Shown one piece after another: positions 1-64,000 of a DNA stretch of 64,000 bases; positions within the stretch are counted from its first letter, which is position 1, and each line of letters starts with the position of its first letter. The notes beneath the pieces were generated by a model. The model did not search any database. It was not told the origin of the DNA and saw only the letters and a list, made by a program, of their open reading frames with translations. The position numbers were made by a program, and so were the translations under genes. The DNA comes from Akkermansiaceae bacterium (GTDB lineage: Bacteria; Verrucomicrobiota; Verrucomicrobiia; Verrucomicrobiales; Akkermansiaceae), in the NCBI GenBank assembly GCA_028822935.1, contig JAPKCM010000024.1, positions 1 through 64,000 on the forward strand, read 5' to 3'.

Positions 1-151
1 ATGCAAGGCCTGAACCTAACATTCAAAGTGGTCCTGAAATGGTGACCTGATCACCGGGCTATCTGGGTGCTCGGAAATTGCTTAATTTGGCTTAACCTGT
101 AACAACTTGATGGGTATCAAATTCCCAGGAGTAGATCCACTTCGATCCAGC

Positions 152-1063
152 ATGTTCAATCGACACACCATCTCATCATGGCTGATCGCAGCCACGCTCG
201 CTTCCTTGCCTTTATGTTCTCATGGCGAAACCGAACCCAGTCACCACTTTGCGAAAAACGATGGGGTGAAGATCCATTACGTTTCAGCGGGAGATGAAAA
301 TCCCGGCGCTCCGGTGATCATGATCCACGGATTTCCTGATTACTGGTATACATGGCGCAAACAGATCGCTGCCCTCTCGAAGACTCGACACGTGTTGGCG
401 ATCGACCTGCGCGGCTTCAACAAGAGCGACAAACCGAAGGGCGTCGACAACTACGCGATACCCTTACTGGTCGAAGATGTCGCCGCGGTGCTGAAACAGA
501 CCGGGAAAAAGAAAGCGGTCATCTGCGGCCATGACTGGGGCGGGATGATCGCGTGGACCTTCGCGATGACTCATCCCGAACTGACCGAGAAGCTCATCGT
601 CCTGAACCTCCCCCACCCGCACGGACTCACGCGGGAACTGGCCACCAACCCACAGCAGCAAAAAAACTCGGCCTATGCCCGTGAGTTTCAAAAACCAGGA
701 GCGCACAAAAAACTCACGGCGAAAGGGCTCGCATCCTGGGTCACCGACGCTGCGGCCAAGGAAAAGTATCTTGAGGCATTCAAGCGCTCGGATTTTGAAG
801 CGATGCTGAACCTCTACAAGAAAAACTATCCGCGCCCACCTTACGAACTGCCAAAGGAAGCCCCCAAGGTAAAGGTCGTCTGCCCGGTCCTTTTGATCCA
901 CGGCCTCGACGACAACGCACTCCTTGCAGGAGCCCTCAACGATACCTGGAACTGGATCGAGAGCGATCTCACCCTGGTGACAATCCCTGGAGCCGGGCAC
1001 TTCGTCCAACAAGATGCCGCCGATCTCGTGACGCGGTCGATGGCCTCCTGGCTCAATCGCTGA
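152..1063 (+). CDS. Secreted alpha/beta hydrolase, epoxide-hydrolase/dehalogenase-like
   Basis: This is a 303-residue alpha/beta-hydrolase-fold enzyme that probably acts in the periplasm. An N-terminal signal peptide is visible at about residues 1-25 (basic MFNRH, hydrophobic core, CSHG). The oxyanion motif HGFP is at 59-62. The nucleophile elbow GHDWGG at 126-131 carries Asp128 rather than Ser, which is typical of epoxide hydrolases and haloalkane dehalogenases. A likely acid is Asp253 or Asp254 and the catalytic His is His283 (GAGHF). An upstream TTG at 107 would add 15 residues ahead of the signal peptide, so the ATG at 152 is preferred. The substrate cannot be told from sequence. It stands alone, and its downstream neighbours are on the other strand. 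Confidence 0.85.
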
Positions 1064-1187
1064 ATCCAATCGATGCCATCATTCGTAGACGGCGGAAGAA
1101 CCCGGAACGGGCCTCGATGCGGAATCAATCCGCAATAATTTTGACAATCATAGCAATGCAGGCTCTTAACTTGACACGAATGCCCAG

Positions 1188-1325
1188 TCAGTTTCCCAAA
1201 GTGCTGCTTGCCCGAACCTTTAAAGCCCAATGTTCCTTGCCGTTTTCGTCAAGCAAGTCCGCGATGGCTGCGGGATCAGCCTTTGCCAAGGCGATGAGTC
1301 CGTCACGGGTCGGTCGTTGCACCAT
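1188..1325 (-). pseudogene. Possible remnant of an IS66-type transposase N-terminus
   Basis: A 45-codon open frame starts with about 24 residues (TRDGLIALAKADPAAIADL region) that resemble the opening of IS66-family transposases, which begin with a helix of this kind before their coiled coil. The next 20 codons do not continue the family and a stop follows. No inverted repeats or IS66 accessory genes are visible, so at most this is a fossil. The similarity is from memory and not from a search. Confidence 0.3.
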
Positions 1326-1410
1326 GATTCTACGTCGATCAAGTGGTTAAGCTTTTTTAAAGATCTGAGTAGTTACTAATTTTTCGCGTTCGCCGATACG
1401 GAAAAGAGTC

Positions 1411-1429
1411 AGGAGAGCATGGCACTCCT
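1411..1429 (-). terminator. Possible terminator of the pilus operon
   Basis: A short hairpin (AGGAG/CTCCT arms, with an inner GC/GC pair) lies about 30 bases beyond the stop of the last frame in the pilus operon. Read on the minus strand it is followed after a few bases by CTCTTTTCC. The stem is short, so the call is weak. Confidence 0.35.
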
Positions 1430-1458
1430 TCCCCTTTATGACTTAGTTGATTATTACC

Positions 1459-2118
1459 TTACTCCGGCTCGGTCACGGTATTCATCTCCAGGGCCACCGC
1501 AGTTTGCGCGAACAGGCGGCCATTAATGGATATCCTAGTCTGTATGGTGATCGAGGTCTTAGCGAGGAGGTTCTCTTCAAAGTGGGCGGTCGTTCCAATC
1601 GTGTTAGCGCCGGCGACCTGCCAGAAGATATTCTTGGCCTGGGCGCCTCCTGCGAGATGAATCGCGACACCGTTACCCACCGTGAAAGTCCCCGCGATCT
1701 CGAGGATCCAAACATCATTCGAGCAACCCGAGAACGTGACGTCCGTAGGCACGGTCACGCCGGAGCTCCATTTATAGATGCTAGGGGTGAGCGTCATTCC
1801 GCTGATATCTCCGGCAGCCAGCTCAATGAAATCGGGGTTTGGGCGTCCGGCGGCCTCGGTGTAAGCGGCTTCCATGTCGAGGACAGCCGAGCCGAGCTTG
1901 ACAGGACCAGTAATAATTCCAGCAGGGCCAGCAGCATCGACTGAGTAGATATTTCCAGTCACTTGGGGTTGCGTTATCGCAGTCATAGCGGCACCCGCGA
2001 TGGGGCTCTTCCCGATGTCTCCCGTAGTTGCTGAACTAGGAACATTGGTAATTCCTGATTTTAATAGAATTACAAGACCCCCGGCCGACCCGAGGTTGAC
2101 CAGCGCTGGTCCTGCTCG
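1459..2118 (-). pseudogene. DUF3494 ice-binding-protein-like domain without a start codon or signal
   Basis: The open frame encodes about 219 residues that match the whole DUF3494 (PF11999) ice-binding fold. It starts with ALVNLGSAGGLVILLKSGI and continues through TTGDIG, a GDISGMTLTPSIYKW-like segment, GGAQAKNIFWQVAG and a closing INGRLFAQTAV. The first ATG, at 1986, would remove about 44 residues of the domain. Upstream there is only a possible CTG at 2103, preceded by AGCAGGA, and then an in-frame TAA at 2119-2121. No signal peptide is present, although family members are normally exported. The frame begins 6 bases after the PilX-like stop and points the same way. It may have been the C-terminal part of a pilin-like fusion, be translated from CTG by coupling, or be a 5'-truncated pseudogene. 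The domain call is firm; the gene model is not. Confidence 0.7.
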
Positions 2119-2123
2119 TTACT

Positions 2124-2510
2124 TTACGGGCTCAATGGCATCGGAACGCGAGCCCGCGCCTCCTGCGCTGTCCCGGCATCCACGATGGCCGTCGCCCAGA
2201 AGGTGTCGACGATCCGAATAACCTCAATCTCTTCTCCGCCTTGGAGGCTTAAAGTGTGTTGATATCCGTCGAGCCACCCTTCGCTGCCGTGGATGTGCTG
2301 GGCATAGCGTAATCCTGATTCGGCCAGATAGTAGGCTCGGGATCCTGCATTAAAGCTGAGGGAGCTGTGGTCCGAACTCTGGGTCAACGAGATCACTGAT
2401 ACCCCCAAAACGGCCATGATTAGCATCACTGCGATCACGCTGAGCAAGACCGCGCCCTTCCGAAGGGAATTGACGGGGCGGATTGGAGTCGCTTTTTGGG
2501 GAGTCATCAT
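2124..2510 (-). CDS. PilX-like minor pilin/assembly protein
   Basis: The product is about 128 residues. It has a basic N-terminus (LRKG) and then a single hydrophobic helix (AVLLSVIAVMLIMAVLGVSVI, about 20-41), as in PilX/PilX_N proteins that start RGAVLL. The conserved stretch AYYLAESGLRYAQ, typical of PilX-type proteins, follows. The canonical GFTLIE prepilin site is absent. The open frame reaches up to 2567, but ATG codons at 2510 and 2507 give a normal short leader. It lies after three pseudopilin genes and just before the ice-binding-like frame, so it is probably a minor component of the same pilus. Confidence 0.7.
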   Translation of the reverse strand: MMTPQKATPIRPVNSLRKGAVLLSVIAVMLIMAVLGVSVISLTQSSDHSSLSFNAGSRAYYLAESGLRYAQHIHGSEGWLDGYQHTLSLQGGEEIEVIRIVDTFWATAIVDAGTAQEARARVPMPLSP

Positions 2511-2626
2511 CTGGTTCTTCGGTTGGGGGGGGGACTTAATAGACACGACCGCCACTTCGGGTCGCAAAACAGCTCACCTCAATTCCCATCCTCGATTGGG
2601 CTGAGCGGGGTAACGCTTGCTCTTCC

Positions 2627-3091
2627 TTACTGATCATAGCGGGGATGGATCATCGTGGTGTTTGAGACTCCATCACTGCGCGTAGATCGTAAGGTGATGG
2701 TGATGGTGTCGGCTGTGGAGGAGACCGCAAAAACGCTGACATTATCCAACAGCGCGGCACCCTGCAAAGTCAGGCTGGAGCCGGAGGTGCCATTCCAGGT
2801 AGCGGTCTCCGCTTCGCCAAGCCGATCGGGATGGCTAGAGGTCCACTGAACAGTCCGACCATCGGTGACCCCCACGGTGCCAGCGTCCGCGAAGGTCAGT
2901 TCCTTGACTAAACGATTCATGGCGACCTGGATTTTCTGGGAGTCCTCGGCAGCGTCCTTATTGCTGATGAAGACCTTAGTGGACGTCACAAGCAACATGG
3001 CGGTAAATACGAGTGCAATCCCGCTCAGGGCCAGGACCGCGATAACCTCGATAAGGGTAAAGCCGGCCCGATTCTGGCAATGGGTCTTCAT
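2627..3091 (-). CDS. Type II/IV pseudopilin (PilW/MshO-like)
   Basis: A 154-residue prepilin-like protein. The cleavage site is G10/F11 in RAGFTLIEV, with Glu at mature position 5, followed by the usual hydrophobic helix. The C-terminal region is a variable globular domain. The ATG at 3091 was chosen because it gives a 10-residue leader and sits 4 bases after the preceding stop; a longer in-frame extension upstream overlaps the previous gene. Position and size suggest a minor pilin of the PilW/MshO class, but the exact class is inferred from order rather than sequence. Confidence 0.75.
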   Translation of the reverse strand: MKTHCQNRAGFTLIEVIAVLALSGIALVFTAMLLVTSTKVFISNKDAAEDSQKIQVAMNRLVKELTFADAGTVGVTDGRTVQWTSSHPDRLGEAETATWNGTSGSSLTLQGAALLDNVSVFAVSSTADTITITLRSTRSDGVSNTTMIHPRYDQ

Positions 3092-3095
3092 GACA

Positions 3096-3536
3096 TTACG
3101 GAATAGGGAAAAAATAGGTGGTGAGACGTTCACCCTGGCTGTTGCCCAAGGTGACCCGCAGGATGTTTTCAGTTCCCGGAGGGGGGATGGATTCGGCCCC
3201 ATTGACATCGAAATCGACCCAGCTTTTGTCGAGAAGGAGATAAGTCGGAGGATCAGCGGCAGCGGCAGTGTCGATCGCGGCGGATAAGGCAGGCAGGTCG
3301 TTGGGGTAAACGGTGCGGTAAAGATGCCACACCGCATCCATTTCCGTCCGCAGATTATTGGTTTCCGGCATGCGCAACAACGCGCTTCTGCTCCCTTGCA
3401 GGCCGGAAGCGATCAGAGGCAGCAAAAAGGCCATCAAAACCGCCGATAGCGAAAGAGTGGCGATTACCTCGATGAGGGTAAAGCCGCTCGGGCTGCGAAA
3501 GAGCGCTGGCCGAGATTTGTGAGACCTCGACTTCAT
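3096..3536 (-). CDS. Type II/IV pseudopilin
   Basis: A 146-residue pseudopilin with a leader ending in PSG and the mature start FTLIEVIATL (cleavage G18/F19). The hydrophobic helix runs to about residue 45. The ATG overlaps the upstream gene's stop as ATGA (3533-3536), which strongly supports this start and translational coupling. The globular part contains an ENILRVTLGN strand pattern but no assignable domain. It is likely a minor pilin that primes or decorates the fibre (MshO/PulJ-type position). Confidence 0.75.
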   Translation of the reverse strand: MKSRSHKSRPALFRSPSGFTLIEVIATLSLSAVLMAFLLPLIASGLQGSRSALLRMPETNNLRTEMDAVWHLYRTVYPNDLPALSAAIDTAAAADPPTYLLLDKSWVDFDVNGAESIPPPGTENILRVTLGNSQGERLTTYFFPIP

Positions 3537-4054
3537 TGGATTAATCCGGTTCCCGCTAGAATGGTGATGCTCTGGTTTCGTGCTCCGCCGGTCAGGATGA
3601 TCGTTTGATCTGCGCCAAGGAGAGCTCCCGCATCGCTCAAGGGCCTTCCCCATGAATCAAAACGAATGACGGTCCCTGAGGGCGTCGTTACACCCTCGGT
3701 CAGGGTGCCTTCCATCGCGCCGGTGCCGGGAATGATTCCCGGCGTGAAGCCAGCGCCGGGAATGACCACGGGACCGATCTGGTAAGTTGTGGTGTCGGTG
3801 AAGACCAAGCGCCACTGATAGGTATCGGCTTGAGCCCGGATCTGGGCGTAGCGCAAATGGGAACTCAGTCGATCGGCTTCCGTCGCCAAAGTGACATTGG
3901 AGCCAGGTAAAACGCTCACAACTCCCCCGCCCAAAATCCCGAGCAGAACCAAAGTGGCCACGGCTTCGACCAAGGTAAAGCCACTGCGGAACCGCGCGGG
4001 AGACTGCTTGAGATGAGTCACTTTTGGGGGGATCTCTTTGGAGCTATGTTCCAA
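3533..4054 (-). CDS. Type II/IV pseudopilin (GspH/MshC-like)
   Basis: A 173-residue prepilin with leader cleavage at G25/F26 (SGFTLVEAV) and a hydrophobic segment LVLLGILGGGVVSVL. The region after the helix (ATEADRLSSHLRYAQIRAQ) resembles GspH/FimT/MshC pseudopilins, where this helix is followed by beta strands. The stop overlaps the next gene by four bases. The major pilin gene lies 65 bases upstream. A role as minor pilin is inferred. Confidence 0.75.
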   Translation of the reverse strand: MEHSSKEIPPKVTHLKQSPARFRSGFTLVEAVATLVLLGILGGGVVSVLPGSNVTLATEADRLSSHLRYAQIRAQADTYQWRLVFTDTTTYQIGPVVIPGAGFTPGIIPGTGAMEGTLTEGVTTPSGTVIRFDSWGRPLSDAGALLGADQTIILTGGARNQSITILAGTGLIQ

Positions 4055-4119
4055 GTTTCAGACCGAGTTCACGGGATGGTTTTCCGGAATGAACTCGGCC
4101 CGTAATTATTCTTAGATTA

Positions 4120-4548
4120 CTATCTCGCCCAGGTCGCTGGCGCAGTTGAGGTCGATACTGTTCGCGTCAGAGAGAGCGCATTAGGGCTGGGATAATCTTG
4201 GAACGTCAAGGTTCCTGCTGTAGTATTACTAACAGTCAGAACGTAATCAGTCCCCGAACCCTGGTTAAGGTCACTGCCGACAGCAGTTTGGATCAAGGCC
4301 TCACTGGAGGCAGTGTAGCCAGCCGTCGCGAGCATCTGTTGGCCCCAAGCAAGAGCTTCGCGGCCGTTCAATTCGGCGATTCCCGCGTCAAGCGCTCGGT
4401 CCTTTGCGTTATCAGCCATGTCGATATACTTTGGCACTGCGATAGCAGCGAGGATGCCGAGCAGGACGAGGACGGCGATGACCTCGATCAAGGTGAAACC
4501 ACTTTTCCTTTTTTTTGCTTGGGTTGCTTGTCTTCTATTTATTTTCAT
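4120..4548 (-). CDS. Major type IV pilin (PilA/MshA-like)
   Basis: A 142-residue prepilin with a short basic leader (KINRRQATQAKKRKSG), cleavage at G17/F18, and the classical N-terminal helix FTLIEVIAVLVLLGILAAIAVPKY. Glu at mature position 5 and the Pro kink are both present. The rest is a small globular domain without a Cys pair. It follows the retraction ATPase gene after a 500-base AT-rich gap, so it probably has its own promoter and is the structural subunit, as expected for the most abundant pilin of the operon. Confidence 0.85.
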   Translation of the reverse strand: MKINRRQATQAKKRKSGFTLIEVIAVLVLLGILAAIAVPKYIDMADNAKDRALDAGIAELNGREALAWGQQMLATAGYTASSEALIQTAVGSDLNQGSGTDYVLTVSNTTAGTLTFQDYPSPNALSLTRTVSTSTAPATWAR

Positions 4549-5046
4549 TGTTTTTCTTGTGATTGCTTTGTCGAAACAGGCTCTACTATCGACGGTGAGT
4601 TGATTTTACTTCTGAGATTGAGCGCTTTAACGCCCCGTTGAGAGGAGTGACGGGGCCGGCCGCAACTTGGTTACAAAATGAGATAGTTTTTACGAGGTCC
4701 ACGATGGACAGAGGAGAAAGAGGAGAAAGAGGAGAAAGAGAATATCTAGAACACCTTTATAAATATTGGACTTTATCATAAATGTCAATAAGTATTTTTA
4801 AAACTAAAATAATAAGATCCTATATACCTCTTTCCTTTCTTTTTAATCAGTTTTTCACTTTTAGGCGCGCATTTATTGGGCATAAAAATACCTCTTCTTT
4901 ACTTTTTTAAAAAAACCTTGAGATACCAACGTAATTCAAAAGCAACTAGAGGCCATAAAAGGCCAATTTTCAGACACGGCAAAGTGACATGTCATGAGGC
5001 ACCACACACTCTCATTAGAGTGATCTGCGGTAGTGGTGGCAGTTCA
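4549..5046. promoter_or_regulatory. AT-rich gap between pilT and the pilin gene
   Basis: This 500-base stretch has no convincing gene. It is clearly AT-rich (especially about 4740-4960) compared with the GC-rich genes around it, and it carries the tandem repeat described separately. A perfect 10-bp palindrome TGACATGTCA lies at 4985-4994 and a hairpin (CACTCT/AGAGTG, loop CATT) at 5007-5022, just beyond the pilT stop. It most likely holds the pilT transcript end and the pilin promoter, but no promoter could be placed with confidence. Confidence 0.45.
4711..4740. repeat. Tandem 9-base repeat, three copies plus a partial
   Basis: The unit GAGGAGAAA is repeated three times without mismatch and followed by GAG. 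It lies about 165 bases upstream of the pilin ATG, in its untranslated region. Short tandem repeats upstream of surface-structure genes can vary in copy number, but nothing here shows that it does. Confidence 0.85.
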
Positions 5047-6192
5047 TCAACTTAGCTCGTCGTACTCCTCCGTGTCTTGGAGCTTAGCGAGAGCAAGACC
5101 AGGAACCGTGTAGGAAAAGGTCCGGCTCGCGAGGTAATCCTGCAGCATGGTTGGACGGTTGGCGACGCCCTCGGCGTCTTCCAAGGTAATGAGGTTCTGT
5201 CGGACTTTGGCGGCGAGGGAGAGCTCGAGGGGACACATCCCAGCCTGAAGGCCTCCGGTGAGCGAATTGTAAAGTTGGTGCGTATTGCCTTCCCGGATCA
5301 TTGTCCGCACGGCGGGGGTCGCTAGCAGGATCTCGCGGGCCGCGATCCGACCGCTTCCGGATGCACGAGGGAGCAATACCTGGGTGACGATGCCTTGGAG
5401 AACTGACGCCAGTTGGGCGCGCACCAAGGCCTGCTGAGCCGGGGGGAAAACGTCGATAATGCGGTCGACCGTCTGTGAGGTGTCGCTCGTGTGCAAGGTG
5501 GAAAAGACGAGATGCCCTGTCTCGCTAGCGGTCAGGGCGAGCTGGATGGTCTCGAGGTCCCGCATTTCACCCACGAGGATGACGTCTGGGTCTTCGCGGA
5601 GAGCTGACTTGAGCGCGGGCCCGAAACCGTGCGTGTGAATGCCCAGTTCACGCTGGGTGATGCAGGCCTGCTTTTCCGTATAAGTATATTCGATCGGATC
5701 CTCTACCGTCAGGATATGCTTCGGGCTACGATTGTTGATTAGGTCGACCAAGCAAGCAAGCGTCGTCGATTTTCCAGTCCCGGTCGCCCCGGTGAAGAGG
5801 ACCAAACCGCGTGGGATCTTGGAGAACTTGAAAATCGATTCCTCCATGGTGAGCTCCTCGGGGGAAGGAATGGTGTCGGGAATAAGGCGGAAAACAGCGG
5901 CGAGCCCCCGTTGCTGCCGGTGGATGTTGATGCGGAAACGTGTGAGCCCCTGGGGCAGATCGAGCGCGTAGCTGATATCGATCTCGAGGGCTTGATTGAG
6001 CACCTCGATCTGATTCGGGCTCAGCATGCCGAGTATGGTAGCCTCGCACTCCTCGGCACTGAGTGGCGGATATTCTTCGCGCAGGGGGAGCAGTGCACCG
6101 TCGATTCGAAATGCGGGGCTTCGATCAGGGGCCAAGTGTACGTCCGAGGCTCGTCGCGTCACAGCGAGGCCCATCAGGTTAGGCAAATTCAT
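5047..6192 (-). CDS. pilT: Type IV pilus retraction ATPase PilT
   Basis: A 381-residue hexameric secretion/twitching ATPase that powers pilus retraction from the cytoplasmic side. Visible features are the N-terminal PAS-like region with ASDVHLAP, Walker A GATGTGKST (135-143), the Asp box, Walker B DPDVILVGEMRD (201-212), and the His box GHLVFSTLHT (226-235). An AVRTMIREG stretch corresponds to the PilT AIRNLIRE motif. It lacks the Zn Cys motif and N-terminal MshEN domain of the PilB-type ATPase in the same operon. It lies 28 bases after pilC. PilU is the alternative; the AIRNLIRE-like motif favours PilT. Confidence 0.88.
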   Translation of the reverse strand: MNLPNLMGLAVTRRASDVHLAPDRSPAFRIDGALLPLREEYPPLSAEECEATILGMLSPNQIEVLNQALEIDISYALDLPQGLTRFRINIHRQQRGLAAVFRLIPDTIPSPEELTMEESIFKFSKIPRGLVLFTGATGTGKSTTLACLVDLINNRSPKHILTVEDPIEYTYTEKQACITQRELGIHTHGFGPALKSALREDPDVILVGEMRDLETIQLALTASETGHLVFSTLHTSDTSQTVDRIIDVFPPAQQALVRAQLASVLQGIVTQVLLPRASGSGRIAAREILLATPAVRTMIREGNTHQLYNSLTGGLQAGMCPLELSLAAKVRQNLITLEDAEGVANRPTMLQDYLASRTFSYTVPGLALAKLQDTEEYDELS

Positions 6193-6220
6193 GGTGTCGG
6201 TGGGTCAGTTATTTACGCGT

Positions 6221-7447
6221 TTATTTTTTACCCGTCATCTGGGTCAGTTCCCACATCGGCATGTAAATGGCCAAAGCGAAGAAACCGACGACGACGGTGA
6301 GGGAAATGATCAGTAAGGGTCCGATGGCATCCGTCATCTTCTTGATGGTGTAACTGATCTCCACGTCGTAATGCTCGGAGACATGTCGAAGCATCTCGTC
6401 GAGGCGACCAGATTCCTCGCCAATCTTGACCATATTGACCAACATGGGGGGAAAGTAACTGGACGAGCTGAGTGGACCGGCAATGCCGTGGCCTTCTTCC
6501 AGCAACTCACGGACCTTGACAAATTCGGCGGAGATGGCGGCATTGCCGACGGTCTCCGTCAGGATTCGCAGCGAGTCGAGAACAAGAACACCGCTCGACT
6601 GAAGGATCGCAAAAATGCTGGCAAAACGGGACATCGCCGCCTTGACCAAGACAGGCCCGATCAGCGGTATGGCCAGTAGACTACGATCGCGGATCAAGCG
6701 TCCGGGATCCGTCCGGTTAAAGTAGCGATGAAACAGCAGGCCGCTAACGATCGTTCCGAGAGCGATCCATATCCCGTAGCCCGTGAGAATTTCACTCATC
6801 GTGATACACATGCGTGTCGGCAGAGGCAAATCGAGTCCTTGTTTATCGAAGAAGGAAACAAATCGAGGGATAACGAAGCCGACCATGACGAGGAAAGCGA
6901 CCCCGAGAACGCCGACGACGATGAACGGATAGCGCATCGCGGTTTTGATTTCAGCCTTAACTTGAGCCTCGTGCTCGATCAGGTAGAGCAGTCGATCGAG
7001 AACTTCCGGAAGCGTCCCGCTCGCCTCCCCTGCCTCGATCATGCTGCAAAAAAGGGGCGAAAAAACTTTTGAGTGCCTTCCTGCTGCGGCTGAAAGGCTG
7101 GAACCGGCTTCGATATCGTCTCGGATGATACCTGCCAGCCGGCGGAGTCGAGGCTGCACCGTCTGATCCTTGAGGATCGCGAACGCTTGCGTCATCGGAA
7201 TACCGACACGCACCATGGTGACGAGTTGTTTGGTAAAGACGATCAGGTCCGAGGCCGGCACTGGCAAATAGTGAGTCTGTAAGCGAGAGAAGACGCTACC
7301 GGGACTGCTACCAACACGCACCAGATCGATTGGGACGAGATTCAAATCAATAATTTGGCCCATCGCATCATCGAGCGTGTCGGCAGTGAGCCTGCCCTTA
7401 TGCATTTCCCCAGTGTGATCGGATGCTTGGTAACTAAAAACAGCCAT
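6221..7447 (-). CDS. pilC: Type IV pilus/type II secretion inner-membrane platform protein PilC/GspF
   Basis: A 408-residue polytopic membrane protein with the two T2SF repeats (about 69-191 and 271-394). Each contains a G(E/I)xSGxLxEvL-like motif: GEASGTLPEVL at 139-149 and GEESGRLDEML at 343-353. Transmembrane segments lie at about 175-195, 223-240 and 377-397. In the family it is the platform that couples the ATPases to pilin assembly. It sits between the assembly ATPase and the retraction ATPase, the usual order in MSHA/T4P loci. Confidence 0.88.
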   Translation of the reverse strand: MAVFSYQASDHTGEMHKGRLTADTLDDAMGQIIDLNLVPIDLVRVGSSPGSVFSRLQTHYLPVPASDLIVFTKQLVTMVRVGIPMTQAFAILKDQTVQPRLRRLAGIIRDDIEAGSSLSAAAGRHSKVFSPLFCSMIEAGEASGTLPEVLDRLLYLIEHEAQVKAEIKTAMRYPFIVVGVLGVAFLVMVGFVIPRFVSFFDKQGLDLPLPTRMCITMSEILTGYGIWIALGTIVSGLLFHRYFNRTDPGRLIRDRSLLAIPLIGPVLVKAAMSRFASIFAILQSSGVLVLDSLRILTETVGNAAISAEFVKVRELLEEGHGIAGPLSSSSYFPPMLVNMVKIGEESGRLDEMLRHVSEHYDVEISYTIKKMTDAIGPLLIISLTVVVGFFALAIYMPMWELTQMTGKK

Positions 7448-7531
7448 GGTAAAATATTGCCTTCGTTGGAATGATCACTTGTGAGTGGAGGGATGGGCGA
7501 TGGGTTAGGTGCCCGTATGAATTGTCGATTT

Positions 7532-9238
7532 TCATAAGACGACTTTCGCGGCCGCTTCTTCGAGGGTCGTTATCCCCTTTTGAACTTTCAGGGCAGCGTC
7601 CTCTCGCATTGAAGCGAAGTTGCCTTCCTCCCGGGCGGCCGCACGGAGATCACCTTCGCTGGCATTTCTTGCGATCAGTGATTGCAGGTTCTCGCTAATC
7701 GGGAGCACCTCGTAGATACCGACACGGCCACGATAACCGGTATGGCGACAACGGTGGCAACCCTGCGCCTTAAGGAAGCGAGATTCGGAATCGGGGCTCA
7801 GCCCCCAGAACTCCAAGGCCTTGGGGGGCGGTGACCAGGGCACCGCACAGCTCTCGCAGACCCGCCTTACGAGACGTTGTCCAATCACGCACGAGAGGAC
7901 TGAAGCGATGAGAAACGGTTCGATGCCCATGTCGATCAGACGGCCAATCGTGCCGATGGCATTATTGGTGTGGACGGTGCTGAGGACGAGATGGCCGGTC
8001 AGCGCCGCTTGAATGGCGATGGTAGCTGTCTCGGAGTCGCGGATCTCGCCGATCATCGCGATATCCGGATCCTGACGAAGCATGCTCCGCAGGCTACCGG
8101 CAAAGGTCATGCCCGCCCGGGTGTTGAGCTCGACCTGACGGATGCGGGGAACCCGGTATTCGACAGGGTCCTCGACCGTGATGATATTCACCTCCGGGCG
8201 ATTGAGCATCGCGAGCACGGAATATAGCGTTGTGGTCTTGCCGCTCCCGGTCGGTCCCGTATTTAGGATCATGCCGTGTGGCCTTGCAATCGTCTTCTCG
8301 ATTTTGCGGACATCGCTTTCGCGCATGCCAAGCTGATCGAGTTTGAACACGAGAGCACTCATATCAAGGAGACGCATAACGATGTTCTCGCCGTGGATGG
8401 TGGGGAGCGATGATACCCGCACGTTGATTTCCCGACCGCTGATGCGGGCGGTGAAGCGGCCATCCTGAGGAACGCGGGTAATGGCAATATCCATGTGTCC
8501 GAGAATCTTCAAGCGGGAGACGACCGAGGGCAGCATCGACTTGGGGATCGGCGGCAGGTCCTTTAAGATTCCATCGACACGGAGCCGGACTTGGACATGA
8601 GTCTTCTCCGGGCAAACGTGCACGTCGCTCGCTCCTTCGCGAACGGCACGCGTGATAATCCAATCGACGCTGCGTACCGCGGTTGCTCCCTCCGCCATAG
8701 CGGTTAACGCCTTGAGTTGTGACTCATCGCTTTCGTTGCTCTCCCCGTCGGACTGCGTCGTGCCGTAATCGACCTTCTCGATATCGTCGAGCAGAGAACC
8801 GATCCCGGAGGCAAGACCATAGAGACTGTTCATTAGCTCGTTATACTCGGTCTCGGTACAGATGACGGGTTCGACCTCCATCTCGACGTGTCGCTGCACC
8901 GCATCCATGTCGACCACCTCTGTGGGGTCGGGCATTGCCACAATGAGCAAGTTTTCGTCTTGCCGCAGCGGAACGATGCGGTGTTTTCCGGCCATCGAAG
9001 CGGGCAAGATCGCGGCGAGTTCCGGATCCACAGGATAGCGATCAGGATCGTATTTGGGGATATTAAATCGAGCGCTAAGAATGCTGACCATGTCGGTATC
9101 GGCCACCATTCCTTCGCGAAGGATGTACTCATGGACCTTGAGACCGTTGGGTCTGGGGGCATTTTGCACCTGATTGTATTGCTCCTCAGAGAGGAAGCCT
9201 TCCTCAAGAAGCACTTTTTCAAGTCTCACATTCATCAT
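7532..9238 (-). CDS. pilB: Type IV pilus assembly ATPase (PilB/GspE/MshE-like)
   Basis: A 568-residue extension ATPase. The N-terminal third is an MshEN/T2SSE_N domain (two related stretches within 1-130), which binds c-di-GMP in some relatives. The ATPase core has ASDVHVCPE, Walker A GPTGSGKTT (328-336), an Asp box with DPDIAMIGEIRD (about 390-401) and the His box GHLVLSTVHT (415-424). The family's zinc site is present as CxxC pairs at 461-464 and 494-497. Two adjacent ATG codons precede the frame and either may be used. It lies 13 bases after the secretin gene and 84 bases before pilC. Confidence 0.88.
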   Translation of the reverse strand: MMNVRLEKVLLEEGFLSEEQYNQVQNAPRPNGLKVHEYILREGMVADTDMVSILSARFNIPKYDPDRYPVDPELAAILPASMAGKHRIVPLRQDENLLIVAMPDPTEVVDMDAVQRHVEMEVEPVICTETEYNELMNSLYGLASGIGSLLDDIEKVDYGTTQSDGESNESDESQLKALTAMAEGATAVRSVDWIITRAVREGASDVHVCPEKTHVQVRLRVDGILKDLPPIPKSMLPSVVSRLKILGHMDIAITRVPQDGRFTARISGREINVRVSSLPTIHGENIVMRLLDMSALVFKLDQLGMRESDVRKIEKTIARPHGMILNTGPTGSGKTTTLYSVLAMLNRPEVNIITVEDPVEYRVPRIRQVELNTRAGMTFAGSLRSMLRQDPDIAMIGEIRDSETATIAIQAALTGHLVLSTVHTNNAIGTIGRLIDMGIEPFLIASVLSCVIGQRLVRRVCESCAVPWSPPPKALEFWGLSPDSESRFLKAQGCHRCRHTGYRGRVGIYEVLPISENLQSLIARNASEGDLRAAAREEGNFASMREDAALKVQKGITTLEEAAAKVVL

Positions 9239-9251
9239 TTAGAGCCTTCGG

Positions 9252-10874
9252 TTACTTTCCTTGAAGCTCCACCGCTGTCCTAGCCTGGGGAAGAATGTGA
9301 GGGGTGATGAAAATCAAGGTATCGCTGAAAGTCTTCCGGCCGGCCTGGTTCCGGAACATCCCGCCCAAGCCTGGAATATTCTTGAGGAATGGAATCCCCT
9401 CCTCCTGGAGACTCTTGGATTCGGAAGAAAGTCCGCCGATCACCGTCGTTTGCCCGTTGGCGAGATACAGGGAGGTAATTGCTGACCGCGTGATAACCGG
9501 GACTTGAGCATTTCCATCAATGATAACGGCCCGGGTGTCATCGAAGTCGTCCTTGGTGGTATCGAGATTGAGCTTGACCCAATTCTTGTCGATGACGTGA
9601 GGAGTGACCTCCAGACGCAGGACCGCCTTTTTGAATTCGACCCGGGAAACAGCGGCGATTCCGCCTCCGGAAGCGGAAGCGAAGGGCCTCTCCTCGCCGC
9701 TTTCGATAATCGCAGTCAACTGGTCAAGGGTCGTGATCGAAGGTCGGGAGACGATGTTAAGCCGACCATCTTTTTGAAGGGCAGAGAGCTGAGCCTGCAG
9801 GGTTTGGCTCCCTCTGACAAGACTGGCACCGTAAGAAAATCCGGTTCCGATAGGATCAAACCCGGCGGGAAAGTTGGAATTGAAACCGGCGGTACCCGGC
9901 GTAATGCCTGTCGTAAGCTCTCCACTATTGGAGCCATCCAAGACGCCCCATTGGACGCCGAGCTGGCGAGCGACTTCAGTATTCGCCTGGACAATAGTCG
10001 CTTCGATCAGAACTTGATGAGTGGGTTGATCCAAGCCCTTAATGAGCTGACGAGCTTGGGCAATATCGGAGGGAACTCCATGGATGATAAGCTGGCCGGA
10101 ATCTGTGTCGGCCTTCACCATGAAACCGGTGCGTTCAACTTCCAGAGCGTCCGCGGGATCGGCACCTGAACCGGCACTTGAATCGTGATCTGCGGCGGTG
10201 GCCTGTACCGTTGAGCGGACTGAATTTGCAAGCTTTTCAATATCGGCATACCGGACGCGGACGATACCCATCACCATGGGCTCCGAACGCCTCCTCTGCT
10301 CAGCGGCTTGAAGCTGGTCGTGCAGCGCGGTCTCCATGGCAATATTGCCTTCGACATCTGCAACGGAGAAGATTTGCAGGAGGTCATCGTCAAGATTATA
10401 GTGTAATCCATGTGCTTCAGTAATGGCTAAAAAAAGGCGATCCCAGCGGGTTTCACGCCTGATGCTCACGAGAATCGGACCGCTGACGCCCTCGGTAATA
10501 ACGACGTTTAGATCGGCGGCGTCGGCGAGGGCACGCAGAAGCACTCTAACGTCCATGGCACGCGTCATTACCATGTTCTTAACAGGGATCTGGGGCAAGG
10601 GTTGCGGCCTCGATGATTCAAGGGCAGCCACCTCTTCTGCGTGGAAATCGCGCATCTCCGGAAAATCGGGGGCGGGTGGAGCAGCCCAAGCCGAGTCGTC
10701 TGCGACTTGCTTCCACTCTTTATAAGTAGGATCGTCACCCGCGGATTGCGTCGCGACGGTGCAGCCGGCCATTAACAGAGTGGCCGCAAGGACCACGCAA
10801 CGATTGCGAAAGTGTCCGCAGGACTTGGAACAATTGCGTTGTTTATCAGAGATGATTGTCATCGGTTTTATCAT
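9252..10874 (-). CDS. Secretin lipoprotein (PilQ/MshL/GspD-like)
   Basis: A 540-residue outer-membrane secretin forming the pore for the pilus. The N-terminus has a long basic leader and the lipobox LLMAGC (Cys38), so it is probably a lipoprotein like MshL; a start at the ATG at 10862 would give a shorter leader. An STN-like domain (about 105-170, ADLNVVITEGVSGPILV) follows. Then come a secretin N-type repeat (VRYADIEKLANSV...) and the secretin domain, starting at HQVLIEATIVQANTEVARQLG and ending with FITPHIL. It is short for PilQ and has no AMIN domain, which favours the MshL type. Confidence 0.85.
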   Translation of the reverse strand: MIKPMTIISDKQRNCSKSCGHFRNRCVVLAATLLMAGCTVATQSAGDDPTYKEWKQVADDSAWAAPPAPDFPEMRDFHAEEVAALESSRPQPLPQIPVKNMVMTRAMDVRVLLRALADAADLNVVITEGVSGPILVSIRRETRWDRLFLAITEAHGLHYNLDDDLLQIFSVADVEGNIAMETALHDQLQAAEQRRRSEPMVMGIVRVRYADIEKLANSVRSTVQATAADHDSSAGSGADPADALEVERTGFMVKADTDSGQLIIHGVPSDIAQARQLIKGLDQPTHQVLIEATIVQANTEVARQLGVQWGVLDGSNSGELTTGITPGTAGFNSNFPAGFDPIGTGFSYGASLVRGSQTLQAQLSALQKDGRLNIVSRPSITTLDQLTAIIESGEERPFASASGGGIAAVSRVEFKKAVLRLEVTPHVIDKNWVKLNLDTTKDDFDDTRAVIIDGNAQVPVITRSAITSLYLANGQTTVIGGLSSESKSLQEEGIPFLKNIPGLGGMFRNQAGRKTFSDTLIFITPHILPQARTAVELQGK

Positions 10875-10891
10875 TACGATTTTCCTGTGAT

Positions 10892-11377
10892 TTATGGTTT
10901 TTCAAGAGGCACCTCAACTGGGTCGGTTGCGCCGCGGCGAAGTAGCTCGATATGGTCCGAGTAAATTTGCGAGAGCTTAAATTCTCCTCCTTGAATTGCC
11001 TCGCCAGCCCTATAATCATAGCCGTCGATAATCGCGATGGGTTGGGATCCGATATCGATATAACCGACATATTTCGGGAGAGGTGACGGCCCCGGGAGAG
11101 ACTCCTCCGGTTCAATGTCTGGCACCACCAACGGTTGCTCCCGGAGGGGGCTGCGGAGCCATTGCGAAGTGGCCCCGGCCAAAACGCGCTCTTCGCGTTC
11201 CGTTAGCTCTCCCTGTGCAACACTCGCCTGCACGTTGGTAATTAAAGCACTGAAGTCGGTCCGGACCAGCTTAGGCGAAGCGGCGGTCGGGCTGGACAGC
11301 CCAGATGCGTAATAGAGCCCCGCACATATTACGGCGGTCGCGGCGAGGCCGAGGATTATTTTTTCTCGAAGTGTCAT
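10892..11377 (-). CDS. PilP/GspC-like pilus alignment protein
   Basis: A 161-residue single-pass membrane protein with a transmembrane helix at about 8-27 and a periplasmic part containing YVGYIDIGSQPIAIIDGYDYRAGEAI. This resembles the beta-rich HR/PilP domain in which short strands precede a G(E/D)xV-type turn. It starts inside the stop of the PilO-like gene (ATGA overlap) and is followed 17 bases later by the secretin. From family knowledge it would link the inner-membrane PilNO complex to the secretin. Similarity to PilP is weak and the call rests largely on position and size. Confidence 0.6.
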   Translation of the reverse strand: MTLREKIILGLAATAVICAGLYYASGLSSPTAASPKLVRTDFSALITNVQASVAQGELTEREERVLAGATSQWLRSPLREQPLVVPDIEPEESLPGPSPLPKYVGYIDIGSQPIAIIDGYDYRAGEAIQGGEFKLSQIYSDHIELLRRGATDPVEVPLEKP

Positions 11378-11907
11378 TGGATTGCTAGCCAGACTGAAAG
11401 GCTCATTTCTTGTCCGAGATCGGTGACGTCGATAGTCAAGGATTCGATAGATTCGACGAATTGCATCTCATTGAGCCGATTCAGAAGGATATTAAAAGTC
11501 AGAAATTCGCCGCGCATGCGCGCGTCGACCCGCAACATTTCGCGACCATTCTGAAGAGAGCGCACCTGAGGGGTTACCGAAACGAGCTCTAAGTCGGACG
11601 CGCGCGCCAAGGTCTCGAATACCTCCGGCAACTCGGCTAGATCTTCTATCTTGAGAGGTTGAAGCTCGTTGACAGAGATCCCCTCGGGAAGCTCTTTCTT
11701 TTGGAGCTGCATTAACGAGAGATAAATTGGAAGCAAGGTTTTCTGCCCTTGTAGGTCGGCTTGTAATTCCTTGATAGAGGCGCGGGTTTTGTCGACATCC
11801 CGAGCGGATGGGAACACTCCGAGTATGACAAGCGCGAGCAATACCATTGCGAAAAGGGTTGGAATTACCATTTTCTCCTTGGTAGAGGTACGCGCGTTTG
11901 ATCCCAT
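11374..11907 (-). CDS. PilO/GspM-like pilus assembly protein
   Basis: A 177-residue bitopic protein with a transmembrane helix at about 15-35 (TLFAMVLLALVILGVFP). A coiled-coil stretch follows (about 38-75, KTRASIKELQADLQGQK...), then a small ferredoxin-like domain ending in SIESLTIDVTDLGQEMSLSVWLA. This is the PilO/GspM architecture. It begins one base after the stop of the PilM-PilN fusion and overlaps the next gene by four bases, so the three genes are tightly coupled. Confidence 0.72.
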   Translation of the reverse strand: MGSNARTSTKEKMVIPTLFAMVLLALVILGVFPSARDVDKTRASIKELQADLQGQKTLLPIYLSLMQLQKKELPEGISVNELQPLKIEDLAELPEVFETLARASDLELVSVTPQVRSLQNGREMLRVDARMRGEFLTFNILLNRLNEMQFVESIESLTIDVTDLGQEMSLSVWLAIQ

Positions 11908-11908
11908 C

Positions 11909-13678
11909 TTATTTATTAGTAAAATCTCCTTCGCTCTCTTCGACGGTCTTCACTTTCAGGGTGAAGGTGAGGTGCAATTCATCCGAACTCTCGACGAGTT
12001 TTGTCGAATCTACCTCCACTGCATGGAATAGCTGCGACTGATCCAAGCGCGCAATGTAAATGGCTAGCGATGTTTCTAGTGAGGTGCGCTCTCCATTGAC
12101 GATTCCTTTTAAAAGGAGAGTTCCCTTGGCATCTGCTGCGGTTTTAATGGGGCGGCCCTTTGCGGCTGGAACATCCAGAAGCGTTATTGAACCGCCCATT
12201 GTAGCTGAGACATGGAGGAGCGATATATTTTCAGGGGTCAGCCTTGTGATCTCTGCGAGCAGGGCGAGACCCTCGTAGCGCTTTATGGCCGCCCTCCGTC
12301 GCTCTTGCAGCGCTCGCACGTCCCCGGTGGCTTCCATGATAATGGTCTCAGTAAGCCTGGGGCCTAGGGAACTTAGGCTCCGATCAAGATTGTCTCGCTC
12401 CGCGTTTAGGCTTCGCGATTGCGACTGTTGCCAGCTATATATAAGAGCTGTCGCTGCTGTCAGGATTATCAGAAAAATCGACATCACAGTGGCGATTTTA
12501 CGATGCTTGTTCTCGTCTAGGCGTTCCTTATAGGTGTAGGCGAGGTTAATTCCGGGCTGAGTTCCTTCGAGCGCCAAACCAAAAGCCGGTCCGTAGGCAA
12601 TTCGATCTACGTTGTCAGCAGGAAAGGACGTCTCCGTTTGTAACTCCGGCGTGTCAAAGGGATCGATCGCGATCACCTGGGGCGAAAGTTGCTCGGAAAT
12701 ATATTGAAAGAGGTGTCCTCTGGCAGCAATCCCGCCACCGAGAAAAATCGTTTCCATTGGCTCGGTATCGAAATTGCTTTGATAATACGTGATCGTCCGC
12801 TCGATCTGCCGCACCGTGCGTTTTAGAGTTGGATGTAATAACGCCAAAACATTTTCATGATATTGGCAATCATCGAATGAAAGTGCCTCTTCCCCCAACC
12901 CGAGTTTGAGAACGAGATCACAAGCTTCTTCCTGACTCGGCGCCGGGTTGAGTTCCTTCACAAGCACCTCCCCGAAGTTTTGGAGCCCCAATGGAATATT
13001 CCTGGTGAAGACAAGTCGCCCATCAGAGAGGACGCTCACGCTTGTGGCGCGCTGTCCCAACTTGCAGATCAAGACTGGAGCCTCCTGCTTCTCGTCGCCA
13101 CGGACGTTCACCAGATTACGCAGGGCAAAGAGAGGAACCCCAATGCCGGTCAGAGGATAACCCGCTCGAGAAAACGCTTGCTGAAGCCCTTCGGCACCCT
13201 CGCGTCCAACAAGCACACCGGTAATATTTAGGCTGGTATTTGATTCTCCTCCCTCCTCGACCTGAAAATCGATCACCGCGTCTTTTTCGAGGAATTCTTC
13301 TTCGCGTTGAAGCCCCCAGTATACAGCCCCCGGAAGTCGAGACGGGCTGACCTGCGGTAATTTTAGGTGATGAACGCGCGCCCAATCCAGCCCTGGCGCG
13401 GCCCAGATTGCCAGACCTTTGGATGAACCACAAAACTTCTGCAGTGCCGCCTTGAGTATCGGAGTAAACGAGGATGACTCTGGACCCAAGCCCGGGTCGA
13501 ATTCGAATGTCCGACATTCCTCGAAACATATCCCTCCATCGGCTGCCTTTCTCAATCGAACCATATAGATAGTGCTATATCCAATCTCAATACCCACGAT
13601 GGCCCCCTGACGCTTGGGACGTCTAAAGCTCCTCGATGAAACGCTTTTTGAAGTAGCGGGACGACTAGAATTAGTCAT
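11909..13678 (-). CDS. PilM-PilN fusion protein (GspL-like)
   Basis: A 589-residue protein joining two proteins that are usually separate. Residues about 25-375 form a PilM-type actin-like ATPase: GIEIGYSTIYMVRL is the phosphate-1-like strand, and FLGGGIAARGHL (about 312-323) and AYGPAFGLAL (about 361-370) are typical PilM/FtsA-fold ends. Residues 395-416 are a transmembrane helix, and about 417-589 form a coiled coil plus PilN-like periplasmic domain. This resembles GspL of type II secretion more than the pilM and pilN pair of Pseudomonas. It is the first gene of the operon, and about 760 bases separate it from the divergent dbpA. Confidence 0.78.
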   Translation of the reverse strand: MTNSSRPATSKSVSSRSFRRPKRQGAIVGIEIGYSTIYMVRLRKAADGGICFEECRTFEFDPGLGPESSSFTPILKAALQKFCGSSKGLAIWAAPGLDWARVHHLKLPQVSPSRLPGAVYWGLQREEEFLEKDAVIDFQVEEGGESNTSLNITGVLVGREGAEGLQQAFSRAGYPLTGIGVPLFALRNLVNVRGDEKQEAPVLICKLGQRATSVSVLSDGRLVFTRNIPLGLQNFGEVLVKELNPAPSQEEACDLVLKLGLGEEALSFDDCQYHENVLALLHPTLKRTVRQIERTITYYQSNFDTEPMETIFLGGGIAARGHLFQYISEQLSPQVIAIDPFDTPELQTETSFPADNVDRIAYGPAFGLALEGTQPGINLAYTYKERLDENKHRKIATVMSIFLIILTAATALIYSWQQSQSRSLNAERDNLDRSLSSLGPRLTETIIMEATGDVRALQERRRAAIKRYEGLALLAEITRLTPENISLLHVSATMGGSITLLDVPAAKGRPIKTAADAKGTLLLKGIVNGERTSLETSLAIYIARLDQSQLFHAVEVDSTKLVESSDELHLTFTLKVKTVEESEGDFTNK

Positions 13679-14440
13679 GATGAATTGTTCACTTTAATAA
13701 CATAAGCAGATGATAGCTCAAATTACTCAGGTGATTTATTTTGAGTAGTGCCCTTGAAATCCAAAATATCTTGTGAAGTTAAAGGTAAAGCATTGGTAAC
13801 AATCCCACCGATTCCTGTCAAATATTTTTATATTGATCCCTTTAAACATCCAACCCTCGCCGAGAGTCACAAGGAGTGGCGGCGTGGCACCTGACAAAGA
13901 ACCTTTAGAAAAATAAAATCCGAAGAAGAAAATCTCTTGCGCACTTCGCGAGGAAATCCGCTGTTGGCTAGGCAGATTTAAGTGATCGCCGACCGCTTCG
14001 AACAAGAAGTGCCGATGAGCGGGTTTTAATTCAACACGCCGGATTGATCGGTCCGGTCAGTGACCACTTCTCTATCGAACCCTTCGTCATCGCGCAGACC
14101 CTCTGCACAATCGAAGGGATTGGCTCTGGATGCTGTCAGGGTCACTTCTCGAGATCTTCCGTTCATCAGTGATTCGGTAGATGAACTTCAGGATAGCCTT
14201 TGAAGTTCCGCTCTCAGAATGAGCAGTCTCGTAGGCGCGAAACGAAATTGGCAGGAGATTACACCGAGGCGATCCGGTGAAGCGCCCACCACGGCGCGCG
14301 GCCCTGATTGATACTCCCTCTTTCTTCCCTTTCTAGCCCCTCAAACGGCGCCACCCAAAAAGTAAATCCGCTAACGATCCTGCTATCGGTGAACAAATGA
14401 CGGTTGTGTAGAACCCGTCAATTCGCGACAGTCGTTAGAA
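13679..14440. other. Divergent intergenic region between the pilus operon and dbpA
   Basis: No convincing gene is visible in this 760-base stretch. An 89-codon minus-strand frame (13736-14005) has unusual composition and no recognisable motif and is not called. The region must hold the start signals of both the pilus operon and dbpA. The half near dbpA (about 14200-14440) is unusually long for a leader, and a cold-responsive 5' UTR would fit the helicase, but no specific element was identified. Confidence 0.5.
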
Positions 14441-15847
14441 GTGAAAAAATCCTTCGAAGAACTCCAGCTATCCCCCGCCTTGACCGCCGTGGTCCAGGAC
14501 CTCGGTTACACTCAGCCAACACCCATTCAGATTGAAGCGATTCCGGCCCTGCTGGCCGGCCGGAATATCATTGGTCATTCGCAGACGGGAAGCGGTAAGA
14601 CCGCTGCCTTCGCCCTGCCCGTCCTGCAGGGTATTGAGGTGGAGCGATGCGAGCTGCAAGCCCTCGTGATCTGCCCGACGCGAGAACTCACGGCCCAGGT
14701 CGGACGCGAGATCCGTAAACTTGGTCGAAAACACCGCGGCCTCCAAGTCTTAGAACTAGTCGGTGGACAGTTGTCACGGCCACAACGCGACTCGCTCGAG
14801 CGAGGTGCACATATTGCCATCGGTACACCCGGCCGACTCCTCGACTTGCTGGAACGAGGGTTCATGAAGCCCGAATCGATCAAGACGGTCGTGCTAGACG
14901 AGGCGGATCGGATGCTCGACATGGGCTTCGGCGACGACGTGCACAAGATCATCAGCTACCTGCCGGAAAACCGTCAAACAGCCCTCTTCTCAGCGACCTT
15001 CCCGAGAGGCATCGAAGCGATGAGCCGGGAAATCCAGCCAGATGCTCAGCGAATTACGATTGAGACTGCCGATGAAGATCTCGCTGATATTCGTGAGCTG
15101 AAACTCTGCTACGGAAATGACGATAAGCTCTTGGCACTCTGCTGGGCGCTGCAATCCCAACCGCACGGGTCGGCACTCGTCTTCTGCAACCAGAAAACCA
15201 CGGTGCGCGAGATCACCGAAGAGCTGAGTCGCGGGGGCATCAGCGTCGACCGCTTCGATGGCGATCTTGAGCAGTTTGATCGCGACCAAGTGCTCGCCCG
15301 ATTTCGCAACCACAGCTTGCGTGTCCTGATCGCGACCGATGTCGCCGGGCGCGGCCTTGACGTCGAGGGCTTGGACCTCGTGATCAACTACGACCTCCCG
15401 AAGCAAGCTGAGATCTACGTTCATCGAATTGGTCGAACTGGGAGGGCCGGTGCGACCGGTGTTGCGATCTCGATGGTACGAGATGAGACTGACAGGGACC
15501 TCGAAGACATCGAAGAATTCACGGGACAGACGATCGAGATCTTGGATCACAGCGCCAGCAAGAGGTCAACGCTTGATGATCTCCTGAAGCAACTCGCGGA
15601 GGGCCCCAAGATGGAGACCATCTTGATCTCCGGTGGTCGCAAGGACAAGGTGCGTAAGGGGGACATTCTCGGAGCCCTCACCGGCGACGCTGGCGGCTTG
15701 GACGGCAAGGATATCGGCAAGATCGAAATCCAAGAAAAGTTGTCTTATGTCGCCGTCTCACAAGCCGTGATTTCAGATGCCGTTTCGTGCCTCAACGCGG
15801 GACGAATCAAAGGCAAGCGCTTCAGGGCGACTCACGTTGGGAGGTAG
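14441..15847 (+). CDS. dbpA: ATP-dependent RNA helicase DbpA
   Basis: A 468-residue DEAD-box helicase acting in late 50S ribosome assembly; DbpA is targeted to hairpin 92 of 23S rRNA. Motifs in order are the Q-motif region YTQPTPIQ, Walker A SQTGSGKT (47-54), PTREL, TPGRL, DEAD (153-156), SAT (184-186) and HRIGRTGRAG. The C-terminal 75 residues (METILISGGRKDKVRKGDIL onward, with LTGDAGGLDGKDIGKI and GRIKGKRFR) match the DbpA RNA-binding domain and separate it from RhlE, SrmB and DeaD. It is close to the 457 residues of E. coli DbpA. The start is GTG, with no strong ribosome-binding site. Confidence 0.92.
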   Translation: MKKSFEELQLSPALTAVVQDLGYTQPTPIQIEAIPALLAGRNIIGHSQTGSGKTAAFALPVLQGIEVERCELQALVICPTRELTAQVGREIRKLGRKHRGLQVLELVGGQLSRPQRDSLERGAHIAIGTPGRLLDLLERGFMKPESIKTVVLDEADRMLDMGFGDDVHKIISYLPENRQTALFSATFPRGIEAMSREIQPDAQRITIETADEDLADIRELKLCYGNDDKLLALCWALQSQPHGSALVFCNQKTTVREITEELSRGGISVDRFDGDLEQFDRDQVLARFRNHSLRVLIATDVAGRGLDVEGLDLVINYDLPKQAEIYVHRIGRTGRAGATGVAISMVRDETDRDLEDIEEFTGQTIEILDHSASKRSTLDDLLKQLAEGPKMETILISGGRKDKVRKGDILGALTGDAGGLDGKDIGKIEIQEKLSYVAVSQAVISDAVSCLNAGRIKGKRFRATHVGR

Positions 15848-15851
15848 AATT

Positions 15852-15986
15852 CCGGCGTAGGACAACCCCTTCTAGGCTGCCTTCCCTCTCGGCGAATGAT
15901 TTGAGCTTCTGGTCTGATCCTCCTGGATGCGCCTAGGACTGGGTCTTGGACGGGAAAGACAGCCTGGAAGGACTGTCCTACATCGG
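15852..15986. repeat. Long imperfect inverted repeat downstream of dbpA
   Basis: Two arms of about 34 bases (15852-15885 and 15953-15986) are reverse complements with a few mismatches and one indel. The cores are GTAGGACA...AGGCTG and its partner CAGCCTGG...TGTCCTAC. About 67 bases separate them. The structure could be a REP/BIME-like or MITE-like repeated element, or a terminator for dbpA, whose stop is five bases upstream. No U-tract follows the second arm. Confidence 0.7.
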
Positions 15987-16127
15987 TAGATCAAAAGTGC
16001 GTTTACATAAATTTTACATCAAACCTCCTGGCTTCATCCAAATGCTTCGATAGGGTTCATCAGTTCAGCTAATCTCTACCTGAAGAAGCTTACCGCCCTC
16101 CAACTAGGTCGCTACTCCGCCGGCGGC

Positions 16128-16244
16128 ATGGAGCGCACCAAGACGCTCATTAACGCGCAGATTGGGAAGCGATTCGCCAAGCTCGAAGAAATTCGCAAGG
16201 AACAGGAGATGTTGAAGGACGCTACCGCCAAGGTAGCAGAGTAA
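16128..16244 (+). CDS. Short lysine/glutamate-rich frame of unknown origin
   Basis: A 38-codon frame from an ATG. The same frame is open and protein-like for about 18 more codons upstream (NLYLKKLTALQLGRYSAGG) without a start. The sequence is helical and charged (TKTLINAQIGKRFAKLEEIRKE), as in small phage structural or accessory proteins, but no family was recognised. It is probably a fragment. The rest of the 15987-16402 gap shows nothing else. Confidence 0.3.
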   Translation: MERTKTLINAQIGKRFAKLEEIRKEQEMLKDATAKVAE

Positions 16245-16402
16245 AGCTAACGACACTCCCGACAGCAAAGATCACCACCACCGGCTGGCCCCGCTTCCTC
16301 GCCCGCGAATGGCGCAAGCATCCCCCAACCATAACAAGAAAGTTCCCAGAGCATATCTGGAGGCAGGATGCGTTACACCGCACTACTCACCTCTCCGTGA
16401 AA

Positions 16403-17212
16403 TCAGTCCGCAGTGTCTTCGACTCGATAATACCGTGAGGTCCCTTCTAGCGAAATCGCCTCTTCAGTGAATGAAGTTCGATCGCCTCCGCTACCGACGC
16501 TGTCGTTGAGTTCGCTCCAGTTTTGTAAATCTTCAGAGGTAAAAATCGCGTAGGTGCGACCGGGGCGCGACTGCCAGATTAGCGTCACGGATTTCGATTC
16601 TGCACTCTCGGTCACATCAATATCCATGATGATGAGGGGAGCCAAATTTGCGCCTGGGCCAAGTTGGATATTGTCGATGCGCAGCCGGGTATCTTCCGTG
16701 TAGGCAACCTCAATCTCGTCGAACACGATGTCACTGAAACCAAAATAATTATCGGGATTGTCAATGCTAATGGTTGTCTCGAATGACTCGATCTCCACTC
16801 CTCCCAGTTTAGCCGTGATCGTTACTGAGGTGGGTGGTTGGGCGATCGAGGTGAACGCCGCCGAGGCCAGTGCACTTCCAAAGTGAATGGAAAAGGGATT
16901 CACCTCCGGTTCGCCGGTGCGGAGGTTTGGTCCCTCAACACTCGCCCAATCTGGATGGTCGCCAGTCCGGTAAAACAGATTTGGCAGAAATGTAACTCCC
17001 AGATCAGCGAACTCCGTCGATACCTGGCTCGTATCGGCCAAGGTGCGCTCCGAAAAAGTGATAATACTTTCTGGAACGGCAAGGCCGCCGGGGCTCAAAT
17101 CAATGGGGTCGGCTAGGGCCGTCGAACTGCAGTTGATGACCATGAGTGCGGTAGAGGCAAGCAGAGTGATCGTTGGGAAGCGGGAGGTTGGAATTTTTGT
17201 GTTGGGATTCAT
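16403..17212 (-). CDS. Secreted protein of unknown function with verrucomicrobial C-terminal domain
   Basis: A 269-residue exported protein. A signal peptide is clear (about 1-34, ending STALA). The middle (about 45-190) is beta-rich with NYFGFSDIVFDEIEV and RLRIDNIQLG, resembling the carbohydrate-binding-like domains of PEP-type extracellular proteins. Residues about 205-269 (VTLIWQSRPGRTYAIFTSEDLQNW) are the short C-terminal module common in secreted verrucomicrobial proteins. No catalytic motif is visible. It is monocistronic, and the region upstream is intergenic. Confidence 0.7.
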   Translation of the reverse strand: MNPNTKIPTSRFPTITLLASTALMVINCSSTALADPIDLSPGGLAVPESIITFSERTLADTSQVSTEFADLGVTFLPNLFYRTGDHPDWASVEGPNLRTGEPEVNPFSIHFGSALASAAFTSIAQPPTSVTITAKLGGVEIESFETTISIDNPDNYFGFSDIVFDEIEVAYTEDTRLRIDNIQLGPGANLAPLIIMDIDVTESAESKSVTLIWQSRPGRTYAIFTSEDLQNWSELNDSVGSGGDRTSFTEEAISLEGTSRYYRVEDTAD

Positions 17213-17686
17213 GGGATCATTTCACGTCAATTGAATAAGACCCAAACGCAGACCCTAATTACTGCCAGGGACTGGCTTTTCCGTCCCGGTGTGCCTGAGG
17301 CACTCGTTACAGAGCCGGAATGGAGACAAATATCATTGATCGACAGTGATTAAATCAGGGGTAAAGAGAGCCCACAAGCCGTAAGTTGACCCTGCCACAC
17401 ATGTATGTCGCCGTCCTTCCTAACAAGTAGCAACCGACACACCTATAACAGAGGAACCGCCTGATTACTTCCGTGGACGTGATAAGCCTGAGCCACACCT
17501 TCTTTTATTTATCTGACTCTTCAAACGACCAGCAATTTTTCCATGATGATCGCTCAACAACCTCCCATCTCAGAAGAAAAATTCCAGCAGCGGGAACGCA
17601 AAAAGACAACAACGGATCGGCCATTACTTTATTGCAGAAGATCGCCAGATTTTGCGGAATCTTCGCGAGCTATTTTCAATCTAAGC
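17213..17686. other. Intergenic region with a decayed release-factor fragment
   Basis: Apart from the prfC-like fragment described separately, nothing coding is supported. A plus-strand frame near 17543-17761 has low-complexity polar composition and overlaps prfC, so it is not called. Small hairpins (GGGAC/GTCCC at about 17270-17290) lie upstream of the secreted-protein gene. Confidence 0.5.
17443..17508 (-). pseudogene. Fragment of a second release factor 3 gene
   Basis: This stretch translates as IKEGVAQAYHVHGSNQAVPLL between two stops and matches the intact RF3 in the same window (KEGVAQAYHVHGSAQAVPLL). Over 53 bases it differs from positions 17976-18028 at five sites, two of which are silent third-base changes in His and Val codons of the AYHVHG stretch. 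No similarity to the rest of prfC was seen on either side. It is probably the last readable piece of a decayed, diverged prfC paralogue rather than a fresh duplication. Confidence 0.65.
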
Positions 17687-19357
17687 TTATGCGTGATCCC
17701 GGAATGTCAGGTGCTCATTTCGGTCGTGCAGACTTCCGACGAGATATTTAGCCGGCAGTAAAACGACCCACTGACCATCCTGATCCCGGGCGATGACACT
17801 TCCCGTTGGGAGTTTCACCTCGGGCGGATCACGGTCACGCCGCGATTTATCAGGCTCTTTCTCCTGAAACCACTGAACAACCGTCCAGCGGGGATGCTCA
17901 AGCCGGGTTTCGACCTGATACTCTGAGATGAGCCGCGCTTGCAAGACCTCGAATTGGAGAGGCCCAACCGCCCCTAACAGAGGAACCGCCTGAGCACTTC
18001 CGTGAACATGATAAGCCTGAGCCACGCCCTCTTTCATCAACTGCTCCATTCCCGAGCGGTAGCGCTTAATATTGGCGGTATCCTTGTTGAGGATGTAGGT
18101 GAAACACTCAGGGGTGAAGCGAGGCATCTCTTTATAGACGACTTTCGGATCGCTCGTCAGGGTGTCTCCGATGAGGAAATTGTAGTTCCCAACGAGGGCG
18201 AGGATGTCTCCGGCATAAGCCGTATCGAGAGTTTCGCGGTCCTGACCAAACAACTTCTGAGCGTTCGCCAGCCTCACTTTTTTTCCGGATCGCTGATCGA
18301 TGACCTGCATGTCGCGCTCGAAAACCCCGGAAACGATCCGCACAAATACCGCTCGGTCGCGGTGTCGTGGATTCATGTTTGCCTGAATCTTGAAGACAAA
18401 TCCCGAGAAGTTGTCGGTGTTTGGATCGATCATCTCGCCATCGCTCACTCGACCGGTCGGAAGCGGAGCCATTTCCAGAAAACTTTCCAGCATGTTCTGA
18501 ACCCCGAAGTTGTTCATCGCACTCCCGAAATAAATGGGCATCTGTTCGCCGGCGAGAACCCGCTCGATATCTAAAGGCCCGGTGACGCCGTCGAGCAGTT
18601 CGACTTCCTGGGTCACCGTCTCGTAGAGTTCATCACTCAAAGACTCGCGAACTTTTTCATCCTCGATCCCGGCGACTTCGAGCGGAGCTTTGAATGCTCC
18701 GCGCGCGGTTCTCTCAAAAAGATTCACCTCACCCTTCTTCCGATCATAAACCCCACGGAAGCGCGGTCCGTCGCCGAGCGGCCAGTTGACGGGAGCCGGT
18801 GCTAATTTTAGCACGTTTTCCAGTTCGTCGATCAACTCCAGGGGCGGGCGCGAAGGCCGGTCCATTTTATTGATAAATACGAAAATCGGAACGCCTCGTC
18901 GACGACAAACCTCGAACAGCTTCAAGGTCTGCGCCTCGATCCCCTTACCGGCATCGATGACCATCACTGCGGCATCGACAGCCGAAAGAACGCGATAGGT
19001 ATCCTCGGAAAAATCATGGTGCCCCGGAGTATCGAGCAGATTGACACAGCAATCTTTGTATTCAAATTGAAGGACAGTCGAGGAAACCGAAATCCCCCGC
19101 TCTTTCTCCATCGCCATCCAGTCACTGGAGGTGGACTGCTGTTCTCTTTTTGAAGTGACGCTCCCAGCCAAGCCGATCGCGCCCCCGTAAAGAAGGAGCT
19201 TTTCGGTAAGAGTCGTTTTCCCCGCATCCGGGTGGGAGATGATCGCGAAGGTTCGGCGACGTGAAATTTCGCGGGCGGCGGCGGCGGGAACCGTGTTGAT
19301 GGAAGCGGAAGTGGTCAAAGGGAGAAAACTGTTAACTCGAAGCAGTGCGATTGGCAA
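17687..19357 (-). CDS. prfC: Peptide chain release factor 3 (RF3)
   Basis: A 556-residue translational GTPase that recycles RF1/RF2 after termination. G1 is SHPDAGKTT. G2/G3 features are RGISVSS and DTPGHHDFSEDTYR, G4 is NKMD, and the RF3 C-terminal domain has LGAVGPLQFEVLQARL and YQVETRLE. The length is slightly above the 529 residues of E. coli RF3 because of an extra N-terminus. The only start for the long form is a TTG at 19357 with GGAGGG almost touching it, so the true start is uncertain and a non-ATG start a few codons inside is possible. It stands alone. Confidence 0.9.
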   Translation of the reverse strand: MPIALLRVNSFLPLTTSASINTVPAAAAREISRRRTFAIISHPDAGKTTLTEKLLLYGGAIGLAGSVTSKREQQSTSSDWMAMEKERGISVSSTVLQFEYKDCCVNLLDTPGHHDFSEDTYRVLSAVDAAVMVIDAGKGIEAQTLKLFEVCRRRGVPIFVFINKMDRPSRPPLELIDELENVLKLAPAPVNWPLGDGPRFRGVYDRKKGEVNLFERTARGAFKAPLEVAGIEDEKVRESLSDELYETVTQEVELLDGVTGPLDIERVLAGEQMPIYFGSAMNNFGVQNMLESFLEMAPLPTGRVSDGEMIDPNTDNFSGFVFKIQANMNPRHRDRAVFVRIVSGVFERDMQVIDQRSGKKVRLANAQKLFGQDRETLDTAYAGDILALVGNYNFLIGDTLTSDPKVVYKEMPRFTPECFTYILNKDTANIKRYRSGMEQLMKEGVAQAYHVHGSAQAVPLLGAVGPLQFEVLQARLISEYQVETRLEHPRWTVVQWFQEKEPDKSRRDRDPPEVKLPTGSVIARDQDGQWVVLLPAKYLVGSLHDRNEHLTFRDHA

Positions 19358-19461
19358 CCCTCCCTGTCAATTGCCTCCTATGGCGCACCTTCGAGTAGGA
19401 GTAAGCGAAGGATGTAAATCATGAACTCCACAAACCACCATTCCCAATCCAGAGGCTTGGG

Positions 19462-19720
19462 TTACGGTCGCAACTCGACGTGGGTGCGGATGAAGAATCG
19501 CGATGCGGTGCCTATCTTTTGGACAGAACGGTAGAAGACGGTCGCAGTGCCGTCGCCATGATCGTCCAAAGATAGGTATTCGAGCGCGAATTCGCTTACG
19601 ATCCAGTCGACGAGGTTTGTCGAGATTTCGACGGAGTAGATGACGTCATCGGCTGCCAGGTTGCGCGATGGAGAATGCGACCAATACGATCGCGAGGGCT
19701 CTGTGAGGAAGGGCTATCAT
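19462..19720 (-). pseudogene. Frameshifted gene for a small secreted protein
   Basis: From the ATG at 19720 the frame gives a clear signal peptide (MIALPHRALAIVLVAFSIAQPG) and stops after 24 codons. One base over, the frame continues for about 63 codons (ADDVIYSVEISTNLVDW onward) to a TAA at 19462-19464. That second part is the same C-terminal module (VEISTNLxxW ... RFFIRTHVEL) found in secreted verrucomicrobial proteins. Removing one base near 19652 would give one 85-86-residue exported protein. The span is 259 bases, that is, one more than a multiple of three. Confidence 0.6.
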
Positions 19721-19801
19721 ATTGTGGAGGTAGACTAGATGGGCCGTGGGAATGGAGTGGATAATATCAAGGTTTTTCTATCTATTTAAAGCGGAACAAA
19801 G

Positions 19802-20976
19802 CTATTCGGACCGCTTTGCCGACCAGAATGATTCCCAGTTGTTTGCGTCGCTGCTCAAGTCTTCGCGAGCCCTTCGCATCGTGCCCCTGAGTTCGTCTCC
19901 GCGGAAGGTGCCATTGAATTGGATGGTGCAGGAGTTGTCACCGAAGCTGAGCTTGGTGGTGAGGGTGATCTCGTTGCCATCAAGTTTCAAATCTCTGATC
20001 GTCGACTCCTGATCGCCGCGCGAAAAAGTCACGGCGAGTTTACCGTCTTCAGATTTCTTTAAAGCAAGCTTGCTCTCGACCTGTTCGCCATCGCGCCCGC
20101 GGCGGCTTGGCTTGGCCACGTCCAGACTCCGACTGGCTTCGCTGGCGCGAGGACGCGCTTTGCGACCATCGAGCGATTAAATTTCCTCTCGCCAAACTGC
20201 ATCTTAATATTGGCGTCGAATTGATCCTCTTCAATCGTCCCGTTGAATGCAGAGGTGAATTCGCCCCGGTCGGTCACACTGGTGACGTTGAAACTGAGGG
20301 TATTGACTTCAAACTTGACCTCTTCGATCGACGATTCGTCGCCGCGACCGGCATAAGTTCCAGTGAAGGCATCGCCCTCGCGCTTGATGGTAAATTTGGA
20401 TTCGACCTCTTCGCCGCTCCATCCCCAGCGTGTCGACCAAACCCAAGTGCCGATCGGATCCGCCTCGGGGGTGTCGGCGGTGGCGTTCCATTCCGCCTCG
20501 CGCGCCTCGTCGCCGCGGCGTGATTTGATCGTGCCTTTGATACTGGAGCCATGGAGGACACCCTTGTAATTGGTCGTGAAGACGCGGTCGCGGAAGCGAC
20601 GTTCCACCTTAAAGGAAATATTCTTTCCTTCGAGCACTACATCCGTGATTGCCACCTGATTGCGGGTTGTCCGGTAAGTGCCAGCAAGCGCACCCTTGGC
20701 ATACTTCAGCGTCACCCAGCTGTCGCGTTCGGTTCCGTCCCGCCCGTTCGTCGTTTTCCATTTCCACAGACCGGCCGGATCAATCTCAGGCGCGCGGTAG
20801 GCTTCCCAAGCCATCTCGCGGGGACCATCCCGCCCGTCGATTAAGAGGGTTCCTTTCATCGCCTTGCCTTCCTGCTTGCCGGAGACGTCCTGCTGGGCTG
20901 CGGAAGTGTAAAGAGTGCCCAGGAGACCTACTGAGACTACGAGTGGAAATAGTTTTGAAATGAGACGGGCTTTCAT
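19802..20976 (-). pseudogene. Secreted triple-repeat protein disrupted by a 5-base tandem duplication
   Basis: The gene starts at the ATG at 20976 with a signal peptide (about 1-28) and encodes three related repeats of about 95 residues. They start near PAGLWKWKT, PIGTWVWSTRWG and PVGVWTWPS, and each continues with a WVTLKY/SKFTIK/SKLALK strand, an aGTY strand and an FxGxxxxxxxxG strand. In the third repeat the frame shifts at CTTGGCTTGG (20106-20115); removing one five-base copy restores the frame to the stop at 19802. The full span is 1175 bases, that is 1170 + 5, or 389 residues. The function is unknown. The fold is probably a beta-barrel like that of small extracellular binding proteins. 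The lesion is either very recent or a sequencing error. Confidence 0.8.
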
Positions 20977-21314
20977 AAAGCTTGATCTAAGTAGCTTTGA
21001 TCAAGGCCTATGACAAAATAGCGCGGACTGGAGGCATCTAAGTCGGTGGAATTCAGTGCGGGATCCGGCACGGTATTGGATCGGAAGTGGACGACTCCCG
21101 GTTGTCGAGAAATTCGAATCTCTTGGAAAGGGTCACCCTCATGATGTCGTTACTGTGGTGCTCCACTGACCTGTTGCTCTATCCTATTCTGAACTCTCCC
21201 GGGAAGCAGACAAACATCGTCTGAAACTTGAGCCCTCGAGATCTCGTATGACAGCCCCACGACTTTTCGCTTTCCTAAGGAAAGCCAGCAGTCAGATTGA
21301 ACACTCTTCCGTCT
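20977..21314. other. Divergent intergenic region
   Basis: No gene or RNA is visible between the repeat-protein gene and the heme-binding protein gene. It must contain two divergent promoters, but no clear -35/-10 pair was found. Confidence 0.4.
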
Positions 21315-24300
21315 ATGAATATCCCGTTCCTCGGCCGTGCCGCCGCAATCTCACTCGTCCTTCCTCTTCAGGCCCAGCTTCAGCCTTCGCCTGAATTCCC
21401 CAAGATCCACATTCCCAAGGGAACCAGCCTGACGCAATTCGCCACTCAGGATCAGATTAATAATGCCACCGCTATTTGCATCGACGGGAAAAACCGCGTC
21501 TACGTGGCCGAAACCCACCGCTGGCGGGTCCAGGTCCAGGACATTCGTCACGGCGGAAAGAACGGCCGCTATCTCCGCGACCGCGTCAATGGCGACATCT
21601 CCTCGATGACCCTCGAAGACCGCATCGCATTCCACAAGGAATGGTCCGGCAAGGAACCCGACTTCCTGAAGTGGGAACAATTCGATGACGACTCCGAAGT
21701 GATTAAAGTTCTCGAAGACACCGACGGCGACGGCAAATCAGACAAAACCACTGTCTTCCGCGACGACTTTAATAAACCCCTCGCCGGACCTTCCGGTGGC
21801 CTCATCGAAAAAGACGGCACTGTTTACTTCGCCATGATCCCCGGCGTTTACAGCCTCAAGGATCTCGACGGCGACGGAAAAGCCGAAGAGGTGAAAACTC
21901 TCATCGATGGCTTCGGCGTGCGCGTCAGCTTCTCCGGTCACGACATGAATGGCTTCGCCTTCGGACCCGACGGGAAACTCTATTGGTCCATCGGCGACCG
22001 CGGCTACCACGTCAATCAAGATGGCAAAACCTTCTCCCGCCCCGACAGTGGTGCTGTCTTCCGCAGCAATCCCGATGGATCGGAGTTCGAAGAATACTAC
22101 GTCAACCTCCGGAATCCCAAGGAGATCGTCTTCGATGATTTCGGCAACCTCTTTACCGTCGATAACGACTACGACCAAGGCGACCGCGAACGCATCGTCT
22201 ACCTCGTCGAGCATGGTGACACCGGCTGGCGAATGGGCCACCAAACTCTCGTCTCCTTCGGCGGCGTCGCCTGGGATCACCTCGGATCTAAGCCAGCCAA
22301 GAAAGAAGACCAGATCGATGCCTGGATGAACGAAGGATTGTGGAATACCCGCCACGACCGCCAACCCGCCTTCATCAACCCCCCCATCGCCTACTCCGTG
22401 AATGGACCCTGCGGCTTCGCCTACAATCCCGGCGTGACCTCTCTGCCAAGTCAGTTCGACAAAAACTTCTTCGTCGTCGGCTACGTCGCCAATGCTGAGC
22501 GCTGCGTCATCGAAAACTTCTCCCTCAAGCCCGAAGGCGCAGAATTCAAACTCGGCACCCAGGAGGTTTTTTTGAAAGGCATCGCTCTCACCGACATCGA
22601 CTGGGGCTACGATGGCAAACTTTACATCTCCGACTACGGCGGAGGTTGGACCAAGTCGGATAAAGGAAACATCTTCACCTTGGCCGGCGACCGCAAAGAC
22701 AACGCGGATGCCATCGAGGAAGTGAGGGAACTCTTCGCCAAAGGCTTCCCGAACATCGATTCCCAAAAACTGGCCTCCCTTCTCGATCACGCCGACCAAC
22801 GCGTTCGTAACAGAGCCCAATACGCCCTCGCCGAGCGCGGAAACGAATCCCTTTTAATCTTCCAACAAGCCCTCGCTTCCGGCCAGCCACTTCTCCGCCG
22901 CATTCATGGTCTTTGGGGAATCGGCCAACTCGCGCAAAAAGATCCAAAGGTGCTTTCCTCGCTCAAAGGTCTCCTCCAGGACAGCGCATTGGAAGTCCGC
23001 GCCAACACCGCGCGCGTCCTCGGCAACCACGCCAGACACAGCCAAGCATACCGCAGTGAGCTCATTGCCGCTCTCGATGATTCAGCGACCCGCGTCGCCT
23101 CACTCGCCGCCATCGCCCTCGCCAACGCCGGAGAGAAAAACGCAATTCAACCCGCCATCGCTCTCCTCGAGCGCAATGCCGGCAAGGACGTCGTCGTTCG
23201 TCACGGTGGCATCATGGTTCTCGCCAAAGCGGCTCAATCTTCTGAACTCGCTGCTCTGAAATCACACAAGTCGAATGCCGTGCGCCGCGCCGCCGTCGTC
23301 GCTCTGCGCCGCCAGAAAGCTTTCGAAATTTCTGCTTACTTCGATGACCCCGACGAAGCCGTTCGCCAGGAAGCAATCCGCGGCGCTTACGATGAAAACA
23401 TCAAAGGAACCTTCGTCGCTCTCTCGGAGCGCGCTCACGCCATCGCCAAGCGAGTCACTCCAGAAGTGAAGCACCACCCGCTCAGCGCCCGCCGCGCCCT
23501 CCACGCCGCATGGACCCTCGCCCGCCCGCAGGATCTCAAGGTCATCGTAAAAATCATCAATGATCCTTCCATCGACGTCCGCATCCGCCGCGACGCCATC
23601 ACCACTCTCCTCGATTGGAACAACCCTCCCGTCGGCGACCCCGTCACTGGCTTCGCCCGCATTCTTCCGAAAGACCGCAGCAAGCTTCCCGCGAATCTCA
23701 TCAAGCAACTCCAGCCTTACTTTAACTCGGCCCCTGCCGAAAAGAACGCCACCCAAATTCTTTCCCGCGCGCTCAAGTTGATCAGCCAAGACAAGCTCGC
23801 CATCAATCCCGCTCAGCTCAAAGGATACCTCAATGCCAAAGACGCACCTGAAGACGCCCGCCTCGAAGCCCTCAATCTCCTCGCCCCAACTCAGACAAAG
23901 AATGGCAACTGGAAAGAGGAATTGACCGCCCTCGTCTCCGACAAAAACGACAAGATTCGCAGCCGGGCCCGCTCCCTTCTTTTCTTCCTCAATCCTGGCG
24001 AACAATCCCTCGATCTCCTCGCCGACACCCTCAAGAGCAAAGAATCTACCCTCGCCGAGAAACAACTCACCATTCAAACTCTGGGCACTCTCGACAAACC
24101 GGCGGCAGGCAAGATCATCGCGGCTCAGCTGAGAAAACTCACCGCCAGAAAACTCGATGCCAATCTTGCGCTCGATGTCGTCACCGCTGCGGAAGCGTCC
24201 AAATCCCCACAGGTCAAAAATGCCCTCGCTCAATTCCGCCTCACCTTTCCCGGGAATGAACCCTTTGCCGAGTGGACTGTCCTCTGTGAAACCGGCGGCG

Positions 24301-24737
24301 ATGCCGCCAAAGGGAAAGCCGCCTTCTACGGGCACGGAATCGCCCAATGCCAGCGCTGTCACACCATGCATGGAGTAGGAGCCGACGTCGGCCCCGAGCT
24401 CGGTGCCATTGGTGAAAAATATGACGCTAAATATCTCCTCCGGTCCCTCATCAATCCTGGCGCGGAAGTCGCGGAAGGCTTCGGCATCGGAACGATTACC
24501 CTCAAGGATGGCACCGCCATCAGCGGCACCATTCTCACCAAGGACGAAAAAGGGAACTCCCGCGTGAAGATAGAAAAAGCCATCACCGTCATCACCCAAG
24601 ACAAGATCGCTAGTCAATCCAAACCCGTCTCAGCCATGCCCCCCATGGCCGGTATCCTCAACAAACACGAGATGCGAGACATGGTCGCCTACCTCCTCTC
24701 CTGCAAGGAGGACAAGACCGATGACGAACACAAGTAG
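21315..24737 (+). CDS. PVC-type large heme-binding CxxCH protein
   Basis: A 1140-residue secreted protein. It has a signal peptide (MNIPFLGRAAAISLVLPLQA). An N-terminal six-bladed beta-propeller of the membrane-bound dehydrogenase domain type (TIGR02604-like; about 30-460) shows FGPDGKLYWSIGDRG and DIDWGYDGKLYISDYGGGW. HEAT-like alpha repeats follow (about 480-960, e.g. SALEVRANTARVLGNH). The C-terminal single-heme domain (TIGR02603-like) carries CQRCH (Cys1012, Cys1015, His1016), with a Met ligand probably in the PPM motif SAMPPM. The ATG at 21315 gives a proper signal; an in-frame TTG at 21297 is less likely. It probably transfers electrons from an unknown dehydrogenase reaction in the periplasm. 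Confidence 0.85.
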   Translation: MNIPFLGRAAAISLVLPLQAQLQPSPEFPKIHIPKGTSLTQFATQDQINNATAICIDGKNRVYVAETHRWRVQVQDIRHGGKNGRYLRDRVNGDISSMTLEDRIAFHKEWSGKEPDFLKWEQFDDDSEVIKVLEDTDGDGKSDKTTVFRDDFNKPLAGPSGGLIEKDGTVYFAMIPGVYSLKDLDGDGKAEEVKTLIDGFGVRVSFSGHDMNGFAFGPDGKLYWSIGDRGYHVNQDGKTFSRPDSGAVFRSNPDGSEFEEYYVNLRNPKEIVFDDFGNLFTVDNDYDQGDRERIVYLVEHGDTGWRMGHQTLVSFGGVAWDHLGSKPAKKEDQIDAWMNEGLWNTRHDRQPAFINPPIAYSVNGPCGFAYNPGVTSLPSQFDKNFFVVGYVANAERCVIENFSLKPEGAEFKLGTQEVFLKGIALTDIDWGYDGKLYISDYGGGWTKSDKGNIFTLAGDRKDNADAIEEVRELFAKGFPNIDSQKLASLLDHADQRVRNRAQYALAERGNESLLIFQQALASGQPLLRRIHGLWGIGQLAQKDPKVLSSLKGLLQDSALEVRANTARVLGNHARHSQAYRSELIAALDDSATRVASLAAIALANAGEKNAIQPAIALLERNAGKDVVVRHGGIMVLAKAAQSSELAALKSHKSNAVRRAAVVALRRQKAFEISAYFDDPDEAVRQEAIRGAYDENIKGTFVALSERAHAIAKRVTPEVKHHPLSARRALHAAWTLARPQDLKVIVKIINDPSIDVRIRRDAITTLLDWNNPPVGDPVTGFARILPKDRSKLPANLIKQLQPYFNSAPAEKNATQILSRALKLISQDKLAINPAQLKGYLNAKDAPEDARLEALNLLAPTQTKNGNWKEELTALVSDKNDKIRSRARSLLFFLNPGEQSLDLLADTLKSKESTLAEKQLTIQTLGTLDKPAAGKIIAAQLRKLTARKLDANLALDVVTAAEASKSPQVKNALAQFRLTFPGNEPFAEWTVLCETGGDAAKGKAAFYGHGIAQCQRCHTMHGVGADVGPELGAIGEKYDAKYLLRSLINPGAEVAEGFGIGTITLKDGTAISGTILTKDEKGNSRVKIEKAITVITQDKIASQSKPVSAMPPMAGILNKHEMRDMVAYLLSCKEDKTDDEHK

Positions 24738-24742
24738 GCCGC

Positions 24743-25177
24743 TTACTCGGAATACTCAAACCGAGCCCGCACGAACTTCCTGTCAAAATCAGTGACTGGA
24801 TCAGGAAGCCTCCAGATCACGGTGTTGCTCCCCTCGCCGTTATCCTCTGAGGATACCAAGACCGCTTCCACCTCCTCCAACCATCCCGGAAACGACTGGA
24901 GGTTCTCGGATCCCTCAAGACTGTAACTGAGGCCCGCGAGTCCGTTTGCGATGCGGAATCGAAATCCCAAATAAACGATCCCCCTATCCTCCACGGGAAC
25001 TACGGAAGGGTAATCCCCCGCTGGCACTCCGGGAAGACCACCAGTGCTAAACTCCATTATCGCAGACAAGCCATCGTCATCAAGGTCTTCGTCAACGGAG
25101 AGAACACCAAACACACTCTTCCAAGTAGCACAAGGGAGAGTTCCCGTTACTCCATTGGCCGCATCCGGGGTTGGCGA
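24743..25177 (-). pseudogene. C-terminal part of broken giant esterase-like gene
   Basis: This frame continues directly from the segment above it, after the single in-frame TAA at 25178-25180. It reads SPTPDAANGVTGTLPCATWK, then SVFGVLSVDEDLDDDGLSAIMEF, then a beta-rich end (YSLEGSENLQSF). The first part is the PTPxxxNG linker seen after the same jelly-roll domain in the neighbouring CotH protein. The D-rich stretch and C-terminal sandwich are the usual verrucomicrobial C-terminal module. A GTG at 25114 could restart translation, but no signal peptide would be present, so this is read as the severed tail of the same gene. Confidence 0.75.
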
Positions 25178-26318
25178 TTAGAAAAAGAGCGTTCCAGTGA
25201 CTGAACTGGCAGAGAGAGTCGGCCGAATCAGAAAGTGGTCAGCACTGACCCCAGCATTGAGGCCATGAATCGCCAAGACATTACTTCCCGTCGCCAATTG
25301 AGGCAGATGGGCAGAGACATCGATTCTCTCGGCCGTCAATGCTAGGAGATCACTCAGATCCGAGTTGGCGACGGAGTTCCAAACCGGGCTCACCGGAGCA
25401 TTACGCTGGGCGATCTTGACCCCATTTAGGTAAGCGACAAAGCCATCGTCATACTGAATGTCCAGCTTGAGAGAATCGAGCGCTCCCGGATCGCCCACCA
25501 CCGTGAAGGGCATCCGAATGTAGGCGCCAGAATGAACACCCTCCATAGCATCCTTCACATCGGTCCCGATTTGGCCCTGGTAAATTCCAGATCTGAACGA
25601 AACGGAGGCGATGCTCGCGGTCACATGATCCCTGCTCCCACAGCAGTCACCGACGATAATACGGTTGAGTCCGGTGCCAGCCTGCTGAGGGAAGGAATCT
25701 CCAAGCAAGACATCATCACGCCATACCGAGTAGTCGTCGTCGACGGAGTCATATGAGACACGCCAAGTGTGCATCCCGGTATTGTCACCAGTCTGGGTAG
25801 GCGATCCTCCAAAAGCGAAAACGCCGGATCCCGTAGGCTTAACCTGCCAGATGAAACGCTCCGAGCCATTGGCTCCCCAGATCGCAAGTGCTCCAGCACC
25901 AGTAACGGCTGTGACAGAAGCCTCGACCTCGATCGTCCAAGATCCACCACCAGCAGTCGCAACTTCCCATGCAGAAGCCCCGGAATCCTGTTGATACCAG
26001 CCATTACTTCCTGAAGTTGCGAGGTTGAGGGTTGACCCGGTAAGTGAGGCCTTGGCATTGCCCCCGGCTTCACTCCAATCTCCTTGATAACTCGTTCCAT
26101 TCCAGATTCCATCGCCTGCAAAAGTACTCAGACCGCTGTCAAAGCCCACTCCAGAGGTCCCACTGGTCCAAGAAGAATCATCAAAAGCAGGAGCCGTCCA
26201 ACTCGTCTCGAGACTTCCATCCGCAGGAATGTGCACCTTAACCGGAGTTCCGGAGGGGACAAGGGGCTGAGAGGCCCCTCCCACTCTTCCATACGAAATA
26301 TCGGCATGCTGCGAAGAA
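25178..26318 (-). pseudogene. Middle part of broken giant gene: jelly-roll domain with inserted LamG-like module
   Basis: The frame is open from just after the first lesion to the TAA at 25178. It resumes at NSSQHADISYGRVGG, which fits directly onto the end of the preceding lamin-tail domain if one C of a CCCC run (26322-26325) is removed. It then encodes a jelly-roll domain (DGSLETSW ... YDDGFVAYLNG ... NVLAIHGLN) closely similar to one in the CotH protein at 34238. Inside that domain, after VGFDSG, about 180 extra residues (GIWNGTSYQGDW ... RIIVGDCCGS) form a LamG-like module. The same module makes up most of the PEP-CTERM protein at 29547. Confidence 0.75.
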
Positions 26319-29306
26319 TTAGGGGCTGAAGGAATCGAGAATCGTCAGGCCGTCGGGGGCCACGAGAGCAAGATCACCCCCGGAATCCAGCAAGGTGAAA
26401 TTCGTATGAAGCGCCGCGGCATTCACGGCGCGGTCCTTGGATGAGGCAAAAACAAGGATCGTATTACCCGGCTCAATCACGGTGCTACTTGGAATCTGCC
26501 ACTGCCTTAGATTGGCAAGATCATTACTCAAGTAGTGATCATTCAGACACAAACCTCCTGTGCCAGTGTTGGTCAGTTCGATCCAATCGGAGAAAGCACC
26601 GTCCTCATCCTGAATGCCACTCGTATTCAGGGTCAGGAATTCTAAAATCTCCGCTTTGCCATCCATTTCGGCGATCGAGTCCAAGAGGCAGAAGGTCGTC
26701 TCAGCAATCTCGCGAGCTCCTGCCGCGTTCGGGTGGATGAAGTCCGGGAACCATTCCGGATGGCCCAATAAAGGCGTCTCCATATCCAGCAAGATTGAGT
26801 TGGTGCTGGCAGCAGCTTGGCGTATCCAGTCCAGCAAGATCACTAGGTTTGGGTTCATCGGATCCTGGTAAAAAGCCTGCCCGAGATAGAGGGGCGCAAG
26901 ATTGCTCCATTGGATGAAGAGAGGAGTAGAACCCGATTGAGCGAACGTGTCGACCAGCTGAAAGTATTCGACTTCAAAAGCCGCGTGCTGACTGACATTC
27001 CAGCCGGTGATGTCATTGATGCCCAGATTGCAAATAACGACGTCCGGACTCCATGCCACTGCCTCTGTATATTGCGTCGAGTCATCGTAGCGGTTCGAGA
27101 CGCGGTAGATTCCGGAACCCGATCTGCCAAAATTGCGCACCTCAAAATTGCTCGTGCCGAGAATTCCCTGAAGTTGAGCAGGGTATTTATCTGTAGGAGC
27201 AACGCCATAACCGGACGTAATCGAATCACCAATACACGCAACGCGGATCGTGCGCCCGGGAGCGATGATCCATTTGTCTGTTCGGAACGAGGAGGACGAA
27301 AAGCCGTCGCCGTTGAAGAGGTCGACATCGGGGTTCATGTCCCAAGCGTGGCGAACCGCGACTGGATTTGGGACTCCAGCTGCGGTGACTACAATCGTAT
27401 TCCCGGCGATTGTAGCCGTGGCGGACACGAAGCGGCGGTCCTTGCCAGAGATCTCAAAGTTTCTCACTGAGCCTCCATCATTGTCAACCAAGCCAGCGCC
27501 AAGATGATCAAACTCCAGTATAATGGTGTTGCCTGAGACGGTGTGGCTGCGGTAAACGGGACCAGAATAGGTGATGGCGTCGCCATACTGATTGGCACGG
27601 GCGATCGCGGCGAGTCGCTCACCGACGGGTTCCTTGTTGCTTGGGTGGACGTCGCCAGCGGCACCGTATTCGATGACGGTGGCGAGTTCACAGCCATCCA
27701 CGTCCTTAGCGACGCGTGCCTGGGCCTCGCGGTAATAGGGCCACATCGCGCGATTAGGTGCATTAATGAGTGGCAACTGCACCATGTAGAACGGGAAGTT
27801 TGGCTTACCGAAAGCGGTGCGCCAATCGGCGATCAAAGTCTTCATGACCTCTGTCTGGTAATCGGAGAGGCGGTTGCCGTTGATCTGATATTTACCCGTG
27901 GTGAACTCCGCGTTCGACTCGCCCTGATACCAAATTGCTCCCTTAAAGGTAAAGTCCTTCAGGTGGCTGATGCCCACGTAATAAAGGAAACCAGGGGCGT
28001 AGGGATGCAGATGTGGTTTGGCGGGATCAGCGTGGGTGTAGTTTGCCACATTGTTGTTGTAAACATTCTTAAAGAGACGAACTCCAGTCCATTGGCCGAG
28101 ATTGCGACATAGGTGCGGGCGCTCGAATGCTTCTGTGAGATGAAGACTAGATGCGTGGGCGGCAGGGCTGAGGTAAGCCTCGGTGCTGGTGCCACCGATA
28201 GAGGTATCCACAATGCCGATGGGCACGTTGAGATCGGTAGCGAGGTTGTGCGCAAAGAAATAGGCCACTGCGGATTGCGCCTGCACGGTGGTGGCATCCA
28301 TGACCTGCCATGTTCCCGCGTAGAAGTTTTCCGGCGTGAGATTGCCAAAGTCCGTGCTGTTGTAGACTTGGTTAGAGCCTGTCGCTACTGTGCCCTCCCA
28401 GTTGCACATGCGGATGAGCGGGTAGGTCGCTGCGTGTGGGCTGGTGCTGCTCTGGTCCACGCGCAAGTTCATGTTCGACTGGCCGGCTGCGAGCCAAACC
28501 TCGCCGATCAGGACGTCGGTGATCGTCTTTCCGGTTGAACCTGTAACCACAAGACTCTGCCCAGTGGCATTGGCTGTCATGGCATCGAGAGCGATCTCCC
28601 AGTTTCCCTGAGCGTCGGTGGTAGTGTTCTTCACCTGCCCAGCGAAGCTCACAGAAATAGCCTGGCTAGCCGCATCAACACCAAAGATTTTAACCGGTTC
28701 GTTTCTCTGTAGAACCATGTGATCCGCGAACGTGCGCCCGAGCTGAGTGATTGCAGATGGCGCCGTCCCGTCGTTCACGGTGATGTCGTCGAAGCTTGCT
28801 CCGCCAGTTGTCCCTGTCGCCAAAATCAGACGGACTTTAACATCCCCGGCTTTGTTGATTTCCACTGATTCAGATGCCCACCCGCCACCTGCGCCTCCGG
28901 CAATACTGATCGTTTCGGCATCTGTCCAGGTTTCGCCACCGTCGAGCAAATCAGTAGTCCATTGGACCGTGAGACTACCGTTGGTAGCTGTGTATCTTTC
29001 CCAGCTGAAGTCGATCGTGCCAACACCTGCAGCGCCGGCGGCATCGACGGTAATGTAATGCCCCGCGTTACCAATGACAGTGGATTGAGCTCCGGTAAGA
29101 TTTTGACCAGTCCATGTGCCAGCGAAGACTCCCGCAGGGCCCGCCGTCCAAATTGCACCGTCAGCTGCGGTGACGTTATTTCCTGCGGTTTGATGATCGC
29201 CCGCGGCAAAATTATCAGTCGTTTCGAAGCTGGTCGTTGAAACAACCGTGGCATGCGATGCCAGGCTGGACACGGTGAGTGCCGCAAGTGTGTATTGAAG
29301 TTTCAT
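26319..29306 (-). CDS. Secreted two-domain SGNH esterase (sialate O-acetylesterase-like), N-terminal part of a broken gene
   Basis: A 995-residue exported protein with a signal peptide (MKLQYTLAALTVSSLASHA) and an N-terminal beta-sandwich (about 20-180). A sialate O-acetylesterase-type SGNH domain (about 188-640) has GEVWLAAGQSN with Ser276, GESN at 463-466 and DVHP (Asp552/His554). A second, GDSL-type SGNH domain (about 688-880) has GDSI with Ser695, LGIND, and DFIHP (Asp855/His858). A lamin-tail domain (about 886-990) follows. It ends abruptly in this last domain because of a one-base frameshift. Two catalytic SGNH domains in one chain suggest removal of acyl groups from polysaccharides. 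The enzymatic domains are intact, so the truncated product could still act. Confidence 0.82.
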   Translation of the reverse strand: MKLQYTLAALTVSSLASHATVVSTTSFETTDNFAAGDHQTAGNNVTAADGAIWTAGPAGVFAGTWTGQNLTGAQSTVIGNAGHYITVDAAGAAGVGTIDFSWERYTATNGSLTVQWTTDLLDGGETWTDAETISIAGGAGGGWASESVEINKAGDVKVRLILATGTTGGASFDDITVNDGTAPSAITQLGRTFADHMVLQRNEPVKIFGVDAASQAISVSFAGQVKNTTTDAQGNWEIALDAMTANATGQSLVVTGSTGKTITDVLIGEVWLAAGQSNMNLRVDQSSTSPHAATYPLIRMCNWEGTVATGSNQVYNSTDFGNLTPENFYAGTWQVMDATTVQAQSAVAYFFAHNLATDLNVPIGIVDTSIGGTSTEAYLSPAAHASSLHLTEAFERPHLCRNLGQWTGVRLFKNVYNNNVANYTHADPAKPHLHPYAPGFLYYVGISHLKDFTFKGAIWYQGESNAEFTTGKYQINGNRLSDYQTEVMKTLIADWRTAFGKPNFPFYMVQLPLINAPNRAMWPYYREAQARVAKDVDGCELATVIEYGAAGDVHPSNKEPVGERLAAIARANQYGDAITYSGPVYRSHTVSGNTIILEFDHLGAGLVDNDGGSVRNFEISGKDRRFVSATATIAGNTIVVTAAGVPNPVAVRHAWDMNPDVDLFNGDGFSSSSFRTDKWIIAPGRTIRVACIGDSITSGYGVAPTDKYPAQLQGILGTSNFEVRNFGRSGSGIYRVSNRYDDSTQYTEAVAWSPDVVICNLGINDITGWNVSQHAAFEVEYFQLVDTFAQSGSTPLFIQWSNLAPLYLGQAFYQDPMNPNLVILLDWIRQAAASTNSILLDMETPLLGHPEWFPDFIHPNAAGAREIAETTFCLLDSIAEMDGKAEILEFLTLNTSGIQDEDGAFSDWIELTNTGTGGLCLNDHYLSNDLANLRQWQIPSSTVIEPGNTILVFASSKDRAVNAAALHTNFTLLDSGGDLALVAPDGLTILDSFSP

Positions 29307-29480
29307 TGTTGGTAAGTTGTGGTCAACGTGTTTTGAGAAGTTCAGTTACGGGAAGACCGGGAACCTACGCCGGAACAGGCACGAGCACTTGAGCTTTAAA
29401 GTCGAGTGTCAAGCCTACCAGATGCAATCATCGCGGGGGGTGCCATGATAAAGTCTGCAAACACGTGGAAGGACAAGAAG

Positions 29481-29511
29481 AAGCCCGCTTCCCAACGAAG
29501 GAAACGGGCTT
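29481..29511 (-). terminator. Hairpin terminator after the PEP-CTERM gene
   Basis: A 12-bp stem (AAGCCCGYTTCC/GGAAACGGGCTT, one G-T pair) with loop CAACGAA lies about 35 bases after the stop of the minus-strand gene. It is followed in that direction by CTTCTTCTTGTCC. Stem strength and position fit a factor-independent terminator, although the T-run is interrupted. Confidence 0.75.
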
Positions 29512-29546
29512 AAAGTAGCTAATCCGTAAGATCAACCGCAACGCAA

Positions 29547-30281
29547 TTACTTGCGGCGGCGGAGCAGAGCAAGAGCACCGAGGCCGAGAAGGGTAGCGGA
29601 GGAAGGCTCTGGAATCGGTGCAAAAGCACCAGTGACGTCATAGGCAGCATACTCGATCTCGTAGATGCTTCCAACTCCGCCGGTGCTAGAGCAGCAGTCA
29701 CCGACGATCAGACGGGTAAGACCCGTGTTAAGAGTCGCGCCCTGAGTATCAGTCAGAAGTGCACCATCACGCCATACGTTGTAGACATTGTTAGGCTGAT
29801 CATAGGCAATACGGAAGTTATGAAAGCCGGCCGTGTTGTCTGTCGTGTCAAGACCGATGGTAGTACCAGCACCCGCTGAGACACCATTGTCGTTGGCAGT
29901 AATGATACCAGCACCTGCACCGACCTGAGCACCCCATATACTGGCAGCACCACCAACCGACGCCACATGTATACGAGCCTCGATCGTCCAAGAATCAGTA
30001 GCAGCCATAGCCTCCCAGGCGGATATCCCGTTATTAAGTTGAAGCCAACCGTTGTTGGTTGTCTGGTTAATGAGAAGATTGGTGCCATTCAGGGAGTAGT
30101 CGGCCGTCGTGCCACCACTTGCACCAGCGCCATCCCAGCCGTTGGCGTAGGCAGCTCCGTCCCAGATCTCGTTACCCAGATAGTATTGGGAAAATGCAGA
30201 TGCGTCCTTGGTAGCAGTAACCGCTGCATTTGCAGCAATGGTGGTCACAGCCAGCGCCGCGATCGTGTATTTCAATTTCAT
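29547..30281 (-). CDS. PEP-CTERM sorted protein with LamG-like GDCC module
   Basis: A 244-residue surface protein. It has a signal peptide (MKLKYTIAALAVTTIAANA), nearly the same opening as the neighbouring esterase. A LamG-like beta-sandwich domain (about 35-220) contains NGWLQLNNGISAWEA, SWTIEARIHV and RLIVGDCCSS. The C-terminal PEP-CTERM sorting signal is PEPSS plus a hydrophobic helix and RRRK. The ATG at 30281 is preferred; upstream in-frame extension is not protein-like. The signal marks it for the exosortase/EPS pathway, in which the C-terminus is cleaved and the protein is attached outside. The role is unknown but likely sugar or protein binding. Confidence 0.85.
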   Translation of the reverse strand: MKLKYTIAALAVTTIAANAAVTATKDASAFSQYYLGNEIWDGAAYANGWDGAGASGGTTADYSLNGTNLLINQTTNNGWLQLNNGISAWEAMAATDSWTIEARIHVASVGGAASIWGAQVGAGAGIITANDNGVSAGAGTTIGLDTTDNTAGFHNFRIAYDQPNNVYNVWRDGALLTDTQGATLNTGLTRLIVGDCCSSTGGVGSIYEIEYAAYDVTGAFAPIPEPSSATLLGLGALALLRRRK

Positions 30282-30555
30282 AATTTTTCTCATTTCGTGA
30301 TTTGGGTAAAGCTTACTTTGAAAATAGCCCAGTGGCCCAAACGCGCGATTAATGACTAGTGGTCGTAATACAAAACCACTTTTACTTGCTCTTGTGATGC
30401 TACCCGATGCGAACTGCTTGTGCTGAGCCCCGGCATTCACACCGGCCTTGCGCTGTGTCTGGGAAGCGCAAGTAATCATCGAAGATAGCTTCTTTTTTTC
30501 ACAACCGGGGCAACCCCACAGTAAATTGGAACACCAAAGCCCTGACCAGCATCAC

Positions 30556-30960
30556 TTACCCACCAGCGAAAACCGGATTGAAGCCAGCCTCGGTGAGGAT
30601 GCGCTTTACCTCGTCTCGCTTGTCGCCCTGAATTTCAATGCAGCCATCTTTCACGGTCCCCCCCACCCCACAGGATTTCCGTAGCACCTTTGCGAGTTCC
30701 TTTTTTTCAGGGAGGCCGATCCCCGTGAAATTTTTGACGACGATGACCGCTTTTCCGCCGCGATGAGCGGTCTGCCGGACAATATCGACCCGACCCCTAC
30801 TCGTGTTTTTCTGACCCCGCTTCGAAATCTTCACCGGAACAGACTCCTCAGGCCCCGCAGGTAGGTCACCGAGTCCATCCAAGGCTCCAAGGGCCCCAAA
30901 GGCATTGGGGACTTCCGGCTCCTCCTTCAAACGTGCGGTCTTATCTTTCCTGCGACTCAT
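30556..30960 (-). CDS. yciH: SUI1/eIF1-like translation factor (YciH family)
   Basis: A 134-residue protein with a C-terminal SUI1 domain (about 58-130). It includes the basic strand GRVDIVRQTAHRGGKAVIVVKNFTG, the LAKVLRKSCGVGGTVK helix and turn, and the closing IEIQGDKRDEVKRILTE. The N-terminal 50 residues are acidic and probably disordered. Bacterial SUI1 proteins are thought to influence start-codon selection, and their physiological role is still unclear. It is monocistronic. The GCC-rich upstream region shows no operon partner. Confidence 0.9.
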   Translation of the reverse strand: MSRRKDKTARLKEEPEVPNAFGALGALDGLGDLPAGPEESVPVKISKRGQKNTSRGRVDIVRQTAHRGGKAVIVVKNFTGIGLPEKKELAKVLRKSCGVGGTVKDGCIEIQGDKRDEVKRILTEAGFNPVFAGG

Positions 30961-30991
30961 CCCCCCTATTCAACGTCGATTTTCAAGAATC

Positions 30992-31222
30992 TCACGCTTT
31001 TTCCCCAGAATCTAAATGTGTTTCAAAAAGCAATACGCCTACGACATACTCCCTCCACGAAAGTAGGACCTCTACTTTGCCGTGGGAAGAATGAGATCTC
31101 GCGATCCCTCTTCCCCGCCTCTCCACGACTTTGAAGGTGAAGAGTGAGACCCGCGTCGGCCAACTCTCCGCGGGGAACTTTGCAAGACGATAGGCCTTGT
31201 CCACATCCACTTCGGTTGCCAC
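30992..31222 (-). other. Unassigned open frame upstream of the kinase gene
   Basis: A 76-codon minus-strand frame (VATEVDVDKAYRLAKFPAESWPTRVSLFTFKVVERR in pieces) looks partly protein-like, and a neighbouring frame upstream (EAIYDYAKRS) may belong with it. No motif, start signal or family was recognised. It could be a decayed gene or chance. Confidence 0.25.
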
Positions 31223-31307
31223 ACGTTCATGGAGCGTTTGGCATAATCGTAAATGGCTTCTTGCGCGACCGAGAATCCATCCTAAGTTACTTGCAGCCTA
31301 TTTCTCT

Positions 31308-33938
31308 ATGGATTCTTCTGCCTCCTCAGCTACCTTCCACGCCCCCGAGGTCGAGGAACTCCGCCAGCTTTTCCCGGCCTACGAACTGGGTAACTTCATC
31401 GCGCAGGGAGGAATGGGGGCCGTCTACAGCGCCCAACAGAAATCGCTTGATCGCCCCGTCGCCATCAAGATCCTCCCCAAGCAATTTGGTGCTGACCCTC
31501 AGTTCCGAGCCAGCTTCAAGGCGGAGGCCAAAGCGATGGCCAAAGTCAACCACCCCAACCTGATCGCAGTTTACGACTTCGGAGACGCGGACGGGATGCT
31601 TTATATCATCATGGAGCTCGTGGAGGGGAAGTCACTCCACCACTCCGCGCATGGCAAGGCGATCGAACAGGCCGCGGCAGCCCGGATCATTTCTGCAATC
31701 TGCCGGGGGCTGGCCCACGCACATCAGGGTGGCATTCTCCACCGGGACATCAAGCCGAGCAACATCCTACTTGACCCCGCGGCCGTCCCGAAGATTGGTG
31801 ACTTCGGCCTGGCCCGCCCAGTCGGAGAGGACTACAACCCCGACGAAGTTATTTGGGGCACTCCCGGCTACACCGCTCCAGAGGTTCTTGAGAGCCCAAA
31901 CACCGTCGACCAGCGGGCGGATATTTTCTCAATCGGCGTTCTCTTTTACGAACTCCTGACCGCACAGCTTCCTACCTCCCCTTGGCAGAAGCCGTCCAGC
32001 CTGTCGATTTGCGACCCCCAATTCGACACGATCATCCGCCGGGCCACCCATCCCTCTCCCGGGATGCGATACGCGAACGCCTCGGAGATGGCAGATGAAC
32101 TGGACGCGGTCGTTAAACGCTTGGCCGGCGGAATTCTTACGCGTTCCTCGGCAGCCGGAGCTCCCCCTCAATCTCCTGCACCGCCCCACCCAATTCAGCC
32201 CCACCTCTCTTCCTCCAAACCCAAGTCCGGACTTCTGATCGCAGCGGCGATCGTCGCGCTGCTCGTTATCGCTGGTGGCCTCATCGGGGCTTTGTCCAAC
32301 AAGACCCCTCCGGCTACGAGCCTGATCCCGGATCCCGCCACGGAAGATCCAAAGAAGCAGCCCGTACTGGCCACAAAAAATAAAACCCCAATCGAGAACC
32401 CGGAAATCAATCTTCCACAAAAACCTGAGCCAGCCCCGGTCCCTCCAGAACAAAGCAAGGCGGAGAGTCCACTCGATACCCTCGCCCGTCTTCGCACCAA
32501 TCTTCGTAAGGGCAACTATGCGGAACTGCCCGAAGGCACACTCAAGCGAGATGGCTCCCACTTCTTTCTCGTCCGCACCCCACTCTCCTGGCTGCGGGCC
32601 TCCCACTTTGCGGAAGCCCACGGCGCACAGCTGGCCGTTTTGGAAGAAAAGGAGGCACTCAGCTGGGTGCTCGAAGCATTCGCTCTCAAATCTGCTCACT
32701 GGATGGGACTCTCGGATTCGGGCACCGAATCCAAATGGCATTGGGCCAACGGAAACGTCCTGAGCACGGACCTCTGGGCTCCGGGACAGCCGGATGACTC
32801 TCCCGAAAAAAAGGACGGCGAGGATTTTGCCGCTCTTCTCCCCGGCCCCGCCTTAGAGGATCTTCCTGCGACCCGCGAACTCCCCTTTCTTCTCCAATGG
32901 CACGAATCAGGTGAACAACCTGGGTCACTCCGGCAACAAATTAAGCGGGTCGCCACTGCCTTCAGAGAAAAGCAAACCCCAATCTTCCCGACCGGCACGC
33001 GTAACGTCGGCGGTTCTCGATTTCTCATAGTCCCTGAAGCCGTTTCGTGGGATGAGGCATCCGCCCTCGCCACAATCGCGGGGGGTCACCTAGCCGTACC
33101 CTCATCGTCTGCCGAAGGTGGTTGGATGCTTCAGGCAATGCAATCTTACCTGAATAATTCTAATGGCCTTTGGGTCGGAGCAAGCCTCTCGCCGCCGCCT
33201 AAACAACGCTGGACTTTTGTTACCGCCGAACACTTCGAGTTTGTGACCTGGGCGCCCGGCCAACCTGATCTCAAGGATACCCCTCAGCCAGTCCTGCAGA
33301 TCCGAAGGGAAGCAGATGGTGAATTAGGCTATCACAATTCGGGGCGGGCCATCGGTCAGGCCGGAGCTTTCCTACTGGAATGGTCCGCCCGCTCCCGCCG
33401 CAACATGCCGGGCAAGAACAACCCCCGTGGCCCGGCCGACATCAAAGAGTGGCTCGCAGCCCTCCGTCAGAAAATCGTCATTGCCGAAAAATCATCCTAC
33501 GAACGCTACCAGCAGAGCCATGAGAAGAATTTTGAGAGATTTCTCGATGACCTCGAGAAAGAAACGGAGACGGCCCGCCGCTTCAGCAAGGAAGCAAAGG
33601 ACTACATTGACTCCATCACGAAAGGGATCGAAGAGGCCGGTGAAATCCCTCTCGATCTAGGGAGCGAACGAGCCCGCCGCTTCATCGGCGAACTCCACGA
33701 GAAGGCTCTCGAGAAGCAAACCAAACTGTGGGAAGACTACCAAAGCGAATTTCAAGCAGCCAAGACGCGCTACCTCGATAAACTCCAATCTGAGTTAGAA
33801 CGCCGCACCCAACAAAGGGACAAAAAGGCCATGAGCTACCTCAAGCGTGAACTGAGAGCCGTTAGTGATGATCGCTATTTCCGAGAGATTATCAGTGGAG
33901 GGAATCCTTCCGTCCCCGACCAAGACGAGGCCCCCTAA
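31308..33938 (+). CDS. Membrane Ser/Thr protein kinase with two C-type-lectin-like domains
   Basis: An 876-residue kinase-receptor. Residues 25-275 are a Hanks-type kinase with the glycine loop AQGGMGAVY (32-40), VAIK Lys54, catalytic HRD (145-147) in HRDIKPSN, DFG (165-167), and APE. A proline-rich linker leads to one transmembrane helix (about 308-329), which places the rest outside. Two C-type-lectin-like domains follow (about 410-532 and 560-690), each with W-MGLSDS/WVGASL and a WAPGQPD motif; the cysteines of animal lectins are missing. The last 180 residues are a charged coiled coil. The ATG at 31308 was chosen because upstream codons are not protein-like. It probably senses an extracellular ligand. 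The next gene is a giant CotH protein. Confidence 0.85.
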   Translation: MDSSASSATFHAPEVEELRQLFPAYELGNFIAQGGMGAVYSAQQKSLDRPVAIKILPKQFGADPQFRASFKAEAKAMAKVNHPNLIAVYDFGDADGMLYIIMELVEGKSLHHSAHGKAIEQAAAARIISAICRGLAHAHQGGILHRDIKPSNILLDPAAVPKIGDFGLARPVGEDYNPDEVIWGTPGYTAPEVLESPNTVDQRADIFSIGVLFYELLTAQLPTSPWQKPSSLSICDPQFDTIIRRATHPSPGMRYANASEMADELDAVVKRLAGGILTRSSAAGAPPQSPAPPHPIQPHLSSSKPKSGLLIAAAIVALLVIAGGLIGALSNKTPPATSLIPDPATEDPKKQPVLATKNKTPIENPEINLPQKPEPAPVPPEQSKAESPLDTLARLRTNLRKGNYAELPEGTLKRDGSHFFLVRTPLSWLRASHFAEAHGAQLAVLEEKEALSWVLEAFALKSAHWMGLSDSGTESKWHWANGNVLSTDLWAPGQPDDSPEKKDGEDFAALLPGPALEDLPATRELPFLLQWHESGEQPGSLRQQIKRVATAFREKQTPIFPTGTRNVGGSRFLIVPEAVSWDEASALATIAGGHLAVPSSSAEGGWMLQAMQSYLNNSNGLWVGASLSPPPKQRWTFVTAEHFEFVTWAPGQPDLKDTPQPVLQIRREADGELGYHNSGRAIGQAGAFLLEWSARSRRNMPGKNNPRGPADIKEWLAALRQKIVIAEKSSYERYQQSHEKNFERFLDDLEKETETARRFSKEAKDYIDSITKGIEEAGEIPLDLGSERARRFIGELHEKALEKQTKLWEDYQSEFQAAKTRYLDKLQSELERRTQQRDKKAMSYLKRELRAVSDDRYFREIISGGNPSVPDQDEAP

Positions 33939-33947
33939 ACAGGGGGC
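33930..33947 (+). terminator. Hairpin overlapping the kinase stop codon
   Basis: A perfect 7-bp GC stem (GCCCCCT/AGGGGGC) with loop AAAC contains the TAA stop of the kinase gene. No T-run follows, so it may act as a terminator only with help, or slow ribosomes and protect the mRNA end. Confidence 0.5.
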
Positions 33948-33986
33948 ACCCTTCCCTCCCTACCAGACGGGCTTTTCTGGCAGACC

Positions 33987-34112
33987 TCACGGCGTAAGAC
34001 CATGGGCGAGATCTTCATAGGCCTCATCCCAGGAGATTACCCGTCGTTTATCACGCTTTTCGGACTCACGGAAGGGTTTGAAGGCAACGAGGTGTCGTTT
34101 TCCAATACCCAC
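33987..34112 (-). CDS. Small charged protein candidate
   Basis: A 41-residue frame from a GTG that follows an in-frame TAA. It is rich in Lys/Arg/Glu (KRHLVAFKPFRESEKRDKRR, then VISWDEAYEDLAHGLTP) and looks more protein-like than neighbouring frames. No family was recognised and no ribosome-binding site is evident. It is antisense to the leader of the CotH gene. Confidence 0.3.
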   Translation of the reverse strand: MGIGKRHLVAFKPFRESEKRDKRRVISWDEAYEDLAHGLTP

Positions 34113-34237
34113 TTAACACGACCGCTTCCTTCCCCTTGCTTGATCGCCCTGCAAACCAGTCCAATCTTATTTTCTCCCCAAATAGAAAACCGAAGACGAC
34201 TCTTCTTAAAGAGAGAACGCTAGTCGAATTCCAGAAC

Positions 34238-37200
34238 ATGAAAAAGATAGTCATCCCCATCTGGCGATCGTTAGCAGCACTTCTATGTTCGCTAAACGTC
34301 GCCGTAGCCGCCAACTTTTATCCGATTTCGGATGTCTCATCAACGAGCACCGATTTCTATCTGGTATCGAATCTGCGGCAGGGACCGGGCTCCGGTTTCG
34401 TGGCTACCGAGCCCCACGACCAGCTCGGGGGCGGAGCGTCCCACACCTGGGTCACCGACGCTCCCAACGGCGGAGGCGACTACTACGCCAACGGGGTTCC
34501 AGATCCGGTTCTGGTATTCGATCTTGGTGCTGATCACTTCCTGAGTGAGATGAGCACTTGGGGCTATGCCGATAGCAACACGAATGGAGCAAAGGACTTT
34601 TCACTACGCTTCGCGACTAGCGACGAAGGTGCAAGTGGGTTTGGTAACTCGATTACCTATAATCCTAGTTTCGCTGCCGCCTTCCCAACAGCCGGGCGCG
34701 ATAGCCACGCGTTCTCCCAGAGCGTTACCGCTCGCTATGTTGAGATGTCGATCAGTGACAACTGGCGCGGCCTGCAAGGCGGAACGCCCGGGGGTGATCG
34801 AGTCGGTCTTGGGGAGGTCGCCTTCGAAGATTCCGCACCCGTAGTGGATTTGAAGATCGACCTGCCTCCCAACTTCGACCTGAGCCTCGACGGGTCAGTG
34901 CAGACATTCGATATTCCGGTCGGCAACCTAGGCATGACACAGATGCTCAGCATTAGCAGTCTATCCTTTGCTGGTGCGGATGCGGGCGCGTTCTCCGAGC
35001 TATCCCTCCCGGCACCCATTACGCCGGGCGGAAACAGCATTATTCAGATCAGTTTCAATCCGGGCGGAAAATCGGGGAACATTTCCGCAGATCTCATCGT
35101 GCTGAGCAACGACCCTGAGTCACCTATCGTGATCGTGTCCATGACCGGATTTCTGCACGATCCAAAACTAGTAGTCGCCGATAGTTTTGATTTCGGTGCG
35201 TTCGATTCTGATGTGACCGGGTCACAGCCCGGTTCGCTCGCGATCTCTAACAGTGGCAGCGGGAAAACGCTGTCGATCTCGAACACTTCGATTGTCGGCA
35301 GAGACGCCGATCACTTTACAGTCACGTCCCAACCTGACGGTCTCGCCCCATCCGCTACGGGGATGATCGGCCTCACCTTTAACCCGCTTGGCGAGGAAGG
35401 TATTTTCAGCACCCAGCTGACGATCACCTCGAACGATGCCGCCGATCCGACCGCAGTCGTCAACCTCACTGCGCTGGTCGGCGACCTGATCCCGAATTCC
35501 AGCGTGCGCATCAACGAGTTCATGGCGAGCAACGGCGAGACACTGAACGATGGCGACGGAAACTCATCGGACTGGATCGAGATTTACAACGCTGGCCCTG
35601 GACCAGCGGACATCTCCGGCTGGTATCTTACCGACAGTGCTGGCGACTTGAGTAAATGGCGTTTCCCGGCGACAACCATCTCCGAGAATGACTTCCTGGT
35701 CGTCTTCGCCTCCGGGCAGGGCAACGATCGCTATGTCGATGCCGGTGGATCTCTGCACACCAATTTTAAACTGACGACCGGCGGCGAGTACCTCGCCTTG
35801 GTTAAAGATGACGCCACGACCATCGTCACCGAGTTCGCGCCCGCTTTCCCGGCTCAGTTCAGCGACATCGCCTACGGGACGTTCCGGAGTGGCGGCTCCG
35901 TCGCCAATCTCATCGGGAGTTCCGCTGCCGAAGTGTTGGTGCCAACCGACGGATCGTTGGGCAACACGTGGCAGCTCGACTCCTTCGCGCCCGGCGCTAG
36001 CTGGATCAGCGGAACCGGGCAGGGAGTCGGCTATGACAATGGCTCAGGCTACCTCCCTTTCATCACGACTAATGTCCTGACGGATATGCGAGGCAATGGG
36101 ACCTCCGCGTTCATCCGCCTGCCATTCGATCTCACTGATGCCTCAACGGTCACCGCGCTCTCGTTCACCTTCCGCTACGACGACGGGTTCGTTGCCTATC
36201 TCAACGGGACTGAAATTGCCAATCGAAACGTCCCGGCGAACCCGGCTTGGGACGACGTCGCAAACAGTAATATCAGCGAAAGTGCCAACTTCGAAACGAT
36301 CGATGTCTCCGCATTCCTCACGGACCTGCAGAATGGTGGGAATGTCCTCGCGATTCACGGTCTCAATCGCTCGTCCGGCAGTTCTGATTTCTTAATCGAT
36401 GTCGAACTCCAAGCGACGCTCGCCGGAAGCGGCCCGCTGTCGTTGGGCTATCTGAATGCTCCCACACCAGACCTGCCGAACTCTTCGGGCGCAACTCCGG
36501 GGCCGGAGATCACCAGCACATCATACTCCCCGGCGCGACCAACCTCGACCCAGAGTATCGTCGTCAACGCCGAGATCGCCCCGCGTCTGGAAGCGATCTC
36601 TTCGGCTAGCTTAATCTACCGCGTCGGTTACGGAAACGAGACAACCATCCCGATGGCCCATTTGGGTGGGGGCTCCTACACTGCGACCATCCCCGCGTCG
36701 GCTTACGACCTGGGTAACATGATCCGCTGGTCGGTAAGCGCCGATGATACCGGAAACAATACCGGACGCGCGCCGGTTTTCCTCGACGACACTGGCAACA
36801 ACCAATCACCTGAGTATTTCGGCACCGTCACCCAAGATCCATCGGCGACCTCCGAACTCCCGACCTTCGAGTGGTTCACCCAGAGTCGGTCCGCCAGCCA
36901 TTCCCGCACGGGTGCACGGGCCTCAGTGTATTTTAATGACCGTTTCTACGACAACATCTACGTCCGCCAGCGGGGACAGGCGACCAACGGCAGCGACTCA
37001 CAAAAATTCAATTTTAACAAGGCCGACCCGTTCTTTGCCAATGCCGAAATTCCGGCGGTCGGAGAGATCAACATCAACGGCCGGGGCGCAGACAGCACTC
37101 ACGTCAGACAGACCTTGTCGTTCGACGCCCACCGCGAAGCTGGCGTCGCCAGCTGCCTCTCGGAACTCTGGCAGTTGCGGGTCAACGGTGGCAGTGATCG

Positions 37201-39088
37201 GGTCGGTGTTTTCATCGAACAGGTCGGTGAGGATTTTCTCAAACGTAACAACTACGACCCCGACGGTGATCTTTACAAGATGGTGCAACGCTCGAACTTG
37301 AATCCTGTTTTCTTCGATATCATCACCGGCATCGAAAAGAAGACCAACGACAAGACGGATTTGAGCACACTCGGTGACTTTGTCGATGGCTTGAATTTAC
37401 CGACTTCCGCCCAGCGCCGGGCCTACGTCATCGACAACATCGATATCCCGCAGATGCTCAACTATCTTGCCGCTCGATCGATCATTCAGGACGCAGATGA
37501 CCTGCGAAAGAATTTCTATGTCTACAGCGACATTCATGGCGACTGTCGTTGGCGCATCTACCCTTGGGACAAAGATTTCACCTTCGGCGTCCGCGGCGAC
37601 GGGGGCACACATCTGCCTCACCCGTTTTTCGGAGACGAGGAGCACAAGAAGCAAAACGCGAACCAGTGGAACATTCTCTTCGATGTCCTCTTCGAGGAAA
37701 CCACAACGCAGCGTCTCTATTTGCGCCGCCTGCGAACCCTGATGGACGATCTTCTGCAGCCCTCCTCGACACCTTCAGCCCAGCGCTATTTCGAAAACCG
37801 CGCCAATGAAATCATCGGTCCTGCATCGCCTCCGTTGAGCAGCAACATTAACTCTATCGCTAGCTACCTCAGCAGCCGACGCAGCATCTTGTTCAACAAC
37901 TATCCGTCGCTCATCCCGGACTCACAGCCATTGAATCCGGACATCACCATCGCTGCTACCGAATACAATCCGGTCTCAGGTAACCAGGGCGAGGAATACA
38001 TTCGAGTCAGCAACGGAGAGAACACCGAGATCGACATCTCCGGTTGGACAATCAGCGGTGGTGTCGACTTCACTTTTGCCCCTGGCACAGTGATAGAGCG
38101 TAATGGCGATCTTTATATTTGTCCTGACACCAAGGCCTTCATCAATCGTTCGTCCTCGCCCACAGGCGACGAGTTCCATCTTGCTGTCGGCCCCTACTCC
38201 GGCCACCTCTCTAATTTCGGTGAAACCCTTTCTCTCAGTGATGCAGACGCCGTCATCGTCGATATATTTACTACCTCTGTCGATCCTAGCGACGCGCAAC
38301 TCTTCCTGGTTGTCAGCGAGATCATGTATCATCCCGCCGACCCGACCCCTGACGCTGAGTTCATCGAACTGATGAACACCAGTAACACCGTGACGCTAGA
38401 TCTAGGTAACGTGAAATTCACCGCCGGCATCGACTACACCTTCCCTGGGGGGACAATGCTGCCACCGGGCGCACGCATCGTGGTCAGCTTTACCGATTTT
38501 CAAAACGGTTCGCGTCTCAACAACGGCAGCGACCGCGTAAAATTAGAGGATGCCACCAACAGTACTATCAGAGATTTCACCTACAACGACAACGCCCCTT
38601 GGCCAATCGAAGCCGATGGTGTTGGCTTTAGCCTAATCCTCATTGCCCCCGCGAGCACGCCGGACCACGGTGATCCATTCAACTGGCGGAGCAGCACGAC
38701 GGCCGGGGGCAATCCTGGCACCAGCGATTCGGACATCTTCACGGGCAACCCCACTGACGACATCGACAACGACGGAATTACGGCTCTCCTGGAGCACGCC
38801 CTGGGCACCTCTGACGGAAATCCAGATCCCCAACCCCTCACCATCAGCACCAACGGCGGGCAACTCACGGTGAGTCTGCAAACCAATCACGGTGCCGACG
38901 ACATCGCCCTAACCCTGGAGTTCTCCACCGATCTGCTTGGGTGGAATGCTGCACCGCAGGATCTATTTTCAGTGACTGTCATTAATAATGGCGATGGCAC
39001 GGAAACGCTCACCTATGAGAGTAGCCCTACCTTTTTGGATGAATATCAACGCCAATTCCTCCGAATTCACGCTGAGCTACTGCCATAA
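34238..39088 (+). CDS. Giant secreted CotH protein with lamin-tail and anchor domains
   Basis: A 1616-residue exported protein with a signal peptide (MKKIVIPIWRSLAALLCSLNVAVA) and an N-terminal discoidin-like domain (about 28-205). Two choice-of-anchor D-type repeats follow (about 210-420), each with LAISNSGSGKTLSI-like strands. A lamin-tail domain (SVRINEFMASNGE) and a jelly-roll domain (YDDGFVAYLNGTEI) come next. A CotH kinase-like domain (about 900-1230) contains YVRQRGQATNG, FNFNKAD, DRVGVFIEQVGEDFL and YPWDKDF. Two further lamin-tail domains and a D-rich C-terminal sandwich complete the chain. CotH proteins are atypical protein kinases known from spore coats, and in PVC bacteria they occur in large surface proteins. 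The gene lies downstream of the lectin-kinase on the same strand. Confidence 0.82.
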   Translation: MKKIVIPIWRSLAALLCSLNVAVAANFYPISDVSSTSTDFYLVSNLRQGPGSGFVATEPHDQLGGGASHTWVTDAPNGGGDYYANGVPDPVLVFDLGADHFLSEMSTWGYADSNTNGAKDFSLRFATSDEGASGFGNSITYNPSFAAAFPTAGRDSHAFSQSVTARYVEMSISDNWRGLQGGTPGGDRVGLGEVAFEDSAPVVDLKIDLPPNFDLSLDGSVQTFDIPVGNLGMTQMLSISSLSFAGADAGAFSELSLPAPITPGGNSIIQISFNPGGKSGNISADLIVLSNDPESPIVIVSMTGFLHDPKLVVADSFDFGAFDSDVTGSQPGSLAISNSGSGKTLSISNTSIVGRDADHFTVTSQPDGLAPSATGMIGLTFNPLGEEGIFSTQLTITSNDAADPTAVVNLTALVGDLIPNSSVRINEFMASNGETLNDGDGNSSDWIEIYNAGPGPADISGWYLTDSAGDLSKWRFPATTISENDFLVVFASGQGNDRYVDAGGSLHTNFKLTTGGEYLALVKDDATTIVTEFAPAFPAQFSDIAYGTFRSGGSVANLIGSSAAEVLVPTDGSLGNTWQLDSFAPGASWISGTGQGVGYDNGSGYLPFITTNVLTDMRGNGTSAFIRLPFDLTDASTVTALSFTFRYDDGFVAYLNGTEIANRNVPANPAWDDVANSNISESANFETIDVSAFLTDLQNGGNVLAIHGLNRSSGSSDFLIDVELQATLAGSGPLSLGYLNAPTPDLPNSSGATPGPEITSTSYSPARPTSTQSIVVNAEIAPRLEAISSASLIYRVGYGNETTIPMAHLGGGSYTATIPASAYDLGNMIRWSVSADDTGNNTGRAPVFLDDTGNNQSPEYFGTVTQDPSATSELPTFEWFTQSRSASHSRTGARASVYFNDRFYDNIYVRQRGQATNGSDSQKFNFNKADPFFANAEIPAVGEININGRGADSTHVRQTLSFDAHREAGVASCLSELWQLRVNGGSDRVGVFIEQVGEDFLKRNNYDPDGDLYKMVQRSNLNPVFFDIITGIEKKTNDKTDLSTLGDFVDGLNLPTSAQRRAYVIDNIDIPQMLNYLAARSIIQDADDLRKNFYVYSDIHGDCRWRIYPWDKDFTFGVRGDGGTHLPHPFFGDEEHKKQNANQWNILFDVLFEETTTQRLYLRRLRTLMDDLLQPSSTPSAQRYFENRANEIIGPASPPLSSNINSIASYLSSRRSILFNNYPSLIPDSQPLNPDITIAATEYNPVSGNQGEEYIRVSNGENTEIDISGWTISGGVDFTFAPGTVIERNGDLYICPDTKAFINRSSSPTGDEFHLAVGPYSGHLSNFGETLSLSDADAVIVDIFTTSVDPSDAQLFLVVSEIMYHPADPTPDAEFIELMNTSNTVTLDLGNVKFTAGIDYTFPGGTMLPPGARIVVSFTDFQNGSRLNNGSDRVKLEDATNSTIRDFTYNDNAPWPIEADGVGFSLILIAPASTPDHGDPFNWRSSTTAGGNPGTSDSDIFTGNPTDDIDNDGITALLEHALGTSDGNPDPQPLTISTNGGQLTVSLQTNHGADDIALTLEFSTDLLGWNAAPQDLFSVTVINNGDGTETLTYESSPTFLDEYQRQFLRIHAELLP

Positions 39089-39222
39089 GAATCTATGACA
39101 AAACTCGAGTTTTTCGCCAGGGTAAGTAGCGATATGGTATTTACGCACTTTTGGTGAGTGAACAATCGCAAAGAGATCTCCCGGGAGTTGCTGAGGTATT
39201 TGGCAGAGGTGAAAACGAGCCC

Positions 39223-41067
39223 CTACCCTTTCGTCCCACTCTCGAACTCCTGCTGCAACTGATGCGTGTAGAGCGCGTGGTAGTGCCCCTTCTCCGCCAT
39301 CAGATCCTTGTGCCTACCAATCTCAATGATGCGCCCTTTCTCGATCACGAGAATCCGATCAGCAGTCCTGATCGTCGACAAACGGTGCGCGATCACGAAA
39401 CTGATCCGGCCTTGAAAAATCTCCAGCAGCCCCTGCTGGATCAATTGCTCGGTCTCGGTGTCGATCGATGACGTCGCCTCGTCCATGATGAAGATCGCCG
39501 GGTCTGCCAGGACGGTCCGAGCAAAAGACACCAATTGCTTCTGCCCCGTGGAAAGACGGTTACCGCCCTCCCCGACATCGGTGTCGTAGCCGTCTTCCAA
39601 GGCCTGGATGAAGCCATCCGCATTCACGCGTCGTGCCGCCTCACGCACCTCCTCGTCGCTCGCCTCCAGTCGTCCATAACGAATATTCTCCCGCACCGAT
39701 CCACTGAATAAGTGCGGGCTCTGCAACACGACCCCAAGGTTCGACTGATACCATTCCAAACTGCGCTCCCGCAAATCCTCGCCGTTCACCAGGATCGCTC
39801 CCACGGTCGGTTCATAGAACCGCGCCACGAGGTTCACGATGGTGCTCTTGCCGCCACCGCTTGCTCCCACCAATGCGATCGTTTCACCCGATTGCACGTT
39901 CAGATTAAAATCCTTCAGCACCTCCTCGCCTGTCTCGTAGGAGAAATCCACTCCGCAGAAATCGATACCCCCAATCTCCCGCGTCCCACCGTCCGGTGCC
40001 ACATCCGCAGGGCGGTCCTCGCGGTCCCACTCCGCAAGCTTCGCTTTCACCTCATCGTTGTCACTGATCCCCGGCACCGTCGCCAACAACTCGAGCACCC
40101 GCTCGCCCGCCGCCTGGGCACCCTGCATTTGCACCAGCACCTGCGCGATTTGATTAATCGGATTGAAAAATTGCCCAGCGTAAAAAATAAAGGCAACCAA
40201 GGTCCCTAGAGTCATCTCATCGCTAATCACATCCGCACCACCACGCCAGAGCGCTACCCCGCCCGCCACGCTCCCCAACGTGAGCACCATCGGAATGTAG
40301 ACTGCTGACTGCAGTGCATTCTTCATCGAGACTCCGAACATCTGCATCGAAAGCCCTTGGAACTCATCAAGGTTTTCCTCTTCGCGCACCAGTGCCTTGC
40401 TCGTACGCAATCCCTGCAAGGCCTCCGAAAAAGACGCCGTAATCATCGAGTTAAACTTCCGCGTGTCCCGCGAACTCAAAAGCAACTTCTTTTGAAAGAT
40501 CGCGCTGATGACAATCAAGGGCGGCACCACCGAGAGCACTAGTAGACCGAGCACCGGGTTCAGGACGACCAGGATCACCGCGATCATGAATACCAGACAA
40601 AACGCCCAGACGAGATCCAGCGTCCCCCATGCGATGATGCGGGAGAGCTTGTCACAATCCGAAGTGAGTCGAGAAATCAACCATCCCATCGGCCGGTGAT
40701 CGAAGTAGCTAAACTCCAGTTCCTGCAAACGCTGGAAGCAGTCGCGCCGGATGTCGTGGCTCATGTGATTCGCCAGGCCGCCCGCCGACCGGATAAAGAT
40801 CAACACCCCAATCGACAGCGCGATGATCAACGTCAAGTAGGTCGCTATATGCGGGGCAAGATCCATCATAGAATTGATCTCGTTCACGTCGTCCACCGTC
40901 CAGCGGGTCACCAAGGCAAAGCTGGCATCCACCCCTGCGATCGCCACCGCCGAGACCGCCAGCGGGATCAAAAACCGCTTGTAGCGCATAGCGAGACGAA
41001 AGACCTTCTTCCACAGGCTCATATCAAACTTCTCGCTAAACGCGTCTTCTGGAACTTCGGAGTTCAT
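39223..41067 (-). CDS. ABC exporter subunit B, canonical catalytic site
   Basis: A 614-residue half-transporter with six transmembrane helices (about 30-320) followed by a nucleotide-binding domain. Walker A is GASGGGKST (401-409), the signature is a degenerate LSTGQ (505-509), and Walker B is IFIMDE with catalytic Glu530 and a downstream H-loop (IAHRLST). It starts inside the stop of the partner gene (ATGA overlap). In heterodimeric exporters such as TM287/288 one partner has Glu with a degenerate signature, as here. The substrate is unknown; lipid or drug export are the usual roles. Confidence 0.85.
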   Translation of the reverse strand: MNSEVPEDAFSEKFDMSLWKKVFRLAMRYKRFLIPLAVSAVAIAGVDASFALVTRWTVDDVNEINSMMDLAPHIATYLTLIIALSIGVLIFIRSAGGLANHMSHDIRRDCFQRLQELEFSYFDHRPMGWLISRLTSDCDKLSRIIAWGTLDLVWAFCLVFMIAVILVVLNPVLGLLVLSVVPPLIVISAIFQKKLLLSSRDTRKFNSMITASFSEALQGLRTSKALVREEENLDEFQGLSMQMFGVSMKNALQSAVYIPMVLTLGSVAGGVALWRGGADVISDEMTLGTLVAFIFYAGQFFNPINQIAQVLVQMQGAQAAGERVLELLATVPGISDNDEVKAKLAEWDREDRPADVAPDGGTREIGGIDFCGVDFSYETGEEVLKDFNLNVQSGETIALVGASGGGKSTIVNLVARFYEPTVGAILVNGEDLRERSLEWYQSNLGVVLQSPHLFSGSVRENIRYGRLEASDEEVREAARRVNADGFIQALEDGYDTDVGEGGNRLSTGQKQLVSFARTVLADPAIFIMDEATSSIDTETEQLIQQGLLEIFQGRISFVIAHRLSTIRTADRILVIEKGRIIEIGRHKDLMAEKGHYHALYTHQLQQEFESGTKG

Positions 41068-42902
41068 GATTTATCGGAGTTCAAGAGTTCGTTTTCCAAA
41101 GACGTTTGAATCGTCCACAGACGACGATAGAGCCCCTCCGCCTCCACCAATTCCGCATGCGTGCCCTCCTGGCTGATGCGCCCGCCCTCCAAGACAATGA
41201 TCTTGTCAGCGTGGGCTAGCGTAGACAACCGGTGCGCGATCACGAGCGTCGTCCGCCGCCCGTGACGACTCCGCAGCGCCTCGAGAATCGTGGCCTCGGT
41301 TTTGGCGTCGACCGCGCTCAGTGCGTCGTCGAGCAACAGCACCGGAGTGTCCTGCAACAGAGCCCGAGCCAAGGCCACCCGCTGACGTTGTCCGCCGGAG
41401 AGCGTCACCCCGCGCTCCCCAACCATGGTCGAATACCCCGCGCCAAAGCTTGAGATCGTATCGTGAATATCCGCCAGTCCCGCCGCCTCGGTCACATCAT
41501 CGTCCACCGCTCCGCCGCGGCTCAAGCTAATGTTTTCCCCGATCGTTTTTGAGTAGAGAAACGGCTCCTGCATCACTACGCTGAATTGCGCCCTCACCCA
41601 TTGTCGATCCAGGTCCGTCAACTCGTGACCATCGAAACGGATCGACCCCGACTGATAGTCATAAAGGCGCAACAACAGGCTCATAATAGTCGACTTCCCC
41701 GAACCCGACGGCCCGACAATCGCCAAAGTTTGCCCGGGCTCCACCCTAAAGGAAATGCCATTGAGCTCCGTCTCCTCGTCATTATAGCCGAACACCAAAT
41801 TCGCCACCTCGATCCTCCCCTCCACCGGCTTAGCGGGAGTAGCCAGCGCCTGCGGAGCTCTCTCTTCGGGCTCCGACAAGATCTCGCCCATCCGCGTCAA
41901 GGCCACCACCGACTTACCAAGTTCCGTCAGGGTTCGTCCCATCTGGCGCACCGGCCACAGCAGCATATTCAGGAACATCAGAAACGCGAACAGAGTCCCC
42001 ACCGTCAGCGATCCCATCGCAATGAAGTAAGCGCCAGAGAACAAGACTAGAGCTTGCTGAATCAGCACCACCAAATCTGAGATGGACCAATACCACGCCA
42101 TCAAACGAAGGAGGCGCAGACTACGGTCGCGGTAAAGTTGGTTGGGCTCCGCAAACTTGCAAATCTCAAAATCCTGCCGCGCAAAGGCTCGCACCACGCG
42201 CAAGCCCGTCAGGTTCTCCTGAACCACCCGCGTCACCTGTCCCTCCGCCTCCGCCACATCCTTGAAGAGGTGCTTCACCCGGCCCACATAGATATAACCG
42301 AAGAGGATGAGCGGCCCGATCAGCACAAAGGAAATGCCAGCCATCCGGCCATCCAGCATGATCATGAGCGGCAGAGCCGTGAGCAACAGCAGCACCGAGT
42401 TGCTCACCTCCACCACTTGGCTCGACAGGGCCAGTCGCAGCGTCTCGACGTCCGAAGTGCAGCGCTGGATCAAGTCCCCTGTTTCCGCCCGGTCATGGTA
42501 TTTCGCCGGCAACCGTTGGAGGTGATCGTAGAGCTGGTCCTTCAAGCGTCGTGCGATCCCGTCCGACGCCTCCGCCGCAAAGCGCCCTTTAAAATAAGCG
42601 AAGACACCCGCCACAGCCGTCAGAAGCACCATCAGTAGCGCGGGAAACCACAACCGCTCCCGCACGAATTCCGCTCCCCCCATCATCGCAATGACTCCCG
42701 AGGTCAACCGCCCCTCGTCCGGTTCCTGCGACAGCGCAAAATCGATCGTCGCACTCGCCACCAATGGCGTGACATAGTTGATCGCCGTGAATACGAACAA
42801 GGCCGCAATCGCCCAGGCATACTTGCCCCGAAATTCACGCATCAACTCCCACAGTAGACGCAGCGGCGATGATTTCAATGATGGTGACCGGCCGGAAGCC
42901 AT
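41064..42902 (-). CDS. ABC exporter subunit A, degenerate catalytic site
   Basis: A 612-residue half-transporter with six transmembrane helices and a nucleotide-binding domain. Walker A is GPSGSGKST (397-405), the signature is canonical LSGGQ (501-505), and Walker B is VLLLDD, in which Asp526 replaces the catalytic Glu. This is the complement of the partner protein: one ATP site combines Asp526 with LSTGQ and should be slow or inactive. The frame extends upstream to 42956, but the ATG at 42902 gives the expected N-terminus (MASGRSPSLK). The gene is first in a two-gene operon. Confidence 0.85.
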   Translation of the reverse strand: MASGRSPSLKSSPLRLLWELMREFRGKYAWAIAALFVFTAINYVTPLVASATIDFALSQEPDEGRLTSGVIAMMGGAEFVRERLWFPALLMVLLTAVAGVFAYFKGRFAAEASDGIARRLKDQLYDHLQRLPAKYHDRAETGDLIQRCTSDVETLRLALSSQVVEVSNSVLLLLTALPLMIMLDGRMAGISFVLIGPLILFGYIYVGRVKHLFKDVAEAEGQVTRVVQENLTGLRVVRAFARQDFEICKFAEPNQLYRDRSLRLLRLMAWYWSISDLVVLIQQALVLFSGAYFIAMGSLTVGTLFAFLMFLNMLLWPVRQMGRTLTELGKSVVALTRMGEILSEPEERAPQALATPAKPVEGRIEVANLVFGYNDEETELNGISFRVEPGQTLAIVGPSGSGKSTIMSLLLRLYDYQSGSIRFDGHELTDLDRQWVRAQFSVVMQEPFLYSKTIGENISLSRGGAVDDDVTEAAGLADIHDTISSFGAGYSTMVGERGVTLSGGQRQRVALARALLQDTPVLLLDDALSAVDAKTEATILEALRSRHGRRTTLVIAHRLSTLAHADKIIVLEGGRISQEGTHAELVEAEGLYRRLWTIQTSLENELLNSDKS

Positions 42903-42997
42903 GCTGGTAATTCGTATGAGCAGGCCAAGGTGGCAAGAGAATTCAGGAAAATCCACAGTCAGAGGTCCTGGCCCTCGAAGGGTCCTAACTCCGCGCA

Positions 42998-43411
42998 GTG
43001 GACGCTAAACATAACCGCTACCAAACCAATCCTTGGCACGCCGGTAAACCAGTCACCTTCATCGGCGAGCATGCCTTCAGAAACCGCACGAAGATCACAA
43101 GTATCACGATCCCTTCAACCGTCACGGGCATGACTTGCCAAGCCTTCCAGAACTGCAAGGGGTTGACTAGCGTCACCACACCCAAGAATGTCGACTACTT
43201 GGGCGAAGATGCGTCAGAAAACTATAGCACACTCAAATCTGCGATCTTCCTACGAGACGCTCTCACAGATCTTGATAAAACTGTATTCTTGGGAACGGCT
43301 CCCGAATTCACGGTTTACTTCCTAAGTGGCAACCCTGGTTTCACCACCCCGGTATGGAATGGCTACCCATCCATCGAGATCGACGGCAAGAGTCTCTATT
43401 TGGATCCTTAG
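42998..43411 (+). pseudogene. Fragment of a BspA-type leucine-rich-repeat surface protein
   Basis: The 137-residue frame contains about four LRR_5 (BspA-type) repeats (VTFIGEHAFRNRTKITSITIP, GMTCQAFQNCKGLTSVTTP, YLGEDASENYSTLKSAIFL) and the typical end FLSGNPGFTTPVWNGYPSIEID. No signal peptide is present, the start is inside the ABC gene's upstream region, and the tail after IEID is unrelated. Intact members are long secreted proteins, so this is a fragment. Confidence 0.7.
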
Positions 43412-43536
43412 ACAATACCTTGAAGCAGTGGGACGTCGCGACGGGGCGTTGTCACCGTGAGTGGGTTCTCGTTGGAAAGGAGTGGGTCTATCTTCGCGAG
43501 AATCGCACCCTGCTTGATCACAGTCCCGATGCCTAG
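43393..43536 (+). pseudogene. Fragment of a WD40-repeat protein
   Basis: In a different frame just past the leucine-rich fragment the sequence reads SLFGSLDNTLKQWDVATGRC, the end of a WD40 blade. It then continues HREWVLVGKEWVYLRENRTLL to a stop. The blade end is convincing. The last 25 codons overlap the minus-strand HlyD-like fragment and may be chance in this frame. Confidence 0.5.
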
Positions 43537-43730
43537 AGTATCGCTCACGGGGTGGGACGAGATCCAGAGACACGGAAACGTCGACCCCTTTCACTGGAGT
43601 ATCTACTGGAGGAATCGTGATTCCAGCGGTCCGTGGAGCGAGTATAGCCAAAAGAAACAACGATCAATCCGAGCAGCTCCAATAACACTCTCAACCGCTC
43701 AATCTCAAAAGTAAATTCCTGGCAATTTGG
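43440..43730 (-). pseudogene. Decayed N-terminus of an HlyD-like membrane fusion protein
   Basis: Three minus-strand frames together read as the N-terminus of a periplasmic adaptor. Frame A gives a hydrophobic helix start (RLRVLLELLGLIVV). Frame B continues FLLAILAPRTAGITIPPVDTPVKG, the usual exit from the membrane. Frame C gives VSDTLGIGTVIKQGAILAKIDP, the barrel-sandwich lipoyl-like half with the GxVLAxID pattern. At least two frameshifts are needed. Nothing of the coiled coil or barrel domains remains. Confidence 0.45.
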
Positions 43731-43849
43731 GTCCTGATGCTGTCGTCGTTTCCATTGCTCGATCTCGATTCCTGGAAGATTGTGAACTGAACGAAATGTG
43801 AATGAGAGTTGTCCACGAACTGAAGTCTGCTTGTATGGATGCCAATCCG

Positions 43850-44719
43850 ATGCGCATGACACTCCGACCACTTTCTCTCTTTCCGCTAATTTTGGCTACG
43901 GCAGCCTTGAGCAGTTCTCCCGCGCGGGCTGGGGACGACGGGCCGAGTGTTTCCAGAGTCATTGCGATTGAGGAAGTCAGCAAGCTCAAGGCAATTCGGG
44001 ACGAGATCGGGGAAATCCGGGGTCTTGAGGCACTCTACGAAGATCGGATGCACAAGAACGGCTTACCCTATCACCTCTATCTCCCGAAGCAGCTCAAGGC
44101 TGGCGAGAAGTATCCCTTAGTGACCTTTCTTCACGGCTACACGGACCTGACCATCGACACCCACAAGGGTTTCCCCAAGGGTGTCTGGTCACTGCCAAAA
44201 ATTCAGAATGCCCATCCGCACATTCTTTTCGTGCCGCGGAATCGAACAAAGGAAGACCGCTGGTCGAGTGAGCAATATCGGACAATGACCATCAATGCTC
44301 TGAATGACCTGGTCACGGAACTAAATGGCGATCCGAAGACGCCCAAGGTGGACGTGGACCGGCTTTACCTGACCGGCTTCTCCCGGGGAGGCCAGGGCAC
44401 TTGGAATTTCATTCGCACATTTCCCAAGAAGTTTGCGGCCGCTGCCCCCTTGTCCGGCTTCTCCCACGGCCCTCAAAACGAAAACGAGGCAGAACCCATC
44501 CGGCACGTTCCCATTTGGATCTTCAACGGTGACGGCGATAGAGGAGTGAAGGGCTCCCGTATCAGTTTCCGCGCCTTGAAAGACGCCGGTGCCGCCGACG
44601 TGAGATATCACGAATACAAATCACAAGGCCACGTGATCGACGATTTCGCCTATTTCACCGACGGATTCATGCGGTGGATGTTTTCCCAGAAGCGGGGGCA
44701 GGGCTCAAAAAACCGCTAA
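43850..44719 (+). CDS. Secreted alpha/beta-hydrolase esterase
   Basis: A 289-residue exported hydrolase resembling phospholipase/carboxylesterase and feruloyl-esterase-like PVC proteins. The signal peptide covers about 1-27 (PARAG). The oxyanion strand is FLHGYTD. The nucleophile elbow GFSRGGQGTW has Ser178, the acid is probably Asp228 or Asp230 in NGDGDRGV, and the His is His261 (SQGHV). The frame extends upstream to 43802, but the ATG at 43850 or 43856 gives a proper signal. A sulfatase gene starts 43 bases downstream and is probably co-transcribed, which suggests polysaccharide breakdown. Confidence 0.82.
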   Translation: MRMTLRPLSLFPLILATAALSSSPARAGDDGPSVSRVIAIEEVSKLKAIRDEIGEIRGLEALYEDRMHKNGLPYHLYLPKQLKAGEKYPLVTFLHGYTDLTIDTHKGFPKGVWSLPKIQNAHPHILFVPRNRTKEDRWSSEQYRTMTINALNDLVTELNGDPKTPKVDVDRLYLTGFSRGGQGTWNFIRTFPKKFAAAAPLSGFSHGPQNENEAEPIRHVPIWIFNGDGDRGVKGSRISFRALKDAGAADVRYHEYKSQGHVIDDFAYFTDGFMRWMFSQKRGQGSKNR

Positions 44720-44762
44720 AGCAAAAGAACAAGAAAGAGAAGCCAGGCTTCGGTGATCCAAC

Positions 44763-46154
44763 ATGAAAATTCACATCCTCCTCTCCCTTCTGCCACTCCT
44801 GGGCTCCTTGCCCTCACTCCTGGCTGCTGAGCCCAAACCCAATATCATTGTCGTCTTCTGTGATGACCTCGGCTACGCGGATATCGGGCCATTCGGCTCC
44901 AAAACCCACGCCACGCCGGTACTCGATCGAATGGCCGGGGAAGGCATGCGACTTACGGATTTCTATTCCACCTGCTCCGTTTGCACGCCCTCCCGTGCCA
45001 GCCTTCTCACCGGGTGCTACCCGCGCCGGGTGAATATGCATGTGGATGAAAAAAACCTATGCGTGCTCTTTCCCGCCGCTCGAAAAGGGCTGAATCCGAG
45101 TGAGATCACCATTGCCGACGCGCTCAAGGAAGAAGGATACGCCACCATGTGCATCGGCAAATGGCATTTGGGGGACCATCCCGATTTTATGCCCACTCAT
45201 CAGGGCTTCGATTCGTATTTTGGCATTCCCTACAGCAACGATATGAACCGCAAGCAGATTCCGCTCCCCCTGGTTCGCGATCTCACCGTCATTGCAGACA
45301 GCGTGCAAAAGGATACCACGATCACCACGCAGTATACCACCGAGGCCGTTAAGTTCATCAAGGCCAACAAAAAACGGCCTTTCTTCCTCTACCTACCGCA
45401 CACCGCAGTGCATTTGCCCCTGGTCCCGGGAAAGAAATTTAAGGGCACGAGCGAGGACGGCCCTTACGGTGACTGGGTGCAGGAGATTGACTGGTCGATG
45501 GGTGAGCTGTTCCAGACGCTCAAAGCCGAGGGCCTCGATGAGAACACACTGGTGATCTTTACTTCAGACAACGGTTCGGCACGCGAGAAGCAGGGCAGCA
45601 ACTTTCCTCTCCGTGGGCGGAAAGGACGCACCGATGAAGGAGGCATGCGCGTGCCCTGCCTGGCCCGTTGGCCCGGCAAGATTCCAGCGGGCACAAAGAG
45701 CGGCGCGCTCACAAGCACGATCGATCTTCTGCCCACGCTAGCGGCCATTGCCGGCGGCAAGGCGCCCACCGACCGCGTGATCGATGGCAAGAACATCTGG
45801 CCGATCCTCAGCGGCAAGGAAAACGGACACCCACGCGACGCCTTCTTCTACTACCAGATGGATCAATTGCAGGCGGTGCGATCAGGTGACTGGAAGCTCT
45901 TCGTGGCAATGAACCCCAAGAAACGCAACTGGGGCAAGCCCGAGGGCAAGCGGGAACTCAAGCTCTTCAACCTGGCCTCGGACATCCATGAGGACGACAA
46001 CCTGGCCCATGAGAATCCGGAGGTGGTCAAGCGACTCCTTACCTATGCGGAAGCCGCCCGCAAGGACCTTGGCGATGTCGATCGTCCTGGTGAGGGGCAA
46101 CGCAAGGCCGGATGGGTGGACGAGGCGATGCCGCGTCTTCTGAAGAAAGATTGA
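44763..46154 (+). CDS. Secreted formylglycine-dependent sulfatase
   Basis: A 463-residue sulfatase with a signal peptide (about 1-21). Metal ligands FCDDLGY (Asp34, Asp35) are seen. The active-site motif CTPSR has Cys74, which is converted to formylglycine by a maturase not found in this window. IGKWHLG and the TSDNGS metal site follow. In the PVC group such enzymes remove sulfate from algal polysaccharides. The preceding esterase fits a joint carbohydrate-processing role. Confidence 0.9.
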   Translation: MKIHILLSLLPLLGSLPSLLAAEPKPNIIVVFCDDLGYADIGPFGSKTHATPVLDRMAGEGMRLTDFYSTCSVCTPSRASLLTGCYPRRVNMHVDEKNLCVLFPAARKGLNPSEITIADALKEEGYATMCIGKWHLGDHPDFMPTHQGFDSYFGIPYSNDMNRKQIPLPLVRDLTVIADSVQKDTTITTQYTTEAVKFIKANKKRPFFLYLPHTAVHLPLVPGKKFKGTSEDGPYGDWVQEIDWSMGELFQTLKAEGLDENTLVIFTSDNGSAREKQGSNFPLRGRKGRTDEGGMRVPCLARWPGKIPAGTKSGALTSTIDLLPTLAAIAGGKAPTDRVIDGKNIWPILSGKENGHPRDAFFYYQMDQLQAVRSGDWKLFVAMNPKKRNWGKPEGKRELKLFNLASDIHEDDNLAHENPEVVKRLLTYAEAARKDLGDVDRPGEGQRKAGWVDEAMPRLLKKD

Positions 46155-46279
46155 GCGAATACAGGATGTCTTGAGTAAGAGTTCGCATTATGTCAGCGAT
46201 AGATCACGGCAAGACCTTAAAGGATTTTGTGATTCTCGCGGGGTCGGTCGTTAGGCTCCCGAACTCACCCAATGTCCCC

Positions 46280-46972
46280 ATGAAAACTCACAAAGTCTTA
46301 CTCACATTCATCGCTTTCTTAAGCGGCTTGACGTTTATCGTCTCATCCCGGGCCGACGACTTCGAGCCCGCGAGCGTCATCCTCGACAACCACGCTGCCC
46401 TGGTGCCTGTCCTTGACGGCATCCGACGTGTCCGCGTTTCCTACCTGGATGTCCAGAACCAATGGCAGGCCTACTCGATGGCCCACCTCGCCGGTGACGA
46501 GGGACAGATTAAACTGCGCTTGCCCGATAAATTATCCCTCGCGGATGTCCTCGTTGAGGTCAGTTATACCGACCCGTTTCCCTACGAAGTCTATGCCGGG
46601 CGCTCTGACTTTGTGGTGGAGGCCGCCGGCACCATCACCTCAGGATCCGACATAAGAACAGGTGCCGACTTTGCAGCAGACGGCAATGGCGATGCGACTC
46701 CGGCCATCGGCTATTTCCCTGATCGTGGCGTGATGATTTCACCCTATCAAAGTTACAGTCGCGACTGGAGCAGCCACGAGACCAAGCTTCAAATCCTGAC
46801 CTTTGATGACGATTCCCTGGAGAAAGCGGGCGTCATCGACACTAATAATCCTTGGCAAGGCAGACTTGCTGAATATTCTCAGTGCGATCCTTTTGGTCCA
46901 ATGAACTGGAATTATTCTCAGCATAACCTTTGGATTCCGTGCAAGGAATCTTACCTCATCGCCACAGCCTAA
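46280..46972 (+). CDS. Secreted protein of unknown function, coupled to a peptide-binding lipoprotein
   Basis: A 230-residue exported protein with a signal peptide (MKTHKVLLTFIAFLSGLTFIVSS). The N-terminal half is a beta-rich domain (RVRVSYLDVQNQW, LADVLVEVSYTDPFPYEVYAG), and the second half (VMISPYQSYSRDW, LQILTFDDDSL) resembles one blade of a secreted beta-propeller. No family could be assigned, and it may be a truncated propeller protein. Its stop overlaps the next start as TAATG (46970-46974), so translation of the binding protein is likely coupled to it. The ATG at 46280 was chosen over 46190 because it starts the signal peptide. Confidence 0.6.
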   Translation: MKTHKVLLTFIAFLSGLTFIVSSRADDFEPASVILDNHAALVPVLDGIRRVRVSYLDVQNQWQAYSMAHLAGDEGQIKLRLPDKLSLADVLVEVSYTDPFPYEVYAGRSDFVVEAAGTITSGSDIRTGADFAADGNGDATPAIGYFPDRGVMISPYQSYSRDWSSHETKLQILTFDDDSLEKAGVIDTNNPWQGRLAEYSQCDPFGPMNWNYSQHNLWIPCKESYLIATA

Positions 46973-48774
46973 TGATGTTTTTTCGAACCATCAGCCTTGT
47001 GGCCTGCCTTGCCTCGGTAGCCCTGCTCACTTGCTGCAAGCGCCCTTTCAGCGACCGGACACAGAACTTGTCCGTCTTCCGGTTTTCCGAGAACGGGGCT
47101 CCGGTCACCATGGATCCTGTTCAGTCGGCGACGCAATATGCCAACCTGATGACCACGAGCATCTACGACCAGCTCTACGAATACAAATACCTCGCACGTC
47201 CCTACCAACTGAAGCCGCGGCTCGCAGCAGCCCTTCCAAAAGTAAGCGACGATGGTCTGACCTACACTATTCAAATTAAGAAATCCATCCTCTACGCCGA
47301 CGACGAGTGCTTCCCGGGAGGCCAGGGACGCGAAGTGGTCGCGGGCGACTTTGTCTACTCGATGCAACGGCTCTTCGATCCCAATGCTAGATCCCAGGGA
47401 GAATGGCTTTGGCAAGGGAAGATCAAAGGACTCGACGAGTGGAAGAAAGCCGGAGCTGACTACTCGAAGCCGATCGAAGGGCTGCAGGCCCTCGGTGACC
47501 ACACCATCCAGATCATTCTGAACAAGCCCTTTCCCCAGCTCACCTATACCTTCGCGATGGGCTTTTCTTCAGTCACACCAAGAGAGGCTGTCAAATATTA
47601 CGGCAAGGAATTTGGACTCAATCCGGTCGGTAGTGGCCCCTATAAACTAAAATCCTTCAGCACAAAAAAGGCTGTGCTGGTTCGAAACGAAAATTACCGT
47701 GACGAAATCTTCGACCTTGAAGAAGAAGGATACGATCCGGAAACCCAATCCTGGGCCGGTCTTGAACGACTTGATGGCAGGAAGCTTCCCATCATGGACA
47801 CCACCGAGGTTTATTTCATGAAGGAATCGATGACTCGCTGGAACTCCCTCAATAAAGGGACTGAAATCCATTTTGGCGGCATCCCCACCGAGCTGACCCA
47901 CATGGTTGCTGAAGAACTCAACCCTCTCGTCCTAAAGCCGGATTACGCCAAGAAATTCACGGCAATGAACCTTCCCGAGCTGGGAATCGTTTATCTCTAT
48001 CTCAACATGTCAGACCCGAAGATTGGCCACCATTCGGACCCTGAACAAAACCGCCGCAACCTCCTGCTACGCAAAGCAATCAGCGCCGCCTACGACTGGC
48101 CGCAGCGGAACCGTCGATACTACAACGGGATTGCAACCTTGTTTCCCGGCACCATTCCTCCCGGCCTGGACGGCTACGACAACGCCTTCACCGCAGATAT
48201 GACCGAGCCAGACTTCGAGAAGGCGAAAGCCTACCTCAAGGAAGGTGGATGGAATGCGGACAACCTCCCCGTGCTCGACTTCAACGGCGTCGCCAGTGTG
48301 CAGAACACACAAATGTTCGAACAATTCCGCGGCTGGATGGAGAAAATAGGTTACCCGCGCGAGAAGATACCCTACGTCCCCTTCGCCACTTTTGGGGACT
48401 TCAATAAAAAGGTGAAACAGCGCGACTGCACCTTGATCGGAATGGCTTGGGGATTGGACTATCCCGACGCCGAAAACGTGCTCCAACTTTTCTACGGCCC
48501 AAATTCCAGCCCAGGATCAAATTCCTCCAACTTCAATAACCCGAAGTATAACAAGTTGTTCGAGGAATCCATCGTCATGCAACCCGGCTCAGAGCGAACT
48601 GAAATCTACAGAAAACTCAATCAGATCATCATCGATGATGTGCCCGCAGTATGCGGACTCTCAAGGAATAGTCCCTTCATCTGGCACAAGAATGTTGTCT
48701 TCTTACCTTCACGCAATCCTCACGGAAGCCTATTCAAATACGCTCTCGTCTTTGACGACTCGGACGACCAGTAG
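46972..48774 (+). CDS. Oligopeptide/dipeptide ABC transporter substrate-binding lipoprotein
   Basis: A 600-residue SBP_bac_5 (OppA/DppA) family protein. A signal sequence with lipobox LLTC (Cys21) is visible. The family core includes SDDGLTYTIQIKKSILYADDECFPGGQGREVVAGDFVYS in pieces, NPVGSGPYKL, YLYLNMSDPKIG, and DYPDAENVLQLFYG near the C-terminus. It delivers peptides to the permease pair encoded next, 6 bases downstream. The long size is usual for this class. Nickel or glutathione binding cannot be excluded. Confidence 0.88.
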   Translation: MMFFRTISLVACLASVALLTCCKRPFSDRTQNLSVFRFSENGAPVTMDPVQSATQYANLMTTSIYDQLYEYKYLARPYQLKPRLAAALPKVSDDGLTYTIQIKKSILYADDECFPGGQGREVVAGDFVYSMQRLFDPNARSQGEWLWQGKIKGLDEWKKAGADYSKPIEGLQALGDHTIQIILNKPFPQLTYTFAMGFSSVTPREAVKYYGKEFGLNPVGSGPYKLKSFSTKKAVLVRNENYRDEIFDLEEEGYDPETQSWAGLERLDGRKLPIMDTTEVYFMKESMTRWNSLNKGTEIHFGGIPTELTHMVAEELNPLVLKPDYAKKFTAMNLPELGIVYLYLNMSDPKIGHHSDPEQNRRNLLLRKAISAAYDWPQRNRRYYNGIATLFPGTIPPGLDGYDNAFTADMTEPDFEKAKAYLKEGGWNADNLPVLDFNGVASVQNTQMFEQFRGWMEKIGYPREKIPYVPFATFGDFNKKVKQRDCTLIGMAWGLDYPDAENVLQLFYGPNSSPGSNSSNFNNPKYNKLFEESIVMQPGSERTEIYRKLNQIIIDDVPAVCGLSRNSPFIWHKNVVFLPSRNPHGSLFKYALVFDDSDDQ

Positions 48775-48780
48775 ACAAGT

Positions 48781-49782
48781 ATGGAAACGCTACAATTCGC
48801 TCTCAGAAAACTGCTCTACTCGATCCCGCTGCTGTTTGGCGTGACCTTCATCAGCTTCTTCCTGATGGTCTATCACGGCCCTGATCTCACTTATTCGATC
48901 CTTGGTAAAAACCCAACCCCGGAACAAATCACCGAACTCCATGCCCAGCTCGGCTATGATCAACCCTTTCTCAAACGCTACTTCCTTTTCCTAAAAGAAA
49001 TCATCACCTTTGATTTCGGCTCCTCGATTTCCTCCGGAGAAGACGTCTCCTCCATCCTGAAAAAAAGCGTTCCGATTTCCTTCATGGTCGCGCTCCCGGC
49101 CTTCATCCTCTCCAACGCCCTCGGCATTATTCTCGCTCTTTATGCCGCCAACCATCGTGGAAAGAGAAACGACAAAATCATCATGGTCCTCGCTGCAGGC
49201 GGCATGAGTGTTAGTTTTCTCATGGTTGTCATCGCCTTCCAAATCATCTTCTGCACAAGCTACGGGCTGAACTGGTTTCCGGTCCAGGGATGGGTATCCC
49301 CTCCTCCGGATTACCCCGATGCCAGCACCCTTGAGATTTTCTATTACTACTGGTACTATTATTGGTCCTACGTCGCAGTCCCCACCCTTGCCAGCGTCTT
49401 CGTGGCCCTCGGCTACAACACGCGATTCTTCCGGGCCGTCATCGTGGAAGAACTCAACAAAGACTACGTGCGGACGGCACGCGCCTACGGAGTCAGCAAC
49501 CGAAAGATCATGATCAAGCACGTTCTCAAGAATGCCATGATCCCAATCTCAACGCGCATCATCATCACCATTCCCTTCGTGATCATCGCCGGCAACCTTG
49601 TCGTGGAAAAATTCTTCGGAATTCCCGGAGTCGGCCTGGTCACTTACGACGCGATTACCAATGGTGATCTTCCCATCGTGAAAGCCGTGGTGACTTGGAC
49701 CGCCGCGCTTTACGTGATTGCCCTCATCATAACGGACGTCGTCTACAAGACGATCGATCCAAGAACCTCCTACAACCAATAA
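48781..49782 (+). CDS. dppB: Oligopeptide/dipeptide ABC transporter permease (OppB/DppB)
   Basis: A 333-residue inner-membrane permease with about six transmembrane helices. It has the N-terminal LLYSIPLLFGVTFISFFLM helix, the P(D)Y region typical of DppB, and the cytoplasmic EAA-like loop EELNKDYVRTARAYGVSNRKI that contacts the ATPases. The C-terminus (KTIDPRTSY) matches the family's DPR ending. It lies 9 bases before the second permease in one operon. Confidence 0.9.
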   Translation: METLQFALRKLLYSIPLLFGVTFISFFLMVYHGPDLTYSILGKNPTPEQITELHAQLGYDQPFLKRYFLFLKEIITFDFGSSISSGEDVSSILKKSVPISFMVALPAFILSNALGIILALYAANHRGKRNDKIIMVLAAGGMSVSFLMVVIAFQIIFCTSYGLNWFPVQGWVSPPPDYPDASTLEIFYYYWYYYWSYVAVPTLASVFVALGYNTRFFRAVIVEELNKDYVRTARAYGVSNRKIMIKHVLKNAMIPISTRIIITIPFVIIAGNLVVEKFFGIPGVGLVTYDAITNGDLPIVKAVVTWTAALYVIALIITDVVYKTIDPRTSYNQ

Positions 49783-49791
49783 TCCGGAATT

Positions 49792-50676
49792 ATGAGTGAA
49801 GAAGGAGGCAATACCGGCAGGGAATCGCTCTGGAGCAAGAGTCGGAAGAAACTAATGCGCGACCGCGTTGGCGTGGCCGCCATGATCGTCGTGGGCATCT
49901 ACGGGATCATCGCGATCCTGGTCGCCTTCGGACTCATCGGCCAGAGCTGGAGCCAGCTTGGCGAGGAAGGATTCGGGGGCATGTCCTCCGCGCACTGGTT
50001 CGGCACCAACATCAACGGGCAGGACATCTTCTCCCGCGCAATCCAAGGCACCAGAACCGCCTTCGAGGTCGGGTTGATGGTGGCGATTACCTCGACCGCG
50101 ATCGGTGGCTTCCTCGGTGCGATCGCCGGCTACTTTCACCGCACCATCGTGGATGAAGCCATCATGTGGATCTACGGCTGCATCGATGCCATTCCCTTCT
50201 ATCTCTTCGTGGCCGCGGTTGCCTTTTCGCTGAAGGATGGTCCTCTCCAGCCATGGGGAATGCACATCGCCATGATCGCGACTTTCTGGTCGAGCACCTG
50301 CCGCATCGTGCGCGGCGAGGTTATCAAGATTCGCAGCCTCGAATACATCCAGGCCGCCAAGGCGGTCGGAGTCGGCCCGCTGACCATCGTCCGCCGCCAT
50401 GTCATGCCCAACACTTCCCACATCCTCCTGGTGCAATCAACGATCGCCTTCGTCGGGGCGATCAAGAGCGAGGTCATCCTCACTTTCCTAGGTCTGGGCG
50501 TCGTCGATGGCGTCAGCTGGGGCACCATGCTCTCGGAGTCCACCAGTGACGTGCTGCGCGGACACTTCGGCAACTTCCTCGGGGCCTCCGGATTCCTCTT
50601 CGTGCTCGTGATCGCCTTCAATATGTTCGCCGATGCCCTGCAGGACGCGCTCGACCCCAAAAAAGTTTCCTCCTAA
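49792..50676 (+). CDS. dppC: Oligopeptide/dipeptide ABC transporter permease (OppC/DppC)
   Basis: A 294-residue permease. The short cytoplasmic N-terminus (SLWSKSRKKLMRDRVGVAAM) matches the OppC_N type. It then has the HWFGTNINGQDIFSRAI segment diagnostic of DppC/OppC, an EAA loop (SLEYIQAAKAVGVGPLTIVRRHVMPN) and several membrane helices. It pairs with the upstream DppB-like permease. Confidence 0.92.
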   Translation: MSEEGGNTGRESLWSKSRKKLMRDRVGVAAMIVVGIYGIIAILVAFGLIGQSWSQLGEEGFGGMSSAHWFGTNINGQDIFSRAIQGTRTAFEVGLMVAITSTAIGGFLGAIAGYFHRTIVDEAIMWIYGCIDAIPFYLFVAAVAFSLKDGPLQPWGMHIAMIATFWSSTCRIVRGEVIKIRSLEYIQAAKAVGVGPLTIVRRHVMPNTSHILLVQSTIAFVGAIKSEVILTFLGLGVVDGVSWGTMLSESTSDVLRGHFGNFLGASGFLFVLVIAFNMFADALQDALDPKKVSS

Positions 50677-50683
50677 TTCGATC

Positions 50684-51667
50684 ATGTCCGAATCCTCTTC
50701 CAAGCCCATTCTCAGCATCCGCGATCTCGTCGTCGAGTTCAAGACCGAGGCGGGCGTCATCCGGGCACTCGACGGCATCAGCTTCGAGGTCGGAGAGGGA
50801 GAGGCCCTCGGGATCGTCGGCGAGTCGGGCTGCGGAAAGTCCGTCACCGCTCTCTCGATCCTGAGATTGATTCCCAACCCTCCGGGGAGCATCGCCGGGG
50901 GGAGCATCGAACTGGATGGTATCGACGTCGTGTCTCAGCCGGAAGACAAGATGCGGAAGGTGCGCGGCTCTCTCGCCTCCATGATTTTCCAGGAGCCCAT
51001 GACCGCTCTCAATCCGGTCTTCACCATCGGTAATCAGATGGTCGAAGTCATCCGCGTACACCAGAAGGTTTCGAAGGCCGACGCGCAGAAGCAGGCCATC
51101 GAAATGCTGCGAACCGTCAATATCGAATCACCAGAGAAGCGCATCGATCAGTATCCTCACGAGCTGTCCGGCGGGATGCGACAGCGGGTCATGATTGCGA
51201 TGGCGCTCTCCTGCAGTCCCAAACTGCTCATTGCGGACGAGCCCACCACCGCGCTGGATGTTACAGTGCAGGCTCAGGTCATGGAGGAGATCAGTCGTCT
51301 CCAACGTGAAATGAACATGGGGATGATCCTGATCACGCACGACCTCGGTGTGATCGCTGAGACCTGCACCCGCGTCGTGGTGATGTATTGCGGCAAGATC
51401 ATCGAGATGGCCGAAACGAAGGAGCTCTACGAAAACCCTAAACATCCCTACACCCGAGGCCTGCTCGATTCAATCCCACGTATCCGTGAGGAGAAACTCG
51501 AATCGCTGCCCATCATTGAAGGAATGGTTCCCGACCTCGCCAATCTCCCCAAAGGATGCCGCTTCGCGGAGCGTTGCCCCAAGGCCGAAGATCGTTGCCG
51601 GGAAAACGAGCCACCCCTTGAAGACACGGAAAGCGGCGGAAAAGTCGCGTGTTTCATTCCCAACTAA
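50684..51667 (+). CDS. dppD: Oligopeptide/dipeptide ABC transporter ATPase (OppD/DppD)
   Basis: A 327-residue ATPase of the DppD type. Walker A is GESGCGKS, the signature is LSGGMRQR, and Walker B is LLIADEPTTALD. The C-terminal oligo_HPY domain contains the four-Cys motif (CRFAERCPKAEDRC) that can bind an iron-sulfur cluster or metal in relatives. The ATG at 50684 is preferred; a longer frame overlaps dppC and lacks a ribosome-binding site. It lies 7 bases after dppC. Confidence 0.9.
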   Translation: MSESSSKPILSIRDLVVEFKTEAGVIRALDGISFEVGEGEALGIVGESGCGKSVTALSILRLIPNPPGSIAGGSIELDGIDVVSQPEDKMRKVRGSLASMIFQEPMTALNPVFTIGNQMVEVIRVHQKVSKADAQKQAIEMLRTVNIESPEKRIDQYPHELSGGMRQRVMIAMALSCSPKLLIADEPTTALDVTVQAQVMEEISRLQREMNMGMILITHDLGVIAETCTRVVVMYCGKIIEMAETKELYENPKHPYTRGLLDSIPRIREEKLESLPIIEGMVPDLANLPKGCRFAERCPKAEDRCRENEPPLEDTESGGKVACFIPN

Positions 51668-51675
51668 TCAAACTC

Positions 51676-52656
51676 ATGGAAGAGCCACTAGTACAGGTTA
51701 AAAATCTCAAGACCTACTACCCGATCAAGGGTGGCCTGTTGAACCGCCGGATGGGCGACGTCAAGGCCGTGAATGGGGTCAGCCTCGACATCCAGGCGGG
51801 CCAGACCTTCGGTCTCGTTGGAGAGTCGGGTTGCGGGAAATCGACTTTCGGCCGGTCGATCCTTCGCCTTCAGCATGTCACTTCGGGCGAGGTGCGAATC
51901 GACGGCCAAGACATCCTCTCTCTCGATCGCGAAGCATTGGTGAAAGCACGGGCCGACATGCAGATCATCTTCCAGGATCCGTATGGCTCCTTGAATCCGA
52001 GGATGACCGTCCGACAGATCATTCGTGAACCACTCGACACCCACGAGGTCGGCGAAAAGGCGGACCGGGATGCCGAGGTCATGCGTCTCCTCGAAATCTG
52101 CGGACTACGGAAATCGGTCGCCGACCGCTATCCTCACGAATTTTCAGGCGGACAACGCCAGCGGATTGGAATCGCGCGGGCCCTCGCCCTCAAACCGAAG
52201 TTCATCGTCGCGGACGAACCTGTCTCGGCGCTCGACGTCTCGGTGCAGAGCCAGGTCCTCAACTTGATCAGCGACCTGCAGGCGGAATTCGGAATCTCCT
52301 TCCTCTTCATCTCGCACGACCTTGCGGTAGTCCAACACATCAGCCACGAGGTGGGCGTCATGTATTTTGGTGAACTCGTCGAGCGAGCGCCCGCCGAAGA
52401 ACTCTATTCCTCACCCAAGCATCCCTACACCCAGGCCTTGCTGGAGGCCATTCCGCAGCCCATTCCCGGGCGCGAAAAGAAGAAAATCTCGATCACCGGG
52501 GACATCCCTTCGCACCATGATCCGCCCAAGGGATGCCCCTTCCAGCCGCGCTGCCCGGTCGCCAAACCAGAGTGCGCAAAAAGTAAACCGCCCCTAAAAC
52601 CAGTAGACGCCGAGGGCACTTCTTCCCGGCACCAAGTGAGCTGCTGGTTATACTAA
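51676..52656 (+). CDS. dppF: Oligopeptide/dipeptide ABC transporter ATPase (OppF/DppF)
   Basis: A 326-residue ATPase of the DppF type. Walker A is GESGCGKST, the signature is FSGGQRQR, Walker B is [12 protein letters not shown], and the oligo_HPY end carries the Cys motif [14 protein letters not shown]. The ATG at 51676 is 8 bases after dppD. With the preceding genes it completes a five-component importer. Confidence 0.9.
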
Positions 52657-52660
52657 GCGG

Positions 52661-52683
52661 AAGGCAGAGCTGGCAGCTGCCTT
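52661..52683 (+). terminator. Possible terminator after the peptide importer operon
   Basis: A 7-bp stem (AAGGCAG/CTGCCTT) with a 9-base loop lies 5 bases after the dppF stop. There is no T-run, so it may be only an mRNA-end structure. Confidence 0.4.
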
Positions 52684-52805
52684 ACGCTGGCCGCGCGCGA
52701 TACGAGATTCGAGCGAAAGACTTGGCGGCCTGACAGGGTAGCCTTTCTTCCACCCCACTCACTCCGATCCCTTTGGTCGCTGGAGAAGCGGGGCTCCCGA
52801 TTGTC

Positions 52806-54134
52806 ATGAATCCCTCCCCCGCTGCCCTCCTCCTCATCGTCCCACTTGCGGTCGCCGCGCCCAAGCCCTTCGACCGCCTTACCTTCCACGCACCAGCGAA
52901 GCCCCTGTCCGAGGAGGCCGTGACTGAAGACTGGCCGCGCTTTCTGGGTCCGCGCCATGACCTTCATTCCAAGGAGACCCGTCTCCTTAAGTCCCTACCA
53001 ACCGCAGGCCCGAAGATGGTGTGGGAAGTGAGCCGGGGAGGCGGCCATGCACCACCTGTCGTCTCCGGCGACCACCTCGTGATGATCTATACCCTGAAGG
53101 ATCGCGAGGTCATCGAATGCCTTCACCCCGAAACCGGCCTTCGTCACTGGAAGTTCGATTATCCAGTCACGTTGGGCACGAGCTACGGAACCAAGGATGC
53201 CCCGCGCTCCGGGCCCGTGATCGACGGTGATCTGGTCTTCTCAGTCGGAGTGCGTGGTGACCTGCACTGTCTCTCCCTGACAACCGGCGAGCTCGTTTGG
53301 AAGAAGAATCTCGACGAGGAATACGGTCCCACTCCCTTCTTCTTTGGGCGGGGTGGTTGCCCTCTCGTCCACCGCGATCAACTCATCGTCAACGTCGGTG
53401 GCCAGTTCTGCGTGGGTGGCTTCAACAAGAGAACCGGCAAACTGATCTGGACCACAAAGCACGACTGGCACGCCAGCTACGCTTCACCGGTGCCGGCCAC
53501 GATCCACGGCAAGGACCGCGTCCTCGTCTTCGCCGGTGGCATGACCGATCCACCCGCCGGTGGCCTGCTCAGCATCGACCTGAAAACCGGCAAAGCGGAG
53601 AGCACCTTTCCCTGGCGCGCACGGATGTATACCTCGGTCAATGCCGCCTCGCCGGTCGCAATCGGCAATGCCGCCTTTGTCACCGAGGGCTACACCGAGG
53701 GCGGCGCCATGATCGACTTCGCTCCCGATGGCAGCACCAAGCTGCGATGGAAAGCGCGGCAATTCAGCAGCCAATTCACCACTCCGGTCGCCCATGAAGA
53801 ACACCTCTACGGGGTGTCGGGCACCGGCGGAACCGAGATGGTCTGCTACGAGATCGCGACCGGTCGCGAAATGTGGCGGGACGGCCTTGCTCTTGAAGGC
53901 GCGCGCTTGGGACGGGCCAGCCTGCTCCACATCGACGGAGCCTTCCTTTGCCTCGGAGCCCAGGGAACCCTTCTCTGGCTCGATCTAAGCCCGAAAGGCG
54001 CCAAGATTCTTTCCCAAGCACAGCTCTTCCGAGCGCCGGAAACCTGGGGCGTTCCCGTGGTGTCTCGCGGACTGCTCTACATCAACCAGAACGCCATGCG
54101 GACGCGCCTTGTGTGCTACGATCTGCGGCGATAG
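52806..54134 (+). CDS. Secreted PQQ-type beta-propeller protein
   Basis: A 442-residue exported protein with a signal peptide (MNPSPAALLLIVPLAVAAP). Repeated PQQ-like blades carry tryptophans in typical places: HWKFDYP, TTGELVWKK, RTGKLIWTTKHDW, LRWKARQ and ATGREMWRDG. The start DWPRFLGPRHD is typical of PVC quinoprotein-like proteins, where it replaces the dehydrogenase start. No PQQ ligands are evident, so it is probably a scaffold or binding protein, not an enzyme. The ATG at 52806 was chosen for the signal peptide. Confidence 0.78.
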   Translation: MNPSPAALLLIVPLAVAAPKPFDRLTFHAPAKPLSEEAVTEDWPRFLGPRHDLHSKETRLLKSLPTAGPKMVWEVSRGGGHAPPVVSGDHLVMIYTLKDREVIECLHPETGLRHWKFDYPVTLGTSYGTKDAPRSGPVIDGDLVFSVGVRGDLHCLSLTTGELVWKKNLDEEYGPTPFFFGRGGCPLVHRDQLIVNVGGQFCVGGFNKRTGKLIWTTKHDWHASYASPVPATIHGKDRVLVFAGGMTDPPAGGLLSIDLKTGKAESTFPWRARMYTSVNAASPVAIGNAAFVTEGYTEGGAMIDFAPDGSTKLRWKARQFSSQFTTPVAHEEHLYGVSGTGGTEMVCYEIATGREMWRDGLALEGARLGRASLLHIDGAFLCLGAQGTLLWLDLSPKGAKILSQAQLFRAPETWGVPVVSRGLLYINQNAMRTRLVCYDLRR

Positions 54135-54459
54135 GCCAAAATGGAGCGACACAATTGATCTACCAGCTTACTACGAAGTCCCCGCGCGGTAACTCGATTT
54201 TCCTTCGTGCGACCACCCTTTTCTCCCCTATCGATTCCTTCAACGAGGCCCTCAGGCGATCCACCCAAAAAGAAAATTCCTGCAGCAAGTAAGGGGGAGC
54301 ACTAACGCGACAATCGCGGGCAGCGGCCCTGAAAACCAATCCTTCAAAGAGGATTCCGAAGAAGGCTCTTTTCCCAATTTTGAGGGATGGGATAAGCGGT
54401 TGGCGGTCTCATTATAATTAGCATAGCATGACAAAAGGGATGGAATCACCCCTACCCCT
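54135..54459. promoter_or_regulatory. Promoter region of the symporter gene
   Basis: No gene is supported here. A -10-like TATAAT lies at 54413-54418, about 40 bases before the symporter ATG, but no good -35 sits 17 bases upstream. Small hairpins are at 54307-54319 (CGCGA/TCGCG) and near 54340 (AATCC/GGATT). They may end the quinoprotein transcript. Confidence 0.4.
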
Positions 54460-55899
54460 ATGGCCGATATTGATATGAACTCCTCCCTCTTTCTAACCTG
54501 CTTCTTTGTCTATATTCTCGCCATGATTTTATTCGGCTGCTGGATCTCCCGCCGAAAACAAAGTGGCAATGACTTTCTCCTTGGCGGGCGCGCCCTTCCT
54601 TTATTTCTCACTCTCGGCACGACCGTCGCAACGATGGTCGGCACAGGGTCATCGATGGGAGCGGTCGGAAAAGCTTATCAGAATGGCTGGATGGGATCAT
54701 TGTATGGACTGGGCGGCGCTTTGGGTATTTTCATCGCGGCCTGGCTCTTCGCCCCCATGCGCCAACACCGCTTCATGACAATGGCCGAAGAGCTTTCTTC
54801 CTATGTCGGAGGAAATCGAGCCGTTAAGAATCTCGTCGGCGTCTTCACGTATCTCTCCAGTGTTGGTTGGCTGGGGGCTCATATTCTTGGCGGTGGGATG
54901 TATTTGGTCTTTGTCACCGGAATCGATCCGCTTTGGGCCAAAATCTGGATCGCGGGCGGCTTCGGTATTTACGCGGTCATCGGAGGATACCTGGCGGTTG
55001 TCTGGACCGATACCATCCAAGCCGTCGTTTTATTTGTAGGCTTTCTCCTGACCGCTCTCTTCGCCGTTCGTGCGGCAGGCGGCTGGGAGAAATTACAAGC
55101 CGTCAATGCCCAACTCATGGAGAATATTCATGTCCTTCCTTCCCTCTCCCTCATCGTGGTGATCGCGGTCGGGGTTTTAGGAACCCCTTCATTTCGGCAA
55201 CGAATCTATTCGGGAAACTCCGTCCTTGATGTCCGGAAAGCGTTTATCGTCTCCGGAATCCTCTACCTTGGTTTTGCCCTGCTCCCCACCATCATCGGGA
55301 TGGCGGCTTATCAATCCAATCCGGAATTGCGCAGTCCCGACCTGGCTTTTCCCTGGATGGCCACAAGCGTGCTCCCCATGGGCCTGGGCATGCTCATTCT
55401 CCTCGCAGGGCTTTCGGCCACCATGTCCAGTGCAAGCTCCGACGCGATCGCGGGCGTCACCACCGTGATTCGAGATCTCTATCAATGTGTTTTCAAAAAA
55501 ATGCCGGCACCGGAAAAAGTGGTCCCCTATTCACGAGCCGCACTGGGGTTAACGGTTGGCTTGGCCCTCATCATGGCCGTGGTTTCTGACAACATCCTCG
55601 GCTATATCTCCAACATCATCAATTTGTTTATGACCGGCATGTGCGTGTGCGGAATCCTGGGCCGAGTTTGGCCGAGATACAATGCCGCCGGAGCGCTGGC
55701 CTCATTAATCGGGGCCTTTGTCACTGCTCTCGTCTTCAAAGAGTGGAACACCATTTGGGGCAACCCGGTAATCCCCTCCCTCGTCATCTCAAGCTTGGCC
55801 GGCATCCTCGTTTCATGTATCACCCCTCCAGATAAGAAAAGCCATGATGAGGCTTTAAAGCAACTGCAGCAAGAACGTGAAGAAATGCAAACAGACTGA
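54460..55899 (+). CDS. Sodium:solute symporter (SSS family)
   Basis: A 479-residue membrane transporter with about 13 hydrophobic helices. The family signature region GGRALPLFLTLGTTVATMVGTGSSMGAVGKAYQNG appears in pieces near residues 40-75, with AWLFAPMRQHRFMTMAEE after it. The core ALLPTIIGMAAY and LSATMSSASSDAIAGVTTVIRDLYQ follow. It imports an unknown solute with sodium, perhaps an amino acid given its RidA neighbour 23 bases downstream. The start may instead be the ATG at 54475. Confidence 0.88.
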   Translation: MADIDMNSSLFLTCFFVYILAMILFGCWISRRKQSGNDFLLGGRALPLFLTLGTTVATMVGTGSSMGAVGKAYQNGWMGSLYGLGGALGIFIAAWLFAPMRQHRFMTMAEELSSYVGGNRAVKNLVGVFTYLSSVGWLGAHILGGGMYLVFVTGIDPLWAKIWIAGGFGIYAVIGGYLAVVWTDTIQAVVLFVGFLLTALFAVRAAGGWEKLQAVNAQLMENIHVLPSLSLIVVIAVGVLGTPSFRQRIYSGNSVLDVRKAFIVSGILYLGFALLPTIIGMAAYQSNPELRSPDLAFPWMATSVLPMGLGMLILLAGLSATMSSASSDAIAGVTTVIRDLYQCVFKKMPAPEKVVPYSRAALGLTVGLALIMAVVSDNILGYISNIINLFMTGMCVCGILGRVWPRYNAAGALASLIGAFVTALVFKEWNTIWGNPVIPSLVISSLAGILVSCITPPDKKSHDEALKQLQQEREEMQTD

Positions 55900-55922
55900 T
55901 CTCGAACCCAAAGAAAGACCCC

Positions 55923-56402
55923 ATGAATAATCCCGAAGAACAATTAATCGCCCTAGGCTTAACCTTACCGGAGTCTCTTCCTTTAGGCGGCCTCTATAAA
56001 CCCGTCGTCATCGCAGGGAACATCGCCTACATCTCCGGTCACGGACCTTACCTGGGCAATGGCACATATATCACGGGTCGACTCGGAGACGTCATGGATG
56101 TGGCGGCCGGTCAAGCCGCGGCGCGTCAGACCGGCCTGGCCCTGCTGAGAACGATGAAAGACCATTTCAAAGACCTCTCCCGCGTCAAGCGGATCATCAA
56201 GGCCCTTGGGTTTGTAAATTCATGCGAACATTTTTCTCAACAACCCCAAGTCATGAATGGCTTCAGCGAACTCATGCGTGACATCTTCGGCGCAGAGAGC
56301 GGCGTTTCCGCCAGAAGTGCGATTGGGACCAATGTCCTTCCGGGAAACATTTCGGTCGAAATCGAATTGATCATTGAAATCGATTCAGAGGAAACGGGTT
56401 AA
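55923..56402 (+). CDS. RidA/YjgF-family protein
   Basis: A 159-residue protein of the longer RidA subgroup. The family features visible are YISGHGPYLGNG, GQAAARQTGLALLRTMK, and the end ARSAIGTNVLPGNISVEIELIIEI. The Arg in ARSAIG is the likely active-site Arg that hydrolyses enamine/imine intermediates released by PLP enzymes such as the one encoded next to it. Its stop is TAA at 56400-56402, and the four bases TTAA also form the stop of the convergent D-threonine-aldolase-like gene. Confidence 0.88.
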   Translation: MNNPEEQLIALGLTLPESLPLGGLYKPVVIAGNIAYISGHGPYLGNGTYITGRLGDVMDVAAGQAAARQTGLALLRTMKDHFKDLSRVKRIIKALGFVNSCEHFSQQPQVMNGFSELMRDIFGAESGVSARSAIGTNVLPGNISVEIELIIEIDSEETG

Positions 56403-57454
56403 CGATCCCGTGCGGCGACCCGCCATTCTTCATTCAGGGAACGGCCATCGCGCATCAGATGAACCGACCGATGCAAGGCGACCGTTGGACAAATATGACG
56501 AGGATAAGCCAGTAAAGAATCGCCGGGTTTAAAGCGGTGGCAATCCTCGACTTCAACGACCAGGTGTTCCTCACTTTGCCCCAGAAACTTTGCCTGCGGT
56601 AAGTCGGGCAACATCACTCGTTCCTCTAAAGAATTTTCCGCGGCAACCGCTTTATGGCCCAGGTCCAAACACAAGCGGTTTTTACCCGGCTTACTGATCA
56701 CCCGCGTTAACAAAACGGCTGCGATTTCAAAAGGGAGCTCCGGGAAAGAATCCGAATATCCCTGGTCCCAGAAAAGGGAGGTTCCAGGACTGCAGTCCCA
56801 ACCAGACTCTTCCGCCCAAAGCCCGAAGGTCGGACTCCCGCCTGCGATCACCGTCATCGAATCCTCGCGGTGCTTTTGTATTTGCTGATGAATTTCAAGG
56901 ACTGACGCACGTCGACTGACCCGATCCGGATCATGCAAGTGACCATCATACACATGCAATCCCATCAGTTGCGCCTGAGACAAATTTCCGACCTCCTGAA
57001 TCAGAAAATCCAGCGCTGAACCAAAGGCCACGCCGGTCCGATGCATCCCGCAGTCGACATCAATAAACAAGCCAAGTCCTTTGCATCTTTGATCCAACAG
57101 CGCAGCCGTTTCCAGATCATCAATGACTGCAAAGAAAGAGGTCTCTGGATACGCGGCGACGGCTTCAGCCAAACGTGCGATATTGGGACCGACCGGCTGG
57201 ATCGCCAAAAGAACTTCAGCCGCCCCGGCGTCCGCCGCCATCTCCAATTCAGCTAAAGTCGCGGCTTTGAATTTTCGAATACCCGCCCTGATCTGCAACT
57301 GAACCACTTCCCGCATTTTGTGGGTTTTAAGATGAGGGCGTAAACGATCAACCCCCGCGATCGAAATCATCTGCTGAAGATTCGATTCCACCTTCCCAAC
57401 ATCCAGCAATAACGCGGGAGAAGGAATACCCTCAAGTTCATCTAACTGATTCAT
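56399..57454 (-). CDS. PLP-dependent D-threonine aldolase-like enzyme
   Basis: A 351-residue alanine-racemase-fold enzyme of the D-TA/D-serine dehydratase-like family. It has RPHLKTHK with the PLP Lys (probably Lys43), FIDVDCGMHRTG, GGSPTFGLWAEES, and the C-terminal metal-binding part YPRHICPTVALH. It would cleave D-3-hydroxy amino acids (e.g. D-threonine to glycine and acetaldehyde) or dehydrate D-serine. It starts within the stop of the upstream dipeptidase gene (ATGA overlap) and ends tail-to-tail with the RidA gene, so a D-amino-acid role is plausible. Confidence 0.85.
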   Translation of the reverse strand: MNQLDELEGIPSPALLLDVGKVESNLQQMISIAGVDRLRPHLKTHKMREVVQLQIRAGIRKFKAATLAELEMAADAGAAEVLLAIQPVGPNIARLAEAVAAYPETSFFAVIDDLETAALLDQRCKGLGLFIDVDCGMHRTGVAFGSALDFLIQEVGNLSQAQLMGLHVYDGHLHDPDRVSRRASVLEIHQQIQKHREDSMTVIAGGSPTFGLWAEESGWDCSPGTSLFWDQGYSDSFPELPFEIAAVLLTRVISKPGKNRLCLDLGHKAVAAENSLEERVMLPDLPQAKFLGQSEEHLVVEVEDCHRFKPGDSLLAYPRHICPTVALHRSVHLMRDGRSLNEEWRVAARDR

Positions 57455-58515
57455 GGTAATGCCTTTCGAAGTAACTCAATAAAATTCCCATGGGCAACTT
57501 TTCCCACATCCGACTCAGAAAATCCCCGTTCGCGCAACAGGCTTGGGATCTTGGCAATATCCGCAATCGAATGAAGATCTTTCGGGCTTTGTTCGGTCCC
57601 AAACCCTCCGTCCAAGTCCGTCCCAATACCGACATGATCAGCATTTCCAAGCAGTTGGCAAATATGATCAAGATGCTTAAGCGCGTCGTCCAAACACACC
57701 CCGGACGCTTCCGGGGTGGTGACTCTTTTTTCCCAACCGGGAACAATCATCCAGGTATCCATCGCCAAACCAATGACCCCGCCGCGTTCTGCCACCGCTC
57801 GAATCTGATCATCCGATAACTGACGCGGATCGTTTACCAAAGCCCGACAGTTATGATGACTCGCCCAAACCGGACCGGAAAAACAAGCGAGGGCGTCCCA
57901 GAAAGTTTCTTCGCATAAATGGGTCACATCCAAAATCAAACCGAGCCGATCCATCTCTTGAATCAAGGCCTTTCCTTCATGCGACAAGGGACCAAGCTGA
58001 TCATGTCCCAACGCATAACGGCCGTGGCCGTAATGGGCCGGACCTAAAGCGCGCAGTCCGTAGCCATAGGCCGTCTCCAGATCAGCCAAGGTTCGTATCG
58101 AATCGGAACCCTCGAGGCTCAAAACATAGCCAATCGGGGTATTCTCCGCATCCTCAGCCCAGTCCTCCAAGTGCTGATCCAATGCTCCCGTCGTTCGAAT
58201 CATCGACAATTCCCCGACCTCTTCCATCGCGCGATACCAAGCGAGTTGACCTTGGGTCATCGCCCAGGCCTGCGCCGGCGATGCCCACGATGCCACCGGC
58301 CCGGGCGGCTGCATGCAGCCACCGATTTGAGTCGCCACGCAAAGCCCAATCCCGGCTTTGCGCATCTCCGGAAAACAGACCGTCCCCTGACTCCGTCCCT
58401 GTAAATCAGATAGGCCGGCCTCAACTTTTCGGAGGTCCGCCAGCGGTAATCGTAAATCCCGATTATACTCAAGGGCATTCAGACTAAGATCCAGATGGGC
58501 ATCGAAAATTAGCAT
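57451..58515 (-). CDS. Membrane dipeptidase (renal dipeptidase, M19 family)
   Basis: A 354-residue zinc dipeptidase. The first metal motif FDAHLDLSL carries His-x-Asp, the shared Glu lies in LSLEGSDS, and WASHHNCRALVNDPRQLSD and HVGIGTDLDGGFG are the other M19 signatures. M19 enzymes can hydrolyse dipeptides with a D-residue, unlike most peptidases. An in-frame ATG at 58536 would add seven residues, but the ATG at 58515 begins closer to the family's N-terminus. It is the first gene of a two-gene operon with the D-threonine-aldolase-like enzyme. Confidence 0.87.
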   Translation of the reverse strand: MLIFDAHLDLSLNALEYNRDLRLPLADLRKVEAGLSDLQGRSQGTVCFPEMRKAGIGLCVATQIGGCMQPPGPVASWASPAQAWAMTQGQLAWYRAMEEVGELSMIRTTGALDQHLEDWAEDAENTPIGYVLSLEGSDSIRTLADLETAYGYGLRALGPAHYGHGRYALGHDQLGPLSHEGKALIQEMDRLGLILDVTHLCEETFWDALACFSGPVWASHHNCRALVNDPRQLSDDQIRAVAERGGVIGLAMDTWMIVPGWEKRVTTPEASGVCLDDALKHLDHICQLLGNADHVGIGTDLDGGFGTEQSPKDLHSIADIAKIPSLLRERGFSESDVGKVAHGNFIELLRKALP

Positions 58516-58629
58516 GCCGCCAGCATGAATGATCACGCGGAATTAACCAACTCCGTTTTCCCATCCTTGGGGGGAATTATTTCCCTATTCCTATTCATCG
58601 TGTTTTAGAATTTTGCTGAGTCAATCCAT

Positions 58630-58725
58630 TCAACAGTATTGCAAGACGGTGGCTCAGTTGTGGACGCAGCCATCGCCGCATTTGGATTGATGGAACCCAC
58701 GGGTTGTAGAATCGCGGGTATCTCA
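58630..58725 (+). pseudogene. Remnant of a gamma-glutamyltransferase gene
   Basis: The plus strand reads VLQDGGSVVDAAIAAFGLMEP, then TGC. This is the conserved N-terminal region of gamma-glutamyltranspeptidases (GGxAVDAAxAAxxxLGVVEPxxxGIGG). It then diverges without the GIGG loop and soon reaches a stop. No other part of the gene remains. The remnant lies next to the dipeptidase and D-threonine-aldolase-like genes, where such an enzyme would fit. The rest of 58516-58930 has no gene. Confidence 0.6.
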
Positions 58726-58821
58726 CGGTGCTTCCGAAAGCCGAAAAGACGGTCAGGCTGCAGGGTATTAAGAATGGTCGTTTTTCTTTTTTGAGAAAAA
58801 GGACATGCCAGGAAGCAACCC

Positions 58822-58872
58822 TTGACTTCGTAGAGTCAAACGAGAGCCGGATCATGTGATCCGGCTGTTTTT
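58822..58872 (+). terminator. Strong hairpin terminator, possibly preceded by a second hairpin
   Basis: A perfect 10-bp stem (AGCCGGATCA/TGATCCGGCT, 58845-58866) is followed by GTTTTTA, a good factor-independent terminator on the plus strand. Just upstream lies another inverted repeat, TTGACT/AGTCAA (58822-58839). The pair sits about 60 bases before the oxidoreductase ATG, so it could end a leader or small RNA, or act as an attenuator. Confidence 0.75.
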
Positions 58873-58930
58873 ATTGGCTTCTGCTTATGGATTTTTATGT
58901 GAGGATCCCTCTAGTCTAATTCCAAAATCT

Positions 58931-60217
58931 ATGAAAAGACCGAACACCCGCCGACAGTTCATTAAGACCTCCGTTGCCGCGGCAACCGGCTTGACCATCC
59001 TGCAATCGGGTTCCGCCCGGACATATGCCGCCAATGAGAAGTTGAACGTGGCGGTCATCGGCGTCGCCAACCAAGGGGCATACAACCTAGGCAATGTCTC
59101 GAGTCAAAACGTCGTGGCCTTGTGCGACATCAACGAGGGCTTGCTTGCGGGAGCGGCGCAGAAACATCCATCTGCCCGGACCTACACCGATTTTCGAGAT
59201 CTGCTCGACCAGAAGGACGTCGAAGCGGTCGTGGTGGCCACCCCGGATCACACCCACGCCGTCGCGACCGCCGCCGCAATCCGAAGCGGACGACATGTCT
59301 ATTGCGAGAAGCCGCTCACCCGGACCGTGGCCGAATGCCGTCGCATCCAGGAGCTGGCCCGGGAACATCGCTGCGTCACCCAGATGGGAACCCAGATTCA
59401 TGCGGGATCGAACTATCGCCGGGTGGTGGAACTGGTGCAAAGCGGAGCAATCGGCACCGTGTCAGAAGTGCATGTCTGGGTCGGTGGAGGCTTCGGCAAT
59501 AAAGAACGTCCCAAGGACACGCCACCAGTGCCAAAGGGACTGCACTATGATCTCTGGTTGGGACCGGCCGAGGAGCGACCTTATCATCCAGACTACCTTC
59601 CATTTTCCTGGCGGCATTGGTGGGCATTTGGTGGCGGGACCCTCGCTGATATCGGTTGCCACTACATGGACCTGCCCCATTGGGCTCTCGAATTACGGCA
59701 TCCTCTCAGCGTCGAGGCGGAAGGCCCGCCAGTTCACGCGGAGAGCGCGGCAAACTGGTTGATCGCCCGCTACCTCTATCCGGCGCGGGGTGAAAAGCCG
59801 CCGGTGAATCTGACTTGGTATCATGGAGATCGGCGCCCCCCACAATTCGCGGAGAAAAAATTGCCCGAGTGGGGGAACGGAGTGCTCTTCGTCGGCTCCA
59901 AGGGAATGCTAATCTCTGACTACGGAAAGCATGTCCTCCTGCCCGAAAAAGACTTCACCGAATTCACGACCCCGGAACCCTTTATCAAGGACTCCATCGG
60001 GCATCACCTGGAATGGATCGAAGCCTGCAAACACGGTGGGCCGACCACTTGTAATTTTGACTATTCCGGGCCGCTAACGGAAGCGGTGCTTCTCGGCAAC
60101 GTAGCATTCCGTTCCGGTAAGAAACTGGAGTGGGATCCGAAAAAGTTACGGGCCACGGGAGCTCCCGAAGCCGACCAATTTATCGATTATCGGTATCGCA
60201 AAGGCTGGGCGCTGTGA
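58931..60217 (+). CDS. Tat-exported Gfo/Idh/MocA-family oxidoreductase
   Basis: A 428-residue protein with a twin-arginine signal (TRRQFIKTSVAAATGLTIL). The Rossmann domain begins VAVIGVANQGAYN, with DxN after the second strand (LCDINEG), and has the family motif CEKPLT. The C-terminal half is the alpha/beta substrate domain found in many secreted PVC members (WRHWWAFGGGTLADIGCHYMD). The NAD(P) cofactor is expected to be carried in through Tat export. The substrate is unknown, perhaps a sugar. The ATG at 58931 starts the Tat signal; upstream codons are not protein-like. Confidence 0.87.
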   Translation: MKRPNTRRQFIKTSVAAATGLTILQSGSARTYAANEKLNVAVIGVANQGAYNLGNVSSQNVVALCDINEGLLAGAAQKHPSARTYTDFRDLLDQKDVEAVVVATPDHTHAVATAAAIRSGRHVYCEKPLTRTVAECRRIQELAREHRCVTQMGTQIHAGSNYRRVVELVQSGAIGTVSEVHVWVGGGFGNKERPKDTPPVPKGLHYDLWLGPAEERPYHPDYLPFSWRHWWAFGGGTLADIGCHYMDLPHWALELRHPLSVEAEGPPVHAESAANWLIARYLYPARGEKPPVNLTWYHGDRRPPQFAEKKLPEWGNGVLFVGSKGMLISDYGKHVLLPEKDFTEFTTPEPFIKDSIGHHLEWIEACKHGGPTTCNFDYSGPLTEAVLLGNVAFRSGKKLEWDPKKLRATGAPEADQFIDYRYRKGWAL

Positions 60218-60308
60218 TAGCGGACGGGCCGGTTTACGGCAGCCTCTTCAGGCTGGCTGAGAATATCATCCCGGTATTCATGGGTTCATCTCCCGGTCGG
60301 GACTGGCG

Positions 60309-61700
60309 CTAGATCGCGATCTCCGCCAGTGGCCCGCGCAGGTCGAGGTCCTTGAGTTGGTTATCGAGCTGGCCAAAATGATCTTTGGCCGGGCCGTTGT
60401 TGGCTTGGAGAATGGTGTTGTACCAATTGCCGATCGTCTTGTGGCCGGGGCTCCCGTATTTCGGGTAGCGGAGGTAGCGCCCTGCGGTCTTGAGCTTGTG
60501 CCCTCGCCCGCCGACAACAATGAACGGCCACTCTTTGCGGCGCGAGTGATGCGCCTCGCCGGTATCGGAGAGGTAGATGATCATGGTGTTATCGAGCATG
60601 GTGCCGTCACCTTCGGGGACTGCTTTAAGCTTGGCTGCCAGCTTGGCGATCTGCTCGATTTGAAATTTGCGAATCACGTCGCGCGCCTCGGCGGACTTCA
60701 GCCCGTTGTCGGTGACTTTGTTGTGGCCAATGTCGTGCACGCTGGTGTTCTTGAAGCCGAAGGTGGCATACTTGGCGCTAAGCCAGTCGGCGCGGATCGA
60801 GATCACGTTCGTTAATCCGGTGATCAATGCTGCCGAGGTGAGGTCGAAGAAGGTGGACACGCGGTCGGTGAAGACGGTCGATGAATATTGGCTGGTGAGC
60901 TCGGGGGCGTTCTTGCGAATCTTTTCCTGCATCACGACGAGCTGATTATTACGTGCGCGGACGGACTCGAACGCGTTCAGGTAGTGGTCGAGTTTCTCGC
61001 GCTCCTCCGGACTGATCTGCTTGGCGAGACGCTTGGTATCCTCGCGGAGGAAGTCGAGGAGGTTGCTCTGCAACTCGAACTCCTTCTTACCGCCCGTTTT
61101 TAAATCGAGCGCACTGCCGAATAATTCGCGGTAGGCTTTTTCCGCGCTGGCCTGGTAGGGCATCGGGCTGTTCTGCCCGTAGGCCGAGATCTTTGGAAAG
61201 ACCGCGGTGTCCTGGACGATCGGGCCGTAGTTATTGCCGATACTGTGGCCATTGGGGGCAAAACCGTAATTCCGGAAGGGAGCGGGATTGAGTTGACCGA
61301 GGAGGCAATCGAGGGTGGCTGCCGCGGGCTTTTCCGGTGAGTGGTGGCAGCTGAGGGCACCGTAATAAGACGAATGATTCCCTCCGAAGTTAGCACCGGA
61401 AAGACCTTCGAGAATCATCATCTCCTCTTTGAAGGGATCAAGCGATCGCAGCGTTGGGGGGAGCCGATGGTCGGTGAGTTTGAGATCGAGGAGATTGTCG
61501 TCATCGCCGATATCAATGCCCTCCGGGCGGATCGCGTCGGGTGTGATGCCACTGGATTTGATGACGAAGACAAAGCGTTTGGGGAAGCCGTCGGAGCGAC
61601 CGGCAGCATGAGCTTCCATCTGCCGTAGCAGAGGCATCAAGACCGCGCCACTCGCTCCGAGCGTGATGCCTTTGGTGAAATTTCTTCGAGTGGTCATCAT
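60309..61700 (-). CDS. DUF1552 protein with Tat signal
   Basis: A 463-residue protein starting MMTTRRNFTKGITLG, a twin-arginine signal. The DUF1552 (PF07586) core includes FVIKSSGITPDAIRPEG, LEGLSGANFGGNHSSYYGALSCH, and a C-terminal YLSDTGEAHHSRRKEWPFIVVGG segment with His-rich motifs. This resembles sulfatase-like alkaline-phosphatase-fold proteins. The gene overlaps the DUF1592 gene by four bases (ATGA, 61697-61700). The pair is conserved in PVC bacteria, where its exact function is not established. Confidence 0.87.
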   Translation of the reverse strand: MMTTRRNFTKGITLGASGAVLMPLLRQMEAHAAGRSDGFPKRFVFVIKSSGITPDAIRPEGIDIGDDDNLLDLKLTDHRLPPTLRSLDPFKEEMMILEGLSGANFGGNHSSYYGALSCHHSPEKPAAATLDCLLGQLNPAPFRNYGFAPNGHSIGNNYGPIVQDTAVFPKISAYGQNSPMPYQASAEKAYRELFGSALDLKTGGKKEFELQSNLLDFLREDTKRLAKQISPEEREKLDHYLNAFESVRARNNQLVVMQEKIRKNAPELTSQYSSTVFTDRVSTFFDLTSAALITGLTNVISIRADWLSAKYATFGFKNTSVHDIGHNKVTDNGLKSAEARDVIRKFQIEQIAKLAAKLKAVPEGDGTMLDNTMIIYLSDTGEAHHSRRKEWPFIVVGGRGHKLKTAGRYLRYPKYGSPGHKTIGNWYNTILQANNGPAKDHFGQLDNQLKDLDLRGPLAEIAI

Positions 61701-63892
61701 TTGCGGTAGAGGAATGAGTCGGATGTTAAAAGCGACACTAACAGCTCGCTAAATTTTCCGCCGCTGTCGAGATAAGCTTTTTCTGCGGCGATGAGAGTTT
61801 CGGAGTCGCTGAGCATTTCGTTGCGACCCATCCAATAGCGGAAGCAGTGGCGGATGATCGACTGGCGGACACGGGTGGATTTGGCGAGCCTGTGGACGAG
61901 ATCGTTGGCGTCTTTGACCGGGCCGTCGATGCCTGCCTCGCCGGTTCCGGTGATTTTGCCGCTGGTGTCGAATGGGTATTCCACCAGTTCACTCTTTTCC
62001 AATCCCGACTTGATCTTGTCCGGGGTGAGCATGGTCTCGAAGCGTTTCTGCTTCTTGTTATAATACATCCCGGTACGGACCCAGCCTCGGTCGGTGAAGC
62101 TCTCGAAGGGCATGCCGAGTGGCTCGAAGTGTTTGTGACATTTCCAACATTCGTCGACTTTGGTGACCTCGAATCTTTGGCGCAGGGTCTTGTCGTGGTC
62201 CTCGGGGATCTTGGCATCGACGCCGATGGGGAGGGCCGGGACGTTGCCGGCGAGCAGGTGGGTGCGTACCCAAATGCCGCGGTGGACGGGATCGTTGGCG
62301 TCGTTTGTGGAGTGGGTGATCAGCCAACTGAGGTCGTGGAGCATTCCGGCGCGGAAGATGTCGTCGGTGAGTTTATTGGACTTTTTGATCATGTCGGCCC
62401 GCCACGCGTCGGCTTTCTCTTTCGGATGGGACTTGAGTTTTTTCACGTGCCGTTCATCGACCATTTTGAGGAGCTGGGTGCGGCTGTTATTGAAGCGTGG
62501 GGATGTCAGCAATTCCTCAAAGACGTGCGTGTCTTCGTTAACGATCGCGGCGATGTGCCCCTGCGGAGCTCCAATTAGTGCGCGCCCTCCCATGCCTGGA
62601 CCGGGGCTGTCTTTGAAGGTTCCCTCGGCTCTGGGGTAGAGGAAGAACTCCTCGAAGAAACGCACGATGCGCGGGTAGTAGGCGAAGCCGTGTTCGCCTT
62701 CTTGGATCATGCGGTGAAAGGCGCTGGCAGGGAAGTGCTTGCGGATCGGAGGCGCGCCGGCGGCGATCATCGCGCGCACGACTTTCTCGACTTCGGTCTT
62801 GTTACTGAGTTTTCCTTCCTCGTAGGCTTTTTGGATGATCGAATTCGCGCTTGGCGGGGAATCGGTGAGTGCGTATGAGAGGGCGAAGGCGATCTCTTGC
62901 GGCGAGAGCAGACGCCGGCCGTGTTCGTCGGTGGAACCGCGACCGAGCTCGAGCCGATAGACTGCTTCGCTCGATAGATAGATGCCGAGTAGCGTGGTTT
63001 TGAGACCGGCAGCGTTGCCGCCCTCTGCAAGGTTGCGCTCCATGAAGGCGAAGTATTTTGGGAACTCATCTTCAGTGATCGGGCGACCGCAGGCCCGTTC
63101 GAACTCTTCGCGAATCACGCGCTCGAGCGCTTCGCGTGGTGGTTGTCCTTCAGCTTCTGAAATAACCTTGAAGCTCTCTTTGCCAGCGATATGGATGGGC
63201 TTTCCTTTGTCGGGGCCGTAGGTCATCGGCGCGAGCTCGCGGTCGTGGATTTGGTTGGCGATGATGTCTGAAAGGGCGAGCTGCAGTGCGAGGAAGCCCG
63301 ACTCGTCCATGATTTCCTGGTCGGCATAGTCGCGGAGGCCGCTGGATTTCGATTTGTAACTGACGGGCTGTGCTTCGATTCCGCCGCGTACGATCTGCTG
63401 GTATCTTTTGCCGCCGTAAATGTGTGGGCTCATGCGCCACAGACGCGCCGGCGTGAAAGGTGGTGTGCTGATCGAACCATCGAACAGGAGCTCGTGACTG
63501 ACACGGTTGCCGAACTCGGGGAGCAGCATGCGCGATTCGAGTTCGAATCCCTTCCCGGCCAGAGTGAGCCCCTCTTTGATCCAGCGAACGATTTCCTCGC
63601 GCTCGGCCGCGCTCGGTTGCGGTTTTTTCTCGGGCGGCATTGTGCCGATCTCGAGTTGTTCGAGCACGCGCTCCCACAAGGCGACGGTATCGCCGTTGGT
63701 GAAATCGCCGCCGATCGTATCGAGCGAGACTTTCCCCTTCTGGGTCTCATCGTCGTGGCAATCGATACAGTTCGCCTCTAGGAACGGAACGATGCCTTGC
63801 TTGAAATAATCGTCGTCCGCAGCATCTGCTTTTCCAGTGCCTAGGAGCGCAGCGATTAAGATCGTTGGGATGATGGTTGAGTGTCCGGTCAA
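61697..63892 (-). CDS. DUF1592/DUF1588/DUF1585 Planctomycete-type cytochrome protein
   Basis: A 731-residue exported protein with a signal peptide (about 1-25). A PSCyt1-type heme domain carries CIDCH (Cys42, Cys45, His46). A DUF1587/1595-like middle is followed by DUF1592 (RRLLSPQEIAFALSYALTDSPP), then DUF1588 with a second CxxCH (DECWKCH), and the C-terminal DUF1585 (IRHCFRYWMGRNE). This is the standard domain order. It is translated just ahead of the DUF1552 gene and probably passes electrons to or from it. The start lies 108 bases from the window's end. Confidence 0.88.
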   Translation of the reverse strand: MTGHSTIIPTILIAALLGTGKADAADDDYFKQGIVPFLEANCIDCHDDETQKGKVSLDTIGGDFTNGDTVALWERVLEQLEIGTMPPEKKPQPSAAEREEIVRWIKEGLTLAGKGFELESRMLLPEFGNRVSHELLFDGSISTPPFTPARLWRMSPHIYGGKRYQQIVRGGIEAQPVSYKSKSSGLRDYADQEIMDESGFLALQLALSDIIANQIHDRELAPMTYGPDKGKPIHIAGKESFKVISEAEGQPPREALERVIREEFERACGRPITEDEFPKYFAFMERNLAEGGNAAGLKTTLLGIYLSSEAVYRLELGRGSTDEHGRRLLSPQEIAFALSYALTDSPPSANSIIQKAYEEGKLSNKTEVEKVVRAMIAAGAPPIRKHFPASAFHRMIQEGEHGFAYYPRIVRFFEEFFLYPRAEGTFKDSPGPGMGGRALIGAPQGHIAAIVNEDTHVFEELLTSPRFNNSRTQLLKMVDERHVKKLKSHPKEKADAWRADMIKKSNKLTDDIFRAGMLHDLSWLITHSTNDANDPVHRGIWVRTHLLAGNVPALPIGVDAKIPEDHDKTLRQRFEVTKVDECWKCHKHFEPLGMPFESFTDRGWVRTGMYYNKKQKRFETMLTPDKIKSGLEKSELVEYPFDTSGKITGTGEAGIDGPVKDANDLVHRLAKSTRVRQSIIRHCFRYWMGRNEMLSDSETLIAAEKAYLDSGGKFSELLVSLLTSDSFLYRK

Positions 63893-64000
63893 AACTGTGA
63901 AGGGGGCGAGATTAAATCAAAAACTGACGAGTAGGAAGTCGGATCTTGGCGCTGATTCAAAGGCGAGCGTTGAACGGTTGTCTGAGTGCCCCCCAGCAAG

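Follow-up and report, generated by a model that had tools for sequence, protein, structure and literature searches.

Functional modules are widely grafted onto type IV pilins, and in modular pilins such as PilB and PilC of Streptococcus sanguinis a functional module is carried by a small pilin module (PMC8179133, available sections). The pilin ComZ of Thermus thermophilus (PDB 6qvi), proposed to sit at the filament tip, has a large beta-solenoid that is inserted inside the pilin fold, binds DNA, and was superposed in the same study on the ice-binding protein FfIBP (PMC6561018, available sections). An ice-gripping bacterial adhesin is also known, namely, MpAFP of Marinomonas primoryensis, which is a 1.5-MDa repeat adhesin and not a pilin (PMC4083281). 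In literature searches combining ice-binding or DUF3494 with pilin or pilus, one result set of which was partly covered, the comparison made for ComZ was the nearest thing to an ice-binding pilin among the papers listed.

The window analyzed here, a 64,000-nucleotide stretch of a draft Akkermansiaceae genome (contig JAPKCM010000024.1), contains a type IV pilus operon ending in a PilX/GspK-like pilin module, immediately followed by a frame encoding a DUF3494 domain. Seven orthologs of the pilin have the architecture of the S. sanguinis proteins, a functional module on a small pilin module, and in the window the second module is replaced. Unlike the modules of modular pilins, which share one open frame with the pilin, the halves in the window are divided by two stop codons, and the available sections of PMC8179133 name no ice-binding module. 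ComZ carries its solenoid within the pilin fold, whereas the domain in the window follows the pilin module and is read in a different frame. The secreted DUF3494 proteins FfIBP (4nu2) and its Colwellia counterpart (3wp9) share the whole domain with the window (58% and 52% identity, respectively; 1.0 Å); unlike them, the window domain has neither a signal peptide nor a usual start codon and is located at the end of a pilus operon.

The pilus operon and the frame behind its last pilin

The operon is encoded on the minus strand in the order PilM-like protein (11909–13678), PilQ-like secretin (9252–10874), PilB-like assembly ATPase (7532–9238), PilC/GspF-like inner membrane protein (6221–7447), PilT-family retraction ATPase (5047–6192; TIGR01420, 405.8 bits against a cut-off of 319.1), and four prepilins. 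The prepilins include a GspG/PilA-like protein, probably the major one (4120–4548), a GspH-like minor prepilin below the GspH cut-off (3533–4054), and two minor prepilins with N_methyl matches (3096–3575 and 2627–3091); the exact starts of the second and third are unsure. The last gene encodes the 128-aa pilin module (2124–2510, minus strand), which starts with an ATG at 2510 and ends in ARARVPMPLSP before a TAA at 2126–2124. The module matched no Pfam profile at E 0.001, its match to the NCBIfam GspK profile (E 0.015) is below the cut-off, and the ortholog L024 scored 21.3 bits against PilX_N (PF14341), for which the cut-off is 25.5. The initial annotation had called this protein PilX-like, a label that these profile matches leave weak. 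The module is orthologous to seven proteins encoded beside prepilins, and its single-sequence structural model, poor overall (pLDDT 50.9), has a helix at residues 14–46, as expected of a pilin.

On the other side of the DUF3494 frame, an alpha/beta hydrolase gene is encoded convergently (107–1063, plus strand). A dispersed repeat of about 210 bp (1052–1260), located between this gene and the DUF3494 frame and overlapping the hydrolase end, is 86% identical to the other of the two copies found in the genome (G000:C122:13632-13838, equivalent to L171:4633-4839). A short open stretch (1191–1325, minus strand), which we take to resemble the start of an IS66-type transposase, had no Pfam match, and this reading is unproven.

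The junction (2119–2126, minus strand) is a double stop, TAAAGTAA, which comprises the pilin-frame stop (2126–2124) and an in-frame TAA of the DUF3494 frame (2121–2119). The latter frame opens at 2118 and extends over 219 codons to 1459, with five bases, including the last part of its own stop, between it and the pilin TAA. The initial annotation had described a complete DUF3494 frame devoid of an ATG and a signal peptide just past a PilX-like stop, as well as an 8-base deletion that would join the two; the frame coordinates and the Pfam match bear out the former, and removal of bases 2126–2119 indeed places pilin and DUF3494 in one frame. Programmed one-base frameshifting was ruled out, as a stop is met in both frames within the 8 bases. 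The junction was also considered as the scar of an excised insertion; no duplicate was seen by eye, and this idea was left unproven. The DUF3494 frame has its first ATG at residue 45 (position 1986) and its first GTG at residue 53; upstream of residue 45, it contains only a CTG (residue 6, position 2103), a rare start codon, and ATT and ATC codons, with no ATG, GTG, or TTG. The signal peptide that is usual, if not obligatory, for the family is lacking, there being no common start codon before residue 45.

The DUF3494 domain is complete by profile, by sequence comparison with solved ice-binding proteins, and by predicted fold. It matches PF11999 over profile positions 1–208 of 208 with 195.5 bits (cut-off 28.7), and its AlphaFold model (pLDDT 85.5, pTM 0.86) is a beta-solenoid with a capping region and a long helix (Z 37.5 to FfIBP). 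The 4.59-Mb genome has no other match to PF11999. In L087, a secreted relative, homology extends to residue 1 of the window domain and a signal peptide, recognized by eye, lies directly upstream, which places the cut in the window near the start of the mature protein of secreted relatives. Among the best 80 of 363 relatives, the domain is preceded by a signal peptide, a lipoprotein signal, or a larger upstream part, where this could be judged by eye (L093 is cut by a contig end). The GC content (0.565) and third-position GC content (0.62) of the DUF3494 frame are similar to those of the operon. In the phylogenetic tree, the window protein forms a long branch (0.74, against a median end branch of 0.13) without a sister and falls outside a group of six Verrucomicrobiota rows, a placement that is unsure for a branch of this length. 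In other genomes of the order, DUF3494 constitutes the C-terminal part of large proteins (L138, from the same record as L048, and L139), as if the domain were mobile as a module.

The C-terminal module in orthologous pilins

We searched for the pilin module in 58 relatives, 288 genomes of the order, and 260 genomes of the family, sets that overlap and include the window genome. Strong matches were found in seven other genomes, four from the same genus (G021, G009, G018, and G024) and three from the same family (G155, G266, and G357), with 55% to 72% identity across the module. In the order set, 84 genomes had a match, 6 of them strong (the window genome included) and 78 weak (E 1e-6 to 1e-3); the weak matches, which look like more distant PilX-type proteins, were left out of the analysis. 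In six of the seven orthologs, a single open frame encodes the pilin module and an additional domain of about 410 aa behind it, yielding proteins of 535 to 549 aa from the start used (the G018 ortholog is listed as 560 aa when counted from a TTG). The seventh, G357, encodes the same C-terminal domain with a frame break inside. This extra part matches Bactofilin (PF04519) and DUF7305 (PF23981), partly below the cut-offs. The break in G357 (L181:1492-3115) sits beside TTATTATTAT, a triplet run that alone would not shift the frame, and is either an error or a real loss; a third piece of the beta-helix domain is located 25 kb away (G357:C5:314478-314624).

With the G021 beta-helix as the query, a counterpart was recovered in all six of the remaining orthologous genomes, with a best E value of at most 3e-79 in every case, and none was recovered in the window genome at E 0.1. 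At the DNA level, the nearest relative is G266, which is 78.8% identical over window positions 2126–2899, and the match stops at base 2126, that is, at the pilin stop. Where the window has PMPLSP followed by the stop, G155, G266, and G357 have PMPLSLCG. Conversely, none of the seven orthologous genomes yielded a match to the DUF3494 protein of the window at E 0.001, and two matches at chance level (E 0.04 and 0.1) were all that appeared, in a search with one protein as query, which a very distant DUF3494 could escape. A separate, signal-bearing DUF3494 gene at this position in relatives, which the initial annotation had named as the observation that would speak against a fusion, was accordingly not seen in the seven genomes within the reach of that one-protein search. 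The possibility that DUF3494 is a diverged version of the relatives' C-terminal domain was rejected by a profile comparison of the two, which gave a probability of 0.7%. Because pilin homology ends at the stop, the beta-helix is absent from the genome, DUF3494 starts at the same point, and the two domains are unrelated, the sequence comparison indicates that the C-terminal module is replaced by another at the module boundary. A search for sequence relatives of the orthologs at E 10 did not list ComZ, a result that leaves a relationship at the level of fold untouched.

The operon end in G266, which belongs to another genus of the family, is 79% identical to the window over 2126–2899, and that of the congeners is about 64% to 73% identical over most matched stretches; this closer similarity to a different genus hints at pilus operon exchange between genera.

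Five orthologs (G266, G155, G021, G357, and G024) have a cysteine at position 75 of the module together with one at the position of the stop codon in the window, and both are missing in G009, G018, and the window, the pair being co-present or co-absent in 8/8 sequences. This pattern suggests a disulphide that would close the pilin module at its boundary. The cysteine pair also speaks for the module replacement: because the window lacks both cysteines, the truncation did not result from a single local base error. A sequencing error in an intact pilin–DUF3494 gene would be in keeping with the draft state of the genome (156 contigs), the position of the locus within 2.6 kb of a contig end, and the likewise broken C-terminal frame of G357. 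Such an error is nonetheless improbable: no single indel of 1, 2, 4, or 5 bases joins the frames (2- or 5-base deletions and 1- or 4-base insertions, scanned along the stretch), and a real change fits both the loss of C75, which lies about 160 bases from the junction, and the substitutions at conserved residues described below.

State of the two halves

Conservation in the DUF3494 half was assessed in an alignment of 81 rows, picked for likeness to the window protein. In 63 columns, at least 95% of the rows other than the window share the conserved residue; the window protein is changed at 9 of these columns, the joint highest number, equaled by L107 (9) and followed by L098 and L101 (7 each). 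A straight-line fit on divergence, which is rough, predicts 3.7 changes against the 9 observed (z 4.1). Three of the changed positions are conserved glycines, and the window is the only one of the 81 rows in which more than one such glycine is changed. This excess looks like relaxed constraint, and since the branch is long and has no sister, a lack of close relatives may account for part of the changes.

In simulations without indels, an untranslated frame of this kind remained open with a probability of 0.44 at 0.05 changes per site and of 0.07 at 0.19, a value corresponding to half of the dS to G266 (0.37); with an assumed indel rate, the probability was much lower. The 219-codon frame is still open, and hence either the break is young or the cell continues to use the frame; if the frame is untranslated, its translation ceased fairly recently.

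As the alternative to a join, the initial annotation had offered a CTG start with a coupled AGCAGGA signal, giving a cytoplasmic protein that would be unexpected for the family. The DUF3494 frame would then be a second cistron, started at the CTG at 2103 by coupling to the pilin stop. The frame is open, the AGCAGGA is just upstream, and the available sections of PMC9957290 describe groups of environmental DUF3494 proteins in which a signal peptide is predicted for only about 37% to 53% of the proteins. However, of 27 long ATG frames in the window (picked mechanically, with starts that may be wrong), 1 has a Shine–Dalgarno core at this distance; random draws gave 4 in 27, and the frequency over all positions is 8.6%. 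Because such cores are not enriched before long frames, the AGCAGGA constitutes no special signal, and with a protein that is among the two most altered of the 81 at conserved residues, the proposal of a coupled start is weak and we regard it as very improbable.

The pilin half has dN/dS of 0.485 in comparison with G266, and the neighbouring pilin has 0.31 (90 codons). With G155 and G021 as outgroups, 13 amino acid changes were assigned to the window side and 8 to the G266 side. On these values, the pilin half is not clearly a pseudogene.

Origin of the junction and its meaning for the pilus

To look for fusions, we translated 123 DUF3494 loci and then 27 more, 9 of the latter being repeats, in six frames and scanned them with a pilin-module profile, which amounts to 141 loci; of these, L138 and L048 are the same record, some are overlapping pieces of one gene, and many span just 1.5 kb on each side. 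No PilX–DUF3494 fusion was found among the 141. The sole profile match, L146 (present again as L191; 13 bits), proved to be the signal-peptide end of an ordinary secreted ice-binding protein. The ice-binding tip or minor pilin envisaged in the initial annotation is thus partly sustained: DUF3494 stands where seven orthologs have their C-terminal module, but the expected fusion was not found, and for this reason the join of the two halves is one that we infer.

The shape of such a protein would have a parallel. Outside the ice-binding proteins, the structure nearest to the DUF3494 model in VIA-align 2, consulted as a second look, is ComZ (Z 14.3 over 199 residues, 8% identity), followed by bactofilin (Z 8.0); by the Foldseek E-value, the ComZ match is not significant (0.61, rank 43). 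Given this resemblance between the ComZ solenoid and the model, a DUF3494 module on a pilin is plausible in shape.

The arrangement could also have arisen by rearrangement alone, in which the beta-helix was lost through a deletion or an insertion and part of an ice-binding protein gene, without its signal peptide, came to lie behind the pilin module, the two never having formed one protein. Besides the lack of a fusion elsewhere, several features of the region accord with this scenario: the hydrolase has an 87% identical protein in the congener G020 in another neighbourhood, and the DNA homology ends at window position 1081; the dispersed repeat lies at 1052–1260; and the genes downstream of the pilin differ among the window, G266, and G155. 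Such an event would, however, have had to place both of its cuts almost exactly at module boundaries, to within a few codons, at the end of the pilin module and at the start of the mature ice-binding protein, which would be rare if cuts were random (about 10 in 540 times 10 in 250, a rough post hoc count and not a computed test), and the frame is intact over all 219 codons. We consider this origin somewhat unlikely.

We favour a modular tip minor pilin in which the C-terminal module was replaced and the resulting fusion was then broken, with a probability of about 0.5, because ComZ provides a precedent in shape and modules are widely grafted onto pilins. Against this former fusion stand the lack of a fused gene in any other genome checked, the double stop, which takes either several changes or a single event of 8 bases, the still open 219-codon frame, the pilin half that is not clearly decayed, the long branch and the equally altered L107, and the insignificant Foldseek match to ComZ.

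Under a former fusion, the ancestral gene would have encoded a PilX/GspK-like module and a bactofilin-like/DUF7305 beta-helix, as in the relatives, and replacement of the beta-helix would first have yielded an in-frame pilin–DUF3494 protein. Exported via the pilus machinery, the fused protein would have needed no signal peptide, and its ice-binding-type solenoid would have been displayed at the filament tip in a ComZ-like manner. The double stop would then have arisen by a small change at a later time. At present, the cell probably produces the 128-aa pilin module by itself, with little or no translation of the DUF3494 half, which would be a young pseudogene segment. The locus thus has the look of a domain swap that has since broken, and not of a functional pilus that grips ice.

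Its interest is accordingly that of a module swap, with ice binding by the pilus being putative only. Modular pilins are already known; here the replacement of the second module is directly visible, in that seven relatives have a beta-helix where the window genome, the eighth, has a solenoid of the ice-binding type. It is unlikely, if conceivable, that some Verrucomicrobiota type IV pili carried, and that sister strains may still carry, a true DUF3494 tip module on a retractable ice-gripping pilus. An intact fusion, if one exists, would be the first known ice-binding type IV pilus tip, as far as the literature was searched, and, if the ice-gripping tip is real, pilins of this family would be able to exchange their tip module as a whole, solenoid for solenoid.
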